DNA of 64,000 nt from the NCBI GenBank assembly GCA_016865505.2, contig AP025252.1:5850137-5914136 (forward strand), written 5' to 3'. The stretch is from Bryobacterales bacterium F-183 (GTDB lineage: Bacteria > Acidobacteriota > Terriglobia > Bryobacterales > Bryobacteraceae). The notes beneath the pieces were generated by a model. That model was not told where the DNA came from, did no database searches, and worked only from the letters and a program-made list of their open reading frames with translations. Both the position numbers and the translations under genes were made by a program. This document shows positions 1 to 64,000 of this stretch, one piece after another (the stretch's first letter is position 1; every line of letters begins with the position of its first letter).

Positions 1-557
1 GGCATCAAGGCGCATGGCGCGCTACGGTGCTGGCCAACGACCGGGCGTTCCTGTTCGCATCGCTGGCGGGGGCGCTTGCCGGGTTCGGGCTCAACATCCT
101 GAAGGCGGAGGCGTTTGCCAATGCGCGCGGGGTGATTCTGGATACATTCGCGTTTGAGGATCCGAACCGGAACCTGGAGCAGAATCCGGAAGAAGTAGAC
201 CGGCTGCAACGGATGCTGCTTCGCGCGGTGACGGGCAAGAGCGACGTCGCAAGGCTTGTGGATAGCCGGAAGAAGGCGCACCGGCAGAAGGGGCGGCTAG
301 CGGCGAAGGTCGGCGTGTCGAACGAGGCTGTACCGAACGCGACGCTGGTGGAGGTTACGGCTGAGGACCGTCCCGGGCTGCTGTACGACTTGGCGAGTGC
401 GATTTCCGAAGCCGGATGCGAGATCGACGTGGTGTTGATCGACACGGAAGCGCATAAGGCGCTGGACGTGTTCTATCTGAAGAAAAGCGGCGGCCAGGTG
501 CCCGAAAGTGAGCACGGGCAGTTGAAGATGCGTCTGTTGACGGCTTGTCAGAGCTAG
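1..557 (+). CDS. glnD: [Protein-PII] uridylyltransferase, C-terminal part (cut by window start)
   Basis: The frame is open from the first bases, so only the C-terminal ~185 residues are present. Two ACT-like modules are visible: one begins near 'TVLANDRAFLFASLAGALAG' with 'GLNILKAEAF', the second at 'LVEVTAEDRPGLLYDLASAI' followed by 'VLIDTEAHKALDVFYL'. This tandem arrangement and the 'RPGLL' motif are typical of the C-terminus of GlnD. In that family the ACT pair senses glutamine and controls uridylylation and deuridylylation of PII, the nitrogen-status signal. The nucleotidyltransferase and HD domains lie outside the window. The TAG stop is shared as a CTAG palindrome with the convergent gene on the minus strand. 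A different ACT-repeat protein is possible but less likely. Confidence 0.85.
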   Translation, partial: HQGAWRATVLANDRAFLFASLAGALAGFGLNILKAEAFANARGVILDTFAFEDPNRNLEQNPEEVDRLQRMLLRAVTGKSDVARLVDSRKKAHRQKGRLAAKVGVSNEAVPNATLVEVTAEDRPGLLYDLASAISEAGCEIDVVLIDTEAHKALDVFYLKKSGGQVPESEHGQLKMRLLTACQS

Positions 558-961
558 GCGGCAGGCCAGGGGAAACGGACGGATTTGGGTTCGTCCGGTT
601 CGCCACTGTACAGGCGCATGCGAAGGTACATTTCGACTTCTGAGGCCTTGCCCTTTTGGACGTGCACGCGGGTTTCTACGTGGCGTACGTCTCCAGCTGA
701 GGGTTCCAACTGGTAGCCCCAGACGAAGTACGGCTTGCCTTGTGCGCCTGCGCTGCGCGCCTGCAGGCGGATGGCTTCCGGTTCGAGTACGGATCCCGCT
801 GTGTGTAGGCCCTTGATTCGCACGCGCCAAGTGGTGCCATCGGAATCTACCTCACGGTAGGCGACGTAGGCGTAGTCTGCGTCCAGGATCGCGTCGTAGG
901 CTTCGATGTAGGCGAGGGTTTCGGCGCCCGCAGGGGCTTCCACGAGTTGTTTTGTTGCCAT
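554..961 (-). CDS. Hypothetical protein, 135 aa
   Basis: This soluble 135-residue protein has no signal peptide or membrane segment, and I do not recognise its family. The sequence has alternating hydrophobic/polar stretches ('YAYVAYREV', 'TTWRVRIKGL', 'VRHVETRVHV') that suggest a beta-rich fold. It lies 42 nt downstream of the Ig-like/hydrolase-like gene and on the same strand, so it is probably its operon partner. Its stop overlaps the stop of glnD by 4 nt. A role linked to the two upstream genes is inferred from position only. Confidence 0.7.
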   Translation of the reverse strand: MATKQLVEAPAGAETLAYIEAYDAILDADYAYVAYREVDSDGTTWRVRIKGLHTAGSVLEPEAIRLQARSAGAQGKPYFVWGYQLEPSAGDVRHVETRVHVQKGKASEVEMYLRMRLYSGEPDEPKSVRFPWPAA

Positions 962-1003
962 CTCTGACTACAAATGCGAAAAAAGAAGGGCAAATCCGTC
1001 AGG

Positions 1004-1792
1004 CTATTTTTTGGCGCCTTCCTGGTAGAACGTGTTGCCCAGTAGCGTCTTGTAGGCGGTGACGCCGGTGCCGGGCGCGCCGGTGCCTGCGGTACGCCAC
1101 CAGTAGAGTCCGGTTTTGGTGGGATCGGCCGGCTTGCCGCCGGTGGCGATGGCGATGGCCGCCTCGACGTGCGCACGGTTGTTGGCCATGCGGCGGTCGC
1201 CGGCTTTGTTGGCGACGTTCAGGATGTCGTCAATGACGGTTTTGACGTCGGAGGACAGGTCGGGGTACTTGGAAAAGCCTTGGAATTGGTTGGGTGCACG
1301 TACGACGTCGCCGAGGTTCTTGGCGCCGGCAGAAGCCCAACGGCTAGAGGGTGTCGCCAAGCGGTTTTCGAGTACGACACGCATCAGGGTCATGCAGGTT
1401 TTGGCGTCGTCCAGTTTCCAGGAGGTGGCTCCGGGGCTGGCAACTTCCGCCAGGAAGAGGCGCGTGAGGAGGCCTGCATCCGTAGCGGCATCCGGTAGCA
1501 CGAGGCGGCTGAGGACTTCGACGGAAAGGGGTCCGGCGAGGGTTTTGCCGGCGGCTGTGGCGGTTACGGTAGCGGCACCGGCAACGACGCAACTGATGTC
1601 GAAGGTGGAGAAGTGAGCCGTGGTCCGGTGGTTGATATTCTTGATGACGGCTACTGTGGACGGGGTCGCCGTGATCGCGTCCGCCATGGGTTCTTTGGAG
1701 CCGGGAATCACCTTGAGGGCGAGTGAACCGCCTGCGACCGCTGTCACTTTGGTGCCGGTGGGGGTTCCGGCCATTGTCTGAAATTCAGCCAT
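1004..1792 (-). CDS. Ig-like domain plus cell-wall-hydrolase-like protein
   Basis: The protein has 262 residues. The N-terminal ~95 residues look like a bacterial Ig-like fold ('ITATPSTVAVIKNIN', then 'AATVTATAAGKTLAGPLSVEV'). The C-terminal half resembles SleB-type cell-wall hydrolases: 'LTRLFLAEV' carries a Glu in the expected place, then 'VVLENRL', 'LGDVVRAPNQFQGF', and a late 'LLGNTFY'. No signal peptide is visible, so it would need another export route or cell lysis to reach peptidoglycan. The start is ATG at 1792, only 7 nt after the stop of the lipoprotein gene upstream, so the two are probably co-transcribed. The hydrolase assignment rests on motif resemblance only. Confidence 0.6.
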   Translation of the reverse strand: MAEFQTMAGTPTGTKVTAVAGGSLALKVIPGSKEPMADAITATPSTVAVIKNINHRTTAHFSTFDISCVVAGAATVTATAAGKTLAGPLSVEVLSRLVLPDAATDAGLLTRLFLAEVASPGATSWKLDDAKTCMTLMRVVLENRLATPSSRWASAGAKNLGDVVRAPNQFQGFSKYPDLSSDVKTVIDDILNVANKAGDRRMANNRAHVEAAIAIATGGKPADPTKTGLYWWRTAGTGAPGTGVTAYKTLLGNTFYQEGAKK

Positions 1793-1799
1793 AGGTTTT

Positions 1800-2246
1800 T
1801 TAGGGTTTCTCCACTGTGTACAGGGCGCCTGTGTGGGTGCAGGCTGTGGTGATGGTGTCGGCCCACTGGCGCGTGACCAGGTAGGTGCTGCCGTTGAGGT
1901 CCGCTTCGGTGCCGACGACGTCCTTCATCAGGTCGAGTTTGCGGCGGGAACGGGCGATTTGGTATTCGTCACCGGGTTCCCAGAGGATGAGCATATTGCC
2001 CTCCTTCCAGTGGACCCAGGCACGCTTGGCGTCGCCTTCTGAGGTACCGACGACGCAAAAGTGCTGTTGCTGGCCGGACGGGATGTCCTTGCGGGCTTCG
2101 AGGAACAGGCGCAGGCCTGCTGCGGCATCGCCGAATGTGTTGTCCGAGCGGGTGTCGAATACGGCCGGCTGACTGTGACACGCCACAAGAGCGAACAGCA
2201 GAGCAAAGGTCCCGGTGCGGTGCAAGGCGCGTAGCTTCTGGTCCAA
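1800..2246 (-). CDS. Putative lipoprotein, 148 aa
   Basis: The N-terminus has a hydrophobic signal segment ending in a lipobox-like 'LLFALVAC', so the mature protein is probably lipid-anchored at Cys23. The remaining ~125 residues have two further Cys ('HFCVVG' and 'TTACTH') that could pair in the periplasm. I do not recognise a family. It is the first gene of a minus-strand unit with the hydrolase-like gene 7 nt downstream. A protective (immunity-type) role against that hydrolase is conceivable but is only inference from position and localisation. Confidence 0.65.
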   Translation of the reverse strand: MDQKLRALHRTGTFALLFALVACHSQPAVFDTRSDNTFGDAAAGLRLFLEARKDIPSGQQQHFCVVGTSEGDAKRAWVHWKEGNMLILWEPGDEYQIARSRRKLDLMKDVVGTEADLNGSTYLVTRQWADTITTACTHTGALYTVEKP

Positions 2247-2310
2247 GCAGCCTCCCTCTACATGGTTATGCGTGAGGAATGGCCAAAGGGGACAACAAAA
2301 GTGAAAAAAC

Positions 2311-3702
2311 TTACAAATTTGCGGCTTGCAGGATGGTGTTCCAGGTGTTCTCGATATCTTCGCGAGTGGTTTTGATGTTGCCGATCGCGAGGCGGAAGTA
2401 CGTCTTGCCGTTGAGGGCTGTGGGAGAGAGAAACGCCTTGCCGCTGCGATTGACGTGATCGATGAGGGCGAAGGTCTTTTCGTCCGGGCCCTTCAAGCGG
2501 AGACAGACGAGGGAGAACGGGATGGGCGCTCCGATTTCAAAGCGGCCGTCGAGCAGGGCGCGATCGCCGATTTCGCGGGCCCACTGGCAGTGGTCGCGGA
2601 TCATGGCGGCGAGGGTGTCGCGTCCGAAGTAGCGCATCACAAACCAGAGCTTGAGGGCGCGGAAGCGGCGGCCGAGTTGGACACCGTAGTCCATGTGGTT
2701 GACGACCTTGGAGTCTTCGGCGGTGACGAGATAGTCCGGGACGAGCGAGTAGGCGCGGCGGAGGATGTCCGGGTGTCGTGTGTAGAAGACCGAGAGGTCG
2801 ACCGGGGTGGCGAACCACTTGTGGGGGTTGACGACGATGGAGTCGGCCAGTTCCCAACCGTCGAAGAGGGGGCGGAACTCTTCGCAGATGGCCGCGGGTC
2901 CGGCATAGGCGGCGTCGACGTGGAGCCACATGCCGTATTCCTTGGCGATCTGGGCGATTTCTGCGGTGGGGTCGCAGGCGGTGGTAGCGGTGGTTCCGAT
3001 GGCGGAGACCACACAGAAGGGCTTTTTGCCTGCTGCGACGTCTTGTTCCACCATCTGGCGGAGGACGTCGGCACGCATGCGGAACTCGAGGTCCATGGGG
3101 ACCTTGCGGACGTTGTTCTTGCCTACGCCGATGCTGATAGCGCCTTTTTCGTTGGAGGAATGGGCGTGCTCGGAGCAGTACATCACAAGGTTCGGGGTGG
3201 AGCCTTCGGTACGGCAGCGGGGGTCGGCACGTTCGCGGGCAGCAGCGATGGCGTGCATGGTGGAGATGGACGCCGTGTCGTAGATGATGCCGAACTGTTT
3301 GTCGGGCAGGCCGAGCCACTGGCGCAGCCAATCGAGGGTGACCTGTTCAAGTTCGGTAGCGGCAGGCGAGGACTTCCAGAGCATGCCGTTGATGTCGAGC
3401 GCGGTCATCAACATTTCCGCGAGGATGCCGGGACCTGAGGCGGAGATCGCGAAATAGGCGTGGAAGTTGGGGTGGTTCCAGTGGGTGACGGCGGGCAGGA
3501 TCTGGCGTTGGAAGTCAGCGAAGATCCGGTCCATGGGTTCGCCTTGTTCGGGACCGGAGGTGGGGAGAGCCGCGATGAGGTCGCCGGGTTCGACATTGGG
3601 GACGACGGGGTACTGGCGGATGTCGCGCAGGTAGTCCGCAATCCAATCGACGGCTTTGTGGGCGTGTTCGCGGAACTCGTCCGGGCTCATGTCGCGGTTC
3701 AT
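2311..3702 (-). CDS. PLP-dependent decarboxylase, aromatic-L-amino-acid decarboxylase family
   Basis: This 463-residue protein matches group II decarboxylases in length and motifs. It has the N-terminal 'PDEFREHAHKAVDWIADYL', 'THWNHPNFHAYF' near residues 73-84, 'HVDAAYAG' (Asp263, which pairs with the PLP pyridine nitrogen) and 'NPHKWF' with the PLP-binding Lys295. The family removes the alpha-carboxyl of aromatic or related amino acids to give amines; the substrate cannot be read from the sequence. The gene begins 5 nt after the stop of a DapA-family aldolase on the same strand, so the two are very probably one operon. The alternative within the family is an aldehyde-forming aromatic aldehyde synthase. 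Confidence 0.9.
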   Translation of the reverse strand: MNRDMSPDEFREHAHKAVDWIADYLRDIRQYPVVPNVEPGDLIAALPTSGPEQGEPMDRIFADFQRQILPAVTHWNHPNFHAYFAISASGPGILAEMLMTALDINGMLWKSSPAATELEQVTLDWLRQWLGLPDKQFGIIYDTASISTMHAIAAARERADPRCRTEGSTPNLVMYCSEHAHSSNEKGAISIGVGKNNVRKVPMDLEFRMRADVLRQMVEQDVAAGKKPFCVVSAIGTTATTACDPTAEIAQIAKEYGMWLHVDAAYAGPAAICEEFRPLFDGWELADSIVVNPHKWFATPVDLSVFYTRHPDILRRAYSLVPDYLVTAEDSKVVNHMDYGVQLGRRFRALKLWFVMRYFGRDTLAAMIRDHCQWAREIGDRALLDGRFEIGAPIPFSLVCLRLKGPDEKTFALIDHVNRSGKAFLSPTALNGKTYFRLAIGNIKTTREDIENTWNTILQAANL

Positions 3703-3707
3703 ATGGG

Positions 3708-4604
3708 TTAGGCCTTGGCGTCGTCGAGCATGGCTGGCATCCAGTCTTTGAGCCAGGCGTGGAAGTCGGCGAGTTGTGTTTGAAGCGCGGGTCCGATGGG
3801 GATGGAATGTTCTTGCGCGCGGAGTCCGCGAGCTTTGACGGTTTCTTTGACACCAATGGGGGCGGGCATCGCGTCGATCTTGGCGATGTAGGCCTGCAGG
3901 TGCGCTTCGAGCTTTTCGGACTTGGCGGTGTTGCCGCTGGTGATGGCCTGGTCGAGACCCACCATGAGTTCGGGAAGGCCGCAGGAGACGCCGGAGACGA
4001 CGCCGTCGGCGCCACGGGTACGCATTTTGGTGAAGACTACGTCGTTGCCTACGAAGACTGCGGTGTGGTCGTTCTTGTACGGCAGGATCTGGTCGAGGTA
4101 TTCGGACTTGCCGCTAGAGTCCTTGATGCCGGCGAAGCGTCCAGTGTCGAGCAGGCGGCAAGCGGTTGTGGCGTCGAGCGGGGTGGTGAAGAACGGGATG
4201 TTGTAGAGGTACAGGGGGAAGTCCTTGAAGTCATCACCGAACTGGCGGAAGTAGTCGAATAGCTGGTCCTGCGAGTAGCGGAAGTAGTACGGGGGCATGA
4301 GGACCACGCCTGCTGCGCCGGCATCGCGAGCGGTGCGGGCGAGTTCGAGTGCGCCGTCGTAGCAGGAGTGCGAGGCATTGACGAGGACCGGGATGCTGGC
4401 GGCCTTGATGACGTCGCGCATGTAGGAGGCGCGCTGCTCGATGGTGTAGTGGGGGAATTCGCCTGTAGAGCCCATGAGGAGCAGACCGTTGACGCCGCGG
4501 TCGCTGAACCATTGGACAAGGTCGAGGGCGGCGGGAACGTCGATGGTTACAGCTCCGGGTATGCGCGGGGTCACCGCGGCAACGTAGATGCCAGTGGGTT
4601 TCAT
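3708..4604 (-). CDS. Dihydrodipicolinate synthase / N-acetylneuraminate lyase family aldolase
   Basis: This is a 298-residue class I aldolase barrel. It shows the carboxylate-binding 'GSTGE' (residues 45-49), the catalytic Tyr134 in 'LYLYNIP' and the Schiff-base Lys161 in 'FAGIKDSSG'. These are the family's signatures, but the actual substrate (aspartate semialdehyde, a sugar acid or a hydroxyproline-derived keto acid) is not determined by them. It is first in an operon with a PLP amino-acid decarboxylase, not with lysine genes, which argues for a catabolic or specialised lyase over housekeeping DapA. Confidence 0.88.
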   Translation of the reverse strand: MKPTGIYVAAVTPRIPGAVTIDVPAALDLVQWFSDRGVNGLLLMGSTGEFPHYTIEQRASYMRDVIKAASIPVLVNASHSCYDGALELARTARDAGAAGVVLMPPYYFRYSQDQLFDYFRQFGDDFKDFPLYLYNIPFFTTPLDATTACRLLDTGRFAGIKDSSGKSEYLDQILPYKNDHTAVFVGNDVVFTKMRTRGADGVVSGVSCGLPELMVGLDQAITSGNTAKSEKLEAHLQAYIAKIDAMPAPIGVKETVKARGLRAQEHSIPIGPALQTQLADFHAWLKDWMPAMLDDAKA

Positions 4605-4639
4605 TCGGAAAGAGTGTGTCTGACTACTATAACTTTCCG

Positions 4640-5296
4640 CTACGAAATAATGCCTTTGCGCACGGCGTACAGGATGAGTTCGGGTACGGTGTGGAGGTTG
4701 AGTTTTTGGAGGATACGGGCGCGGTGGGTTTCGACCGTATGGAGGCTGAGGTTGAGGATCGCGGCGATTTCCTTGTTGGCTTTGCCTTCCGCAATGAGTT
4801 GGAGGATCTCGCGTTCGCGGGCGCTTAGGAGGTCGTAGGAGTCTTCGACGCCGCGGTCCCGCAGGTTGCGGACGTAGTCTTCGAGGAGGGTACGGCTGAC
4901 GGCTGGGCTGAAGAAGGACTTCCCTTCCCGGACGGAGCGTACGGCCTGGATGAGGTCGGCGTCGGCAGAGTCCTTGAGGAGGTACGCTTTGGCGCCGGCT
5001 TTGAGAGCGCGCATGATGTACGCTTCGTCGGAGTTCATGCTGAGGACGACGACGGCGGTTTGGGGATGTTCGGCGGCGATCTGGCGGGTGGCATCGATGC
5101 CATTCAGGTTGGGCATGGCGATGTCCATGACGACGACATCGGGGTTGAGGCTGGCGGTCATCTGAACGGCGGCGCGACCGTCCGGGGCATCGCCGACAAC
5201 TTCAAAATCGGGTTGCTTTTCGAGGATCATGCGGAGGCCGGAGCGCATGATGGCGTGGTCGTCAGCGATTAGGATGCGTGTCGTGTTGGTCATCAT
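4640..5296 (-). CDS. NarL/FixJ-family response regulator
   Basis: This 218-residue regulator has a receiver domain (residues ~6-125: acidic 'ADDH', phosphoacceptor Asp58 in 'VVMDIAMP', Lys in 'AYLLKDS') followed by a LuxR-type helix-turn-helix ('LSAREREILQLIAEG' and 'SLHTVETHRARILQKL', residues ~155-210). It is the DNA-binding partner of the kinase encoded immediately upstream: the start overlaps the kinase stop by 4 nt (5293-5296), so translation is probably coupled. Target genes are not visible from the sequence. Confidence 0.95.
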   Translation of the reverse strand: MMTNTTRILIADDHAIMRSGLRMILEKQPDFEVVGDAPDGRAAVQMTASLNPDVVVMDIAMPNLNGIDATRQIAAEHPQTAVVVLSMNSDEAYIMRALKAGAKAYLLKDSADADLIQAVRSVREGKSFFSPAVSRTLLEDYVRNLRDRGVEDSYDLLSAREREILQLIAEGKANKEIAAILNLSLHTVETHRARILQKLNLHTVPELILYAVRKGIIS

Positions 5297-6639
5297 GCGA
5301 GCGGGATGTCTATGGTGAGGACGGAGCCCTGGCCGGGGGCCGAAGTGATTTGCAGATTGCCTCCAAGGCGGCCGACGCGTTCCTGCATGCCAAGCAGACC
5401 GAGGCCTTTGGTCTTGGCGGGGTCGAACCCTCTTCCATTGTCCCGCACCACGATGCGGAGGCTGTTCTGTGGTCGGCGCATGATGGCGATTTCGGCTTCG
5501 GCCGCTTCGGAATGGCGGGCGATGTTGCGGAGCGCTTCCTGCACGAGGCGGTAGGCCGTGGTGCGGACTTCATCGGAGAGTTCGAGGTCTTCGAGGCCAC
5601 CGGTATCGACCCGGGTCTGGATGCCGTGGCGGCGCTGGATTTCGCGGGCTTCCCAGTTGAGCGCGGGGATGAGGCCGAGGTCGTCGAGCATGGAGGGGCG
5701 AAGGAGCAGGCTCATGTCGCGGACGGAGCGTAGCGTGGCTTCACCCAGTGCGATGGCTGAGCGGAGGCGTTCGGCGACTTCGGGCGGAGGTTCGGATTTG
5801 CGGGCCTGGCCGAGGTCCATGAGGAGGGCTCCGACGGACTGGGCGACTTCGTCGTGGAGTTCACGCGCCAAGCTGCGGCGTTCCTGTTCCTGTACTTCAA
5901 TGAGGCGGCGGGAGAGGGATTCGAGTTGCGCGGCGGCTTCTACCGATTCGGCGTAGCGAGCGCGGGCTTCCGCTTCGAGGCGCATGAGGTAACGCCAGGT
6001 GAGGACGGCGAGGCCGAGGCCCAGCAGGAGGCTGACGACGATGGCGACGATGAGGCTGCGGTGGAGTCCGTCCAGAAGGTCACCCGATTCGCGAACGCGT
6101 TCGCGCATGTCGAGTTGGTCTGCGTTGCGGAGCTGGTCGATGGCGGCAAGGAAGTTGACGCGAAGGGGGCCGAGTTGACGGTCTAGAAGGTCGTAGCCGG
6201 ATTCGCGGCGTTCGGCTTCGGAAAGGGCGAAGGCTCGCTCGGCAACGGTCCAGTAGGCGTCGAGGTTGGACTGGAGCAGAGAGACGAGAGGCTGGCGGGT
6301 GGCGGGGGCGGACTGACGGTACTGCGCGAGGGCGGCGTTGGCGCGGGTCCAGAGGTCGCGCGCTTGCTGGGCGTGGCTGGCGAGAGCGGCGGAATCGGGG
6401 TCGACGAGGTAGTTACGGAGGCGCGCACTGGCGGTGTAAGCGGCGCCGCGAACGGTTTCCAAACGATCGTGCCGGAGGACGTACTGGCGGGTGTTTTCGC
6501 TTTCGGCATGGCGTACGCGGGCGAGCGCCGAGGTGGCGTAGACGCCGAGTACGGCGAGGATGGCGATCAAGCCTCCGAAGCCCAGAAGCAACGCCAGCCG
6601 AATGTTGCCGGACAACTGGCGGCGCAGGTTCAGATGCAT
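5293..6639 (-). CDS. Membrane sensor histidine kinase (HisKA_3 / NarX type)
   Basis: The protein has 448 residues. TM1 (about 13-35) and TM2 (about 194-216) bracket a ~155-residue helical extracytoplasmic sensor rich in Arg/Glu, of the CHASE3 or four-helix-bundle kind. The HisKA_3 dimerisation helix carries His262 in 'RRSLARELHDEVAQ'. The C-terminal ATPase has 'VQEALRNIARHS' (N box) and 'VVRDNGRGFD' with 'GLGLLGMQERV' (G boxes). It phosphorylates the NarL-type regulator encoded downstream. The signal is unknown. Confidence 0.95.
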   Translation of the reverse strand: MHLNLRRQLSGNIRLALLLGFGGLIAILAVLGVYATSALARVRHAESENTRQYVLRHDRLETVRGAAYTASARLRNYLVDPDSAALASHAQQARDLWTRANAALAQYRQSAPATRQPLVSLLQSNLDAYWTVAERAFALSEAERRESGYDLLDRQLGPLRVNFLAAIDQLRNADQLDMRERVRESGDLLDGLHRSLIVAIVVSLLLGLGLAVLTWRYLMRLEAEARARYAESVEAAAQLESLSRRLIEVQEQERRSLARELHDEVAQSVGALLMDLGQARKSEPPPEVAERLRSAIALGEATLRSVRDMSLLLRPSMLDDLGLIPALNWEAREIQRRHGIQTRVDTGGLEDLELSDEVRTTAYRLVQEALRNIARHSEAAEAEIAIMRRPQNSLRIVVRDNGRGFDPAKTKGLGLLGMQERVGRLGGNLQITSAPGQGSVLTIDIPLA

Positions 6640-6659
6640 GGTTCACGCCAGTTTTAACA

Positions 6660-7025
6660 TCATTCGCCGAGGATACGGCGGAGCCAGCTGTGCGCGGGAG
6701 CGGGTGGTTTGGCCGTTTTGGGAAGCGCGGCAGCAAGAGAATCGGCGAGATCGTTCCGGGAGATGGGGCGGCGAAGGATAGAGGATGCACCGGATTTGAG
6801 CCACTCGCTCCAATGGGCGGCGTCGTATCCGGTGGCGATGATAATGCACGGGACTGTGCCCGCGGCGAGTGCTGAGGCGTCTGCCGCGGGCATGGTGTCG
6901 GCATCGTAGAGGATGGCGTCTGCAGAGTTCGGGTCCGAACCCGACAGCGCCCGAAAGCCGCAGTTCCGTACCGCATCCATCAGGACGCCGGGTTGGGCGG
7001 ATATGACGCGCACAATTGGTTCCAT
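6660..7025 (-). CDS. Degenerate receiver-domain (REC-like) protein
   Basis: From the ATG at 7025 this is a stand-alone 121-residue CheY-like fold. It has beta1 'EPIVRVISAQPG', the beta3 Asp in 'DAILYDADTMP' and 'GASSILRRPIS' in the place of the conserved Lys-Pro. The receiver Lys appears to be replaced by Arg. A longer reading starting at 7184 would add 53 residues without recognisable structure, so I prefer 7025. It lies 20 nt upstream of the histidine kinase gene on the same strand. It could be an accessory or decoy partner of that kinase, but this is inference. Confidence 0.65.
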   Translation of the reverse strand: MEPIVRVISAQPGVLMDAVRNCGFRALSGSDPNSADAILYDADTMPAADASALAAGTVPCIIIATGYDAAHWSEWLKSGASSILRRPISRNDLADSLAAALPKTAKPPAPAHSWLRRILGE

Positions 7026-7105
7026 GGGGAGCGGCACGTACAGAATACGGCGCGGGGCATGGGCGTGGACATCCTGTTGGGGCAGTATTTGAGGCCCGGG
7101 CGTAC

Positions 7106-7123
7106 ATGACAAAAACCTGACAA
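7106..7123 (-). promoter_or_regulatory. Pho-box-like tandem repeat
   Basis: Read on the minus strand the site is TTGTCAG-GTTT-TTGTCAT: two 7-bp direct repeats separated by 4 bp, so an 11-bp period. This is the architecture of PhoB boxes (CTGTCAT repeats). It sits between the divergent REC-like gene (-) and the RND efflux operon (+), about 80 bp from each start. Two matching half-sites can occur by chance, so the call is tentative. Confidence 0.35.
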
Positions 7124-7196
7124 TGAGGTTCAAACAGGAGCATTTTGGCGTCTGGACCCGATAGTAGGATTGCCGCCGTGGCACTAGCGTGGAACT

Positions 7197-8414
7197 ATGG
7201 GGTTCCGCCCGGCGATTCTAGTTGTGTTTTTGGCGATGCTGTTTACGACCGCTTGCGGCCATGGTGCTGCAGGCGATGAGGAGGCAGCCAGGCCGTCCGG
7301 CTCATCCAAGAACGGCAATACGGTGACGGTGGCGACGAGCGTCGCAGCGCGGCGGGATCTGTCCAAGAGCCTCACTGTTACCGGCGAGTTGATTCCCTTT
7401 CAGGAAGTGGAAGTGATGTCCAAGGTGGCCGGCTATGTCGAGCGCATCGTGGTGGACGTTGGCGATTCCCTGAAGCAGGGTCAACTGATCGCGACCCTGG
7501 AAGTGCCCGAGATGAAGGACGATGTCACGCGGGCAGCGGCGAGCTATCAGCGGTTTCGGGCCGAGGTCGCACGGTCGCGACAGGAAGTGCAGCGGGCCAA
7601 GGCGCAGCAGCGCATGACCAAGCTGACGTACGACCGGCTGGCGGATGTCCAGAAGGCGCAGCCTGGGCTGGTGGCGCAGCAGGAAGTGGACGATGCGCAG
7701 GGCCGCAACCAGATTGCCGAGGCACAAGTAGCTGCCGCGGAATCGGCGCTTGCGGTGGCGGAAGAACAGATCAAAGTGACGGAGGCCGAGCGTACGAAGG
7801 CGGAGACGCTGATGCGGTACACGCGGGTGACGGCGCCGTTTGATGGGGTGGTGACCAAGAGGTACGCGAATAACGGCGCAATGATCCAGAGCGGCGTGGG
7901 GTCGCAAACGCAGGCGATGCCACTGGTCCGGCTGTCGCAGCATTCGCGGTTGCGGCTGATTCTGCCGGTGCCGGAGTCGGCTGCTGGGATGATTGAGCGC
8001 GGATCGACCGTGGAGGTTCTGGTGCCGTCGTTGAACCGGACGTTCAAGGGTACGGTGACGCGCACGACCAACCAGGTGGACACGGCGACGCGTACGATGC
8101 ATACCGAACTCGACATCCCGAATCCGAATGGGCAGTTGATTCCCGGCATGTACGCCGAGGTGTCGCTGGTGCTGGCCGGGAGCGCGAACACGCTGGCGGT
8201 GCCGCTGAACGCGATTGTGGGTACAGATGCCAAGAAGGCCGTGTTGGTCGTGAATTCACAAGGTGTGGTGGAGAACCGTCCGGTGACGACGGGGCTTGAG
8301 ACTGCGGACTTTGTGGAGGTCCGGCGGGGGGTGTCGGAAGGCGAGCAGGTTGTGGTGGGGGGACGCAGTCAACTGCGCGCGGGCCAGAAGGTTCAGACAA
8401 AGGTGACGCCGTAG
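7197..8414 (+). CDS. RND efflux periplasmic adaptor (membrane fusion protein)
   Basis: The protein has 405 residues. The N-terminus has a signal ending in 'LFTTACGHG', a plausible lipobox, so it is likely a lipid-anchored adaptor like AcrA. It then shows the barrel-sandwich start 'GELIPFQEVEVMSKVAGYVE', a long coiled coil (about residues 95-190), 'RYTRVTAPFDGVVTKR' closing the lipoyl half, and beta-barrel and membrane-proximal domains to the C-terminus. It links the inner-membrane pump to the TolC channel. The pump gene starts 3 nt after the stop, so the three genes form one operon. Confidence 0.95.
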   Translation: MGFRPAILVVFLAMLFTTACGHGAAGDEEAARPSGSSKNGNTVTVATSVAARRDLSKSLTVTGELIPFQEVEVMSKVAGYVERIVVDVGDSLKQGQLIATLEVPEMKDDVTRAAASYQRFRAEVARSRQEVQRAKAQQRMTKLTYDRLADVQKAQPGLVAQQEVDDAQGRNQIAEAQVAAAESALAVAEEQIKVTEAERTKAETLMRYTRVTAPFDGVVTKRYANNGAMIQSGVGSQTQAMPLVRLSQHSRLRLILPVPESAAGMIERGSTVEVLVPSLNRTFKGTVTRTTNQVDTATRTMHTELDIPNPNGQLIPGMYAEVSLVLAGSANTLAVPLNAIVGTDAKKAVLVVNSQGVVENRPVTTGLETADFVEVRRGVSEGEQVVVGGRSQLRAGQKVQTKVTP

Positions 8415-8417
8415 ACC

Positions 8418-11400
8418 ATGCCTCGTTTTGCGATTCACACGCCGTTCTTTATTGTCGTGATGTGCCTGGCGATTGCGGTGCTGGGCGTCAACGCGATCAC
8501 CAAGATGCCGGTGGATATGTTCCCTTCGATGAACATACCGGTGGTGGTGGTGGCGACCTTTTACACCGGCATGCCACCGGAGCAGATTGAGACCACCATT
8601 ACGAGCCGCTTTGAGCGGTTCTTTACGCTGGGGTCGGGGATTGACCGGATCGAGTCGAGGTCGCTGCCGGGGGTGAGCATCATCAAGGTGACGTTCCAAC
8701 CGGGGTCGAACGCGGATTCCGCGGTGACGACGATTTCGAATCTGGCGATGGCGAATTTGCGGCGATTACCGCCGGGTACGCTGCCGCCGATTGTGATGAA
8801 GTTCGACGCGTCGAGCCTGCCGGTGGCGCTGCTGACGTTTCAGGGCGAGGGCTTGTCGGAAACGCGGCTTCGCGACCTGGCGCAGGTGACCGTGCGTAAT
8901 CAAGTGGCGAGCGTGCCGGGAGCGTCCGTACCGCAGCCGTTTGGCGGCACGATGCGGCAGATTATGGTGTACGCGAACCCGAACAAGCTGGAAGCGTACG
9001 GGCTGAGCTTGATGGACGTGGTGCGGTCACTGGCGACGGCGAATCTGATTCTGCCGGCGGGCGATTTGCAGGTGGGCGAGCGCGACTACAACATTTACAC
9101 CAACAGTCAGCTTCGCAATCTGAGCGAGATCAACCAACTGCCGGTGAAGATGGACGGGCTGACGCCGGTTCGCATTGCCGACATCGGCGAGACTCGCGAT
9201 GCCCAGCAGTTGCAGACCAACATCGTGCGGGTGGACGGGCAACGGTCCGTGTACTTGCCGGTGTTGAAGCAAGGCGGCGATTCGAACACGATTGAGGTGG
9301 TGGAAGGGTTGCGTCAGGCAGCGGCAAAGCTGGTGGACGTACCGAAGGAGTTGGTGACGGAAGTCGTTTTCGATCAATCGGAGTTCGTGAAGACGGCGAT
9401 TGAGACACTGCTGCACGAAGGCGCGATTGGCCTGGTGCTGACATCCATCATGATTCTGGTGTTTCTGGGTAGCATGCGAGCGACGTTGGCGGTGTTCTTT
9501 TCGATTCCGTTATCGGCGCTTGCTACTTTCTTAGCACTTTCGATGAGCGGGGGATCGATCAACAGCATGGTGCTGGGTGGACTGGCGCTGGCGTTTTCGC
9601 GACTGATCGATAACTCGGTGGTGGTGCTCGAAAACATCTTCCGGCATCTCGAATTAGGCGAGAGGCCGGAGGTCGCGGCGGAGAAGGGCGGGCGGGAAGT
9701 GGCTCTGCCCGTCCTTGCTTCGACGATTACAACGGCGGTGGTGTTCTTTCCGGTAACGATGCTGTTTGGGGTGAGCCGGTACTTGTTTTCCGCGCTGGCG
9801 CTGGCGGTAGTGATTTCGCTGGCAGCGTCCTACATCGTGGCGATGACCGTGGTGCCACTGTTCTGCGCGCGGTTCATCCGGCTGACGCATCCCAATCTAC
9901 AGGTGAAGGTGGGTTGGGGGCAGCGGTTCAACAACCGGTTCAATGCGCTGTTTGATCGCGGGCTGGGGCTGTATGAACGAATGCTGGGTCCTGTATTGCG
10001 GCGGCCCATCGTGACGCTGGTGGTGTTTGCGGCGATGTTCGCTTTGACGTTTGTGCTCTACCCGTCGCTTGGCATGTCGTACTTTCCGCGTACCGATCCC
10101 GGGCAGTTTGTGATGAATCTGAAGCTGCCTTCGGGTACGCGATTGAGTGTCACTGAGCAGAATGTGGCGAAGGTGGAAGGGCTGGTACGCGAGATTGTGC
10201 CGGAGCGCGAGTTGGGCAAGATCGTGTCGAACATCGGCATTACGCCCGATTTTTCGGCTGTTTATACATCGAATGCCGGGATGCATACGGCGTTTGTACA
10301 GGTGAGTTTGGCGAAGGGCCACAAGCTGAGCAGCCACGCCTATATGGAAAAGGTCCGGCAGCGGATTGCCAGTGATTTGCCGCAGATTGAGACGTACTTC
10401 CAGACTGGCGGGCTTGTGGATTCGGTGCTGAACATGGGTATGCCGGCGCCAATTGATGTGCAGGTGAGCGGGTCAAACCTGGAGCGGAATTTTGCGTACG
10501 CTTCGGAGTTGGCAAGCCGGGTACGAGAGCTGCCGAATGTGGCGGAGACGTACATTCCGCAGAACCTGGACTATCCGTCGCTGCGGTTGGACATCGATCG
10601 CGTGCGTGCGGGGCAATTGGGGCTGACGCAGCGCGAGATTGTGGATAACGTCGTGACGGCGCTCAATTCCAGTGGCATGATCTCGCCGAACTTCTGGATC
10701 GATCCGCGGAGCGGCAACGACTATCTGCTGGCCGTGCAATACGCGGATAACGAGATCCGTGATCTGGAAGGGTTGAAGGCGATTCCGATTCGCGGGGCGA
10801 AGGCCGAACAGCCGGCGCGATTGGATGCGATGAGCCGGACGTCGAAGATCCTGTCGCCGACCGAGGTAGCGCATTCGCAGTTGCGTCGTACGGTGGACAT
10901 CTACGTACGGCCGCAGGGCGAGGACATGGGCGAGCTGGGAGATCGCATCGAACGGGCGATTGCGAATTCGCGGATCCCTGACGGTACGCAGGTGGAGATG
11001 CGCGGGTCGATTCAAGCGATGCGGAGTTCGTTCCGGAGCTTTGGAACGGGGTTGCTGCTGGCGGTGGTGCTGCTGTACCTGGTGCTGGTGGCGCAGTTCC
11101 GGTCCTTCAGCGACCCGTTCATCATCCTGCTGGCGGTGCCGCCGGGGATCATGGGCGTGCTGATTACGCTGGTGGCGACGGACACGACGCTGAACGTAAT
11201 GTCGCTGATGGGAATCGTGATGCTGGTTGGCATTGCGGTGTCGAACTCGATTCTGATTGTGGAGTTCACGAATCACCTGCGGTCCGAAGGCATGGAGGTA
11301 CGCGAGGCGGTGGCGACGGCGTGCCGGGTACGATTGCGGCCGGTGTTGATGACATCGCTGGCGACGTTGATCGGACTGCTGCCGATGGCGCTGAAGCTGG

Positions 11401-11549
11401 GCGAAGGTAGCGAGGCGTATGCGCCGCTGGCTCGAGCGATTATCGGCGGTCTGGCGGTGTCGGTGGTGTTTACGGTGGTGCTGGTGCCGGCGGGGTACTT
11501 CCTGCTGCATCGCAACGATCCTTTTGTTGCCGTGGTGCCGCATGAGTAA
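8418..11549 (+). CDS. RND multidrug efflux permease (AcrB/HAE1 type)
   Basis: This 1043-residue protein has the usual length of AcrB-type pumps. It has TM1 at the N-terminus ('TPFFIVVMCLAIAVLGVNAI'), a first porter domain ('DMFPSMNIPVVVVATFYTG'), TM clusters near residues 335-530 and 865-1030, and a second porter domain between them. The TM4 proton-relay motif reads 'RLIDNSVVVLENIFRHL': the Asp-Asp pair of AcrB is Asp-Asn here, a variant I know from some other HAE1-like pumps. It exports hydrophobic or cationic compounds with proton influx; the substrate is unknown. Its stop overlaps the start of the TolC gene by 8 nt. Confidence 0.96.
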   Translation: MPRFAIHTPFFIVVMCLAIAVLGVNAITKMPVDMFPSMNIPVVVVATFYTGMPPEQIETTITSRFERFFTLGSGIDRIESRSLPGVSIIKVTFQPGSNADSAVTTISNLAMANLRRLPPGTLPPIVMKFDASSLPVALLTFQGEGLSETRLRDLAQVTVRNQVASVPGASVPQPFGGTMRQIMVYANPNKLEAYGLSLMDVVRSLATANLILPAGDLQVGERDYNIYTNSQLRNLSEINQLPVKMDGLTPVRIADIGETRDAQQLQTNIVRVDGQRSVYLPVLKQGGDSNTIEVVEGLRQAAAKLVDVPKELVTEVVFDQSEFVKTAIETLLHEGAIGLVLTSIMILVFLGSMRATLAVFFSIPLSALATFLALSMSGGSINSMVLGGLALAFSRLIDNSVVVLENIFRHLELGERPEVAAEKGGREVALPVLASTITTAVVFFPVTMLFGVSRYLFSALALAVVISLAASYIVAMTVVPLFCARFIRLTHPNLQVKVGWGQRFNNRFNALFDRGLGLYERMLGPVLRRPIVTLVVFAAMFALTFVLYPSLGMSYFPRTDPGQFVMNLKLPSGTRLSVTEQNVAKVEGLVREIVPERELGKIVSNIGITPDFSAVYTSNAGMHTAFVQVSLAKGHKLSSHAYMEKVRQRIASDLPQIETYFQTGGLVDSVLNMGMPAPIDVQVSGSNLERNFAYASELASRVRELPNVAETYIPQNLDYPSLRLDIDRVRAGQLGLTQREIVDNVVTALNSSGMISPNFWIDPRSGNDYLLAVQYADNEIRDLEGLKAIPIRGAKAEQPARLDAMSRTSKILSPTEVAHSQLRRTVDIYVRPQGEDMGELGDRIERAIANSRIPDGTQVEMRGSIQAMRSSFRSFGTGLLLAVVLLYLVLVAQFRSFSDPFIILLAVPPGIMGVLITLVATDTTLNVMSLMGIVMLVGIAVSNSILIVEFTNHLRSEGMEVREAVATACRVRLRPVLMTSLATLIGLLPMALKLGEGSEAYAPLARAIIGGLAVSVVFTVVLVPAGYFLLHRNDPFVAVVPHE

Positions 11550-12813
11550 GCTGCTTTGGTTGTTGGTGAGTGGTGTGTTGTATGCCGCGACACCTCTGAC
11601 TTTGGAAGAAGCGGTACGGATGGCGATTGCCAATCATCCACAACTGCAGCGGGTACAGGCGCAGCAGCAGGCAGCGGCAGCAGTGCCCGATCAGGTACGG
11701 GCGCGGTTGTATCCGCAGGTGAGTGCACTGTCGTCGGGCGCGCTGGCTGAGGATGCGAACACTCGTATTCTGGCGGGCGGATTGAACAATCCGGTGATCC
11801 TGAATCGCTGGGGCATCGGTGCGAGCGCGACGCAGTTGTTGACGGATTTTGGGCGTACGCGAACGTTGGCTGAGTCAGCGGATCTGCGTGCGGAAGCGGC
11901 GCAGCAGGCGGTGGCTGTGGGTCGCGCCGATGTGGTGTTGCGGGTGTACCGCGCGTACTTTGGGGCGATGCGGGCGCAGGCCATTTTACGGGTGGCGCAA
12001 CAGACGGTGAAGGCTCGAGATCTGGTGGCGAATCAGGCATCGGTGCTGGCGCAGAACAAGTTGAAGTCCGACCTGGACGTCACGTTTGCGCGGGTGAATG
12101 TGGAAGAGGCGCGGCTACTCCTGAGCAATGCGGTGAACGCAGTGCGATCGTCGATGGTGGATTTGGCGAACGCGATGGGGTTCGATCCTGGAGCGTCGCC
12201 AGACTATGTGTTGAGCGAAGAGGGATTGCCCGCGCCGTTGCCCGATGTGTGGGCAGAAGCAGCGGAGCAGGCTCTGGCGAACCGTCCGGAGTTGGCGCAG
12301 GCGAGGCTGGACCGGGAAGCGGCAGCGGCGTTTGTGCGTGCGGAGAACTCGCTGCAACGGCCGACGGTGAGCGCGGTGGTGACGGCGGGTGTCGCGCCGC
12401 TGCACCATAGCCGGCTGCAGGGGCATTACATCGCCGGGGGCATTAACGTCGATTTTCCGCTGTTGACGGGCGGGATGTTCAAGGCGCGGCGTACGGAAGC
12501 GGAGGCGCGGCAACGGGCGGCTGAGGCGGCGGAGAAGGAAGTCCGCAATCAGGTGGAGCGCGACGTACGTCTGGCTTTCATCGGGTCGCAGAATGCGTTT
12601 GAGCGGCTGCAATTGACGGCGTCGTTACTGGGGCAGGCACAGCAGGCGTTGCGGCTGGCACAGGCGAGGTACGACTTGGGGTTGAGCAGCATCGTGGAGT
12701 TGAGCCAGGCGCAGTTGAACCTGACAAGTGCGGAGATCGCGCAGACGAGTGCGAAGTTCGACTATCAGGCGGCGCGGGCGTTGCTCGAGTATCAGAAGGG
12801 CGTGCTGCGCTAG
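11542..12813 (+). CDS. TolC-family outer membrane efflux protein
   Basis: I place the start at the ATG at 11542 (423 aa), because the next residues form a clean signal peptide ('MSKLLWLLVSGVLYA') followed by 'ATPLTLEEAVRMAIANHPQL', the usual TolC N-terminus. Two homologous halves follow, each with long amphipathic helices ('QARYDLGLSSIVELSQAQLN' in the second). It forms the outer-membrane channel of the pump made by the two preceding genes. The start lies inside the 3' end of the permease gene. The stop overlaps the convergent gene by 4 nt (CTAG). Confidence 0.95.
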   Translation: MSKLLWLLVSGVLYAATPLTLEEAVRMAIANHPQLQRVQAQQQAAAAVPDQVRARLYPQVSALSSGALAEDANTRILAGGLNNPVILNRWGIGASATQLLTDFGRTRTLAESADLRAEAAQQAVAVGRADVVLRVYRAYFGAMRAQAILRVAQQTVKARDLVANQASVLAQNKLKSDLDVTFARVNVEEARLLLSNAVNAVRSSMVDLANAMGFDPGASPDYVLSEEGLPAPLPDVWAEAAEQALANRPELAQARLDREAAAAFVRAENSLQRPTVSAVVTAGVAPLHHSRLQGHYIAGGINVDFPLLTGGMFKARRTEAEARQRAAEAAEKEVRNQVERDVRLAFIGSQNAFERLQLTASLLGQAQQALRLAQARYDLGLSSIVELSQAQLNLTSAEIAQTSAKFDYQAARALLEYQKGVLR

Positions 12814-13250
12814 GGCTGCTTTGCCGCCTGGCAGGGTACGGATTTAAAGGGAAATTCCTGCGCCTTGGTGGAGCCTTCCCCGGCATCAACGCGGGCGGTT
12901 AGGCCTTCGGCGGTCTTGCGGTAAATGATGCGCTTGGGAAAGTCGTGTTCGGGGTTGGCGAAGATGACTTCGGTATCGGACTTTGAGGCAAGGCGGAAGT
13001 GGGTTTCGTTCTTGCCACCGGGCATCGCGATGTAAGTGTGTTCGCTATCGATGCGGAGGAATTCGAAGGCTACAGCTTTGCCGTTACGGATGGTGCGGTT
13101 GACGCCGAGCATCAGGCCGCCTTCAGTGGAGGTCCAATTCTCCTGGATGTTGACGCCGCGAGGTGTGGTGAGAGTGTGGCAGCCAGTGAGCCATTCGAGG
13201 CCGTTGGCGGCTGTGAGAACAAGGAAGGGTACAACTGCGAAGGGAGCCAT
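12810..13250 (-). CDS. DUF6265-like secreted protein
   Basis: The start at 13250 gives 146 residues with an N-terminal hydrophobic signal ('MAPFAVVPFLVLTAANG'). The body matches the pattern of the DUF6265 family: 'LEWLTGCHTL', 'ENWTSTEGGLMLGVNRTI', 'FEFLRID', 'VIFANPEHDFPKRIIYR'. The fold is probably a lipocalin-like beta barrel; its biochemical role is unknown. An upstream GTG at 13292 would extend the frame into a nested hairpin and is less likely. No Shine-Dalgarno sits at the usual distance from 13250, which makes translation control by the upstream RNA structure worth considering. Confidence 0.75.
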   Translation of the reverse strand: MAPFAVVPFLVLTAANGLEWLTGCHTLTTPRGVNIQENWTSTEGGLMLGVNRTIRNGKAVAFEFLRIDSEHTYIAMPGGKNETHFRLASKSDTEVIFANPEHDFPKRIIYRKTAEGLTARVDAGEGSTKAQEFPFKSVPCQAAKQP

Positions 13251-13261
13251 AGAAAAAGGCG

Positions 13262-13327
13262 AAAGGCTCGCCACGCCTCCCAAGGGGCCCACAAACGGGG
13301 CCTCCCCGGGAGCAGGATCGAGCCTTT
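13262..13327 (-). ncRNA. Nested hairpin between two minus-strand genes (terminator/attenuator candidate)
   Basis: Read on the minus strand, a 9-bp outer stem (AAAGGCTCG, 13319-13327, with CGAGCCTTT, 13262-13270) encloses a 5-bp CTCCC/GGGAG stem and an inner GGCCC/GGGCC stem. A run of five T follows 4 nt after the outer stem. The structure begins at the stop codon of the 69-aa gene and ends 11 nt before the ATG of the DUF6265-like gene. The inner 3' arm includes a GGGAGG that looks like a Shine-Dalgarno. A strong intrinsic terminator or a translational/attenuation switch would both fit. Confidence 0.55.
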
Positions 13328-13535
13328 ATTTTGCTTTCTTCTGCTTTTGCTGACCGACGCGGACCTTGTTCTGGCTGGCCTTCTGTTCGCGCCATGCTTT
13401 CCAGTCAAAGCGCGTGGAGGCTTCCTTCAGGTACGTATCCAAGTCAACGTCTTTGGGGACAACAGCCATCAGAGTGGCGGTCTCCCCGCCCTCCGGACTG
13501 GTGATCCGGTAACGCTTTACGTTGGGGATTGCCAT
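13326..13535 (-). CDS. Small conserved-looking protein, 69 aa
   Basis: This small soluble basic protein begins 'MAIPNVKRYRITSPEGG' and ends in a Lys/Gln-rich tail ('VGQQKQKKAK'). No domain is recognised. It has ordinary codon use and a plausible gene position, divergent from the carbonic anhydrase gene, with the start at 13535. The stop codon is built into the outer stem of the downstream nested hairpin. Confidence 0.6.
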   Translation of the reverse strand: MAIPNVKRYRITSPEGGETATLMAVVPKDVDLDTYLKEASTRFDWKAWREQKASQNKVRVGQQKQKKAK

Positions 13536-13598
13536 GGCCTACAGAATAGCACGAAGTCCAAGTGAAAGTCTCTTCATTTGCTATCCTATGCACAGCTT

Positions 13599-14237
13599 AT
13601 GAATGCTCTGCGACAAGGTGTGCTGCGCTTTCGGTACCGGACCTATTCCGGGTACAAGGAACTGTTCGAGAAGCTTGCGAACACGCAGAAGCCTACCACT
13701 TTGTTTATCACGTGCGCCGATTCGCGCATTGACCCGAATCTTCTGACCGATTCGGTGCCGGGTACGCTGTTTGTCGACCGGAATGCTGGCAATTTTATTC
13801 CGGAGCCGCGGCACGTCATGGATACGTCGGTGAGCGCGAGCGAAGAGGCGACGATCGAGTTCGCGATCAAGTATCTGAAAGTCGAGCATATTGTGATCTG
13901 CGGGCATTCGGATTGCGGTGCCATGAAAGCTCTGATGTCGGATGCCGGGTCCATTGAGCATCTGCCGGCGGTTGGGAGCTGGATCGAGAACGGGCGGCCG
14001 GCGCTGGAGACCGTACAGAAGCAGAAGGATTGGACGGCGCTCGATGCGACGGCTCAACTGGAACGGCTGGCAAAGGCGAACGTCGCGCTGCAGGTGGCGC
14101 GTGTGGACAAGTACCTGAAGGGCCACAAGGGGAAGAAGCCGGACGTCGCCGGGTGGTACTTCGACATCGGGCATGGCGAGGTACACGAGCTGATCCGGCA
14201 CGGTAAGAAAGAAACTTGGGGTCCGATCGAGTTTTAG
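13599..14237 (+). CDS. Beta-carbonic anhydrase
   Basis: The protein has 212 residues from the ATG at 13599; an in-frame TTG at 13578 is a less likely start. Zinc ligands are visible as Cys and Asp in 'TCADSRIDP' and as His and Cys in 'VICGHSDCGAMKAL'. 'FVDRNAGNFIP' is the usual neighbouring motif. It interconverts CO2 and bicarbonate in the cytoplasm, supplying carboxylases such as the acyl-CoA carboxylase elsewhere in this window. It is a monocistronic gene, convergent with a LysR regulator whose stop lies 7 nt beyond. Confidence 0.93.
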   Translation: MNALRQGVLRFRYRTYSGYKELFEKLANTQKPTTLFITCADSRIDPNLLTDSVPGTLFVDRNAGNFIPEPRHVMDTSVSASEEATIEFAIKYLKVEHIVICGHSDCGAMKALMSDAGSIEHLPAVGSWIENGRPALETVQKQKDWTALDATAQLERLAKANVALQVARVDKYLKGHKGKKPDVAGWYFDIGHGEVHELIRHGKKETWGPIEF

Positions 14238-14244
14238 GTAGGTA

Positions 14245-15144
14245 TTAGGCGGGGGTCTGCTGGAGAAGGTCGAGGAAGGCCTGGGCTGCCGGATGGAAGT
14301 GTTTTTTCCGGCGGTGGATGATGCCGAGGGGCCGGTAAAGACCCGGGGCGTCGATGGGGATGGAAATCAGGCGGCCTAAAGCGACCTCTTTGTTGAGGAC
14401 GCGGCCGGGCAGGATGCTAACTGCGGAGCTGGTTTCCGCGACTGCTTCTTTGAGGCTCTGCAGGTTGTCGAAGTGGAGGGTGACGCGGACGTCGACGCCG
14501 TTGGCGTGGAGGTAGCGGTCAATTTCCTGGCGGATGGGCAGGTCGTCATCAAAGGCGATGAATTCGTGGCCCTGCAGGTCGCGCGGGGCGATGGAGGTCT
14601 TGGTGGCTAGGGCATGCCCTGGCGCGGTGGCGACCACCATCTCTTCCTGCCGCCAATCGATCACCTTTACTTCGCGAGTCTGTTCGGGGTACGAGATGAG
14701 GCCGATGTCCGCACGGTCGCTGACGACGGCTTCGTAGACCTTTTCCGGACGCAGGTACTCGATGGCGAGGCGTGCGCCGTCCTGGCGGGCGCGGAACTCT
14801 TTTTCGAGCACCGTCATTTCCGAAACACCAACTGAATAGATAGCCGCAACGCGAACGGTGCCTTGGGTGAGTTCGCGAAGCTGGTCGAGGTCTGCCTGGA
14901 ACTGGTCGCGACGGCGGAGGATGTCGCGGCACATGTCGAGGTACATGCGGCCGGACTCGGTGACGGTGAGCGGACGGGTGGAAGAATCGAGGAGCTTGGC
15001 GCCCAGGGAAGTTTCCAGACTTTTCAACATCTGACTGGCGGCGGACTGACTGACACCGTTAGCCTCGGCACCCTTTGAGACACTGCGGGTAGCGGCTATG
15101 TCTTTGAAAAGAAGAAGTTGACTGAAAGCGGAATCCCAGGACAC
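14245..15144 (-). CDS. LysR-family transcriptional regulator (GltC-like by position)
   Basis: From the GTG at 15144 this has 299 residues: an N-terminal winged HTH ('LLLFKDIAATRSVSKGAEAN' and 'SQSAASQMLKSLETSLG') and a periplasmic-binding-like effector domain from about residue 90. It is transcribed divergently from gltB-gltD, the arrangement of gltC and gltAB in Bacillus subtilis. Control of glutamate synthase is therefore the natural inference. A TATAAG hexamer lies 8 nt upstream of the GTG, so the message may be nearly leaderless if that is the -10. An ATG at 15216 would add 24 residues and place the start among the regulatory sequences. Confidence 0.88.
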   Translation of the reverse strand: MSWDSAFSQLLLFKDIAATRSVSKGAEANGVSQSAASQMLKSLETSLGAKLLDSSTRPLTVTESGRMYLDMCRDILRRRDQFQADLDQLRELTQGTVRVAAIYSVGVSEMTVLEKEFRARQDGARLAIEYLRPEKVYEAVVSDRADIGLISYPEQTREVKVIDWRQEEMVVATAPGHALATKTSIAPRDLQGHEFIAFDDDLPIRQEIDRYLHANGVDVRVTLHFDNLQSLKEAVAETSSAVSILPGRVLNKEVALGRLISIPIDAPGLYRPLGIIHRRKKHFHPAAQAFLDLLQQTPA

Positions 15145-15159
15145 TAGGTCGATCTTATA

Positions 15160-15174
15160 ATTAGAGAACCTAAT
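15160..15174. promoter_or_regulatory. Inverted repeat ATTAG-N5-CTAAT, LysR-type operator candidate
   Basis: A perfect 5-bp inverted repeat with a 5-bp spacer lies in the divergent region between the LysR gene and gltB. It has the T-N11-A form expected of LysR-family binding sites and sits about 110 bp upstream of the gltB start. The surrounding AT-rich stretch also includes CATAAT at 15200-15205, a possible -10 for gltB. Confidence 0.45.
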
Positions 15175-15280
15175 AGTCAAGCAGATTTGTTTTCGTTTGC
15201 ATAATACTACAGGCACATGGTATTCTTCTGGAATCCGAAAAAGAGGCGCTCTGTCCGCGCCTGGTCAGGATCCGTATTCC

Positions 15281-18200
15281 ATGTCCAAGAACCCTGCTGC
15301 TATGCGCGGGCTCCCCGAGCCCCAAGGTCTGTACAATCCGCAACTGGAACGCGATGCTTGTGGCATTGGCTTCATTGCCAATATCAAAAACGAGCCGTCG
15401 CACGACATCATCACCAAGGGCATTCAGATCCTCGTCAATCTGACGCACCGCGGCGCATGCGGCTGCGATCCGGAAACGGGCGATGGCGCAGGGATTCTGA
15501 TTCAGATTCCGCACAAATTCTTTGCCAAGCAGTGCCAGAAGCTGGGCTTTACGTTGCCGGGCGCCGGGGAGTACGGCGTGGGCATGATGTTTCTGCCGGT
15601 GGACAAGACGTCGCGCCTGGCTTGTGAGGGCATTGTCGAACGCCTGGCTCGCGAAAACGGGCTGACGGCTCTGGGTTGGCGCGATACGCCGGCCAACGGC
15701 AATACGATTGGCCGCGAGGCGCGTGCGACGCAGCCCTATATTGAGCAGATCTTTATCGCTAAGGCTCCGGGGATGACGCCGGATGAGTTCGAGCGGCGGC
15801 TGTACACGGTGCGTAAGCAGGCGGAGGCCGAAGTGGCGAAGTCCAGCCTGCGCGAGAAGGACTTCTTCTATGTCCCGTCGCTGTCGTCGCGGGTGATTGT
15901 GTATAAGGGTCTGCTGCTGTCGCACCAGATTCCGGAGTTTTACAGCGAGTTGAAGGATCCGGACGTGATGAGCGCGATGTGCGTGGTGCACCAGCGCTTT
16001 TCCACGAATACGTTCCCGGCCTGGAACCTGGCGCATCCTTACCGGTACATCTGCCACAACGGCGAGATCAATACCGTGAAGGGCAACGTCAACTGGATGA
16101 ACGCGCGGCAGGGCGTGCTGGCGTCGGACTACTTTCCGGAGATGAAGAGCATGCTGCCGATCATCCAGCCGGGTGGTTCGGATTCGGCTTGCCTGGATAA
16201 CGCGGTTGAGTTGCTGACGATGGCGGGTCGTGAACTGCCGCACGTGATGGCGATGTTGATGCCGGAGGCGTGGGATGCAGATACGACGATGCCGGCGGAA
16301 AAGCGGGCGTTTTACGAGTATCACGCGTCTCTGATGGAGCCGTGGGACGGTCCTGCGGCGGTGGCGTTTACCGATGGCCGCTGGGTGGGCGCGACGCTCG
16401 ATCGCAATGGACTGCGTCCGGCGCGGTACGTGATCACCAACGACGATTACGTGATTCTGGCGTCCGAAACTGGCGTCCTGCCGGTGAAGCCCGAGAACGT
16501 AAAGGCCAAGGGCCGGTTGCAGCCGGGCAAGATGTTCCTGGTGGATTTGCAGGAACAGCGCATCGTGCCGGATGAAGAGATCAAGGGCAAGCTGTCGGGC
16601 CGGAAGCCGTACGGCGAGTGGCTGGCGCAGAACCAGATCAACCTGGATGTCCTGCCGGAGCCGACGCGCGTGCAGGAGACGGATCACGAAACGATCATTC
16701 AGCGTCAGCGCGCGTTTGGGTATACGGAAGAAGACATCCGGATGCTCATGATGCCGATGGCCGCCAACGGCGAGGAACCCATTGGATCGATGGGTACGGA
16801 TACGCCTCTGGCTTGCTTGTCCGATAAGCCGCAGCCGCTGTTCAACTACTTCAAGCAGTTGTTTGCCCAGGTGACCAATCCTCCGATCGATCCGATTCGC
16901 GAAGAACTGGTGATGTCGCTGACGAGCTACATCGGCAATGAGCGGAACATCCTGGCAGAGACGCCGGAGCACTGCCATACGCTGAAGCTGGCGCATCCGA
17001 TTCTGACCAATCGGGATCTCGAAAAGATTCGCCGGATCAGCCAGGGCGACTTCCTGGCCACCACCTTGCCGACCTTGTTCCTGGTGGACAAGGGCGAGCG
17101 CGGGTTGAAGCGGGCGCTTGATCAGCTGTGCCGGTCTGCTTCGCATGCGATCAAGAGCGGGTATTCGGTGTTGATTCTGTCCGATCGCGGCATTGATGAA
17201 GAGTCCGCGCCGATTCCGTCGCTGCTGGCGTTGACGGCGGTACACAATCATCTGGTGCGCGAAGGTACGCGTACGCAGGTGGCGCTGATCATCGAGTCCG
17301 GCGAGCCTCGCGAAGTGATGCATTACTGCCTGCTGATGGGCTACGGCGCGTCGGCAATCAATCCGTATCTGGCGATTGAGACGCTTGAGGATCTGGCCAA
17401 GCGCGGAGGTACGGACTTTAAGACGGCGCTGAAGAACTACAAGAAGTCCGTGAATAAGGGCTTGTTGAAGGTCTTTTCGAAGATGGGCATCTCGACCTTG
17501 CAGAGCTACCGCGGGGCGCAGGTGTTTGAAGCGATCGGCTTGAATAAGGCGCTGGTGGACGAGTACTTCACCGGTACGTCGTCGCGCATTGAGGGTATTG
17601 GCCTGGATGTCCTGGCGAAGGAAGCGCAGATGAAGCATGCGTTTGCCTTCCAGGGTCTTTCGGAGAACGATACGGAACTTGATGCCGGCGGCCAGTATGC
17701 ATTCCGCGTCCGCGGCGAGTATCACTTGTTCAATCCGCTGACGGTGAGCAAGTTGCAGCATGCGGTGGTGCAGGGGCGGTATGAGACGTTCCAGGAGTAC
17801 ACGTCGCTGATCGACAACCAGTCGAAGCAGTTGTGTACATTGCGCGGGCTGATGGAGTTCCGCTATTCGGCGAAGCCCATCCCGATTGAGGAAGTGGAGC
17901 CGGCCAAGGAGATCGTGAAACGGTTCGCCACCGGTGCGATGTCGTTCGGGTCTATCTCGAAGGAAGCGCACGAGACGTTGGCGATTGCGATGAATCGCAT
18001 TGGCGGACGTTCAAATACGGGCGAAGGCGGCGAAGAGCCGGAGCGCTTTGTGCCGGATCCGAATGGCGATTCACGCCGGTCGTCGATCAAGCAGGTAGCG
18101 TCGGGGCGCTTTGGCGTGACGGCGGAATACCTGGTGAATGCGGACGAATTGCAGATCAAGGTGGCGCAGGGAGCGAAGCCTGGTGAGGGCGGACAGTTGC

Positions 18201-19846
18201 CCGGTCATAAGGTGGACGAGAACATCGCGCGGGTTCGCCATGCGACACCCGGCGTGGGCTTGATTTCCCCGCCCCCGCATCACGATATCTACTCGATTGA
18301 AGATCTGGCGCAGCTGATTTACGACCTCAAGAACGCCAATCCACGGGCTCGCATTTCGGTGAAGCTGGTGGCCGAAGTGGGCGTGGGTACGGTGGCGGCG
18401 GGTGTCGCCAAGGCGCACGCGGACCTGGTGCTGATTTCGGGGTACGACGGTGGTACGGGTGCGTCGCCGCTGACGTCGCTGAAGCATGCCGGTATCCCAT
18501 GGGAACTCGGCTTGGCGGAGACGCAGCAGGTGCTAGTGATGAACGACCTGCGGTCCCGCATTCGGGTACAGACGGACGGCAAACTGCAAACGGGTCGCGA
18601 TGTGGTGATCGCCGCGTTACTAGGTGCGGAGGAGTTCGGCTTCTCGACGGCGCCGCTGGTGGCGATGGGCTGCATCATGATGCGCAAGTGTCACCTGAAT
18701 ACGTGCCCGGTGGGGATTGCGACGCAGGACCCGGATCTGCGTAAGAAGTTTACGGGTTCGCCGGAGCATGTGATCAACTTCTTCTTCTACATTGCGGAGG
18801 AAGTACGGCAGTTGATGGCGAAGCTCGGGTTCCGCACGATGGACGAGATGATCGGCCGCGTGGACGTGATTGAGATGCGCAAGGCTGTGGATCACTGGAA
18901 GGCCAGCGGGCTGGACTTTTCGTCGATCCTGCACAATCCCGCGGTGCCGGGACGTGTGGGCCGCCGCTGCCTGATCGCGCAGGATCATGGCCTGGAGCAG
19001 GCTTTGGATTACAAGCTGATCGACCATGCTCGCGATGCCATCGACAGCGGTACGCCGGTGGACTTCAAGCTGCCGATCAAGAACGTACATCGTTCGGTGG
19101 GCGCGATGCTGTCGGGCGAGATCGCGCGGAAGTACGGGTCAGAAGGGTTGCCGCATGACACGGTGAAGTTCCAGTTCAACGGCAGCGCGGGTCAGAGCTT
19201 TGGCGCGTTCCTGGCCAAGGGCGTGACGTTGACGCTCGAAGGCGATTCCAACGATTACGTCGGCAAGGGTCTGTCGGGCGGCAAGATTGTGGTGTACCCG
19301 CCGAAGCAGTCGACGTTCCTGCCGGAGCGGAACATCGTCGTCGGTAACGTGGTGCTGTACGGCGCGACGGGTGGCGAATGCTTCTTTAACGGTGTCGCCG
19401 GTGAGCGGTTTGCGGTACGCAATTCGGGCGCGACGGCGGTTGTCGAAGGTGTGGGCGACCACGGTTGCGAATACATGACCAAGGGCCTGGTGGTGATTCT
19501 CGGTGAAACCGGCAAGAACTTTGGTGCCGGCATGAGCGGCGGTACGGCGTTTGTGCTGGATGAGAACGGCAAGTTCTCCAGCGTACTGTGCAACAAGAGC
19601 ATGGTGGATCTGGAACCGGTAGCCGAGCAGGCCGATATCAATTCGCTGAAGAATCTGATTGAGCGGCACGCGCAGTTGACCGGATCGCCGCGGGCACGTT
19701 GGATTCTGGAGAACTTCGACACGATGCTGCCGAAGTTTGTGAAGGTGTTCCCGCATGAGTTGAAACGTGTGCTGGGAGTGCCGCGAGCACAGATGCAATA
19801 CAACCCGGTGGAGGCGGTGGTGAAGCAGGAGGTGGCCCGTGGGTAA
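15281..19846 (+). CDS. gltB: Glutamate synthase (NADPH) large subunit
   Basis: The protein has 1521 residues from the ATG at 15281, which has an AGGA about 11 nt upstream. After a short pro-segment the glutamine amidotransferase domain begins at Cys27 ('[13 protein letters not shown]'); this Cys becomes the catalytic N-terminus after cleavage. The synthase barrel follows, with the FMN region and the 3Fe-4S cysteines in 'CHLNTCPVG' (near residue 1135), then the C-terminal right-handed beta helix ('[11 protein letters not shown]'). With GltD it makes two glutamates from glutamine and 2-oxoglutarate. It overlaps gltD by 8 nt. glnD and gltBD both lying in this window reflects the nitrogen theme. 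Confidence 0.97.
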
Positions 19847-21263
19847 GATCACCGGATTTAAGGAATACACGCGCGAACTGCCGGCCCGGCGTCCGGTGGC
19901 CGAGCGCGTCAACGACTGGTTTGAGATTTACCAGGACTTTCCGGAAGAGAAGGTACGGACGCAGGGCGCGCGCTGTATGGACTGCGGCATTCCGTTCTGC
20001 CATACGGGCTGCCCGCTGAACAACATCATTCCGGACTGGAACGATATGGTGTACAAGGACCGCTGGCAGGATGCCATCCGGACCTTGCATGCCACCAATA
20101 ACTTTCCGGAATTTACGGGTCGCATCTGCCCTGCCCCGTGCGAAGCGGCTTGCGTGCTGGGGATCAATGAGCCTCCGGTAGCGATCAAGCTGATTGAGCG
20201 GACGATTATCGAGCATGCGTGGGACGCGGGCTGGATCCGGCCGGAGATCGCGGAGAGGAAGACGGGCAAGAAGATCGCGATCATCGGGTCAGGTCCTGCA
20301 GGGCTGGCGGCGGCGCAGCAGTTGGCGCGCGCCGGACACGATGTCACGGTGTACGAAAAGAGCGATCGCATCGGCGGCTTGCTGCGGTACGGCATTCCGG
20401 ACTTCAAGATGGAGAAGCGCTTCATCGACCGTCGCATGACGCAATTGGAAGCTGAGGGCGTGAAGTTCGAAGTCCACGCGGACGTGGGGGGCAACATCGA
20501 CCCGTTGGAGTTGAAGAAGAATCACGACGCCATTCTGGTGGCCATCGGGGCGGAAGCTCCGCGCGACCTGAATGTACCGGGTCGCGAGTTGAACGGCATC
20601 CACTTTGCTATGGACTTTTTGCCGCAGCAGAACAAGGTTGTGGCAGGCGATAAGGTTCCTGATCAGATTCGGGCAACTGGCAAGCGCGTCGTCATTATTG
20701 GCGGTGGCGATACGGGTGCGGACTGCCTGGGTACGTCCCACCGGCATCGCGCAGCGTCGGTGCATCAGTTTGAGATCATGCCGATGCCGCCGAATCAGCG
20801 TGCGTCGTCGACGCCATGGCCGCAGTGGCCGCTGATGTTGCGTCAGGAATCGGCGCACGAAGAAGGCGGCGAGCGGATGTGGGGCATCGCGACGACGAAG
20901 TTCACGGGCGATGAGCAGGGCAACGTCAAGCAGTTGCATGCGATTGGCGTGGAAGGTCCAGACAAGGGGTTCGCGCCGATTCCGGGTACGGAGTTTACGC
21001 TGGATGCGGATCTGGTACTGCTGGCAATGGGCTTTACGGGTCCGGTACGGCAGGGATTGCTGGAGTCGCTGGGCGTGGAACTGGACGGGCGCGGCAACGT
21101 AAAGGCGTCGATGGATAACTTTACGACGTCCGATCCCAAGGTGTTTGCGGCGGGCGATGCGCGCCGTGGACAGTCACTCGTCGTATGGGCGATTGCTGAG
21201 GGTCGCAAGGCGGCGCGGGCGATCGACCTGGCGCTGATGGGTACATCGAAGCTTCCGGCGTAA
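19839..21263 (+). CDS. gltD: Glutamate synthase (NADPH) small subunit
   Basis: The protein has 474 residues. The N-terminal cysteine clusters that bind two 4Fe-4S centres are seen in '[17 protein letters not shown]' and '[15 protein letters not shown]'. The FAD Rossmann motif follows ('[16 protein letters not shown]') and then the NADPH motif ('[16 protein letters not shown]'). The C-terminal FAD contact '[18 protein letters not shown]' is intact. It passes electrons from NADPH to the large subunit and is translationally coupled to it through an 8-nt overlap. Confidence 0.97.
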
Positions 21264-21272
21264 GCTGGAGGG

Positions 21273-22013
21273 ATGTATCTGGGCTTGAAGGACCGGGTGG
21301 CGATTGTCACCGGTGGTACGCGAGGCATTGGTCTTGCGACGGCGAAGGCGCTGGCGGTTGAAGGTTGCGTGGTGGCGGTCTGCGGCCGTACACCGGTTGA
21401 GTTAGACGGACTGTTTTCGTATACGGTGGATGTCACAAGGCCGGAGGAGTTAACCGGCTTTGTGAACGCCGTGCATGAACGGTTCGGACGGTTGGACATC
21501 CTGGTAAACAACGTGGGCGGTTCGATGGGCGGCGGCGGCTTTCAGGCGTCGACGGTCGAGCAGTGGCGCGGGGTGTTCGAACTGAATGTCTTTTCCACCT
21601 TAGTGGCCAGCAAGGCCGCGATCCCACATATGAAGGCTGCCGGATGGGGGCGCATCGTCAACGTGTCCAGCATTTGGGGCAAAGAGGGCGGCGGCGGTGC
21701 GGCGTACAACGGGGCGAAGTCTGCGGTGATCAGCATGTCGAAGGCGATGGCGCGGGATCTGGCGGGGGACGGGATCCTGGTGAATGCGGTCGCACCGGGG
21801 TCGGTGTACTTTCCGGGGGGCGGCTGGGATAAACGGATGCAGGCGGATCGCGAGAAGATCGAACGGTTTGTGCAGACGGATATGCCGCTGGGTCGCTTTG
21901 GGAGTCCGGAAGAGGTGGCGAACCTGATCGTGTTCCTGTCGAGCGCGGCGGCGAGCTATATGACGGGGTCGTGCGTGGTGGCCGATGGGGGTCAGAGCCA
22001 CAGCAATATCTAG
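21273..22013 (+). CDS. Short-chain dehydrogenase/reductase
   Basis: This 246-residue classical SDR has the cofactor motif 'VTGGTRGIGLATAKAL', 'NNVGG' after beta4, the catalytic Ser in 'NVSSIWG' and Tyr/Lys in 'AAYNGAKSAVI', and a C-terminal 'MTGSCVVADGGQ'. The substrate is unknown. It starts 9 nt after gltD and may be read through from the gltBD transcript, though the functional link is not obvious. A strong hairpin follows the gene. Confidence 0.92.
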   Translation: MYLGLKDRVAIVTGGTRGIGLATAKALAVEGCVVAVCGRTPVELDGLFSYTVDVTRPEELTGFVNAVHERFGRLDILVNNVGGSMGGGGFQASTVEQWRGVFELNVFSTLVASKAAIPHMKAAGWGRIVNVSSIWGKEGGGGAAYNGAKSAVISMSKAMARDLAGDGILVNAVAPGSVYFPGGGWDKRMQADREKIERFVQTDMPLGRFGSPEEVANLIVFLSSAAASYMTGSCVVADGGQSHSNI

Positions 22014-22036
22014 AGGAATCCCCTAGCCTGTATATG

Positions 22037-22078
22037 CTCTCCCATTTGTGTCAGATCGGTCTGACACGAATGGGAGAG
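22037..22078. terminator. Long near-perfect hairpin between convergent genes
   Basis: Two 19-bp arms (22037-22055 and 22060-22078) are complementary apart from one T-G wobble and are separated by a TCGG tetraloop. The hairpin lies between the convergent SDR and esterase genes. No T-run follows on either side; instead a run of nine G begins 2 nt later on the plus strand. It probably ends transcription in both directions or protects transcript 3' ends. Confidence 0.7.
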
Positions 22079-22100
22079 TTGGGGGGGGGTAGGGGGTTCC

Positions 22101-22907
22101 TTAGTAGCGCGGGAAGAGGAAGCGGAGCATGGCGGGGACGCGGGCGCGCCAGGCGGCTTCTGTGTGTTGAGCGCCTTCGGCTTCGACGTAGTGGAGGTCG
22201 CGACGGGGGTCCCAGCCTTTGCGGACGAGTTCGTCGCGCAGGAGGCGCGTGTCGAGTACCGTGTTTTCGCCTTCGCCTGTGCCGATGTCGAGCCAGATGC
22301 GGGGTCTGGGAGTCGGGAAGGTGTCGGGAATCGCGCCGAGGATCGCGCGGTTGCTCCACCAGACCGAGGGCGACATCACCGCTAGTTTGCCGAAGCGCTG
22401 CGGGTGCTTCATTCCCAAGTACAACGTCACAAGGCCGCCGAGCGAGGAGCCTCCGATGCCGACGTTGCGAGGTTCCGATCGTGTGCGGTACTGCGACTCG
22501 ATGAACGGCATCAACTCTTCAATCAGAAACTGGCCGTAGAGGTCCGCTTTACCGCCTCGACCGTGATGGTCCGGCGTGTTGGTGTACTCGTCCATGCGGA
22601 ATTCGCCGCCGTTGTAGATGGCGACGATGATCAACGGGCGGATGTAGCGGGAACGAATGAGGGATTCCGCGGTTTCGTCCACTTCCCACTCTTCGCCGGG
22701 GATAAAGGACGTGTGCGGGTCGAAGACGTTCTGACCGTCGTGGAGATAGAGGACGGGGTAGCGGAAGGATCGGGCGCGTTCGTAACTCGGCGGGAGGTAA
22801 ACCAGGATGCGGCGGGAGCGCGCGAGGTAACGGGACGGGAAGTTGTCGTGGATGCGGATGTCGCCGGTCAATGTACTAGTGTCGCGGATTGCGGAGGGGC
22901 GGCTCAA
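22101..22907 (-). CDS. Alpha/beta-hydrolase esterase (enterochelin-esterase-like / esterase D family)
   Basis: The protein has 268 residues and no signal peptide. 'RRILVYLPPSYE' and 'PVLYLHDGQNVFD' are typical of the putative-esterase family. The nucleophile elbow is 'GGSSLGG' (Ser155 in GxSxG) and the catalytic His is probably in 'GAQHTEAAWRAR' near residue 250. The family includes esterases of ferric-siderophore and S-formylglutathione type and many of unknown substrate. No siderophore genes are nearby, so the substrate is left open. Confidence 0.88.
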   Translation of the reverse strand: MSRPSAIRDTSTLTGDIRIHDNFPSRYLARSRRILVYLPPSYERARSFRYPVLYLHDGQNVFDPHTSFIPGEEWEVDETAESLIRSRYIRPLIIVAIYNGGEFRMDEYTNTPDHHGRGGKADLYGQFLIEELMPFIESQYRTRSEPRNVGIGGSSLGGLVTLYLGMKHPQRFGKLAVMSPSVWWSNRAILGAIPDTFPTPRPRIWLDIGTGEGENTVLDTRLLRDELVRKGWDPRRDLHYVEAEGAQHTEAAWRARVPAMLRFLFPRY

Positions 22908-22940
22908 GCACAGAAGAAGCCGCCCCGAAGTACCAGCGGA

Positions 22941-23351
22941 TTAGGCGCTGGGGATGATGAGGACGTCGCCGGGGTGGATGACGGACTTTTCGTCCTTCAA
23001 ACGGTCCGGGTTGGCGGCGATGATCTTGGGGTAGAGCGCACCGTTGCCGAGTTTGTTGGCGGCAATCTTCCAGAGGGAATCACCGGCTACGACGGTGTAG
23101 GTGGTCTGTTCGGGCGCGGGAGGCGCGAGGCTGGGGTCGATGCTGATGTCGCAGATGAGGTCCGCGGAGTAGTTGGCATCAACGAGTTTGATCTGGTTCC
23201 AGACGTCATTCTTGGCCTGTTCGGAGGGCGCTGCGCCCTGGATGAACAGCTTGCCGCCTTCGATGTGAAGATGCTTCAGGCGCACACCCTTTTGGGTGAT
23301 GGTGTTGAGCACCGATTGGTACTTCATTTTCAGTAGATCCAGTTGCTCCAT
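22941..23351 (-). CDS. BON/LysM-domain protein (Kbp/YgaU-like)
   Basis: The protein has 136 residues. An N-terminal BON-like segment ('VRLKHLHIEGGKLFIQGAAP') is followed by a C-terminal LysM domain ('TYTVVAGDSLWKIAANKLG' to 'IHPGDVLIIP', residues ~85-134). The order and size match E. coli Kbp (YgaU), a cytoplasmic potassium-binding protein, and no signal peptide is present here either. LysM-only peptidoglycan binding is the alternative. The gene lies just downstream of the truncated ABC-transporter fragment. Confidence 0.85.
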   Translation of the reverse strand: MEQLDLLKMKYQSVLNTITQKGVRLKHLHIEGGKLFIQGAAPSEQAKNDVWNQIKLVDANYSADLICDISIDPSLAPPAPEQTTYTVVAGDSLWKIAANKLGNGALYPKIIAANPDRLKDEKSVIHPGDVLIIPSA

Positions 23352-23384
23352 GTCTACTTCTCCTTCTTCTGCGTTCGTTTGACG

Positions 23385-23586
23385 TTACTTGGTCAGCACG
23401 TTGCCGGCTTTGCTCTGTGAGTCCTGCTCGTCCTCGTCTGTTTCACCGAGGAAGCCTCCACTTTGGTGGGCCCATAGGCGAGCGTACACTCCGTTACGGG
23501 CCAGCAACTCGCGATGCGCCCCTTCCTCAATGATACGCCCGTGGTCGAGGACGATCAGGCGATCCATGGCGGCGATGGTGGAGAGA
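23385..23586 (-). pseudogene. Orphan 3' end of an ABC exporter gene
   Basis: This fragment encodes the last ~66 residues of an ABC exporter ATPase domain ('[19 protein letters not shown]' and '[14 protein letters not shown]') but lacks everything upstream, including the Walker A and signature motifs. The homologous full gene lies on the same strand 5 kb away. Over 147 bp the two are about 94% identical, with nine differences and no amino-acid change. The homology stops abruptly at 23586, 1 nt from the stop codon of the deacetylase gene. The C-terminal tail (ending 'AGNVLTK') differs from that of the full gene. It may be translated from the ATG as a 60-residue peptide but cannot be a working ATPase. 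Confidence 0.85.
23440..23586. repeat. Direct repeat copy A (ABC exporter 3' end)
   Basis: This is one of a 147-bp pair of direct repeats, with the partner at 28324-28470. Manual alignment gives nine mismatches and no gaps. The copies flank the 4.7-kb polysaccharide-acylation cassette. Recombination between them would remove the cassette and leave one intact exporter gene. Confidence 0.85.
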
Positions 23587-23587
23587 C

Positions 23588-25429
23588 CTAACTGTCGCCG
23601 GTCATCTTCAGTTTTCTGGCGATGGACTTTGCGCCTTGAAGAAGGTGGGGGTGACGGACAAGAAAATCATCCCGGAACTCGGAGAGACGCCGGCGTAGAA
23701 AGACACTGGCTCGATAGCGAATCGATGGCGAGGGCGCGACTTTTCTGGTTTGGGAAGCGTCCGCAATCTCGATCCTAACGGATTGACCGGCTCGCAGCGT
23801 GATGTCCAACACGAGGTCATCGCCAGAAAAAGAGAAAGGGAGTTCTTTGATCCCATCGAGTCCAGCGCATGTCACGCGCGAAACCAAAGAAGCGTCCGGC
23901 TCGTGTTTGATCGCGCGGTACATCCGCAGGCCGGAACTCTGATTCTCCAGCACAAAGGAGCGGGTAAAGAAGCGGACCCAATAGCCATCACCGGATTCCA
24001 TCCGGCGAGTCCAGCAACTCCTCCTGAGTTGGTCAGACAGAGAGGGCCAAGTTAATCGAGGCTCGATCGCGTTAAGTTCGCTGGCAAATTCATTCAATTT
24101 GCCCAAACCCGATTGGAAGTACTCGTGATGCTCAACGGACAGTGCGGGCTTGCCGAGAAAGAGGTCCAAAGCAAAGCCCAGTTTTTGCGTGGGGTGAAGC
24201 CGGCGAAAGAGTGGGAAGCCTCCACCGTTGGTTAGCGCAGGACGGAGCAGATCGCCAATCCGAATCGGCTGTGTGAAGCTGCCGGCCGACGGAAACGGGC
24301 TGCTGTTCACTGCGGCCAAAAATCCCGAATAACGCAGACTATCCAATGCCATCGGAGAGAAGCGGCCTTGCGGGAAAACCATGACCGGCTCGAACGAAAA
24401 ACTCGTTCGCAAGGTATGGCTTTGCATGCGCGTCAATGCTTCCGCCGACTTTCGCAAGATGACGGGCTCGTTGAGTTCCGCGAACTCCCGGTTGGTATGG
24501 TCACAGCCATGAACACAGATCGAGAAGTTCGGCCCGTGCTTCAGATTCCTATCCACCCAGCGCTTTGATGTCCGGCGATGATTTCCTGGAATGAAGGCTA
24601 GCGTCGTGCCAAAGCGGTGCTGCTCCATGGATTGGAAAAGATCCGCATAGTTGAGAAAACCGTACCGATCCTTCAGCAGTGGGTCATCGACGATGAACCT
24701 TGCGGTGGGCGTGGGTGGCCCTAACCACATCGACTCGGATGCCTCGAAAGCCTTACGAAGAAAGATTAAAAGAGAAGGAAAGCTATCGTAATGCTGCTCG
24801 AGACCGCTGGAAGCCGTTGCGTGGACATCGGGTAGGTCTGGCCAGGCCGCTGCGTAAACCGCAGTGCCTCCGCGTTCGGCAGCCAGTTCAAGAAGGGCCG
24901 GCGATCGGTTGACCGTAAGAATCGCGGCACCGTTGGAACCAGCAAAGATGGGCTGCGATACCGATGCGGCGGGCATTGCGAAGGGGAGACCGGTAAATTG
25001 GCGCGTCAGGGGAGGATCGGCGGAAGAGAACTGGAATTGCCTCGCAGCACCCGGCGGAAGATAGGCTATCTCGGTTGCGAGGGTTTGCTCGGCACCAGTT
25101 ATCCAGGAGAACGCATGCGCAAATTGACCAAGTCTTTCGCGTCTTGTGTCGGAACCGTCAGCGAAGACCAGGATCTCCCGGCAATGTTCACGAATCCGGC
25201 TCAAGGTCGCGGACCGAGCGGAGGAATCCATTCCTGCATAAAGCTGAACAAGAGCATCCGCACTAATCGCAAGGGATGATTCTGACCGAATGGTATCGAA
25301 GCCCGCCCGCGTCGGTGCTATCTCGGTTACAGCGACTCCCATCCACTGCGCGAACGCAGCAACCCGACGATCTTGAGACGTATCGGAGGAGGGTGCGTCC
25401 GGTGCGCACACGACGTAAAGGACCTTCAT
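23588..25429 (-). CDS. CE4-like (polysaccharide deacetylase-type) protein
   Basis: The protein has 613 residues and no clear signal peptide. The central region has features of carbohydrate esterase family 4: '[15 protein letters not shown]' with the Asp pair at 248-249, '[10 protein letters not shown]' fitting the metal-binding HxxxH (His307, His311), and '[11 protein letters not shown]' near residue 357. The ~230-residue N-terminal part is not recognised, and the C-terminal ~150 residues have beta-rich and basic segments. The family removes N- or O-acetyl groups from glycans. The start overlaps the stop of the acyltransferase gene by 4 nt. The role in a glycan-modification pathway is inferred from its neighbours. 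Confidence 0.7.
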
Positions 25430-25935
25430 GACCCAGTTTTGGAACGCTGTTTCCGCTGCAATGGCCTAAGTCCGTCCAGGAACGCCTGGTACGTGGTGTT
25501 CATGGTGAGCGGAACACTGGCGTGTGCAAGAGGCTTTGCCTTCTGCAACCCAACCACCGTCTGTGCTGGGACACTGCTGGAGATAACGGAGCCGGCGGTT
25601 ATGACGGAGCCGTCGCCCACTTGCAGGACGGAGCCGGATGCTGCCGTAATCAGTGAGCCCGCACCGACAAAGGCGTGCCGCCCGATGATGATCTTGGCGG
25701 GACCACGAGTATGCGCAACGAGCACAGAGCGTAAACAGATTTGGGCACCGTCGTGGATCTCGATGGACTCCGGGTACTCATTGTCGAGGTATACGTCGTC
25801 CCCGATAAAGACACGACCATGGATTTTGACACCCCTGAGGCGGTGCAACCAAGGGCGAAGTGATGTGGCGCCCGGAAGGAATCGCGCCGCAAGCGCAAGC
25901 ACGCGATTGAATGCGCCACGGAAGACACCCTTCAT
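25426..25935 (-). CDS. Hexapeptide-repeat (left-handed beta-helix) acyltransferase
   Basis: From the ATG at 25935 (AGG about 8 nt upstream) the protein has 169 residues. Hexapeptide repeats with an aliphatic residue at every sixth position run through 'VKIHGRVFIGDDVYLDN', 'AKIIIGRHAFVGAGSLI' and 'LQVGDGSVITAGSVI'. 'LVAHT' may carry the catalytic His. This fold transfers acyl groups from CoA or ACP to sugars. It lies between an acyl carrier protein and a deacetylase gene. Transfer of an ACP-borne acyl group onto an exposed amino or hydroxyl group of a sugar is the likeliest role. Confidence 0.8.
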   Translation of the reverse strand: MKGVFRGAFNRVLALAARFLPGATSLRPWLHRLRGVKIHGRVFIGDDVYLDNEYPESIEIHDGAQICLRSVLVAHTRGPAKIIIGRHAFVGAGSLITAASGSVLQVGDGSVITAGSVISSSVPAQTVVGLQKAKPLAHASVPLTMNTTYQAFLDGLRPLQRKQRSKTGS

Positions 25936-25983
25936 TTCGTTACCTGCGCAGAGCGTCAACCGAGACGCGCGGGCGGTGAGTCA

Positions 25984-26208
25984 TTATGCGTCCTTCGAGA
26001 CGAGATTGACCAGATCGCCCACGGTTTTGCACGCGTTGATGTCTTTTGCCACGAGCGACTTGCCACATTTGTCGTCGGCGAACGCAATGAATGCGATAAC
26101 CGCCATCGAGTCCCAGTTCTCGAGGCTGGCAAGTTCCTCTGAGCCGTCCAAGGGCTGTTCGGACTCCAGAAGCTCACCAAGATCGAGCAGGATTTGGTTA
26201 GAAGTCAT
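25984..26208 (-). CDS. Acyl carrier protein
   Basis: The protein has 74 residues: an acidic four-helix ACP fold with the phosphopantetheine site Ser34 in 'LENWDSMAVIAFIAF' (DSM instead of the usual DSL). It is not next to the housekeeping fab genes but inside a cassette with KAS III, an SDR and an acyltransferase, so it is a dedicated carrier. It is first in the minus-strand unit, followed by the acyltransferase 48 nt downstream. Its promoter is the minus-strand half of the divergent region. Confidence 0.88.
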   Translation of the reverse strand: MTSNQILLDLGELLESEQPLDGSEELASLENWDSMAVIAFIAFADDKCGKSLVAKDINACKTVGDLVNLVSKDA

Positions 26209-26250
26209 CTATATCTCCGCCCCAATTTTTGTGCCTGACATCCAACTCCA

Positions 26251-26259
26251 AGTATAGCA
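26251..26259 (-). promoter_or_regulatory. Extended -10 promoter element, minus-strand unit
   Basis: On the minus strand the sequence reads TGCTATACT, a TGn extension followed by a good -10 hexamer, 43 nt upstream of the ACP start. No clear -35 is seen, which is acceptable for an extended -10. It mirrors a similar element for the opposite strand 30 bp away. Confidence 0.5.
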
Positions 26260-26289
26260 TTGGGTTCCAGGGGATCACCTGATCGGATA

Positions 26290-26298
26290 TGCTATGAT
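26290..26298 (+). promoter_or_regulatory. Extended -10 promoter element, plus-strand unit
   Basis: TGCTATGAT on the plus strand is a TGn-extended -10 about 130 nt upstream of the SDR start. With the element at 26251-26259 it forms a compact divergent promoter pair, so both halves of the cassette are probably expressed from one control region. Confidence 0.45.
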
Positions 26299-26433
26299 TC
26301 CCGTCAGTAGCGCCTTTTGGCGTCTACCCGAGTACCGCGGTCTTTCGCACAACTACCGTCCCCCGCTCAGGCCCATTCCGCATCGAAAGCACCATTCCGG
26401 CGACGACCAACCAGATTGATTGACAGACAGATG

Positions 26434-27231
26434 ATGAAAACGCAACCGATGGACCTATCTGGACGCACCATATTGGTGACGGGTGCATCGTCAGGGATCG
26501 GCCGTGAAACGGCCCTATTGCTTGGCACACTTGGCGCGCGTGTTGTGCTGACGGGCAGGGACGCGGGAAGACTTGCCGAGACGCACGAACGGCTCAATGC
26601 AATAGAAACGAACGCTCAGGGGCATCACGCAGAACCATTCGATCTGGCGATGGATGTTGAACGGATTCCTGCCTGGATGCTCGACCTTGCCAACAAGTTG
26701 CAGACCCCATTTCACGGGATCGCCCATTGTGCCGGCATACATAACCAGCGTCCGGTCCGAATGCTGGATGCATCGCGATTCGAAGAAGTTCAGAGAGTGA
26801 ATGTCACGACTGCGGTCATGCTGGCCAAAGGCTTCCGGCAGAAGAACTGCCGGCCACCAGTTGGAGTAACCGGCGGAGGCAGTTTGGTTTTGATGTCGTC
26901 GGTGGCGGGACTGGTCGGACAGGCGAGCATCGCCGCTTACGGAGCGAGCAAGGCCGCACTCATCGGACTGTGCAAGTGCCTGGCAATCGAGTTGGCGGCG
27001 GAAGGCATCCGGGCGAATGTCGTAGCGGCGGCGATGGTTCGTACAGAACTGGCGGAACGAATGTTTGCCACGCTTGGACAGGAGCAGACGGAGGCGATTC
27101 GAGCCTCGCATCCGTTGGGATTCGGCGAACCGGAAGATGTTGCCAACGCGATTGCATTTCTTTTGTCTGGCGCTTCCCGATGGATCACCGGATCTGTAAT
27201 GACGGTCGATGGTGGGTACACCGCGCAGTAA
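26434..27231 (+). CDS. SDR reductase, 3-oxoacyl-[ACP] reductase-like
   Basis: The protein has 265 residues from the second of two adjacent ATGs (26431 and 26434); a longer frame from 26317 would cross the promoter. It has 'ILVTGASSGIGRETALLLG' for NADP(H), 'AHCAGIHNQ', the catalytic Ser in 'LMSSVAGLVG', Tyr/Lys in 'AAYGASKAALIGL', and the C-terminal 'WITGSVMTVDGGY'. FabG-type reduction of a beta-ketoacyl-ACP to the 3-hydroxy form fits its place directly before a KAS III gene and divergent from an ACP gene. The exact substrate is inferred. Confidence 0.87.
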   Translation: MKTQPMDLSGRTILVTGASSGIGRETALLLGTLGARVVLTGRDAGRLAETHERLNAIETNAQGHHAEPFDLAMDVERIPAWMLDLANKLQTPFHGIAHCAGIHNQRPVRMLDASRFEEVQRVNVTTAVMLAKGFRQKNCRPPVGVTGGGSLVLMSSVAGLVGQASIAAYGASKAALIGLCKCLAIELAAEGIRANVVAAAMVRTELAERMFATLGQEQTEAIRASHPLGFGEPEDVANAIAFLLSGASRWITGSVMTVDGGYTAQ

Positions 27232-27246
27232 GGAAAGGTTCTCAAC

Positions 27247-28295
27247 ATGGTGTCAAGTTCGGCTATTGGAGCCAGAATCGCGGCGATTGAATACTTTTTG
27301 CCATCCGGCACGCTAACGACCTCGGCATTGGCGTCTGAGTTTCCGGAATGGAGCATGGAAAAGATCGAATCCAAAACCGGGATTCGCGAACGCCACGTCG
27401 CGGGGCCAAATGAGTGCTCATCGGATCTGGCTGTGGAGGCTGCGAGAAAGCTGTTCGCCTCCGGCGCTTGCTCTGCCTCTGAGATCGACTACGTACTCTT
27501 TTGCACGCAGAGTCCCGATTACTTTTTGCCAACGACGGCTTGCCTGATTCAGGCCCGCCTGGGCATTCGGGACACCGCCGGTGCGCTCGATTTCAACCTG
27601 GGTTGCTCTGGGTTCGTTGCCGGTTTGGGATTGGCGAAAGGTTTGATCGAGACCGGACAGGCGCGCCGCTTACTGTTGCTGACGGGAGAGACTTACAGCA
27701 AGTTCATCCACCCGCGGGACAAAAGCGTTCGTACGATCTTCGGCGATGCCGGTGCGGCCACTCTTGTGGTTGGCGAACCGTTGCAAGGTACTGCCTCCAG
27801 TTTGGGGCCGTTTGTATACGGAACAGACGGTTCGGGCGCTGAGAACCTGATTGTCCCCACCGGTGGCATGCGCGAATCGCGTTCCGACACGACGTCGAAC
27901 CCCATTGAGGACGACAGCGGGAACATGAGAAGCCGCGACAATCTATTCATGAATGGCGCGGAAGTGTTCAATTTCACGCTCCGCCGGATTCCCGAGTGTG
28001 TAGACCAGTTGCTAACCCAGGCTGGTCTGTCGTTAGACCAGGTCGACCGGTTCGTATTTCACCAGGCGAACCAGTACATGCTGGAGCATTTGCGCAAGAA
28101 GCTGAAGGTACCGGCGGAGAAGTTTGTCGTCGCGATGTCGCATTGCGGAAACACCGTTTCTTCGACGATTCCCATCGCTCTACGGGAGGCGTCTGCGGAC
28201 GGCAGAATCCAACCAGGCGAGCATGTCATGTTAGTTGGGTTCGGCGTGGGATACTCCTGGGCTGGGACTCTTGTTCGGTGGTCCGGCTTAGCTGC

Positions 28296-28299
<4 letters not shown>
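27247..28299 (+). CDS. 3-oxoacyl-[ACP] synthase III family protein (FabH-like)
   Basis: The protein has 350 residues with an AAGG about 15 nt before the ATG. All three catalytic residues of the KAS III family are present: Cys120 in 'DFNLGCSGFVAG', His272 in 'FVFHQANQYML' and Asn302 in 'SHCGNTVSSTIP'. The family condenses an acyl-CoA with malonyl-ACP; here the dedicated ACP and reductase nearby suggest synthesis of acetoacetyl-ACP and then 3-hydroxybutyryl-ACP. It is the last gene of the plus-strand unit. Its TAA stop overlaps the stop of the convergent ABC exporter gene by 4 nt. Confidence 0.9.
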
Positions 28300-30152
<1,853 letters not shown>

Positions 30153-30330
30153 AAAGGAGGTTTGGGACCCGAAAAATGGCCCCGCGAGATGAGAGACCCG
30201 GCGGTTATCTCCATTATACCGACCGGAATACTGGAAGCGCGCATAGCGCCAAGGCTTTTCGCGGAGTTAGAATCGAATGTTTGGGACCCTCCTCCTTCTC
30301 AACGACATCTCTAATAATGGACAACCGATT

Positions 30331-31035
30331 ATGAGTGCATCTGCGGTCCATCTGGAAGCGTCTTCAAAAACCGCCCGCTTCTGGAATGCCACGATCGGCA
30401 AAAAAGCCGTAATGGCGGTTTCCGGGCTCGTACTGTTCGGATTTCTGGTCGGACATCTGGCCGGCAATCTGGGCGTATTTCTCGGACAAAAACACTTTGA
30501 CGACTACGCGGCACTGCTGAAATCGATGCCCGCGCTGCTGTGGGGTACGCGTGTCACCTTGCTGGTGATGGTGGGCCTGCACATCTGGTCTGCCGCATCG
30601 CTGTGGAGCCGGAATAGCTCCGCACGGCGGTATCAGTACGTCAAGAAGGAATCGATCGTGTCGAGCTATGCGTCGCGCACGATGTACATGAGCGGGCCGA
30701 TTCTGGCGGCGTTCATTGTGTACCACCTGATGCACTTCACCATTGGCGTCGGTGGCACGCCGTTTGAAGAAGGCCACGCGTACGAGAATCTGGTGAAGGG
30801 CTTCCAGGTGTGGTTTATCTCTGCGTTCTACATCCTGTCGATGGGGCTGCTGTGTATGCACCTGTACCACGGCATCTGGAGCATGACGCAGACGCTGGGC
30901 TTTTCGCATCCGAAGTACACGCCGCGGATCCGCACGGTGTCGAAGCTGATTGCCATCGCACTGTTTCTGGGTTTTGCCTCCATCCCGGTCTCTGTTCTGG
31001 CCGGCATCATTAAGCCAGTGGAATCGAGTATCTAA
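30331..31035 (+). CDS. sdhC: Succinate dehydrogenase cytochrome b558 subunit
   Basis: From the ATG at 30331 the protein has 234 residues and five TM segments: 'AVMAVSGLVLFGFLVGHLAG', then near residues 70-90, 115-140, 165-190 and 205-228. Several conserved His (in 'LVGHLAGN', 'VGLHIWS', 'VYHLMHF', 'MHLYHGIWS') would bind two hemes. This is the single-subunit, di-heme type of anchor found in the Bacillus-like succinate:quinone oxidoreductases. It anchors SdhAB to the membrane and reduces quinone. The flavoprotein gene starts 6 nt later. Confidence 0.93.
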   Translation: MSASAVHLEASSKTARFWNATIGKKAVMAVSGLVLFGFLVGHLAGNLGVFLGQKHFDDYAALLKSMPALLWGTRVTLLVMVGLHIWSAASLWSRNSSARRYQYVKKESIVSSYASRTMYMSGPILAAFIVYHLMHFTIGVGGTPFEEGHAYENLVKGFQVWFISAFYILSMGLLCMHLYHGIWSMTQTLGFSHPKYTPRIRTVSKLIAIALFLGFASIPVSVLAGIIKPVESSI

Positions 31036-31041
31036 GACGCC

Positions 31042-32964
31042 ATGTCCACGTTTCAGCTAGAGTCCAAAGCCCCGTCGGGGCCCATCGAGACGCGCTGGGA
31101 GCGCGCGAAGTTCGGCTATAAGCTGGTGAACCCGGCGAACAAACGCAAGTACACCGTGATTGTGGTGGGGTCCGGTTTGGCGGGTGCGTCGGCGGCCGCC
31201 ACGATGGGCGAGCTGGGCTATAACGTCAAGTGTTTCTGCTTTCAGGATTCGCCGCGCCGCGCGCACTCGATTGCCGCGCAGGGTGGCATCAACGCCGCCA
31301 AGAACTATCAGAATGACGGCGATTCGGTGTACCGGCTGTTTTATGACACGGTGAAGGGCGGCGACTTCCGCGCCCGCGAATCGAACGTGTACCGGCTGGC
31401 CCAAATCAGCGTGGACATCATCGATCAGTGCGTGGCGCAAGGTGTGCCGTTTGCCCGCGAGTACGGTGGCATTCTGTCCAACCGTTCGTTCGGTGGCGCG
31501 CAGGTGTCGCGTACGTTCTACGCCAGGGGCCAGACGGGCCAGCAGTTGCTGCTCGGTGCATACCAGGCTTTGTCCCGCCAGATTGGCGCGGGCAAGGTGA
31601 AGATGTACCCGCGTACGGAAATGCTCGATGTGATTCTTGTCGATGGCAAGGCCAAAGGCATCGTCACGCGCGACCTGGTGACCGGCAAGATTGAATCGCA
31701 TATGGCGGACGCCGTGGTGCTGGGCACCGGCGGGTACGGCAATGTGTACTACCTGTCGACCAACGCCAAGGGGTCCAACTGTACAGCGATCTGGCGTGCG
31801 CACCGCAAGGGCGCGCTGTTCGGCAATCCTTGTTACACGCAGATCCACCCGACTTGTATTCCCGTGTCGGGCGACTATCAGTCGAAGCTGACCCTGATGT
31901 CCGAGTCGCTCCGTAATGACGGGCGCATCTGGGTTCCGAAGAATCCGGGCGACAAGCGCAAGCCGCAGGACATTCCGGAGAACGAGCGCGACTATTATTT
32001 GGAGCGCAAGTACCCGAGCTTTGGCAACCTGGTGCCGCGCGACGTGGCGTCCCGCAATGCGAAGTACGTGTGCGATGAAGGCCGCGGCGTCGGCGAAACG
32101 GGCCTGGGCGTGTACCTGGACTTTGCCCAGAGCATCGAGCGGCTGGGCGAGAATGTGATCGCCGAGCGGTACGGCAACCTGTTCGAGATGTACGAGCGCA
32201 TCACCGGCGACAACCCGTACAAGGTGCCGATGCGCATCTTCCCGGCGATCCATTACACGATGGGTGGCTTGTGGGTGGATTACAACCTGCAGACGACGAT
32301 TCCGGGCCTGTTTGCGATCGGTGAGGCGAACTTCTCCGATCACGGGGCGAATCGCCTGGGTGCGAGCGCGCTGATGCAGGGCTTGTCGGACGGGTACTTT
32401 GTGATTCCGTACTCGATCGGCAACTACCTAGCCGGCGTGAAGCCCGGCGAGTACAGCACCGATAGCGCGGAAGCGAAGGAAGCTGTCGCGCAGGTGACGC
32501 AGCAGACCAAGAAGTTTTTGGGAATCAACGGCAAGCGTACCGTCGATTCGTTCCATCGCGATCTGGGCAAGGTGATGTGGGATGCGTGTGGCATGTCCCG
32601 CAATCGCAAGGGTCTGGAAGAAGCGATTGCAGCGATCGGCAAGCTGCGCGAGGAATTCTGGCAGGATGTACGCGTGTTGGGCGGGGCGGAAGAGCTCAAT
32701 CAGTCTCTTGAGAAGGCTGGCCGTGTGGCGGACTTCCTGGAGTTGGGCGAGTTGATGTGCCGCGACGCTCTGGCGCGCGAGGAAAGCTGCGGCGGCCACT
32801 TCCGCGAAGAACACGCGACGGAAGACGGCGAAGCCAAACGTGACGATGAACACTTCCAATACGCGGCCGCGTGGGAATACAAGGGCGCGAATGCGACGCC
32901 TGAGGTCCATAAGGAGCCGTTGGAGTTTGAGTACGTTCACCCGTCGCAACGGAGCTATAAGTAG
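31042..32964 (+). CDS. sdhA: Succinate dehydrogenase flavoprotein subunit
   Basis: The protein has 640 residues. The FAD Rossmann motif is '[15 protein letters not shown]', and the His for covalent FAD is in '[18 protein letters not shown]'. Substrate-binding and catalytic stretches include '[13 protein letters not shown]' and '[17 protein letters not shown]'. It oxidises succinate to fumarate in the TCA cycle. The alternative, a fumarate reductase working in reverse, uses the same fold and cannot be excluded. The stop is immediately followed by the sdhB start with no gap. Confidence 0.96.
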
Positions 32965-33744
32965 ATGAGACTGACCTTAAACATCTGGCGGCAGAAGGGA
33001 CCAAACACCGAAGGTCGGATGGTCAAGTACGAACTGCCGAATGCCGACCCGGAAATGTCGATGCTCGAAGCGCTCGACGTCTTGAACGAGCAGCTCATCG
33101 CAAAAGGCGAAGAACCGGTGGCGTTTGAGCATGACTGCCGGGAAGGCATCTGCGGTTCCTGCGGCATCATGATCAACGGCGTGCCGCATGGTCCGGTGCG
33201 GGCGACGACGACCTGCCAGTTGTCGATGCGCCACTTCAAAGACGGCGATGAGCTGTTTTTGGAGCCCTGGCGGGCGTCGGCCTTCCCGATCATCAAAGAT
33301 CTGGTGGTGGATCGCAACGCGTTTGACCGCATCATCGCGGCGGGCGGCTTTGTGTCCGTGTCGACGGGCAGCGCTCCGGACGGCAACGCGATCCCAATCC
33401 CCAAAGACGATGCGGATCGCGCCATGGATGCGGCCACCTGCATCGCTTGCGGCGCCTGTGTGGCGGCATGTCCCAATGCAGCAGCGGCGCTGTTTACGGG
33501 AGCGAAGATCGCGCACCTGGGCTTGTTGCCGCAAGGCCAGCCCGAACGCGAACGTCGCGCACTGAACATGGTGTCTGTGATGAACGCCGAAGGGTTCGGC
33601 AGCTGCACCAACATCGGCGAATGCGAAGCGGCGTGTCCGAAGGAGATTCCGCTCGAAGTGATCGCGCGCACGAATCGGGACTTCCTGAAGGCGGCCTGGG
33701 CGGAGCGTCCGCCAAACGCCAAGGCGTCGGCCGGCGCAGGCTGA
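32965..33744 (+). CDS. sdhB: Succinate dehydrogenase iron-sulfur subunit
   Basis: The protein has 259 residues. The 2Fe-2S ligands are in '[16 protein letters not shown]'; the ligands of the 4Fe-4S and 3Fe-4S centres are in '[16 protein letters not shown]' and '[18 protein letters not shown]'. It relays electrons from the flavin to the hemes of SdhC. It is the third gene of a tight sdhCAB operon; a C-terminal Ala/Gly-rich tail ends the protein. Confidence 0.96.
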
Positions 33745-33784
33745 TCGAATCGCAATAGTTCCGCGCTACTCTGAGGGTGAATCT

Positions 33785-34270
33785 ATGAACCGCCGTACCT
33801 TACTGACCGTACCGGCGTTGGCATTGATCACCCTCATTGCCAACCCTTCCTCTGCCAATGCCCAGGACAAGCCGAACTTTTCCGGCTCCTGGAAGATGAA
33901 CGCCGACAAGAGCGACTTTGGGCCTGTACCCAAGCCGAGCCGCTTTGAGCGCACCATTACTCACAACGGCAACGAACTGGCCGCCAAGACCACACAAGCT
34001 GGCGACCAGGGCGAGCGCACCACCGAACTCAAATACAAGACCGACGGTTCGGATTCCATCAACAAGATCAACGGGCAGGACGTAAAGTCTGTCGCCGCCT
34101 GGGAAGGCGCCAAGCTTGTGGTACGCAGCAAGCGCGAGATCCAGGGTATGGAGATTTCGCAGGTGGAAACCTGGGCGCTTTCCGGCGACGGCAAAGTGAT
34201 TACGGTGGACAACGAAATCGACACGCCGCAGGGTAAATTTGCGGTGACGATCGTACTCGACAAACAGTAG
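33785..34270 (+). CDS. Secreted small protein, paralogue 1 ('DKPNFSG' family)
   Basis: The protein has 161 residues with a Sec signal ending near 'SSANAQ'. The mature start is 'DKPNFSGSWKMNADKSDFGP', the signature of a small secreted lipocalin-like beta-barrel family common in Acidobacteriota. The rest is beta-rich ('ELKYKTDGSDSINKINGQD') and ends 'GKFAVTIVLDKQ'. It is followed by a paralogue of the same design. Function unknown; a small-ligand binder is only a structural guess. Confidence 0.75.
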   Translation: MNRRTLLTVPALALITLIANPSSANAQDKPNFSGSWKMNADKSDFGPVPKPSRFERTITHNGNELAAKTTQAGDQGERTTELKYKTDGSDSINKINGQDVKSVAAWEGAKLVVRSKREIQGMEISQVETWALSGDGKVITVDNEIDTPQGKFAVTIVLDKQ

Positions 34271-34297
34271 TAGTACAATTTGCTGGAGGCGAAACTC

Positions 34298-34774
34298 ATG
34301 TCGATCCACCGCCGTTACGTCGTAACCGCAATTTTTGTCCTGATGGCAGGCTTGCTGTCTGCCGCCGATAAACCCAACTTCAGCGGCCAATGGAAGCTGA
34401 ATGTTGATAAGAGCAACTTTGGTCCCATGCCTGCGCCGTCTTCCCAGACGCTGAAGATTGAGCATACGGATCCTGATGTAGTGACCACTACGGATCAGGA
34501 AGGCGACCAGGGGAAGATGAGCTACACCATCAAGTACAAGACGGACGGTAGCGAAACGGCCAATGAAGTTCGCGGCGCGCAGGCCAAGTCTGTCGGCAAG
34601 TGGGAAGGCGAAGCGATTGTGGTCACCACCAAGCTGGACTTTCAGGGTACGGAGATCACCCTGAGCAATACCATGAAGCTCGCTCCTGGCGGCAAGAACA
34701 TGAATGCCGTTACCAAGATTCAGACGCCGCAGGGCGAGTTTGAACAGGCGCTGGTGTTCGACAAGGTCGAATAG
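34298..34774 (+). CDS. Secreted small protein, paralogue 2 ('DKPNFSG' family)
   Basis: I chose the ATG at 34298 because a good GGAGG (34284-34289) precedes it and it opens directly into a signal peptide ('VVTAIFVLMAGLLSA'). The 158-residue product then has 'ADKPNFSGQWKLNVDKSNFG', clearly related to the preceding gene's product, and a similar ending ('QTPQGEFEQALVFDK'). The two are a tandem duplication that has diverged considerably. The OPT transporter gene begins 12 nt downstream, so they may share a transcript. Confidence 0.8.
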   Translation: MSIHRRYVVTAIFVLMAGLLSAADKPNFSGQWKLNVDKSNFGPMPAPSSQTLKIEHTDPDVVTTTDQEGDQGKMSYTIKYKTDGSETANEVRGAQAKSVGKWEGEAIVVTTKLDFQGTEITLSNTMKLAPGGKNMNAVTKIQTPQGEFEQALVFDKVE

Positions 34775-34786
34775 CTTCCGAAGAAC

Positions 34787-36697
34787 ATGAACTTACCGAA
34801 GCCCCGGCAACCGGAGTTGACTATCAAGTCCGTGACGCTGGGGCTTTTTCTTGCCCTGGTGTTCGGCGCCGCCAATGCGTACCTGGGGATGCGTGCGGGT
34901 CAGACCGTCGCGGCGACCATCCCCGCGGCCGTCATCGCGATGGCGTTGTTCCGCCTACCGCGGTTCAAGGGCGGGATCCTGGAGCAGAACATCACGCGTA
35001 CTGCTGCGTCGGTGGGCGAAGCGCTGGTAGCGGGCGCGATCTTTACCATCCCGTCGTTTCTGCTGGTCGATTTGGACGGTAAACGCCTTTGGACGGACCT
35101 ACGGGATCATTATTGGGAAGCGTCGCTGGTGTTGCTTGTGGGCGGATTGCTGGGCGTGTTCTTCATCATCCTGCTGCGCAAGCCGTTGTGCGTGGATTCG
35201 GACCTGCCGTTTCCCGAGTCGGTGGCGAGCGTCGAGATCGTACGGGCCAGCGAGGGGTCATCCGATGCGCCGCGGCTGATCTTCGGGTCCATGGCGTTTG
35301 GCGGACTGATCCAGGTGCTGAAGTCGTCACGGGCGGTGATGATCTTCAAAGAGTATGTGGAAGGGTTTTGGGCGTTTCCACAGTCGATGATCAGCGGACT
35401 CGGAACTGCACCTCGCGGCGGCGGGATCCCCTGGACGTCGCCCGCGCTGTCGCCTGCGTTGATCGGCGTGGGGTACATCATCGGACCGGAACTGGCCTGC
35501 ATCAACTTTTCCGGCGGACTGATCGCCTGGTGGGTGCTGATTCCCACGTTGCAACTGTTTGACCCGGACCTGGCGTCGCGCATTGGCGGCGATCCTGCAC
35601 CTGGAGCGATTGCGGGCCTTCTGTGGCGCAACGTCGTACGGCCGATTGCCATCGGTACGATGCTGGTGAGCGCGGCGAATACGATGTGGCGGATGCGGTC
35701 GTCGCTGGCGGCGTCGTTGAAGGGCGCGTTTGCCGTACGAAGTGAGAGCGCTGCGGGCGATATCCCGACGCGATGGGTGTTCCTGTCGATCTTTGCGCTG
35801 CTGATTCCGACGGTGTTCATCTACGCAAACTTTACGGGTACGTACGGGCTGGCGATTCAGGCGGCGGCGATCATGGTGGTGATCGGATTCGTGCTGTCGG
35901 CCATTGGCGGGTACCTGGTGGGGCTGGTGGGCAGTTCCAATCAGCCGCTGAGCGGACTCACGCTGTCCGCATTGCTGATTTCCGCGCTGCTGCTGGTGGC
36001 GTTCGGCGTACGCGGTGCGGCGGGCGTTGCGGCGGTGTTGGGCGTGGCGGCAGTGGTCTGCGTGGCGGGATCGGTTTCGGGGTCGCTAATTCAGGATCTG
36101 AAAGCCGGACACCTGCTGGGCGGGACGCCGTGGAAGATGCAGGTGGTGGAGATTATCGCTGTCGTACTGCTGGCGTTCTTTCTGATGGGCCCGATCATCG
36201 CGCTGCATGAGGCGGAGATCGCCAATGGCGGCATTGGAGGCCGTACGCTTCCGGCGCCGCAGGCCGCACTGATGGCGCAACTCGCCAAGGGCATTGTCGG
36301 CGGTCAAATGGCCTGGGGACTGCTGCTGGCAGGCATGGCGTTTGGGATCGCGCTGTTGCTGTGTGGCGCGCGGGCGCCGATGCTGATCGCCGTGGGGATG
36401 TACCTGCCGTTTGAGACGTCCGCCGCGATCTTTGTCGGCGGCGTCTTCAAGTGGCTGGCGGACCGGGTGAGTTCCGCGTCGGCGGAAGCGGAACAGCGGG
36501 GGACGCTGGTGGCTTCAGGACTGATTGCGGGCGAAGCGATTGTCGGCATCGTGCTGGCGGTGGCTGCGCTACAGTTGCCCGAACGTACGCCATTTCACTG
36601 GTTCGACGACTGGGGCGGATGGCTTTCGCTGATCGGGTTCGCGTCGCTCGGGTACTTGCTGGTTCGCATTCCGGCTGCAGCAAAAACTGCAAAATAA
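34787..36697 (+). CDS. OPT-family transporter
   Basis: This is a 636-residue polytopic membrane protein with about 14-16 TM segments. It begins with the family's 'LTIKSVTLGLFLALVFGAANAYLGMRAGQT', broken here only for description, and then 'FKGGILEQNITRTAASVGEA', both typical of oligopeptide (OPT/YSL) transporters. A 'GSSNQPLSGLTLSALL' motif lies in the second half. Prokaryotic members import oligopeptides or metal chelates with protons. The substrate is not determined by the sequence. Confidence 0.92.
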   Translation: MNLPKPRQPELTIKSVTLGLFLALVFGAANAYLGMRAGQTVAATIPAAVIAMALFRLPRFKGGILEQNITRTAASVGEALVAGAIFTIPSFLLVDLDGKRLWTDLRDHYWEASLVLLVGGLLGVFFIILLRKPLCVDSDLPFPESVASVEIVRASEGSSDAPRLIFGSMAFGGLIQVLKSSRAVMIFKEYVEGFWAFPQSMISGLGTAPRGGGIPWTSPALSPALIGVGYIIGPELACINFSGGLIAWWVLIPTLQLFDPDLASRIGGDPAPGAIAGLLWRNVVRPIAIGTMLVSAANTMWRMRSSLAASLKGAFAVRSESAAGDIPTRWVFLSIFALLIPTVFIYANFTGTYGLAIQAAAIMVVIGFVLSAIGGYLVGLVGSSNQPLSGLTLSALLISALLLVAFGVRGAAGVAAVLGVAAVVCVAGSVSGSLIQDLKAGHLLGGTPWKMQVVEIIAVVLLAFFLMGPIIALHEAEIANGGIGGRTLPAPQAALMAQLAKGIVGGQMAWGLLLAGMAFGIALLLCGARAPMLIAVGMYLPFETSAAIFVGGVFKWLADRVSSASAEAEQRGTLVASGLIAGEAIVGIVLAVAALQLPERTPFHWFDDWGGWLSLIGFASLGYLLVRIPAAAKTAK

Positions 36698-36736
36698 GTT
36701 TGTCCCATCGCCGGCAAAGTTGACGCTCCTTACAAC

Positions 36737-36753
36737 AAGGAGCCTGCCCGTTG
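36737..36753 (+). promoter_or_regulatory. Shine-Dalgarno deciding a TTG start
   Basis: An AAGGAG core (36737-36742) stands 8 nt before the TTG at 36751. No ATG or GTG lies nearby in frame, so TTG is the likeliest initiator of the 93-aa gene. Confidence 0.7.
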
Positions 36754-37032
36754 AATCAGTACACAGTAGAAGTAAAGTCCCCGGCCCGTGGACCCAAGCC
36801 TTTGGCGGTGATCTGCGGCAAGAAGATCCTGACCGAGTCGCCGTTTGTATTCGAACCGCAAGCAGGAGGGCGGAAAAAGCCCCGCACGATCGTGTGCGTG
36901 TACGAGGGTTCGGCCGCGGATGTAGATGCGATTCAGCTGTGGAAGGTACACGCGAATGGGCGGCGGAGCCCGATGCGTTGTAGCGCACGGCGGAATCCGG
37001 TGGCGCCGTACATCGCGGTAGAGATTCAATAA
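36751..37032 (+). CDS. Small basic protein, 93 aa (TTG start)
   Basis: The product is a 93-residue soluble, basic protein with no recognised domain. Short beta-like stretches appear ('YTVEVKSPARG', 'TIVCVYEG', 'APYIAVEIQ'). The strong ribosome-binding site, the bidirectional hairpin directly after the stop and ordinary composition support it as a real gene. It lies between the OPT transporter (+) and lon (-). Confidence 0.65.
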   Translation: MNQYTVEVKSPARGPKPLAVICGKKILTESPFVFEPQAGGRKKPRTIVCVYEGSAADVDAIQLWKVHANGRRSPMRCSARRNPVAPYIAVEIQ

Positions 37033-37036
37033 CGAA

Positions 37037-37070
37037 AAGGGCGGCTCCACGGTGAAGTGGAACCGCCCTT
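37037..37070. terminator. Bidirectional hairpin between the 93-aa gene and lon
   Basis: A 14-bp stem with one mismatch (37037-37050 with 37057-37070) and a 6-nt loop lies between convergent genes, 4 nt after one stop and 20 nt from the other. A-rich (left) and T-rich (right) flanks let it act as an intrinsic terminator in both directions. Confidence 0.75.
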
Positions 37071-37089
37071 CTGACTTTAAGCCGGCGAC

Positions 37090-39540
37090 CTAGTGGACCT
37101 TTGCGTCCTTCGCCGCGCGATCTTCTTCGATTCGGGCCACAATGTCGGCTGCCGATACCGGAGCCAACGGCTGCATCGCAACTTCGCGTTCCAGGGCCAG
37201 CTTGAGAACCTCATCCATTGAGGACACGAAGTGCAGCTTCATGTCGGTGCGGATGTTTTCCGGAATCTCCGGCAGGTCTTTCTCGTTGTCCTTGGGCAGG
37301 ATTGCTTCCTTAATCCCCTGGCGATGCGCCGCCAGCAGCTTTTCCTTCAAGCCGCCGATGGCGAGCACACGGCCGCGCAGTGTGATTTCGCCCGTCATTG
37401 CGATGTCGCAACGTACCGGGATGTTCAGCAACGCGCTGGTGATCGAGGTTGCAAGCGTGATGCCCGCCGACGGACCATCCTTAGGGATGGCGCCCTCGGG
37501 GACGTGCACGTGGATGTCGAGATGCTTGTTGAACTCACGGGGCAGGCCGAGTACGCCGGCGCGCGAGCGGATGTAGCTCATCGCGGCCTGCGCCGATTCC
37601 TGCATCACGTCGCCCAGCTTGCCCGTTAAGGTGAGCTTGCCGCGGCCTTCCATGATGGTGACTTCGGTCTGCAGGATCTGGCCGCCGACTTCCGTCCACG
37701 CCAGGCCAACCGTGACGCCAACCTCGTTGTTCTTTTCCGCCTCGAAGTCCCGGAACTTGAGCGGGCCGAGCAGTTCCACGACCTTGTCGCGGGTGACCGT
37801 CGTCTTTTCCTGCTTGGCTTCCTTGGACTTCTTGGTTTCCTTGTCCGGCATGGTCTGGACCCAGGCACGCGTGATCTTGCGGCACACGTTGCCCACTTCA
37901 CGCTCCAGGTTGCGGACACCCGCTTCCCGCGTGTAGTGGTGGATCAGAGTCTTGAGGCCCTGCTCGGTGAACTCCACCGTCTCTGGCGTCAAGCCGGTTT
38001 GTTCGAGTTGCTTCTTTACCAGGAACCGCTTGGCGATCTCCAGCTTTTCGAGCTCGGTGTAGCCCGACAGGCGGATGACTTCCATACGGTCCTGCAGCGC
38101 CGCCGGGATCGTGTGCAGCACGTTCGCCGTGGCGATGAAGAAGACTTCGCTCAGGTCGTACTCCACGTCCAGGTAGTGATCCTGGAAGCTGGTGTTCTGC
38201 TCAGGGTCCAGCACCTCGAGCAGCGCGGCCGATGGATCGCCACGGAAGTCCGCCGTCATCTTGTCGATTTCGTCGAGCATCATGACGGGGTTGCGGGTGC
38301 CGGCCTTCTTCATCATCTGGATGACTTGGCCGGGCAAGGCGCCGATGTAGGTACGGCGGTGGCCGCGGATTTCCGCTTCGTCACGCACGCCGCCGAGCGA
38401 CAGACGTACGAACTTGCGTCCGGTGGCCTTGGCGATGGACTGGCCAAGCGAGGTTTTGCCGACGCCGGGGGGCCCGACGAAGAGCAGGATGGACCCGCGC
38501 GGGTTCTTCACCACGCGGCGGACGGCGAGAAATTCGAGGATGCGTTCCTTGATCTTTTCGAGGCCGTAATGGTCGTTTTCCAGAACTTCCTGGGCAAACT
38601 TGAGATCGCGGATTTCCTTGGTCTTTTCCTTCCATGGCACCGCGAGGAGCCAATCGAGGTAGTTGCGGGAAACCGTGGATTCGGCCGACATGGGCGGCAT
38701 CTGTTCCAGGCGGCGCAGTTCGGCAATCGCCTTTTCGTGCGCTTCCTTGGGCATGCCCGCGGCTTCGATCTTCTTCTTGAGCTCGTCGTACTCGCTCTTT
38801 TCGCCGCGGCCCAGTTCCTTCTGGATCGCTTTGATCTTTTCGTTGAGGTAGTACTCTTTTTGCGCCTTTTCCATCTGGCGCTTTACGCGGCCCTGGATGG
38901 TGCGATCGACATTGAGTTTCTCGATCTCGATGTCGAGCATTTCGGCGACGCGCTGCAGACGGTCGATGGGGTCGAAGATTTCGAGCAGATCCTGCTTTTC
39001 TTCGATGGTCAACTGCAGGTTGGCGCTGACGGTGTCGGCCAGCTTGCCAGGATCGTCGACGCGGATGGCCGCGATCATGGTTTCGTAGTTCAGGTTTTGC
39101 GACAGCTTGACGTACTGTTCAAACAGCGACGTCACGCGCGACAGCAGGGCTTCCACCTGCGGGCCGCTTTCCACCTTGAACGCGAAGGTACGCACGGTGG
39201 CGCGGAAGAATCCTTCTTCTTCCGTAACCGAAAGCACCTTGCCGCGCTCTACGCCTTCGACGAGGACTTTGATGTTCCCGTCTGGCGTACGAACGCTCTG
39301 CACGATATTGGCCACCGTGCCGACCTGGTAGATTTCATCGGGGCGCGGTTCATCGACCGTCGCCTCGTGTTGGGTGGAAAGGAAGATTTTTTTATCGGTT
39401 GCAAGCGCCTCTTCCAGGGCGCGAACGCTCGACTCACGCCCTACGACGAACGGCGTCATCATGTGCGGAAAGATGACAACGTCCCGGATGGGCATCATCG
39501 GGAGGCGTTTGGTATCCGACTTTTCTTTTGAAGTCAGCAT
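37090..39540 (-). CDS. lon: ATP-dependent protease Lon
   Basis: This 816-residue protein fits LonA. The N-terminal substrate domain begins '[19 protein letters not shown]', followed by a coiled linker. The AAA+ module has Walker A '[13 protein letters not shown]' and '[14 protein letters not shown]'. The protease domain has the Ser of the Ser-Lys dyad in 'PKDGPSAGI' and the Lys in '[12 protein letters not shown]'. It degrades misfolded and regulatory proteins in the cytoplasm. A Lys/Glu-rich insert ('[14 protein letters not shown]') lies between the AAA+ and protease domains. A 144-nt non-coding stretch separates it from metH upstream. Confidence 0.97.
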
Positions 39541-39648
39541 GAAATGGCAGCTACTACAGTCTCTTCGGCGAGTGTAACCAGATGGACACCCAGCGACGCA
39601 GAAACTTTTGCTTGTCCCCAGTGTAGCGTGCGGGAGGCAAGGCCATAA

Positions 39649-39665
39649 CTAGCCATTCGGGCTAG
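39649..39665 (-). terminator. Weak hairpin downstream of metH
   Basis: A perfect 6-bp stem CTAGCC/GGCTAG with a 5-nt loop lies 20 nt beyond the metH stop on the minus strand. It is preceded by a second small GGGGA/TCCCC stem just after the stop. No T-run follows, so it is only a possible terminator; the remaining ~100 nt up to lon show nothing recognisable. Confidence 0.35.
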
Positions 39666-39684
39666 GGGAACGCCGAGGTATCCC

Positions 39685-42600
39685 CTATTCCGCTTCGTAA
39701 TTCAGGTTAGGACCGAGCCAGCGTTCGACCTCAGCCTGGGTCATGCCCTTACGGGTTGAATAGTCCTCCACCTGGTCGCGCTCGATCTTGCCCAGGGTGA
39801 AGTAGCGGGACTCGGGATGCGCGAAGTACAACCCGCTGACGCTGGACCCCGGCCACATGGCGTAGGATTCGGTGAGCTTCATGCCCGTACGCGCCTCGAC
39901 GTCGAGCAGTTTCCAGAGCGTATCCTTCTCCGTATGATCCGGGCAGGCGGGGTAGCCGGCGGCGGGACGGATGCCGCGGTACTTTTCCTCGATCAGGTCG
40001 TCGTAGGACAGGTTTTCGTTCTGCCCAAAACCCCATTCGCAGCGGACGCGCTTGTGGAGGTACTCGGCAAAGGCTTCAGCCAGACGATCGGCGAGGGCTT
40101 CCGCCATGATCGCTGAGTAGTCGTCGTTACTGGCGCGGAAACGGTCGCAGACTTCTTTAAGGCCGATGCCGGTGGTAACGGCAAAGCCTCCGATGTGGTC
40201 GTTGAGGCCGGAATCCCGGGGCGCGATGAAGTCGGCAAGGGAGCGGCAGGGGCGGTCGTCCTGACGGTCCGTCTGCTGGCGGAGGAAGTGGAATGTGGCG
40301 CCGCTGTTGGCCAGCACCACGTCGTCACCAACCGCACAGGCCGGGAAGATGCCGTACACACCGCGGGCGGTGAGCAGCTTTTCAGCAATGATGCGGTCAA
40401 GCATCGCATTGCCTTCGTCAAAAAGCTGGCGTGCCTGGGCGCCGTATTCGGCGTGTTCGAAGATGCGCGGGTAGAGCCCCTTGAGGCCCCAGGTGTGGAA
40501 GAAGGGCGACCAATCGATGAACGGACGCAGGGTTTCGAGCGGCAGGTCCGCGATCTCGCGTACGCCGGTGAAGCTGGGCTTGGCGATGTCTTCGGCGCGC
40601 CATTCGATGGGCGTACGGCGGGCGCGAGCCTTGTCGAGCGGGATGCCGGTCTGCTTGGGGGCAGCGTGCATCTGCCGGATCTTCTCGTACTCGGCGCGGT
40701 GCTGTTCGACAAAGCTGTCCTTGCTCTCTTCACTGAGCAGACTGGTGGCGACGGGTACGGCACGGCTGGCATCGAGCACGTGGACCACGGGCTGCGAATA
40801 ATGCGGCGCGATCTTGATGGCGGTGTGCGCCTTGCTCGTGGTGGCGCCACCGACGAGCAAGGGCAGCTTGAAGCCCTGGCGTTCCATCTCTCGCGCGACG
40901 TGCACCATCTCGTCGAGCGACGGCGTGATGAGGCCGCTCAAGCCGATGACGTCGGCCTTTTCCGCCTTGGCTCGCTCCAGAATCTTTTCGCAGGGCACCA
41001 TCACGCCCATGTCGATCACTTCATAGTTATTGCAGGCGAGCACAACGCCGACTATGTTCTTGCCGATGTCGTGCACGTCGCCCTTGACGGTGGCGAGCAC
41101 GATCTTGCCCTGGGTGCGGACCTCTTGTCCCGATGCCGCCATGGCGGCTTTCTCGGCTTCCATGAACGGCGTCAGGTACGCGACGGCCTTCTTCATCACA
41201 CGGGCGGACTTGACCACCTGCGGCAAAAACATCTTGCCGGCGCCAAAGAGGTCGCCCACGATGCCCATGCCGTCCATCAGCGGACCTTCAATCACCAGCA
41301 GCGGACGGCCCAGTTTGGCGCGAGCCTCTTCCGTGTCCTGATCGATGAAGGTGTCAATACCCTTGACGAGCGCATGCGCCAGCCGTTCTTCGACCGTGCC
41401 GTTGCGCCACTCTTCGGTCTTCTTTTCCGCTACGCCCGCACCACTGCTTGCGGCCTTGATCTCTTCGCCGCGCTCCACCAGGCGCTCGGTCGCGTCCGGA
41501 CGGCGGTTGAGCAGGACATCCTCGACGAGTTCCTTGAGGCTTGGTTCGATTTCCTCATACACCTCGAGCATGCCGGCGTTGACGATGCCCATGTCCATGC
41601 CCGCGGCGATGGCGTGATAGAGGAACGCCGAATGCATCGCCTCGCGTACGACATTGTTGCCGCGGAAGCTGAAGCTGATGTTCGATACTCCGCCGCTCAC
41701 CTTGGCGTGCGGCAGGTTCTGCTTGATCCAGCGCGTGGCGTTGATGAAGTCCACGGCATAGTTGTTGTGCTCCTCCATGCCGGTGGCGACAGTGAGGATG
41801 TTGGGGTCGAAGATGATGTCTTCGGGCGGGAAGCCGACCTGGTCGACCAAGATTCGGTACGCACGCTCGCAGATGCGGATCTTGTCTTCGTAGGTGGCGG
41901 CTTGCCCCTGTTCGTCAAACGCCATGACGACCACAGCGGCGCCGTACTTGAGTACGGTGGCGGCGCGCTCGCGGAAGGCATCCTCACCTTCTTTGAGCGA
42001 GATCGAGTTGACGATGCCTTTGCCCTGCAGACACTTCAGGCCCGCTTCGATGACCTCCCACTTCGAGGAGTCCACCATGAAGGGGACCTTGGCGACTTCC
42101 GGCTCGCTGGCCAGCAGTTCGAGGAACCGGGTCATGGCCGAGACGCCGTCGATCATGCCTTCATCCATGCAGATGTCGATGACGTTGGCGCCATTTTCCA
42201 CCTGCTGGCGGGCGATGCTGACCGCTTCTTCGAACTTCCCTTCCTTGATCAGCTTGGCGAACTTGGGCGATCCGGCGACGTTGGTGCGTTCGCCGATCAT
42301 GATGTAGACGCCGGGCTGCTGGGTAAATGGTTGCGAGCCCGAAAGACGTAGCGTGCCATGCGAGGTGGCGCGGCGTTCGCGTGTGGGCTTGCCTTCGAGC
42401 GCCTTGGCGATCGCGGCGATGTGTTCCGGCGTGTTGCCGCAGCATCCACCAGCAATGTTGATGAGCCCGCCCTGGGCGAACTCGCCAAGGTAGCGCGCCA
42501 TGTCCGGCGGTTCGAGATCGAAGCCGGTGGGCGACAGCGGGTTGGGCAGGCCGGCGTTGGGATAGCAGGAGATGGCGGCGCTGGACTTGGCGGAAAGCTC

Positions 42601-43449
42601 TTCGAGGAACGGGTACATCAGGTCCGGCCCGAGCGAGCAGTTCAAGCCGACGGAAAGCGGCTGGATGTGTTCCACCGCGTTCCAGAATGCCTCCACCGTC
42701 TGGGCGGAGATCATGGTTTCGCCACCGCGACCAACGGCGGCGGAGATCATCACCGGCAGTTCTTTCTTGTCCTGGTCGAACACCTCGCGAATGGCGACCA
42801 GCGCGGCCTTGGCGTTGAGCGAGTCAAAGATGGTTTCGACCAGCAGAAGGTCGCTGCCGCCGGCGATCAGGGCGCGGATCTGGTGGATGTACGCCTGCTT
42901 GACCTGGTCGAAGGTAACGACGCGGAAGCCGGGGTCGTCGGCGTCGGGGGAGTTCGAAAGCGAAACGGTGAGGGGTCCAATGGCGCCGGCGACAAAACGC
43001 TGGCGTCCCGTGGCGTTGGCCACGCGATCGGCCCATTCGCGGCACTGGCGCGCAGAGGTCTCGTTGATCTCCCAGGCCAGATCGTTGAGGAACTTGTCCT
43101 CGATGATCTTCTGATAGAACGCTGGATCTTTGCGGCCACCGTGCTCGCGCGGGTCGTCCACAAAGAACTCGCTCTGGCTGATGGAGGTGGCGCCGAAGGT
43201 GTTGGTCTCAATGATGTCCGCACCGGCTTCGAGAAAGCGGCGATGGATGTCGCAGATCATCTGCGGCTGAGTGAGCGAGAAGAGGTCGCCGTTGTTCAGC
43301 AGGTCCTTTTGTGAGTTTTGGAAGCGTTCGCCCCGGATGTCCTGCTCCTTCATGCCATAGGTGCGGATGGTGGTGCCCATCGCGCCATCGATAATGGCGA
43401 TGCGATTCTTCAGGATCTTCTGCAACGGGTGGACGCTAACTTGGCTCAT
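39685..43449 (-). CDS. metH: Cobalamin-dependent methionine synthase
   Basis: The protein has 1254 residues with all four modules of full-length MetH. The homocysteine domain has the zinc Cys residues in 'GLNCSLGP' and '[10 protein letters not shown]'. The pterin domain starts '[15 protein letters not shown]'. The B12 domain has the axial His in '[14 protein letters not shown]'. The reactivation (AdoMet) domain is in the last ~330 residues and ends '[20 protein letters not shown]'. It transfers methyl from 5-methyltetrahydrofolate to homocysteine. The 75-nt gap upstream is too short for a cobalamin riboswitch. No Shine-Dalgarno is obvious before the ATG. Confidence 0.97.
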
Positions 43450-43524
43450 GGAGGAGGGGTCGGACGGAGCGCTACGTAAGCGGTGTCCTTTGTTTATAAT
43501 ACCGAGCCGTTTGGTAGCGGTGCG

Positions 43525-45783
43525 TCAGCGCTTCTTTTTGGCAGGTGTCGTGCGGCGCTTGACAGGCTTGGCCGCCGCTTTCTTCTTGGCTGCCGGGGCG
43601 ACGGTCTTAACCACTGGCGGCGTGTACGACACGGGCGTGAACTCGTCGGGCGAATCCGCGTACAAGCGGCGGTAGAAATCAGCATTCCGCAGGACGCTCT
43701 GGACGTAGCCTCGGGTCTGGTCGATCGGGATCGTCTCCACCCACTCCGCAGGTTCGCGGAAGGACGACGCGGGAGTCGCCTTGAGCCAGCCTCCCACACG
43801 ACCCATGCCCGCGTTGTACGACGCAATCGTATGTTCCATCTTCTGGTTGAAGTAGTTGAACATGTTGCGCAGGTGGAAGGCGCCCATGCGGATGTTGATA
43901 TCCGGATTGAACAGCAGCGAATTGCTATACCCGGGGATGCGAAGGCGGCGGGCAAGTTCGCGGCCCGTGGGAGGCATGATCTGGGACAGGCCGTGCGCAT
44001 TGGCGTACGACACCACCTTGGGATCAAACTCGGACTCCTGCCGGATCAACCCGGCAAGCAGGAAGGGATCGACCTCACTTTGACGGGCATAATCTTCGAT
44101 TTGCTTACGCCAAGGCAGCGGGTACGCGTAGCGCCAGAACTCACGAGGTGCGCTGTCGATGGGCATCATGAGGTACTGCGGGACGAGCGCCTTGATCCAG
44201 CGCATGGCCTGATCGGGCAAGCCTCGGCGGGTGGCGTTGGCGGCAAGTTCGATGGCGAGGATGTGGCCTTGCGCGTCGTTGCGTCCGCCAAAGCGGAGTT
44301 CCTGATCGGCTTGAAAGTCGAGCGCCGCGGATTGCAGCAGGCGGGCTCGTTCCAGGCGCAGGTTGGTGGCAGGCGTAGGCGTAAAATCCTCAATGCGCTT
44401 GCGATCGGGCCATTGGATGCTTTGCAAAAACTGTCGCGCGGCGAGCGACGGCGCGGCATTGCCCACCGTACGAAGCTGTTCGCGCGCGAGCATCGTGTAG
44501 TAAAAGTTCGGGTAGGAGCTTTCGATCTCGGCGTAGTAGACACGCGCAGCGCCAGGATCTTTGGCGGCTTCGGCGAGACGTCCCAGATAGTACAGCGCAG
44601 CCGGTGTGTGCTCGTCGCCGGGGAAGAAGCGCACGTGATGCTGGAACATCTCCGCCGCTTTGGGACGGCCTCGCAAATGTTCGGACAACGCCGCGCGCCA
44701 ATGGCACATCGCGGCCTTGGGGTCACGCGGGAAGCCCATGGAACACTGCTGGTAGACGCCATAGTAATCCTCGGTTCGCGACCTTTGGAAGTAGAACTGG
44801 CCTGCGGTGAGCAGTGCGTCCAGGCGGTATGTCGACGCGGCGTGGTACTTCTGCAACTGCGTGACGGCGTCCATCATGTCCGATTCGCGATTCGTCCGGG
44901 CGGCGAGGGCAGCGATGGCGGCCAGGCGTTCGGCATTCGCCTCCGGGTCCGAGACGTTGAGCGCTTGGAGTTCGGCATCGCTTTGCGAGCAGACGGCAAT
45001 GCGTACGGCGGCGATGTCGCGGCTTGCTCCGGTGAACGACGGTAGCGCGGATTCGAGGTCACGCTTGGCGGTGGTGTACTGATTGGCAACGATGAGGCGC
45101 GATGCTCGCTGCAGGATCGCGGCGGGCATCGGCGGCGGATAGGTCGAGCCCAGTTGCGATTGCAGTCGCGACATCGCGGCTTCTGCATCCGAGGCTTCTT
45201 TGGACTGCGGATAGTTCTGCCAGATGCGCTGCTGGTAGTTCGCGGCGGCGACCAGATCGCCGGTTTTTTCCAGGGCTTCTGCAACCAACGCATCGGCCTG
45301 TGGCTGCGCGAGTTCGTTGTAATGCGCACGCAGCAGTTGCAGTACGCGGGCTGCTTGTCCGGACCGGAGGCCCGCCTTGGCAGCGGCGATCACGGTACGC
45401 GAAATCAGTGGCGATTTGGGCCGGCTCTGCAGCACGGGAGCCACTGCGTCCACAGCGGCCATGTCGCTGCCCGCGCCGTACAGCGCGTTAACGGTGAGGT
45501 AGGCGATGTGGTCTTGGATCTTGGCGAGCCGCGCAGGTCCGATGGCTTCCAGAGCCTTCAGTGCATCGGCGTAACGCCCGCCTTCGAGGTCCGCACCAGC
45601 GACGGCAAGCCAGGCGATGGCGCCTTCGGTGTCGCGGGGGTGTTGGGCGGCGTGCGCGGTGAGCGCGGCACGGTTGGCGGCGGTTGGAGCCTTGCGATAG
45701 GCACGGGCCATCGCTTCCACGGTCGCGGCGTGGGACACCGCAATGGAACAGAGAAGGAACGCAATCGCCGCCAGTTTCTGCAT
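43525..45783 (-). CDS. Soluble lytic murein transglycosylase (Slt70-like)
   Basis: The protein has 752 residues with a Sec signal ('MQKLAAIAFLLCSIAVSHAA'). A long alpha-solenoid of TPR-like helices (about 25-560) precedes an SLT domain with the catalytic Glu in 'LIRQESEFDPKVVS', then 'HGLSQIMPPTGRELAR' and 'IASYNAGMGRVGGWL'. The usual 'GLMQLMP' is 'GLSQIMP' here. The C-terminus is a Lys/Pro-rich basic tail ending 'TPAKKKR'. It cleaves the glycan backbone of murein in the periplasm, forming anhydro-muropeptides. It lies 16 nt downstream of a TPR-protein gene and is probably co-transcribed with it. Confidence 0.92.
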   Translation of the reverse strand: MQKLAAIAFLLCSIAVSHAATVEAMARAYRKAPTAANRAALTAHAAQHPRDTEGAIAWLAVAGADLEGGRYADALKALEAIGPARLAKIQDHIAYLTVNALYGAGSDMAAVDAVAPVLQSRPKSPLISRTVIAAAKAGLRSGQAARVLQLLRAHYNELAQPQADALVAEALEKTGDLVAAANYQQRIWQNYPQSKEASDAEAAMSRLQSQLGSTYPPPMPAAILQRASRLIVANQYTTAKRDLESALPSFTGASRDIAAVRIAVCSQSDAELQALNVSDPEANAERLAAIAALAARTNRESDMMDAVTQLQKYHAASTYRLDALLTAGQFYFQRSRTEDYYGVYQQCSMGFPRDPKAAMCHWRAALSEHLRGRPKAAEMFQHHVRFFPGDEHTPAALYYLGRLAEAAKDPGAARVYYAEIESSYPNFYYTMLAREQLRTVGNAAPSLAARQFLQSIQWPDRKRIEDFTPTPATNLRLERARLLQSAALDFQADQELRFGGRNDAQGHILAIELAANATRRGLPDQAMRWIKALVPQYLMMPIDSAPREFWRYAYPLPWRKQIEDYARQSEVDPFLLAGLIRQESEFDPKVVSYANAHGLSQIMPPTGRELARRLRIPGYSNSLLFNPDINIRMGAFHLRNMFNYFNQKMEHTIASYNAGMGRVGGWLKATPASSFREPAEWVETIPIDQTRGYVQSVLRNADFYRRLYADSPDEFTPVSYTPPVVKTVAPAAKKKAAAKPVKRRTTPAKKKR

Positions 45784-45799
45784 CGTCTACAAGCCGCTG

Positions 45800-46168
45800 T
45801 TACTGGGGTACGGGACGCCCCATGGACTTGTAGATGTCTTCGATCATCTTTGCGTTGCTGGCCGCCTGGGTGTTCTTGGGGTCGAGTTCCATGGTCTTGC
45901 GGAACGCGCGCAGAGCAGCCGGATACTTGCGCATCGGCGGCAACTGCGCGTTGTTCATCTGCGCGTTGCCGTGCTCAAAGTAAGCGTCGGCCAGCGCCTT
46001 CTTGTAAACGGCGGACTTGGGGTTTTTCTTAACAGCGGCGTCCAGTTCGGTGATGGCTTCTTCGTACTTGCCTTCGCTGACCTTCTTCTTGGCCGCGTCG
46101 GTGACGGCGTCGGCAAACAGGGCGAGGCTCAATACAGGGGTGAGCAGGAAAACACGGCGGATCATCAC
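45800..46168 (-). CDS. Secreted TPR protein, 122 aa
   Basis: The N-terminal signal is 'MMIRRVFLLTPVLSLALFADA'. Two or three TPR units follow ('GKYEEAITELDAAVKKNPKS', then 'YPAALRAFRKTMELDPKNTQ'). It is probably a periplasmic scaffold. It lies directly upstream of the lytic transglycosylase gene and divergent from the acyl-CoA carboxylase gene, with only 30 nt between the two starts. Confidence 0.8.
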   Translation of the reverse strand: MMIRRVFLLTPVLSLALFADAVTDAAKKKVSEGKYEEAITELDAAVKKNPKSAVYKKALADAYFEHGNAQMNNAQLPPMRKYPAALRAFRKTMELDPKNTQAASNAKMIEDIYKSMGRPVPQ

Positions 46169-46198
46169 CTTAATGGTAGCGCCCTACAATAGTGGGTT

Positions 46199-47746
46199 AT
46201 GCCCTCGTATTGGTTGGATGAGCTACGGAAGCGTCACAAAGCTGCAGAACTTGGCGGCGGCGAGGAACGCAAACAAAAGCAGCACAAAGAAGGCAAGTTG
46301 TCGGCGCGCGAACGCGTAGACCTGCTGCTCGACGAGGGTACGTTTGAGGAGATGGATAAGCTCGTCCGCCACCGCTGCCAGGACTTCGGCATGCAGGATC
46401 AGGTGGTGGATGGCGACGGCTTTGTCACCGGGTACGGCCTGGTGCACGGGCGTCCGGTGTACGTATTTGCACAGGATTTTACGGTTTTTGGTGGATCGCT
46501 ATCCGAGTCGAACGCGCAGAAGATTTGCAAGATCATGGATCTTGCGATGAAGACCGGTTGCCCTGTGATCGGCCTGAACGATTCGGGTGGCGCGCGGATT
46601 CAGGAAGGCGTACTGTCGCTGGCCGGGTACGCCGACATCTTTTTGCGCAACACGCTCGCCAGCGGCGTAGTGCCACAAATTTCGGCCATTATGGGGCCTT
46701 GCGCGGGTGGCGCGGTGTACTCGCCTGCGATCACCGACTTTATCTTTATGGTGGACAAGACGAGCTACATGTTCGTCACCGGGCCTGATGTCATCAAGAC
46801 CGTTACGCATGAGGACGTCGACAAAGAGGCGCTGGGTGGAGCGACCACGCATAACTCGACAAGTGGCGTCGCGCAGTTCATGTCCGCTGACGATGCCGAT
46901 TGCTTACGCACCATCCGCGAACTGCTGACGTACCTGCCGCAGAACAATGCCGAGAATCCGCCACGCAAGGCTTGCAGCGATCCCACCGATCGTATGGACG
47001 CCAAGCTCGACAGCATCGTGCCCGACGACGCGAGCCTACCGTACGACATCAAGGACATCATCACGCGCGTCGTCGACGACGGCGATTTTTTGGAAGTACA
47101 CGAGCATTTTGCCCGCAACATCGTCACCGGGTTTGCGCGGCTGGATGGCCGCAGCGTGGGCATCGTCGCCAATCAGCCGGCCTATCTGGCCGGTTGCCTG
47201 GACATCAACTCGTCCACGAAAGGCGCGCGCTTTGTGCGCTTCTGCGATGCCTTCAACATCCCGATCATCACGTTTGAAGACGTGCCTGGGTTCCTGCCGG
47301 GCACGAGCCAGGAGTTTAACGGCATCATCCGGCATGGCGCAAAACTCCTGTACGCGTACGCCGAGGCGACGGTGCCGAAGATCACGGTGATTACACGCAA
47401 AGCTTACGGCGGTGCGTACTGCGTGATGGGATCGAAGCATCTGCGGACGGACATCAACCTCGCCTACCCGACGGCGGAGATCGCCGTGATGGGTGCGGAA
47501 GGCGCGGTGAACATCGTGTACCGTCGCGAGATCCAGCAGGCGGCGGATCCTGCAGCGGCGCGCGCCGACAAAGTGAACGAGTTCAAGACACGGTTTGCAA
47601 ATCCATTCGTAGCGGCCGAACGCGGATACATTGATGACGTGATCGAACCTCGCGAAACGCGCCCGCGCTTGATCAAGGCGCTGCGGCTGCTCGAAAACAA
47701 GGTGGATACGATGCCGCGCAAAAAGCACGGCAACATCCCGTTATGA
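46199..47746 (+). CDS. Acyl-CoA carboxylase beta subunit (propionyl-CoA carboxylase type)
   Basis: This 515-residue carboxyltransferase has two crotonase-like halves, with oxyanion-hole stretches '[14 protein letters not shown]' / '[14 protein letters not shown]' and '[20 protein letters not shown]' / '[12 protein letters not shown]'. It transfers CO2 from biotin to propionyl-CoA or a related acyl-CoA; the biotin-bearing alpha subunit is not in this window. The gene overlaps the next by 4 nt. Methylmalonyl-CoA decarboxylase alpha is a related but less likely alternative. Confidence 0.93.
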
Positions 47747-48387
47747 GTGTGTTGAAGCTGTTCTGGGAAGACCCTTATCGCACCGAGTTGGACAACGTGC
47801 GAATCACCAACGTCGACGGCGAGACGGTGACGGTGGATCGCACGATTCTGTACGCATTTTCGGGCGGACAGGAAAGCGATGCAGGCTGGCTGGGCGCTCA
47901 TGCGGTGACCGAGGCTCGCAAGATCGACGGGCAGGACATCGCGTACATGGTGCCCGGGCATACGTTCGCTGTGGGCGATGTCACGTCGATGCGGATCGAC
48001 TGGGCGCGGCGCTATGCGTTAATGCGGCTGCACTTTGCGGCGGAACTGGTGCTGGAGCTGATGTACCGGCGCTTTGCAGGCATTGAAAAGATTGGCGCGC
48101 ACATCGCGGCGGACAAGTCCCGCATCGATTTTGTTTGGCCGGAAAGCATTGGGCCCGTGCTGCCGGAGGTCGCGGCGGAAGTGAATGCGCTCGTAGATCG
48201 CGACCTGCCCGTGATCAGCGAATTCAGCGACCCCGGGACGCAGCGCCGTTACTGGAAGATCGATGAGTTCGCGCAGGTGGCATGCGGCGGTACGCATGTC
48301 AGGCGTACCGGCGAGGTCGGCCATGTGCGGCTGAAGCGCGACAACATCGGCAAGGGCAAGCAGCGGGTGAATATTTACCTGGCTTAG
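47743..48387 (+). CDS. AlaX-like alanyl-tRNA editing protein
   Basis: The protein has 214 residues. '[12 protein letters not shown]' and '[13 protein letters not shown]' match the editing domain of AlaRS and stand-alone AlaX, which hydrolyse Ser- or Gly-tRNA(Ala). The first metal motif, normally HxxxH, reads '[11 protein letters not shown]' (HxxxE); the second, CxxxH, is intact. Glu may serve as the ligand, or the specificity may differ. It overlaps the carboxylase gene by 4 nt. It also overlaps the stop of the convergent repeat-protein gene by 4 nt. Confidence 0.85.
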
Positions 48388-49406
48388 TCCACGCCGTGCT
48401 GGCGGAGCTTGATGATCTTCTCTGCGGTCAGGTTTTCAAAACCTGATGCGCGGACCTTGCGCAGGTACGCGGCGTCCACGCCGTTGTTGCGAAGGTCCAC
48501 CACTTCATCGGTCGTGAAGTTGTAGCCAAGCGACTTGGCTTCCCGCAAGAAAGCGGGTTCGACGCCGTGGTTGCGAAGTTGGATCATATCCTCCGCGTCC
48601 AGCTTGACCCCTGCTTCCTGCAGCTTTTGAATGTACCGCGCGTCGATGCCTTGATTGCGCAACTGTACGACGGCGTCGGCCGTTTCTTCATAGCCGGCGC
48701 GACGCAGTTGAGCGATGAAGTCCACACTGACACCGTGATTGCGGAAGTGAACCAGGTTCTCCGGGTCCGCCGGGTAACCGGTGCGCTTGATGTCGCGTGC
48801 GTATTCAGCGGTCACGCCATGATTGCGCATTTCGACATAGTCGTGCGCTTTGATGTTGGTGAAGCCGGCGTCGCGCATGCCGCTGATGTACTCGCGATCC
48901 ACGCCGTGGTTGCGCATCTCGATGAGATCTTCAGCGGAAGCATTCGGATCGGCATCGCGCACCAGCTTGGCGTAATCGAGGCTGAGGTCCATCAGAAAGT
49001 AGTCCAACTGGCGGCGTCCGTCACCGACGCTGGTGCGGAAGCCGAGCTTTTCCATCTCCTGCTGATAATTCGGGTTCACGGTGAAGGTGAACGGGCCGGA
49101 CCCACGTCCAAAGTGGAGTTGCCCTTCGCATACGAGCGTACCGGCATCGCGCACGACCTCAAACTTGACATTGGCCGTCATGGCGCTCAACTGATCGCGT
49201 GTCAGGCCCTTGAGCGATGCGACAGGCACCGGCGACGTGGTGCGCCAGCGGCCATCGGCATAGCGCGACTCCATGGTGAACTGAACGTCTTGGTCGGTGT
49301 CGCCGCGCCGGATCGACCATTCGTTGCGCGGCGGCGCATTGCGAGCCTCCGTCACAAAGAAGACAGCGGTGCCAACCAGGACGAGTAAAACAGTGAGGAA
49401 CTTCAT
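48384..49406 (-). CDS. Exported protein with seven 28-29-residue 'RNHGV' repeats
   Basis: The protein has 340 residues with an N-terminal signal or anchor ('FLTVLLVLVGTAVFFV'). A beta-rich domain (about 25-140) is followed by seven repeats whose conserved Gly falls at residues 168, 197, 225, 253, 281, 309 and 338. The consensus is roughly 'DLIxLRNHGVDxxYIxxLRxAGY', probably two helices per unit and so a small solenoid. The last unit ends at the stop codon. The same repeat occurs in the M56 protein encoded 3 nt upstream, so partner recognition between the two is the obvious inference. I do not know a named family. Confidence 0.8.
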   Translation of the reverse strand: MKFLTVLLVLVGTAVFFVTEARNAPPRNEWSIRRGDTDQDVQFTMESRYADGRWRTTSPVPVASLKGLTRDQLSAMTANVKFEVVRDAGTLVCEGQLHFGRGSGPFTFTVNPNYQQEMEKLGFRTSVGDGRRQLDYFLMDLSLDYAKLVRDADPNASAEDLIEMRNHGVDREYISGMRDAGFTNIKAHDYVEMRNHGVTAEYARDIKRTGYPADPENLVHFRNHGVSVDFIAQLRRAGYEETADAVVQLRNQGIDARYIQKLQEAGVKLDAEDMIQLRNHGVEPAFLREAKSLGYNFTTDEVVDLRNNGVDAAYLRKVRASGFENLTAEKIIKLRQHGVD

Positions 49407-49409
49407 GGG

Positions 49410-50873
49410 TTAGATCACTCCGGCGCGCTTCAGTTTGAGAATCTGTTCGAACGTAAGATTGGGGCCGTACTTGCGGGCTTCCTGCATCGATTCGCCGTTG
49501 AGCCCGTGCTGCGACGCTTCCATCGCTTCGCGGGCAGAGATCTTCGTGATACCGTACTGTTTGAGGCTGCGGAAGAAGTCCGGACGTACGCCGTGATTAG
49601 CCATGTCGATCACTTCGTCGGTGGAGTAGGGTCCAAAGCCAAGCGAATGGATCTGCGCAGCGAATGCAGGCTTGACGCCGTGATTGTGTAGTTTGGTGAG
49701 TTCGTCGACACTGAGCTTGCCCCATCCGGCGCTGGTCATTTCACGCAGAAACTGCGGTGTCACGCCATGCTCTTTGAGCTTGATAATGTCATCCACAGGC
49801 AGGTCTTTGTAACCCGTCTCTGCTAGTGCTGCCAGCAGGCCAGGCTTCGGTTTCGGAGCGGCAGGCGTCGGTGTGGGAACTGGAGCAGATGGTTTGGATG
49901 GCGGCTCTTCAAACGCCGCCACCGGGGGCGCCTGGATACAGATCACCGCCAGTAACCCGAGGCATGCCAGGCTCATCGCCAGCTTGAACAATGAGACGCG
50001 AGGGACAAACGTGCGGCTGCGGTCAAGCAATTTTTCGACACGCTGCGTCACGCGGATGCCGCCCCGGCCCACCATCGACGACGCCAGCGCAGGTTGCCGA
50101 TGCCGTGCGACGCCGATCTCCATCAGTTTCGCGAGCGATTTGGCGTACGGCACGGGCGCGTTGCCCGTGGATGCAACCACCCAATCGTCACATGCCTGTT
50201 CGCGTTCGCTATCGATGCGGCGCATGACCAAGGCGACAAACGGGTTCGGCCAGCAGACGGCGCGGATGATCTGCGCGAACAGGTTGGTCCAATCGTCGCG
50301 GCGGGCGATATGTGCCGTCTCATGCAGCAGCACGTGCTGCAGTTCAGCATCGGAAAGCTGATCCGGCAGGGACGCTGGAAGTACGATAGCGGGCTTGAGG
50401 AAGCCTGCGGCAAAGGGTGTTTCCGTGCCGTTATGCAACAACACACGTGGCGCGCGAGTGGAAAGCTGGGGCCCACCATATGCCAAGGGTTGCGCGGTAC
50501 GGACCACACCGCGGATGCGCAGATAGTCGACGACGAGGCGCGCGAGCAGCAGCAGTACACCGGCAGCATAGAGGACCGGCACGGTGTCCATCAGGTCTGC
50601 GGCGGGCGTTGCCGGCAGAGGCGCGGGTTCCACAACGGCCTGGATATCTTGTTGTTGCGGCAATGGCGGCGATGGTAAGTACACCACCGGGTCAACGTTG
50701 GGTTCGCGCTCAAACGGGACAAACGGCAGGACGGCGAGCAGCACCAGTACGCCACACCAGACGGCGCAGCGGGTCGCGGCGTTGGGACGCAGCAGTCGTA
50801 ATGCCAGCCACACGCCAGCAACCAAGGCCGCCGAAGGCAGCAGGATGTTCAGCAATTGCGCCAGTACTTGCAT
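49410..50873 (-). CDS. BlaR1/MecR1-like M56 metallopeptidase with C-terminal repeats
   Basis: The start at 50873 (487 aa) is preferred because a longer frame would run into the blaI-like gene. TM segments lie near residues 7-28, 38-53, 98-115 and 297-315. The zinc peptidase motif is 'LLHETAHIARRDD' (HExxH at 184-188) with 'SEREQACDDW' as the third-ligand region. A Pro-rich linker (about 322-345) leads to 28-29-residue repeats with Gly at 370, 399, 428, 457 and 485. In BlaR1 this position holds a beta-lactam sensor; here the sensor is replaced by the repeats. It probably cleaves the BlaI-like repressor encoded upstream after a signal. Confidence 0.9.
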   Translation of the reverse strand: MQVLAQLLNILLPSAALVAGVWLALRLLRPNAATRCAVWCGVLVLLAVLPFVPFEREPNVDPVVYLPSPPLPQQQDIQAVVEPAPLPATPAADLMDTVPVLYAAGVLLLLARLVVDYLRIRGVVRTAQPLAYGGPQLSTRAPRVLLHNGTETPFAAGFLKPAIVLPASLPDQLSDAELQHVLLHETAHIARRDDWTNLFAQIIRAVCWPNPFVALVMRRIDSEREQACDDWVVASTGNAPVPYAKSLAKLMEIGVARHRQPALASSMVGRGGIRVTQRVEKLLDRSRTFVPRVSLFKLAMSLACLGLLAVICIQAPPVAAFEEPPSKPSAPVPTPTPAAPKPKPGLLAALAETGYKDLPVDDIIKLKEHGVTPQFLREMTSAGWGKLSVDELTKLHNHGVKPAFAAQIHSLGFGPYSTDEVIDMANHGVRPDFFRSLKQYGITKISAREAMEASQHGLNGESMQEARKYGPNLTFEQILKLKRAGVI

Positions 50874-50880
50874 GGTTCGG

Positions 50881-51276
50881 CTACCTCTTGTTTTCCTTTT
50901 CCGCCGCGGCAATCAGCTGCTTGAGCTTGGCCAGTTCTTTGCTGGTGATGTCGCCCTCGTCGATCATGTTCTGCACCAGCAGTTCGGGCTTCGAACCAAA
51001 GAACCGGTCGAGTACGTCACGTAGCGCGCTACGGCTGGCTTCTTTGCGCTCCACCACGGGCGAGTACACGAATGCGCGACCCTCTTTGGTATGCGTCAAA
51101 TAGCCTTTTTCCTCGAGAATCCGCATGGTGGTGAGCACCGTCGAATAGGCGAGGTTGAGGTCCGGCGGCAATGCGTCGACAACACCCTGTACGGAAACGG
51201 GAGCCAGTTTCCAGATGATGTCCATCAGGCGGAGTTCGGCGGTGGTGAGGCGTGACTGTGGCTGCTGCTGCGACAT
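50881..51276 (-). CDS. BlaI/MecI/CopY-family transcriptional repressor
   Basis: The protein has 131 residues. The winged-helix domain is 'LTTAELRLMDIIWKLAPVSV' plus 'LAYSTVLTTMRILEEKGYLT', and the C-terminal dimerisation helices are basic. The family represses its own operon and is removed by proteolysis through the M56 partner. It is first in a three-gene operon (gaps of 7 and 3 nt). A perfect inverted repeat begins 1 nt upstream of its ATG, so it is very probably autoregulated. Confidence 0.95.
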   Translation of the reverse strand: MSQQQPQSRLTTAELRLMDIIWKLAPVSVQGVVDALPPDLNLAYSTVLTTMRILEEKGYLTHTKEGRAFVYSPVVERKEASRSALRDVLDRFFGSKPELLVQNMIDEGDITSKELAKLKQLIAAAEKENKR

Positions 51277-51277
51277 G

Positions 51278-51299
51278 AACTATTAAAACTTTAATAGTT
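51278..51299. promoter_or_regulatory. Perfect 10-bp inverted repeat, BlaI-type operator
   Basis: AACTATTAAA and TTTAATAGTT (51278-51287 and 51290-51299) form a perfect dyad with a 2-bp centre, ending 1 nt before the repressor's ATG. BlaI-family operators are AT-rich dyads containing ACTA/TAGT, as here. No ribosome-binding site fits between the dyad and the ATG, so the message may be leaderless or the dyad may also affect translation. Confidence 0.75.
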
Positions 51300-51330
51300 C
51301 GTACGAGTGGAGTCAATCAAAAGTTCCAAC

Positions 51331-51705
51331 TCAATCGCCAGTGCGAGGACTGGGGCGAGGAGTCGGCTTTACTTGTTGAGGACGGCCGAAGAGAAACTGA
51401 AATCCGTTGGTGACGGACTTGATGATGCCCATCTGCCCGGTCTTGCCGTAGCGATTCAGCAGTACGGTGGCCAGTTGCGACCCCACAGCGGCGGCGAGCC
51501 ACATCTGCCAGTGCGACCAGACGCCCTCTGTGATGGGGAACTCGGTCATCATCTGCAGGTCGGACCCTAGGCGCCAGAGCGCCATGACGGACATCACCAG
51601 TGTGGCGGGGGTCATCAACGCGGCGACGGCGAGTGCGACGTGCCGGTTTTTGCCGGGGGTTTGCTTGACGGTAGCGCCGGGCGGAAAGCGCAGTTTAATC
51701 TTCAT
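51331..51705 (-). CDS. Small membrane protein, 124 aa
   Basis: The protein has 124 residues with two probable TM helices ('VALAVAALMTPATLVMSVMAL' region near 23-45 and 'MWLAAAVGSQLATVLL' near 68-84) and a basic N-terminus. The C-terminal tail is Pro/Arg-rich. No family is recognised. It lies upstream of the blaI-like operon on the same strand but is separated from it by the operator. Confidence 0.6.
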   Translation of the reverse strand: MKIKLRFPPGATVKQTPGKNRHVALAVAALMTPATLVMSVMALWRLGSDLQMMTEFPITEGVWSHWQMWLAAAVGSQLATVLLNRYGKTGQMGIIKSVTNGFQFLFGRPQQVKPTPRPSPRTGD

Positions 51706-51875
51706 ACGCTTCCTCCTGGAACAGCTCGAAACACCGCACGAAACAACATAACCCCTTTGGAATGGCTTTAGCTTTGAGTCTAACAGTAAACTTGCGGTAA
51801 ATTGGGCTTTGCCAAATCGGTAGCGTTGGGATCAAAAGGAACGCTCGGGGCAACCACGAAAGGAACTTTTCGCAA

Positions 51876-53021
51876 GTGAAGACAATCAGAACCGCCGTGT
51901 TCGGCACGGGCTTTATGGGCAAGGTCCATACGGAAGCGATACGGCGCCTTGGCAACGTGGAAGTGGCCGCGGTGGCCTCGCACACGCAGGAGATGGCCGA
52001 CGACTTTGCTCGCGCGATGAACATCCCCAAGGCGAGCGGCGATTACCGCGAGATCCTGGCCGATCCGGCGATCGACGCCGTACACATTGGTACGCCGAAC
52101 AACCTGCACTACCCGATGGCGGAAGCGGCAATCAAGGCCGGCAAGCATGTGCTGTGCGAAAAGCCGCTGACCATGACCTCGGCGGAAGGCAAGAAGTTGA
52201 CCAAGCTGGCGGCGTCCACCAAGCTGGTGACGGCGGTGAACCACAACCTGCGCTACTACCCGCTGGTGCAGCAGATCCGGCAAATGATCGCGGCCGGCGA
52301 CCTGGGCGACATCCTGATCGTCAACGGCACGTATTATCAGGACTGGCTGCTGTACGACACGGACTTCAACTGGCGCGTGCAGACCTCCGATAACGGTGCA
52401 CTGCGCGCGATGGGCGACATCGGGTCGCACTGGATGGATATGATCCAGCATCTGACGGGCTTGAAGATCAGCGCGGTGTGCGCGGATCTGGCGACGTTCC
52501 ACAAGACGCGCAAGAAGCCGCAGGGTTCTGTGGAAACGTTCACGGGCAAGAAGGCGAAGGCCAACGCGAAGTACACCGAGATCCCGATCGATACCGACGA
52601 CTTTGGTACGGTGCTGCTGAAGCTGGGCGAGCGGGCGCGCGGCTGTTTTGCGGTGAGCCAGATGTCGGCCGGCTGCAAGAATCGCTTCCAGTTTGAGATT
52701 TACGGGACCAAGTCCGGCGTGGCGTGGAATCAGGAGCGCCCGGATGAGTTGTGGATCGGGCATCGCAACTCGCCGAACCAGATCATCATCAAGGACGGGT
52801 CGCTGATGATGCCGCAGGCGGCGCCGTTCGCGGATCTGCCCGGCGGCCACAGCGAAGGGTACGACGACGCGCACAAGCAGCTGTTCAAGCGCTTCTACGC
52901 AAAGATCGCGGACCCGAGCGTACCGGTGAACTTCCCGACGTTTGAGGACGGTACTTGGGGCATGCATCTGCTCGAGAAGGTACTGGAGTCGCACAAGAAG
53001 CAGAAGTGGGTGAACGCGTAA
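51876..53021 (+). CDS. Gfo/Idh/MocA-family oxidoreductase
   Basis: The protein has 381 residues with a GTG start. The N-terminal Rossmann domain has 'AVFGTGFMGKVH', the conserved 'GKHVLCEKPLTM' (Lys of EKP) and 'AVNHNLRYYP'. The C-terminal domain has 'MGDIGSHWMDMI' with the catalytic Asp/His region. Members oxidise or reduce sugars and their derivatives with NAD(P); the substrate is unknown. An intrinsic terminator follows. The 170-nt region before it holds no recognisable element beyond an AAGGAA about 11 nt from the start. Confidence 0.93.
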   Translation: MKTIRTAVFGTGFMGKVHTEAIRRLGNVEVAAVASHTQEMADDFARAMNIPKASGDYREILADPAIDAVHIGTPNNLHYPMAEAAIKAGKHVLCEKPLTMTSAEGKKLTKLAASTKLVTAVNHNLRYYPLVQQIRQMIAAGDLGDILIVNGTYYQDWLLYDTDFNWRVQTSDNGALRAMGDIGSHWMDMIQHLTGLKISAVCADLATFHKTRKKPQGSVETFTGKKAKANAKYTEIPIDTDDFGTVLLKLGERARGCFAVSQMSAGCKNRFQFEIYGTKSGVAWNQERPDELWIGHRNSPNQIIIKDGSLMMPQAAPFADLPGGHSEGYDDAHKQLFKRFYAKIADPSVPVNFPTFEDGTWGMHLLEKVLESHKKQKWVNA

Positions 53022-53043
53022 GCTTACGCGTTCCGAAGATTGG

Positions 53044-53075
53044 CGGCCGTCAGGAGTGCTCCTGGCGGCCGTTTT
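53044..53075 (+). terminator. Rho-independent terminator after the oxidoreductase gene
   Basis: A 13-bp GC-rich stem with one G-U wobble (53044-53056 with 53059-53071) and a very tight loop is followed by TTTTC. It begins 22 nt after the stop codon. Confidence 0.85.
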
Positions 53076-53084
53076 CGTTTGTGC

Positions 53085-53960
53085 CTACGCCAGCGCCGAC
53101 CTCAGCCATTTGATCACCGTCTTCTGCGCCGCCGTCGCCTTATGGCTCCGCAACTGCGCGTACCCGATGCGACGGTACACTCGCTGGCGTAACGGCAGCA
53201 CCTGTACCTTGCTTCCGTGGAAGTCCACCGCACTCGACGGCACCAAGCTCGATCCAGAACCCGCGGCCACCAGTGCAAAGATACTCGCCAGTTGATCCGT
53301 CTCGAACACCTGCGCGAACTGGGCCTTGGCACGGCTACATGCGGTGAGTACGTCGTCGCGCAGGCAGTTGCCTTCTCGCAACAGCAGCAAGCGCTCTTTG
53401 GTCAACGCCTGCAGATCCACCGGACCCGACTGCGCGTTGTCGCCCGTCAACGGCGAGATGAACACCAGTTCTTCCCGCTTCAGCTCCGAACATACGATCT
53501 CCGGATGGCGGATGGGCAGCGCGAGTACCGCAAGGTCGATGTCGGCAGAGCGGAGCTTGTCGATCAGAATGTGTGTTTGGTCCTCAACCAATTGCAGGTC
53601 GATCTCCGGATGTTGGATGCGAAGCTTGTCCAACAGCGGGGATACGACGTAGGGCAGCAGGGTTGGGATGACACCCAGGGTCACGCGGCCGCATGCGGCA
53701 TTGCCGAACGCTTCTGCGTCTTTTCGAATGATGGACGCCTGCTGCAGGAGGTCCTCGCTCTTGGGCAGGACTTGGCGTCCGAATGAGGTAAGCCGGAGGG
53801 AGCGGCCGAGGCGATCAAACAGCGGCACTCCCAACTCGGACTCTAACTTTGCGATCTGCTGCGACAATGCCGGCTGCGAAACGCCTTCGTGTTCCGCGGC
53901 TTTCACAAAACTTCCGGCCTTCGCCACAGCCACGAAATACCGTAGCTGGAGAAGTTCCAT
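53085..53960 (-). CDS. LysR-family transcriptional regulator
   Basis: The protein has 291 residues. The N-terminal HTH is 'LLQLRYFVAVAKAGSFVKAA' followed by 'SQPALSQQIAKLESELGVPL', and the LysR substrate-binding domain runs from about residue 90 to the end. It resembles the OxyR/CynR-like branch in its opening. It is convergent with the Gfo/Idh/MocA gene and not divergent from any gene at its start, so its target is not indicated by position. Confidence 0.93.
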   Translation of the reverse strand: MELLQLRYFVAVAKAGSFVKAAEHEGVSQPALSQQIAKLESELGVPLFDRLGRSLRLTSFGRQVLPKSEDLLQQASIIRKDAEAFGNAACGRVTLGVIPTLLPYVVSPLLDKLRIQHPEIDLQLVEDQTHILIDKLRSADIDLAVLALPIRHPEIVCSELKREELVFISPLTGDNAQSGPVDLQALTKERLLLLREGNCLRDDVLTACSRAKAQFAQVFETDQLASIFALVAAGSGSSLVPSSAVDFHGSKVQVLPLRQRVYRRIGYAQLRSHKATAAQKTVIKWLRSALA

Positions 53961-53992
53961 CTCTATTGATTATGGAACGTCCAGCCCAGGCT

Positions 53993-55429
53993 TTATTCCA
54001 CACGCGTTGGCGGACGCGGTGCGCTCGGCGGGGCCACAGGCGAGGGAGGCGCTGGAGCATCGTCCTTGGTTAGCTTGATGTCGCCGCGACCCGAGGTGAG
54101 CGAGATCACAGGACCTCCCACACCGCCGACCACACCGTCGATCTTGTGGCCGCGGCTGCCTTGGTCTTCCACCTTGAGGCCAGCACCGTAGTCGTTCGTG
54201 ATGTCGCCACGCGACGCACTGACGCGAACCTCAAAGCGAGCCTTGTCCGGCAGCGCGACATTCACTTCGCCGTTCTTGGTGGTGGCGCTGATCTTGGGCA
54301 GCGGCGTACGGCCCGGGCGTAGTTCGATGTCGCCACGATCAATCGTGATCTCCGCCGAATCGGTGAAGTTGATCAGCTCGACGTCCTTGGCCTTGCTCGA
54401 CGTCACCCGTACCGGACCCACCACATCGGCGGCATACAGATTCGAGATCGTCGATCGGACCTCGCCTCGCACGCCCTCCATCTGGAAGCTCGCGTTGACG
54501 CCTTCGTACCGCACCGGCTTGGCCAGATTGCGGAACTGCACTGTACCCGAGTAGCCGCCGTTGATGGTGACCGTACCGGAGATGTTTTCAAGCTCAATAT
54601 CGTCGCCGCGGCCGCGCAGGTCAAGGTCACCCTTGATGCCGATAGCCCGAATGATGTCGCTGCGCCGCAGATCCACCTTCACGTTGCCGGCGATGTTGTC
54701 GAGGCGCACGCCAGCGTTATCGGAATACACCTGTACGGTGCCGTTGATGTCGCGAATGTCAAAGTCGCCGTAACGGCCGCGGGCGTCGATGGATGCGCCA
54801 CGGGGAACCACGATCTCAAAGCGTGACGTGATGCGATTTCGCGAATCGGCGCGTTCCTGATTGGACCGGATGATGATCGTGTCGCCTTGCGTGACTACTT
54901 CGAGCGGCGAATCCTTGCTCACGCGATCGGCCTCGGCGTTGTCCAACGCGCGGATGGACTTGCGGCCGCTCACGCGAACTTCATCGCTATCAGAACCTGT
55001 AATCTGTGCGTCGCCACGGAAGCTTTCGATCACGATCTTGGGAGTTTTGGAGGCGGTCTTCTGGGTCTGGACGTCGTAGTTGAAGTCAAAGCTGTCGCCC
55101 ATGATGTCCCAGCCGCCGACGCGGATACCAGCGGGGCTCCACCAGCCTCCGGAATGGCGGTTGAAGGCGTACAGCCCCATGCCGAACATGCACAGGACGA
55201 CGATGAGGAACCATTCGCCGCCCGACACGCCGCTCTCCGGCAGCGGACGCCCGGAGGACTTCCAACTGAACAGTTCCACCAGACGTAGCGCGCCCCAGGC
55301 AATCAGCACGTACGGCCAGTTGCGAGCCACAAAGTCCATGATCTGGATCTGCGGCCAGACGTTGCGAAGTAGAAAGATGACACCGATTGCGATGAGGACG
55401 AGAGGTCCGATAACAGATCCGCGGCGCAT
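53993..55429 (-). CDS. Membrane protein with LiaF-like N-terminus and DUF4097-type beta-solenoid
   Basis: The protein has 478 residues. Two or three TM segments (about 8-25, 35-52 and 72-90) resemble the LiaI/LiaF TM region ('PLVLIAIGVIFLLRNVWPQI'). A long extracytoplasmic beta region (about 130-450) follows, with repeated short strands ('FDIRDINGTVQVYSDNAGV', 'GDLDLRGRGDDIELENISG'), typical of DUF4097 adhesin-like solenoids. The tail is Pro-rich. It is the last gene of the ECF sigma operon, starting 5 nt after the preceding gene. A role in sensing or buffering envelope stress is inferred. Confidence 0.8.
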   Translation of the reverse strand: MRRGSVIGPLVLIAIGVIFLLRNVWPQIQIMDFVARNWPYVLIAWGALRLVELFSWKSSGRPLPESGVSGGEWFLIVVLCMFGMGLYAFNRHSGGWWSPAGIRVGGWDIMGDSFDFNYDVQTQKTASKTPKIVIESFRGDAQITGSDSDEVRVSGRKSIRALDNAEADRVSKDSPLEVVTQGDTIIIRSNQERADSRNRITSRFEIVVPRGASIDARGRYGDFDIRDINGTVQVYSDNAGVRLDNIAGNVKVDLRRSDIIRAIGIKGDLDLRGRGDDIELENISGTVTINGGYSGTVQFRNLAKPVRYEGVNASFQMEGVRGEVRSTISNLYAADVVGPVRVTSSKAKDVELINFTDSAEITIDRGDIELRPGRTPLPKISATTKNGEVNVALPDKARFEVRVSASRGDITNDYGAGLKVEDQGSRGHKIDGVVGGVGGPVISLTSGRGDIKLTKDDAPAPPSPVAPPSAPRPPTRVE

Positions 55430-55434
55430 GGCGA

Positions 55435-55668
55435 TTACCTCAAGCCTCCTTGTCCTGGCATTGGCGGTGGTGGCGGAGCGCCGGTTGGCGGTTCGTCAGA
55501 AGAACTTGTCGCGCGTTCGAGCAGCTTCATCAGGCCGAAAACGATGATGAGGATCGGAAAGGTCTGCTCAAAGCCCCAGGTGGTGTTCTGGTGGATGGCC
55601 AGCAGGACGCCAAGGGTGATCAACAGCACGGGCCCACGGGCCGCCTGCAGAAAAGTTGCTCCGTTCAT
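55435..55668 (-). CDS. Small LiaF/DUF5668-type membrane protein, 77 aa
   Basis: The protein has 77 residues with two TM helices ('ARGPVLLITLGVLLAIHQ' and 'FEQTFPILIIVFGLMKLLER') and a Pro-rich C-terminus. The pattern is the LiaI/LiaF-like TM module that also opens the next gene's product and closes the previous one's. It lies 27 nt after the B-box gene and 5 nt before the DUF4097 gene in the same operon. Confidence 0.75.
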   Translation of the reverse strand: MNGATFLQAARGPVLLITLGVLLAIHQNTTWGFEQTFPILIIVFGLMKLLERATSSSDEPPTGAPPPPPMPGQGGLR

Positions 55669-55695
55669 CGCGTTCGTTCTCCGGCTTTTGAGTGC

Positions 55696-56427
55696 TTACT
55701 CGGGCTTCTTGGTGGCGTTCATGCGGATGTACAGCATGTAGGCGCCGAGACCGATGAGGCCAAGCGGCCAGAAGCGGATGACGTCGCGTACGCGGATGAG
55801 GTCGAAATTGGCGAGCAGAAAGAAGATGCCCGCAAAGATCAGGAACAGAGGACCTGCCGGAAAGCGGTTGGCGCTGTTCTGATCCATGTTCAGGAGCGAG
55901 GAAAACTCGTCCACCGGTTGGCCCATCATGCGGCGCTTGGCCGTATGGTACGCCTCAAACGCCATATAGAAAAACCACGCGGCGATCGACAAACCGAACA
56001 GCGCTTCAAAGCCGCCATTCAACTCGTTGCTGCCGGCGATGGTAAACAGCAGGCCCAAAACAATGACATGAATCAGCCCTTTGGCGTACTGCCCGTTATA
56101 GATCGCGCCGACGCCGGGAATCACACCAAGCAGGAACGCAAAGCCGGGGTTGATGGAAGGGTCCACAACCGGTTGCTGCTGCTGTTGGGTCGCCTGGTAG
56201 GCCGCCGTGGAATAGGGCGAGCCGTACGGGTCATTGGGGGCGACGGGTTGGGGGGTTCCGGCGTTGTCAATCATGGGATTGGGCTCCTGCTGCTGATGTG
56301 GAATGGGTCTATGTTCCTGACAAAATACCGTGCCTTGCAGTTTGTATTGGCAGGCGTCGCACAGCGCTTTGCCGCACTGGCGGCAAAAGGCCGTTGCCGG
56401 GGCATCGGGATGAAGAAAGCAATTCAT
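55696..56427 (-). CDS. B-box zinc-finger plus multi-TM (DUF5668-like) protein
   Basis: The start at 56427 overlaps the anti-sigma gene's stop by 4 nt (ATGA); a longer frame to 56754 has only unstructured Arg/Gly-rich sequence and is rejected. The 243-residue product begins with a zinc-binding B-box-like region ('MNCFLHPDAPATAFCRQCGK' and 'CDACQYKLQGTVFCQEH'). After a Pro/Gln-rich linker come several TM segments ('FAFLLGVIPGVGAIYNGQYA', then 'GLIHVIVLGLLFTIAG') and a C-terminal LiaF-like pair of helices. It belongs to the sigma-factor operon. Confidence 0.8.
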   Translation of the reverse strand: MNCFLHPDAPATAFCRQCGKALCDACQYKLQGTVFCQEHRPIPHQQQEPNPMIDNAGTPQPVAPNDPYGSPYSTAAYQATQQQQQPVVDPSINPGFAFLLGVIPGVGAIYNGQYAKGLIHVIVLGLLFTIAGSNELNGGFEALFGLSIAAWFFYMAFEAYHTAKRRMMGQPVDEFSSLLNMDQNSANRFPAGPLFLIFAGIFFLLANFDLIRVRDVIRFWPLGLIGLGAYMLYIRMNATKKPE

Positions 56428-57014
56428 TTTTTCGAACCCTCCGCAGAATTGTCTTTCTTCAAACTCTGCTGCCGCTTCTCTTCCTCGGCTGCCTGCTGCT
56501 TCCACTCTTCGAGACGGTTTTGGATCTCGTAGACGAACTTCAAACTCTCGTAATACTTGACGGCGCGGCTCCAGCCTCGCGCGACCTTGTCCTCCACCGA
56601 CGCGTACACCGCCACGGGGTTCAGGTCGGACGGCTTCAACTGGCGGACCTCGATGCCCGCAAACCGCCCCATCATGGCAAAGCTCAGAACCGTCATCGCC
56701 ATACCCATCGCAAAGCGAGGTTGAAACACCGGCTCGATCCAGCGGGAGAGCCAATGGCGCACGGCGCCCTTCTTGTATTCCTTTTCACGAATCGTGTGTG
56801 CTTCAAACACGATCCGGTTCAGCATTTCCTGCGGCGGACGGACCTCTTCGGCCTTGGCCACCAGGTTGACGGCAGCGCCACAATCCCGGGCAAACTGCGC
56901 GCAACCGGCGCACTGGGCCAGATGAGCCTCGACGGCAGACAACTGCTCGCCGCGGAGTGTTCCATCCACGTAGTCGCAAAGCAGGATTTCGAGGTCTGCG
57001 CAGGTCAACAACAT
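56424..57014 (-). CDS. Anti-sigma factor with zinc-binding domain
   Basis: The start at 57014 (196 aa) avoids overlapping the sigma gene. The N-terminal ZAS motif is present as HxxxCxxC in 'VEAHLAQCAGCAQFARDC'. A single TM helix ('FAMGMAMTVLSFAMMG') lies near residues 105-120. A charged coiled-coil tail follows ('RLEEWKQQAAEEEKRQQ'). It would hold the ECF sigma factor inactive at the membrane until a signal arrives. It starts 13 nt after the sigma gene. Confidence 0.88.
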   Translation of the reverse strand: MLLTCADLEILLCDYVDGTLRGEQLSAVEAHLAQCAGCAQFARDCGAAVNLVAKAEEVRPPQEMLNRIVFEAHTIREKEYKKGAVRHWLSRWIEPVFQPRFAMGMAMTVLSFAMMGRFAGIEVRQLKPSDLNPVAVYASVEDKVARGWSRAVKYYESLKFVYEIQNRLEEWKQQAAEEEKRQQSLKKDNSAEGSKK

Positions 57015-57027
57015 ACGAATATACCGC

Positions 57028-57657
57028 TCAAACGGCCGCCTTATGACGGCGCAGTAATCTTCCCAGTTCCGCACGGCCGCGATTGAGGCGGCTCTTCACG
57101 GTTCCTTCGGGCACCCCAAGGATGTCCGCAATCTCCTTATATTCCAATTCTTCGAGGTCACGCAGGATCACGGTCTCGCGCAACTCGGGGGACAATTTCT
57201 GTAACGCGTGCTGCAATAACTCGCTCGCTTCGCGCCCGGCCAGCAGACCGTCGGTGCGAGCCGACATCGCCGTTTTCTCTTCGAGCATCGGCAACTGGCC
57301 TTCGATGGACTCGGTCGCGCGGTCGGACTTGGTACGGCGGTAATGATCGATCAGCAGGTTGCGGGTAAGGCGCGTAAGCCACACACCCAGTGAGCCTTCG
57401 CCCGCGCGGAAGCTCCGCAGCGAACGGAAGATCCGGAGGAAAACTTCCTGGGAAAGGTCCTGCGCTTCGCCATCATTGCCGGTGAACCGGTAGCAGATGG
57501 CGTACACGCGGCGGGAATGCGTCTTGATGAGCTCTTCCCAGGCCGGCGCATCGCCTGCCAGGCATCTCTCGACGAGTTGGAGTTCCGCGTCCAAATGGCC
57601 TCTAACCGGTATGGGCTGAGCCCACACCAGACTTTCGTTGATTGCCACCGTCGCCAT
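57028..57657 (-). CDS. ECF-type RNA polymerase sigma factor
   Basis: The protein has 209 residues. Region 2 is seen in 'AICYRFTGNDGEAQDLSQEV' and 'RSFRAGEGSLGVWLTRLTRN'; region 4 is 'LSPELRETVILRDLEELEYK' with 'EIADILGVPEGTVKSRLNRG'. It is the first gene of a five-gene operon that ends with a DUF4097 protein, so it probably directs an envelope-related regulon including its own operon. Paired GGGT/ACCC inverted repeats lie just upstream of its start. Confidence 0.94.
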   Translation of the reverse strand: MATVAINESLVWAQPIPVRGHLDAELQLVERCLAGDAPAWEELIKTHSRRVYAICYRFTGNDGEAQDLSQEVFLRIFRSLRSFRAGEGSLGVWLTRLTRNLLIDHYRRTKSDRATESIEGQLPMLEEKTAMSARTDGLLAGREASELLQHALQKLSPELRETVILRDLEELEYKEIADILGVPEGTVKSRLNRGRAELGRLLRRHKAAV

Positions 57658-57682
57658 AACTCGTTTCGTTCCTTAGGTCTTC

Positions 57683-57720
57683 GGGTTTTTCACCCTTTTT
57701 CTGCCGGGTGTTTATCACCC
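57683..57720. promoter_or_regulatory. Two GGGT(G)-N5-(C)ACCC inverted repeats upstream of the sigma operon
   Basis: GGGT-N5-ACCC (57683-57695) and GGGTG-N5-CACCC (57706-57720) lie 26-63 nt upstream of the sigma-factor ATG. Their equal 5-nt spacers and ~24-bp centre spacing suggest either a repeated operator or two leader hairpins. The remaining ~170 nt to the permease gene shows nothing else I can name. Confidence 0.4.
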
Positions 57721-57894
57721 TTCAGCAATGAGAACGAAATCTGGAGTCGAGAAGTTCGGTGTTTTTGCGAAAGCCCTTTCCCTTTGAGTAAGTTCCCTTA
57801 TTCTAGCGATGGCTAGCGGTGAACGGCTATTGGGAATCGACGAAAGGCGAATGGACGCCGATGAATCGCGTGGGAAAACCGGAGGACAGCGGAT

Positions 57895-60378
57895 TTAGTC
57901 GTTACGTAATGCGCCAAGTGGATCCATGCGGGACGCGCGCAGCGACGGCACCAGGGCCGCCAACACCGCCGAAAACAGCAGGATCGAGATGGAGGCGCCC
58001 AAAACCAGCGGATCCGCCGGCGTCAGACCGTACAACTGCGTCTGCACCAGCCGTCCCGCACCCCATACGGCAGGCATCCCCGCCGCCACCCCGATGAGGG
58101 ACATCGCAAGGGACTCCAGCAGCACCATGCGTACCACCGTCGCAGGCGTCGCGCCCAACGCCATGCGTACGCCGATTTCTGCCGTCCGGCGCGCCACAGA
58201 GTACGCGAGTACGCCATAAATGCCGACGGCTGCCAGGGTGAGCGCCAGGACACCGAACCAGAAGGCGAGCTTGGCGAGCATCCGCTCCTGGGTCAGCGAC
58301 CGGCGAAACAGTTCGCCCATCGTGGTGATCTCGGTGATCGCCAGATTCGGGTTCTCCTGCCGAAGCAGATTGCGAACCTGCGGAATGAGCGACTCCGGCT
58401 GAACCCCAGCAGCCGCGCGCACCAGTAAATCGCTGTAACCGTCCTGCTGTTGCGCGTTGTACTGGAAGATCATGCCGCCAAACGTCTCGCGCGGATTCTC
58501 GATCTTCGCGTCCGACACAATTCCAATAATTCGATGCGCGGAGCTGCTTTCGCGCGACAGATACACGAGCTGTCCAACGGCGTTCCCCGCGGGGTACAGG
58601 CGCTTGGCAGCCGTCTCGCTGAGCACCACTACGCGCTCAGCCTGCGGCGAGTCAAAACTGCTGAACAAGCGCCCGGCCAGCAGGCGCATCCCGGTCACCT
58701 CGAAGTACCGCAGCCCGACGCGATTCCCGTCGTAGCGTTGCGTGTTGCTATTCCGGTCCCGCGGTACGCCTTGGGGCCATGCGGGAGCGCCCCAGCGTCC
58801 GGCGTCGTAATGCACCATTGTGTAGCTCGCCGCGGCGACCCCCGGCAGAGTATTCAGCTTGGCTTCAATCCGCTCGCTCTGGCGCAGCTGTTCCGATTCG
58901 GGAAGCCCAGTGGCGTTCGAGTCGAGACCCACAAACAGCGTACTCTGCGTGTCGAACCCGGGGTTGGTCTGCTCCAGCCGTTGCAGGGTCTGGAAGAACC
59001 AGCCGGCTCCCGCAGTCAACACCAGCGCCAGCGCCACCTGCGCCACTACCAGCATCCGGCCGGACAGCGAGTTCGCGTTGGCCACCGTACCCTTGCCCTC
59101 CGCCTGCAGCGACGCGGGGGTACGGCTCAGGCGCAGCGCGGGCCACCAGCCAAACAGCAGCCCAGTTACCAGACACAGCGCGACGTGGAAGCCCAGCACC
59201 AAGGGCTGCAACCCGACGTCCAACTGTACGCCGCGGGGATCGCTGGACACCAGCGACACCAGGTACGGCGCGGCCCAAACGGCTAGCACGAGTCCGAGTA
59301 CACCGCCCAGGCACGACAGCACGACACTTTCCGTCAAAAGCTGTGCGATGAGGCGGCCGCGAGTGGCCCCCAACGCGATCCGGACCGAGGCTTCCCGCTG
59401 CCGCGCCGACACACGGGCCAGCAGCAGGTTCGCGATGTTGGCCGACGCGATCAACAGGATCAGCCCGACCATCGCCAGCAGAATATGCAAAGGTTCGGAG
59501 TACTGGCGGCGCAGCAGGGACGTTCCGCGGGAGGCTTCGTTCAGCTCCGCCTTGGCGCGCGGGATCGCCGCAATGCGCTCCGGCGAGGTACCGGCGACGC
59601 GCTCCAGCCACTGCCGGTAAATGACATCCACCTGGGGCTGTGCGCTGCCGATCGTTACCCCGGGGGCGAGCCTTGCGATCAACCACAGGGACTGCGCCAG
59701 CGCGTCCCGGCTATTGCCGGTCCAGGGCTGCAACTGGGCCTGGGATTCGAGCGGTGTCCAAAAGTCCGGCGATTCGCCCACTACCGTACCCGCAAAGCCT
59801 CGGGAGGCGACGCCGGTGATCGTGTACGCCTGTCCATTGATCGCTACCGAGCGGCCAACGACATTGGGGTCGCCGGCAAAGCGGCGTTGCCAGTAGGCAT
59901 AGCTCATCACCGCTTCGTTGGCGGTCTTGCCTCCCGTGAAGAAGCGGCCGGCGGCAGGACGGATGCCGAGCAACGGGAAGTAGCTGTCGGACACGATGCG
60001 GATCTGCATCGGTTCCAGTGCGGCGTTGGACGTAAAGCGGCCATGCGCTTCCGCGGTGAGGCTGGCGATGGCTGCCGTACCCGAAAAAATCTTTTGCGTG
60101 GCGTTGAGATGATCGAAAAAATCGCGGGAATACAGGACCGAGCGGCCGTTCGGGAAGCCCCCGAACAAACCCGCACCGCGCGTATCGCCGAACACCACCA
60201 GTTCCTGTGGTTTTTCCACCGGAAGCGTTCGGAACACCAGGGCGTCCAGCACGCTGAAGATTGCCGTATTGGCACCGGTACCCAAGGCGAGCGACACCAG
60301 TGCAACGAGTGTAAAGCCGGGGTTGGAGGCGAGGGTGCGAAGGGAAACGCGGAGGTCCTGGAACAGCATGGCACCCAA
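57895..60378 (-). CDS. MacB/FtsX-type permease, acidobacterial duplicated orphan permease (ADOP) family
   Basis: The protein has 827 residues and is built of two MacB_PCD-FtsX halves. It has the N-terminal 'LRVSLRTLASNPGFTLVALV', periplasmic 'AAGRFFTGG', a first TM group around residues 290-430, and a second copy ending in 'VYGVLAYSVARRTAEIGVRM' (its first residue is Ile in the protein) and 'RMDPLGALRND'. No ABC ATPase gene is adjacent, which fits the 'orphan' permeases expanded in Acidobacteriota. Its function is unknown; MacB-like mechanotransmission without its own ATPase is possible. The true start may be the internal Met at codon 4. Confidence 0.9.
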   Translation of the reverse strand: MGAMLFQDLRVSLRTLASNPGFTLVALVSLALGTGANTAIFSVLDALVFRTLPVEKPQELVVFGDTRGAGLFGGFPNGRSVLYSRDFFDHLNATQKIFSGTAAIASLTAEAHGRFTSNAALEPMQIRIVSDSYFPLLGIRPAAGRFFTGGKTANEAVMSYAYWQRRFAGDPNVVGRSVAINGQAYTITGVASRGFAGTVVGESPDFWTPLESQAQLQPWTGNSRDALAQSLWLIARLAPGVTIGSAQPQVDVIYRQWLERVAGTSPERIAAIPRAKAELNEASRGTSLLRRQYSEPLHILLAMVGLILLIASANIANLLLARVSARQREASVRIALGATRGRLIAQLLTESVVLSCLGGVLGLVLAVWAAPYLVSLVSSDPRGVQLDVGLQPLVLGFHVALCLVTGLLFGWWPALRLSRTPASLQAEGKGTVANANSLSGRMLVVAQVALALVLTAGAGWFFQTLQRLEQTNPGFDTQSTLFVGLDSNATGLPESEQLRQSERIEAKLNTLPGVAAASYTMVHYDAGRWGAPAWPQGVPRDRNSNTQRYDGNRVGLRYFEVTGMRLLAGRLFSSFDSPQAERVVVLSETAAKRLYPAGNAVGQLVYLSRESSSAHRIIGIVSDAKIENPRETFGGMIFQYNAQQQDGYSDLLVRAAAGVQPESLIPQVRNLLRQENPNLAITEITTMGELFRRSLTQERMLAKLAFWFGVLALTLAAVGIYGVLAYSVARRTAEIGVRMALGATPATVVRMVLLESLAMSLIGVAAGMPAVWGAGRLVQTQLYGLTPADPLVLGASISILLFSAVLAALVPSLRASRMDPLGALRND

Positions 60379-60478
60379 TCTGGTTGCAGACGGCGTGCCA
60401 TGCCAGAAGCTACTGTATTTGCAAGAGTTAGAAGACGCTACGAAATCACGGAGTGTCCGATTCCGGGACGCCGAAGTC

Positions 60479-60955
60479 TCAGTAACAAGGCATCGAGTGG
60501 TTGCGGAACGCCGTGTAGTACAGGAATCCCGAAGTGCTGCCCATCATGAACGCCAATGGCTTTTCGAGCTTCGGGAACTTGCGCTTGAACATGTGAGTCA
60601 TCAACAATCCCGCGGAGGTCAGGCCGACCTTGATCACCGTGCCCTTGGCATAGAAGCGGCCGTCGGCGGAACGCAGGAGTGGGTTCGCCTCCGCGCATCC
60701 CCAGGACGATGAGATGTCCGCTGCCATACCGCCCAACAATGCCAACTGCGACGCGCGATACGGCGTCAACCAGCGCTGCTTTTCCTTGAACTGCTCGGCG
60801 TTGATGTTCGACGACGAGGGCGACGAGAATGAATCCAACCCATTTTCGAGGCGCGTATAGCTCGGCGTGCAGACGTCCTGTCCGTCCAACTTCAGGCACG
60901 ATGCCTGGGCGGCTCCGACGGCGGCAATCAGAAGTAACGTGGTTCTCAGTAGCAT
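60479..60955 (-). CDS. Secreted or membrane protein, 158 aa (possibly DUF5658-like)
   Basis: The protein has 158 residues with a Sec signal ('LLRTTLLLIAAVGAAQAS'). A short Cys-containing segment follows ('CLKLDGQDVCTPS'). The C-terminal half has three probable helices, including 'ASQLALLGGMAADISSSWGC' and 'VIKVGLTSAGLLMTHMF'. 'EANPLL' is reminiscent of DUF5658-like membrane proteins, but I am not certain. It is monocistronic and divergent from threonine aldolase. Confidence 0.6.
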   Translation of the reverse strand: MLLRTTLLLIAAVGAAQASCLKLDGQDVCTPSYTRLENGLDSFSSPSSSNINAEQFKEKQRWLTPYRASQLALLGGMAADISSSWGCAEANPLLRSADGRFYAKGTVIKVGLTSAGLLMTHMFKRKFPKLEKPLAFMMGSTSGFLYYTAFRNHSMPCY

Positions 60956-61056
60956 GCCCTAGCGTGCCAACTAGGACTACTGGTATTCATCGATCCCGGG
61001 GCCTGTAACGTACTGGAAGATAGCCTCGTACGGGGTATGGGTATATTTGTAGAAAT

Positions 61057-62085
61057 ATGATCGACTTACGCAGTGATACCGTCACCAAACCGACCGAGGC
61101 GATGCGCCGCGCCATGGCGAACGCCGAAGTCGGCGATGACGTGTACGGCGAAGATCCCACCATGAACCGCCTGGAAGCGCGTGCGGCGGAGGTCTTTGGC
61201 AAAGAGGCGGCAGTGTGGACCCCCACCGGTTCGATGGCCAACACCCTGGGCCTGAAGGTAAACACCAATCACGGCGAAGAGATCATCTGCGAGGCCCGCG
61301 CCCACATTCAGGACTGGGAGTTTTCCATGGCCGGATGGTTCTGCGGCTGCCTGCTACGCACCATTGAAACGGACGACGGCATCCTGACCTGGGACAAGAT
61401 TGAGGCCAAACTCCGGCCGGACGGTCCGCACTGTGCGCCGACCACCTTGGTGGAACTCGAAAACACCCACAACATGCACGGCGGTACGGTGTACCCCGTG
61501 TCGACCATCGGGCGCATCTGCGACGAGGCCCACGACCGTGGACTGAAGGTCCACTTGGACGGCGCGCGTATCTTCAACGCGGCGACTGCTTTGGATGTAC
61601 CGGTTGCCGAAATCGTAGAGAAGGTGGATACGGTGAACGTTTGCCTGTCCAAGGGTTTGGGTGCCCCAGCCGGTTCCCTGTTGATCGGCAACGCGAACAC
61701 GATCACCCGCGCCCGCAAGATGCGCAAACGGCTCGGCGGCGGCATGCGCCAAGTGGGCATCCTGGCGGCGGCCGGTTTGATTGCTCTCGACGAGATGCCC
61801 GCGCTTCTATCCGCCGATCACGCCAATGCACGGCTCATCGCGGAACGTGTGGCGGAGATACCCGGCGTCTCGATCGACGTCGATAAGGTGATGACCAACA
61901 TCGTGATCTTCGACATCGCCAGGACGGGCAAGGACGCAACGGCCGTCAGCGCGGAACTCAAGCGGCGTGGCGTAATCATCAATGGCGTGGGAGGTACGCG
62001 GATGCGCGCGGTGACACACTACGACGTCAGCCGTGCCGATTGCGAAGAGGCCTGCGCGATTCTGTCGGACGTGTTGTCGAACTAG
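61057..62085 (+). CDS. ltaE: Low-specificity L-threonine aldolase
   Basis: The protein has 342 residues. It opens with the typical 'MIDLRSDTVTKPTEAMRRAM' and 'AEVGDDVYGEDPT'. The Asp that pairs with PLP is in 'KVHLDGARIFNAA' and the PLP Lys in 'NVCLSKGLGAPAGSLL'. It splits L-threonine or allo-threonine into glycine and acetaldehyde. Its TAG stop is shared as a CTAG palindrome with the convergent gene. Confidence 0.95.
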   Translation: MIDLRSDTVTKPTEAMRRAMANAEVGDDVYGEDPTMNRLEARAAEVFGKEAAVWTPTGSMANTLGLKVNTNHGEEIICEARAHIQDWEFSMAGWFCGCLLRTIETDDGILTWDKIEAKLRPDGPHCAPTTLVELENTHNMHGGTVYPVSTIGRICDEAHDRGLKVHLDGARIFNAATALDVPVAEIVEKVDTVNVCLSKGLGAPAGSLLIGNANTITRARKMRKRLGGGMRQVGILAAAGLIALDEMPALLSADHANARLIAERVAEIPGVSIDVDKVMTNIVIFDIARTGKDATAVSAELKRRGVIINGVGGTRMRAVTHYDVSRADCEEACAILSDVLSN

Positions 62086-63161
62086 ACCCCGGCGTACTCG
62101 GGGTTCGCCACCTGGATTTCGAGCGGTGGCAGTTCCCGGCGGCCCAGCGTCACCGCCATCAGATGCGTACCCGGCACAACGCCATCCGGCATCTGGAACC
62201 GGATCTCGTAACGCCGCAAGGTCGCGTCCACGCAGCGGTTTTCGTACCCCCAGGCGGGCTTGCCGTCGATCCTGGCAGAGAAGTGATCGGGGTTGGCCAG
62301 TTCGTCAATCAGCGCGGAAATCGAGCCGTCCGAATGCCGCGTCACCGAAACCATCCGCGGCACTTCCGGCGGCGGTGGGATCACGCGTAAGGTGCCCGGT
62401 TTGCCCATGCGCTCACCCATCCAAAAGGCTTCCACCGGCAGCAATCCGGTTTGTTCCAGTTCCGGCATCTGCGCGACGATCTGCCGGATGTCGCGGCTGT
62501 CGCTGGGGCTGATCGACTGCACCCCGGCGCACGCGCCACCCAGGCGGATCTCCAGGTCGAAGATGTCTACCTCGTCCGGCAACCCTTGTACCCAAACGGC
62601 GATCGACGCAAAGCGTCCACGCGACGGCGCGACGGGCAACGTACGCAAGGCATTGGTGACCTTGCGGACGTCAATCGCCGTGATCCCGGCGAGTACACCA
62701 AGCTGTTCGCGCCAGTTCATTTCGCGACGCCGCCACAGCAATCCGGAGGCGCCCACCGGACCCGGACCCGTGTGTACCAAGGCCTGCAACTGATAGCGCC
62801 GCGTGAGATCGACCAGTTCCTGCGGCGCCAGGTAATGCGCGCCGATTTTCATGAGAAACAGCCCGCCCACGCTCAGCATCCGGGACCCTTCCCGAATACA
62901 GCTCACCAACCAATCCCGGTCGTACTCCAGCGCGTTGTAGCGTTCCGCGTCGAGCACCAGGTCAAACCGGTCCAGCGACCCGTCCGGCACCGAGGACAAG
63001 TCCAAACGCCCCCCAGCCCTGACCTTGTTCAGGTCCCGGCTATTGTCCGTATCCCGCGCATTGGGCGCCACACGGAGAACACGGGTTCGCGACGGCGCCT
63101 GCGCCGCGTACAACGCGGCAAGGTGCTCAATGGGCGCTAGGTGCGGATTCGGCTGCAACAT
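62082..63161 (-). CDS. Methyltransferase-like protein with C-terminal beta-domain
   Basis: The protein has 359 residues. The N-terminal ~140 residues resemble a class I methyltransferase without a clear glycine-rich SAM loop: 'RFDLVLDAERYNALEYDRDW' corresponds to the motif after beta4, and 'SRMLSVGGLFLMKIG' to beta5. The C-terminal ~170 residues are beta-rich ('IFDLEIRLGGACAGVQSISP', 'QTGLLPVEAFWMGER'), perhaps an IPT/Ig-like domain. It is divergent from a Wzt-like gene, which suggests a role in surface-polysaccharide assembly. Loss of the SAM-binding loop raises the possibility that it is not an active enzyme. Confidence 0.6.
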   Translation of the reverse strand: MLQPNPHLAPIEHLAALYAAQAPSRTRVLRVAPNARDTDNSRDLNKVRAGGRLDLSSVPDGSLDRFDLVLDAERYNALEYDRDWLVSCIREGSRMLSVGGLFLMKIGAHYLAPQELVDLTRRYQLQALVHTGPGPVGASGLLWRRREMNWREQLGVLAGITAIDVRKVTNALRTLPVAPSRGRFASIAVWVQGLPDEVDIFDLEIRLGGACAGVQSISPSDSRDIRQIVAQMPELEQTGLLPVEAFWMGERMGKPGTLRVIPPPPEVPRMVSVTRHSDGSISALIDELANPDHFSARIDGKPAWGYENRCVDATLRRYEIRFQMPDGVVPGTHLMAVTLGRRELPPLEIQVANPEYAGV

Positions 63162-63233
63162 GGGGTTCTGCGGCTACTGTCTGTAGAAATCGGCCTGCAG
63201 GCGGAAATTCTATAGCCATATGGGTGTAGTTTT

Positions 63234-63250
63234 CGTCGAAATCCGTCGAA
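63234..63250. repeat. Short direct repeat CGTCGAA in a divergent promoter region
   Basis: Two CGTCGAA copies (63234-63240 and 63244-63250) with a 10-bp period lie 24 nt before the Wzt-like gene. The CCATATGG palindrome at 63216-63223 lies beside them. One-helical-turn spacing would suit an activator, but the site is short. Confidence 0.3.
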
Positions 63251-63273
63251 TAGGTAGCTGGAGATACAGCCGC

Positions 63274-64000
63274 ATGTCTATCGAGCTTCGCGACATCACC
63301 TACGGTCCGTTGAAGGGTGTGAGTGCCTGGGCGCCCAAGGGTGCCATTATCGGCGTGGTCGGGGAAAAGGGGTCCGGCACGTCGGACCTGTTGCGGCTGA
63401 TGGCCGGCATCGCGCAACCGGACGCCGGTGAAGTGGTCGGTCCGGGCAATCGCCGCTTTGTCGGCGAAGCAGAGCCCGTCAGCCCCGCTCCCGTGGACCT
63501 GCTGGCCATTGATCATGCCCTGGGCAAGTACGACGCGCTGATCCGCGCCCGTACGTTTGTCGGCCTCGAGCGCCTGCGCAAAGCCGGCGCTACCGTGGTG
63601 ATCACCAGCAACGAAGAGGACATGCTGGAGCGCATCTGCGACGAGATTTGGTGGGTGCATGAAGGCACCGTCGCCGCCAAGGGAGACCCGCGCGACACCT
63701 TGCGCAAGTATCGCGCGCACATCAACAGCAAGTTTCAGTCCTGGAGCGAGAGCCTCAAAACCAAGATCGAGCCCGTAGACCGCCGCGGGGACCAAAAAGC
63801 CGAGGTCAAGCAACTGCAGTTGGTGAACGCCAAAGGCAAGCCCACCTTGGTGTGGCGCAGCGGCGAGGACGTAGGCATCAGCGTTACGGTTGGCTATTCG
63901 GCGCCGGTAGAAAATCCGGTGGTCGGTATTCTAATCCGCACCCGCATCGGCTTTGAGGCGTACGGCACCACCACCGCGCTCGAAGGCACGAAACTGGCGC
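63274..64000 (+). CDS. Wzt-like protein with a degenerate, shortened ABC ATPase domain (cut by window end)
   Basis: The frame is open to the window end (242 residues seen). The N-terminal ~145 residues align with polysaccharide-export ABC ATPases (Wzt), but the P-loop reads 'GEKGSGTSD' (Lys replaced by Thr36). Residues 57-76 replace the ~110 that normally hold the Q-loop, helical subdomain and signature. Walker B reads 'DLLAIDHALG' (Glu to His81), and the H-loop is 'TSNEED' (His to Asn113). After 'GTVAAKGDPRDTLRKY' comes a Wzt C-terminal glycan-binding-like domain ('EVKQLQLVNAKGKP', 'VGILIRTRIGFEAYGTTT'). It should not hydrolyse ATP and may serve as a carbohydrate adaptor. Confidence 0.75.
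   Translation, partial: MSIELRDITYGPLKGVSAWAPKGAIIGVVGEKGSGTSDLLRLMAGIAQPDAGEVVGPGNRRFVGEAEPVSPAPVDLLAIDHALGKYDALIRARTFVGLERLRKAGATVVITSNEEDMLERICDEIWWVHEGTVAAKGDPRDTLRKYRAHINSKFQSWSESLKTKIEPVDRRGDQKAEVKQLQLVNAKGKPTLVWRSGEDVGISVTVGYSAPVENPVVGILIRTRIGFEAYGTTTALEGTKLA

Follow-up and report, generated by a model that had tools for sequence, protein, structure and literature searches.

The window analysed here is a stretch of 64,000 nucleotides (G000:C1:5850137-5914136), which is part of a 6.28-Mb genome. At its end, an open reading frame on the forward strand, from 63274 to 64218 (+), encodes a Wzt homologue of 314 amino acids, referred to below as P1. The frame was open from 63274, as the earlier note had described it; residues 1-242 of the 314 are encoded within the window (63274-64000, +), and the last 73 lie beyond it. 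By reading the whole-genome contig past the window end, the stop codon was found at window-equivalent positions 64216-64218. The Pfam profile of the Wzt_C carbohydrate-binding domain (CBD, PF14524) matched residues 169-302 of P1 with an E-value of 5.6e-30 and a score of 104.7 bits (Pfam cut-off of 30.4), which bore out the Wzt-C-like domain that had been proposed. The first part of this domain is at 63778-64000 (+), the remainder being past the window end. The ABC_tran profile (PF00005) gave a partial match, covering only the first 42 of its 137 positions. The hinge-helix segment KGDPRDTLRKYRAHI (residues 136-150) was located at 63679-63723 (+). Divergent from P1 lies a methyltransferase-related gene at 62082-63161 (-), whose product (P2) has a degenerate N-terminal half and a conserved C-terminal domain. 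A frame of 827 amino acids at 57895-60378 (-) resembled, by eye, an FtsX/MacB-like permease.

Inspection of the ATPase part of P1 revealed that the Walker A motif GxxGxGK[ST] was absent; the sequence at this site is GEKGSGTS, with the Lys replaced by Thr (P-loop remnant GEKGSGTSD, residues 30-38, 63361-63387, +). The catalytic Glu of Walker B was replaced by His in LLAIDH (remnant LLAIDHALG, residues 76-84, 63499-63525, +), and the H-loop His was replaced by Asn in TSNE (remnant VVITSNEED, residues 108-116, 63595-63621, +). All three replacements had been claimed from the window and could be read in P1. The loss of the Q-loop, the helical subdomain and the ABC signature was also confirmed, but the missing piece was 62 residues rather than the ~110 suggested before. 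The spacing from P-loop to Walker B was 45 residues in P1 and 107 residues in all of the eight genuine Wzts compared. A profile-profile alignment showed a single gap, between P1 residues ~58 and 74, which takes out these three elements; the junction lies around residues 59-73 (63448-63492, +). The profile of compact homologues aligned to that of genuine Wzts with a probability of 100% and an E-value of 1.7e-82. Two proteins (L021 and L067) whose P-loop reads GKST had been considered as genuine Wzts, but they proved to be compact members and were taken out of the genuine set.

The compact homologues were found to differ in how much of the ATPase they retain. The Walker B Glu was retained in 0/42, the P-loop Lys in 15/42 (followed by Ser or Thr in four of these) and the H-loop His in 31/42, and no signature or Q-loop was present in any compact homologue examined. 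An erosion series was observed down to 248 amino acids, with the cap pocket described below intact in 19/20. In the proteins of G601 and G603 (~248 amino acids), the Walker B segment was gone, while the hinge segment and CBD were still present; no other part of the NBD persisted as well as the hinge segment, also where erosion was strongest. At the loci of these two genomes (L106 and L107), and also at L108, L110 and L111, the P-loop and Walker B were unrecognisable or gone, with the hinge and the CBD pocket intact. As read from the aligned proteins, the parts for ATP hydrolysis were deleted or lost in every member, and the hinge segment and the CBD with its predicted cap pocket were kept. The earlier note had seen several independent losses in P1, which is wrong in part: two of the changes, namely the 62-residue deletion and the missing Walker B Glu, are ancestral and found family-wide, and only the Asn of the H-loop and the altered pocket residues belong to the window's genus alone.

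Homologues of 272-334 amino acids were found in 42 of the 101 genomes searched first, and a 43rd was split between contig ends. A search for homologues with the same gap, which had been recommended, showed that it is shared by many genera. Across the taxonomic family, which belongs to the Acidobacteria, at least 145 of 237 genomes carried the compact form (profile matches, E below 1e-85); this count, like the others on homologue presence, on partners and on one Wzm gene given below, was tallied by hand on genomes that are often incomplete. In the sister family it was found in three genomes (G068, G071 and G073). A phylum-wide scan of 396 genomes gave no compact form outside the family at a strict cut-off, a threshold that may miss divergent copies of the sister family. 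In a maximum-likelihood tree, all 42 compact proteins were separated from the eight genuine Wzts with support of 98/94, and the window's genus was nested within the compact clade on a long stem (0.81). On this tree the compact form appears monophyletic, with a single origin from a Wzt of the O-antigen type in a common ancestor of the two bacterial families.

It was reported that the pocket holding the O-antigen in Aquifex Wzt is built by the CBD dimer together with one NBD's hinge helix, and that the contacts of the 3-O-methyl cap include Asn313, Leu300, Thr346, Ala348, His350 and Trp362, which are contacts to 3-O-methylmannose (PMC9445017). The equivalent residues were mapped by sequence alignment only, the numbering of the Aquifex chain being one higher than that of the paper. 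An AlphaFold model of two sequences, the congener protein and the window fragment, had a pLDDT of 35 and was discarded. The equivalents of Asn313, Thr346, Ala348, His350 and Trp362 (N-T-A-H-W) were identical in 40/40 compact homologues outside the window's genus, and were kept in 64/66 once 26 further genomes were added. They were conserved even in homologues in which the ATPase core was nearly gone. The compact family has His at the position equivalent to His350, where Gln was found in 7/8 of the genuine Wzts compared. The hinge residue Tyr233 of Aquifex, which contacts the second sugar, was also considered, but it is Arg or another residue in compact homologues, and the conserved tyrosine is its neighbour.

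Altogether, 42 positions were conserved in at least 39 of 40 homologues, and 36 of these 42 fall in the linker and CBD. P1 deviated at seven of the 42, three of them in the pocket (N233T, A270T and H272Q), so that it shares two of the five residues (T and W) with Aquifex. The hypergeometric P value of this mild excess was 0.026, but as it was computed post hoc, after the pattern had been seen, it should be regarded as a lead rather than a test. A second lineage with an altered pocket (A to Y, H to E) was represented by G633 and G386 (L122, L156 with L145, L146).

The product of the P2-type gene in other genera consists of a complete class I methyltransferase and a C-terminal domain without a Pfam match. 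This partner was present in 43/43 genomes with the compact protein and in 6/58 without it (Fisher 2e-22, a value inflated by shared ancestry); within the family, the corresponding fractions were 40/40 and 5/21 (Fisher 1e-10, with ancestry uncorrected). The two genes were within 10 kb of each other in 26/43 genomes, and in the other 17/43 they were separated by more than 10 kb or lay on different contigs; their co-occurrence persists where they are far apart. A beta-helix protein (PF13229; L053:10976-12220 and relatives) followed the same pattern as the methyltransferase and was present in 38/43 genomes with the compact protein. An ATP-grasp-like neighbour (c3) was rejected as a member of the module, as it was common in family genomes without the pseudo-Wzt (within-family Fisher 0.006). 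This protein (L092:6127-7482, G000:C1:6091460-6092815; PF14403, circularly permuted ATP-grasp type 2, below Pfam's cut-off) is widespread in the family and often adjoins the pseudo-Wzt, but is not tied to it.

The earlier note had remarked that the neighbour of P1 lacks a clear SAM loop. This is true in the window, but mainly a feature of its genus: the glycine-rich SAM motif I was absent from P2 of the window and of the congener, where about the first half of the methyltransferase domain was lost, whereas the methyltransferase core including motif I was intact in 35/37 copies in a first set of relatives and in almost every copy of a second set. In G633 and G386, the partner was a methyltransferase of reduced length and greater divergence that retained motif I. 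Altered pockets in two lineages, i.e. the window's genus and G633 with G386, coincide with a degenerate or divergent methyltransferase. There were two exceptions. G634 has a similarly divergent partner and a normal pocket, and in G493 a partner (L143, G493:C381) has a deletion removing motif I, the pocket is normal and a second, intact copy exists (L147).

Neither of the two genomes of the window's genus yielded the beta-helix gene. P1 and P2 were nevertheless still adjacent and under purifying selection there, with an omega of 0.068 for P2 between the two congeners. Because the SAM site of P2 was lost and the pocket of P1 was changed, the pair in this genus most likely acts as a binding module whose ligand is altered or unmethylated. 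The idea of a non-enzymatic pair, raised in the earlier note, fits the window's genus, but this would be a derived state, as the partner is a complete methyltransferase elsewhere.

Such an unusual protein could in principle be a sequencing or assembly artefact caused by a deletion or frameshift. Nothing found spoke for it, and the chance of this is negligible, because an independently assembled congener (G001, JAFDVT010000686.1) carries the same 314-amino-acid protein with 92% identity, and the deletion is common to dozens of genera; nor was an intact copy found in any close relative. It might also be a decaying pseudogene or the relic of a lost O-antigen operon, as the N-terminal lobe erodes progressively across genera and the catalytic motifs are variable. 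However, complete frames were found family-wide, and dN/dS between the two congeners (NG86) was 0.0180/0.983 for P1 residues 1-150, the NBD remnant (omega ~0.018), and 0.088/1.128 for residues 151-314 (omega 0.078), giving an omega of ~0.05 for the whole protein. The omega of the NBD remnant being lower than that of the rest, the degenerate half is the more constrained one at the congener time scale. Together with the 42 conserved positions and the presence in at least 145 of 237 genomes, these values make decay very improbable, and dN/dS and conservation in the main refute it. Selection for a non-catalytic, glycan-binding role, as the earlier note had argued, is well supported by the occurrence in many genera, the monophyly, the omega of ~0.02 in the NBD remnant and the conserved residues of the predicted pocket.

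If the protein binds glycan, it may serve an exporter in trans, making a Wzm/Wzt pair that lacks a CBD specific for its glycan. According to work cited in PMC9445017, CBD-truncated WzmWzt regains export in vivo when an isolated CBD is supplied. The window's genome contains, at three separate sites, a CBD-less Wzm/Wzt pair (L103:5681-7246), a lone Wzm (L102:5904-6710) and a lone full-length Wzt whose CBD is divergent (L066:9871-11157), and the first two of these would suit such a role. But no Wzm gene was present at any of the 48 compact-Wzt loci checked, whereas all seven genuine Wzt operons that were examined in other genomes contained Wzm. By hand tally, the Wzm of the CBD-less pair was found in 27/40 family genomes with the compact protein and in 12/21 without it; with no co-occurrence signal, the pair was rejected as the transport partner. 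A complete, CBD-bearing Wzt is also present in most relatives. An in-trans role is hence rather unlikely, and the adaptor for another transporter that the earlier note had suggested, while conceivable, found no support. The Wzt/Wzm pair sought past position 64000 was not beside P1, where no exporter gene was found; a pair, CBD-less, exists elsewhere in the genome. A different proposal is that the ligand is an intracellular methylated polysaccharide, e.g. a carrier or storage glycan, and not an exported one. It would agree with the absence of an exporter at the locus, with the expected cytoplasmic location of both pseudo-Wzt and methyltransferase, and with the match of the pocket to the 3-O-methylmannose contacts of Aquifex Wzt. 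The linked beta-helix protein, however, has an N-terminus that by eye is signal-peptide-like in some copies, e.g. in G005, which points to an exported glycan. Nor were glycan synthesis genes found at the 48 compact loci, where one glycosyltransferase family, that of the genuine operons, was looked for. An intracellular ligand is improbable.

The genes that track the pseudo-Wzt are those of a SAM methyltransferase and, in most cases, a beta-helix protein; Wzm does not. From this and the conserved pocket, the protein would be a non-ATPase receptor for a methyl-capped glycan. We consider it probable that the pseudo-ATPase is a transporter-free receptor for a methyl-capped glycan end, acting alongside the methyltransferase, and that it has become an altered binding module in the window's genus. 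The partner methyltransferase would cap a glycan end, and a pseudo-Wzt dimer would bind the capped end in a pocket of CBD and NBD hinge, as in Aquifex Wzt. Binding would take place without ATP-driven release, so that the pseudo-Wzt would act as a cap receptor, which may hold, measure or pass on the glycan. The receptor of the window's genus may work with a changed ligand and a non-enzymatic partner. A fuller scenario is put forward more tentatively, as plausible: in a single, stable conversion, an ABC-transporter ATPase may have become a receptor that recognises methyl-capped glycans without a transporter and is paired with the cap-making enzyme, the pair of the window's genus being purely non-enzymatic. 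If true, nature would have uncoupled the cap-recognition half of an O-antigen exporter from its motor and retained it in its own right, and graded intermediates would still exist today. The family would also be a system for testing how a Wzt-type pocket chooses its cap, since pocket and methyltransferase have both changed in two lineages.

No paper describing a Wzt-derived pseudo-ATPase was found in the open-licence literature, which is weak evidence of absence. Compared with Wzt of the WzmWzt O-antigen ABC exporter of Aquifex aeolicus (PDB 7K2T, 8DKU), P1 is homologous over its full length save for the 62-residue gap, and both have the P-loop lobe, Walker B lobe, H-loop helix, hinge helix and Wzt_C domain in the same order. 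Unlike Aquifex Wzt, P1 has no catalytic Lys, Glu or His, no Q-loop, helical subdomain or signature, and no Wzm neighbour, and it is shorter (314 amino acids versus about 400-440 for Wzt). In E. coli O9a, the methyltransferase WbdD and the cap-recognising Wzt_C domain of Wzt form a functional couple (PMC3482155, PMC9445017). A similar couple of a methyltransferase and a Wzt_C-domain protein is predicted here, but the putative compact receptor is cut off from the export motor, and its partner, unlike WbdD, has no kinase domain in its Pfam profile and has lost the SAM site in the window's genus. A further comparison is provided by the genuine Wzt operons of relatives (L059, L060, L061, L062, L063, L065 and L047), whose Wzts have a Wzt_C domain of the same type, up to 49% identical. 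These operons differ from the compact loci in carrying Wzm and, in 6/7, the same glycosyltransferase, and in the intact P-loop and Walker B of their Wzts.
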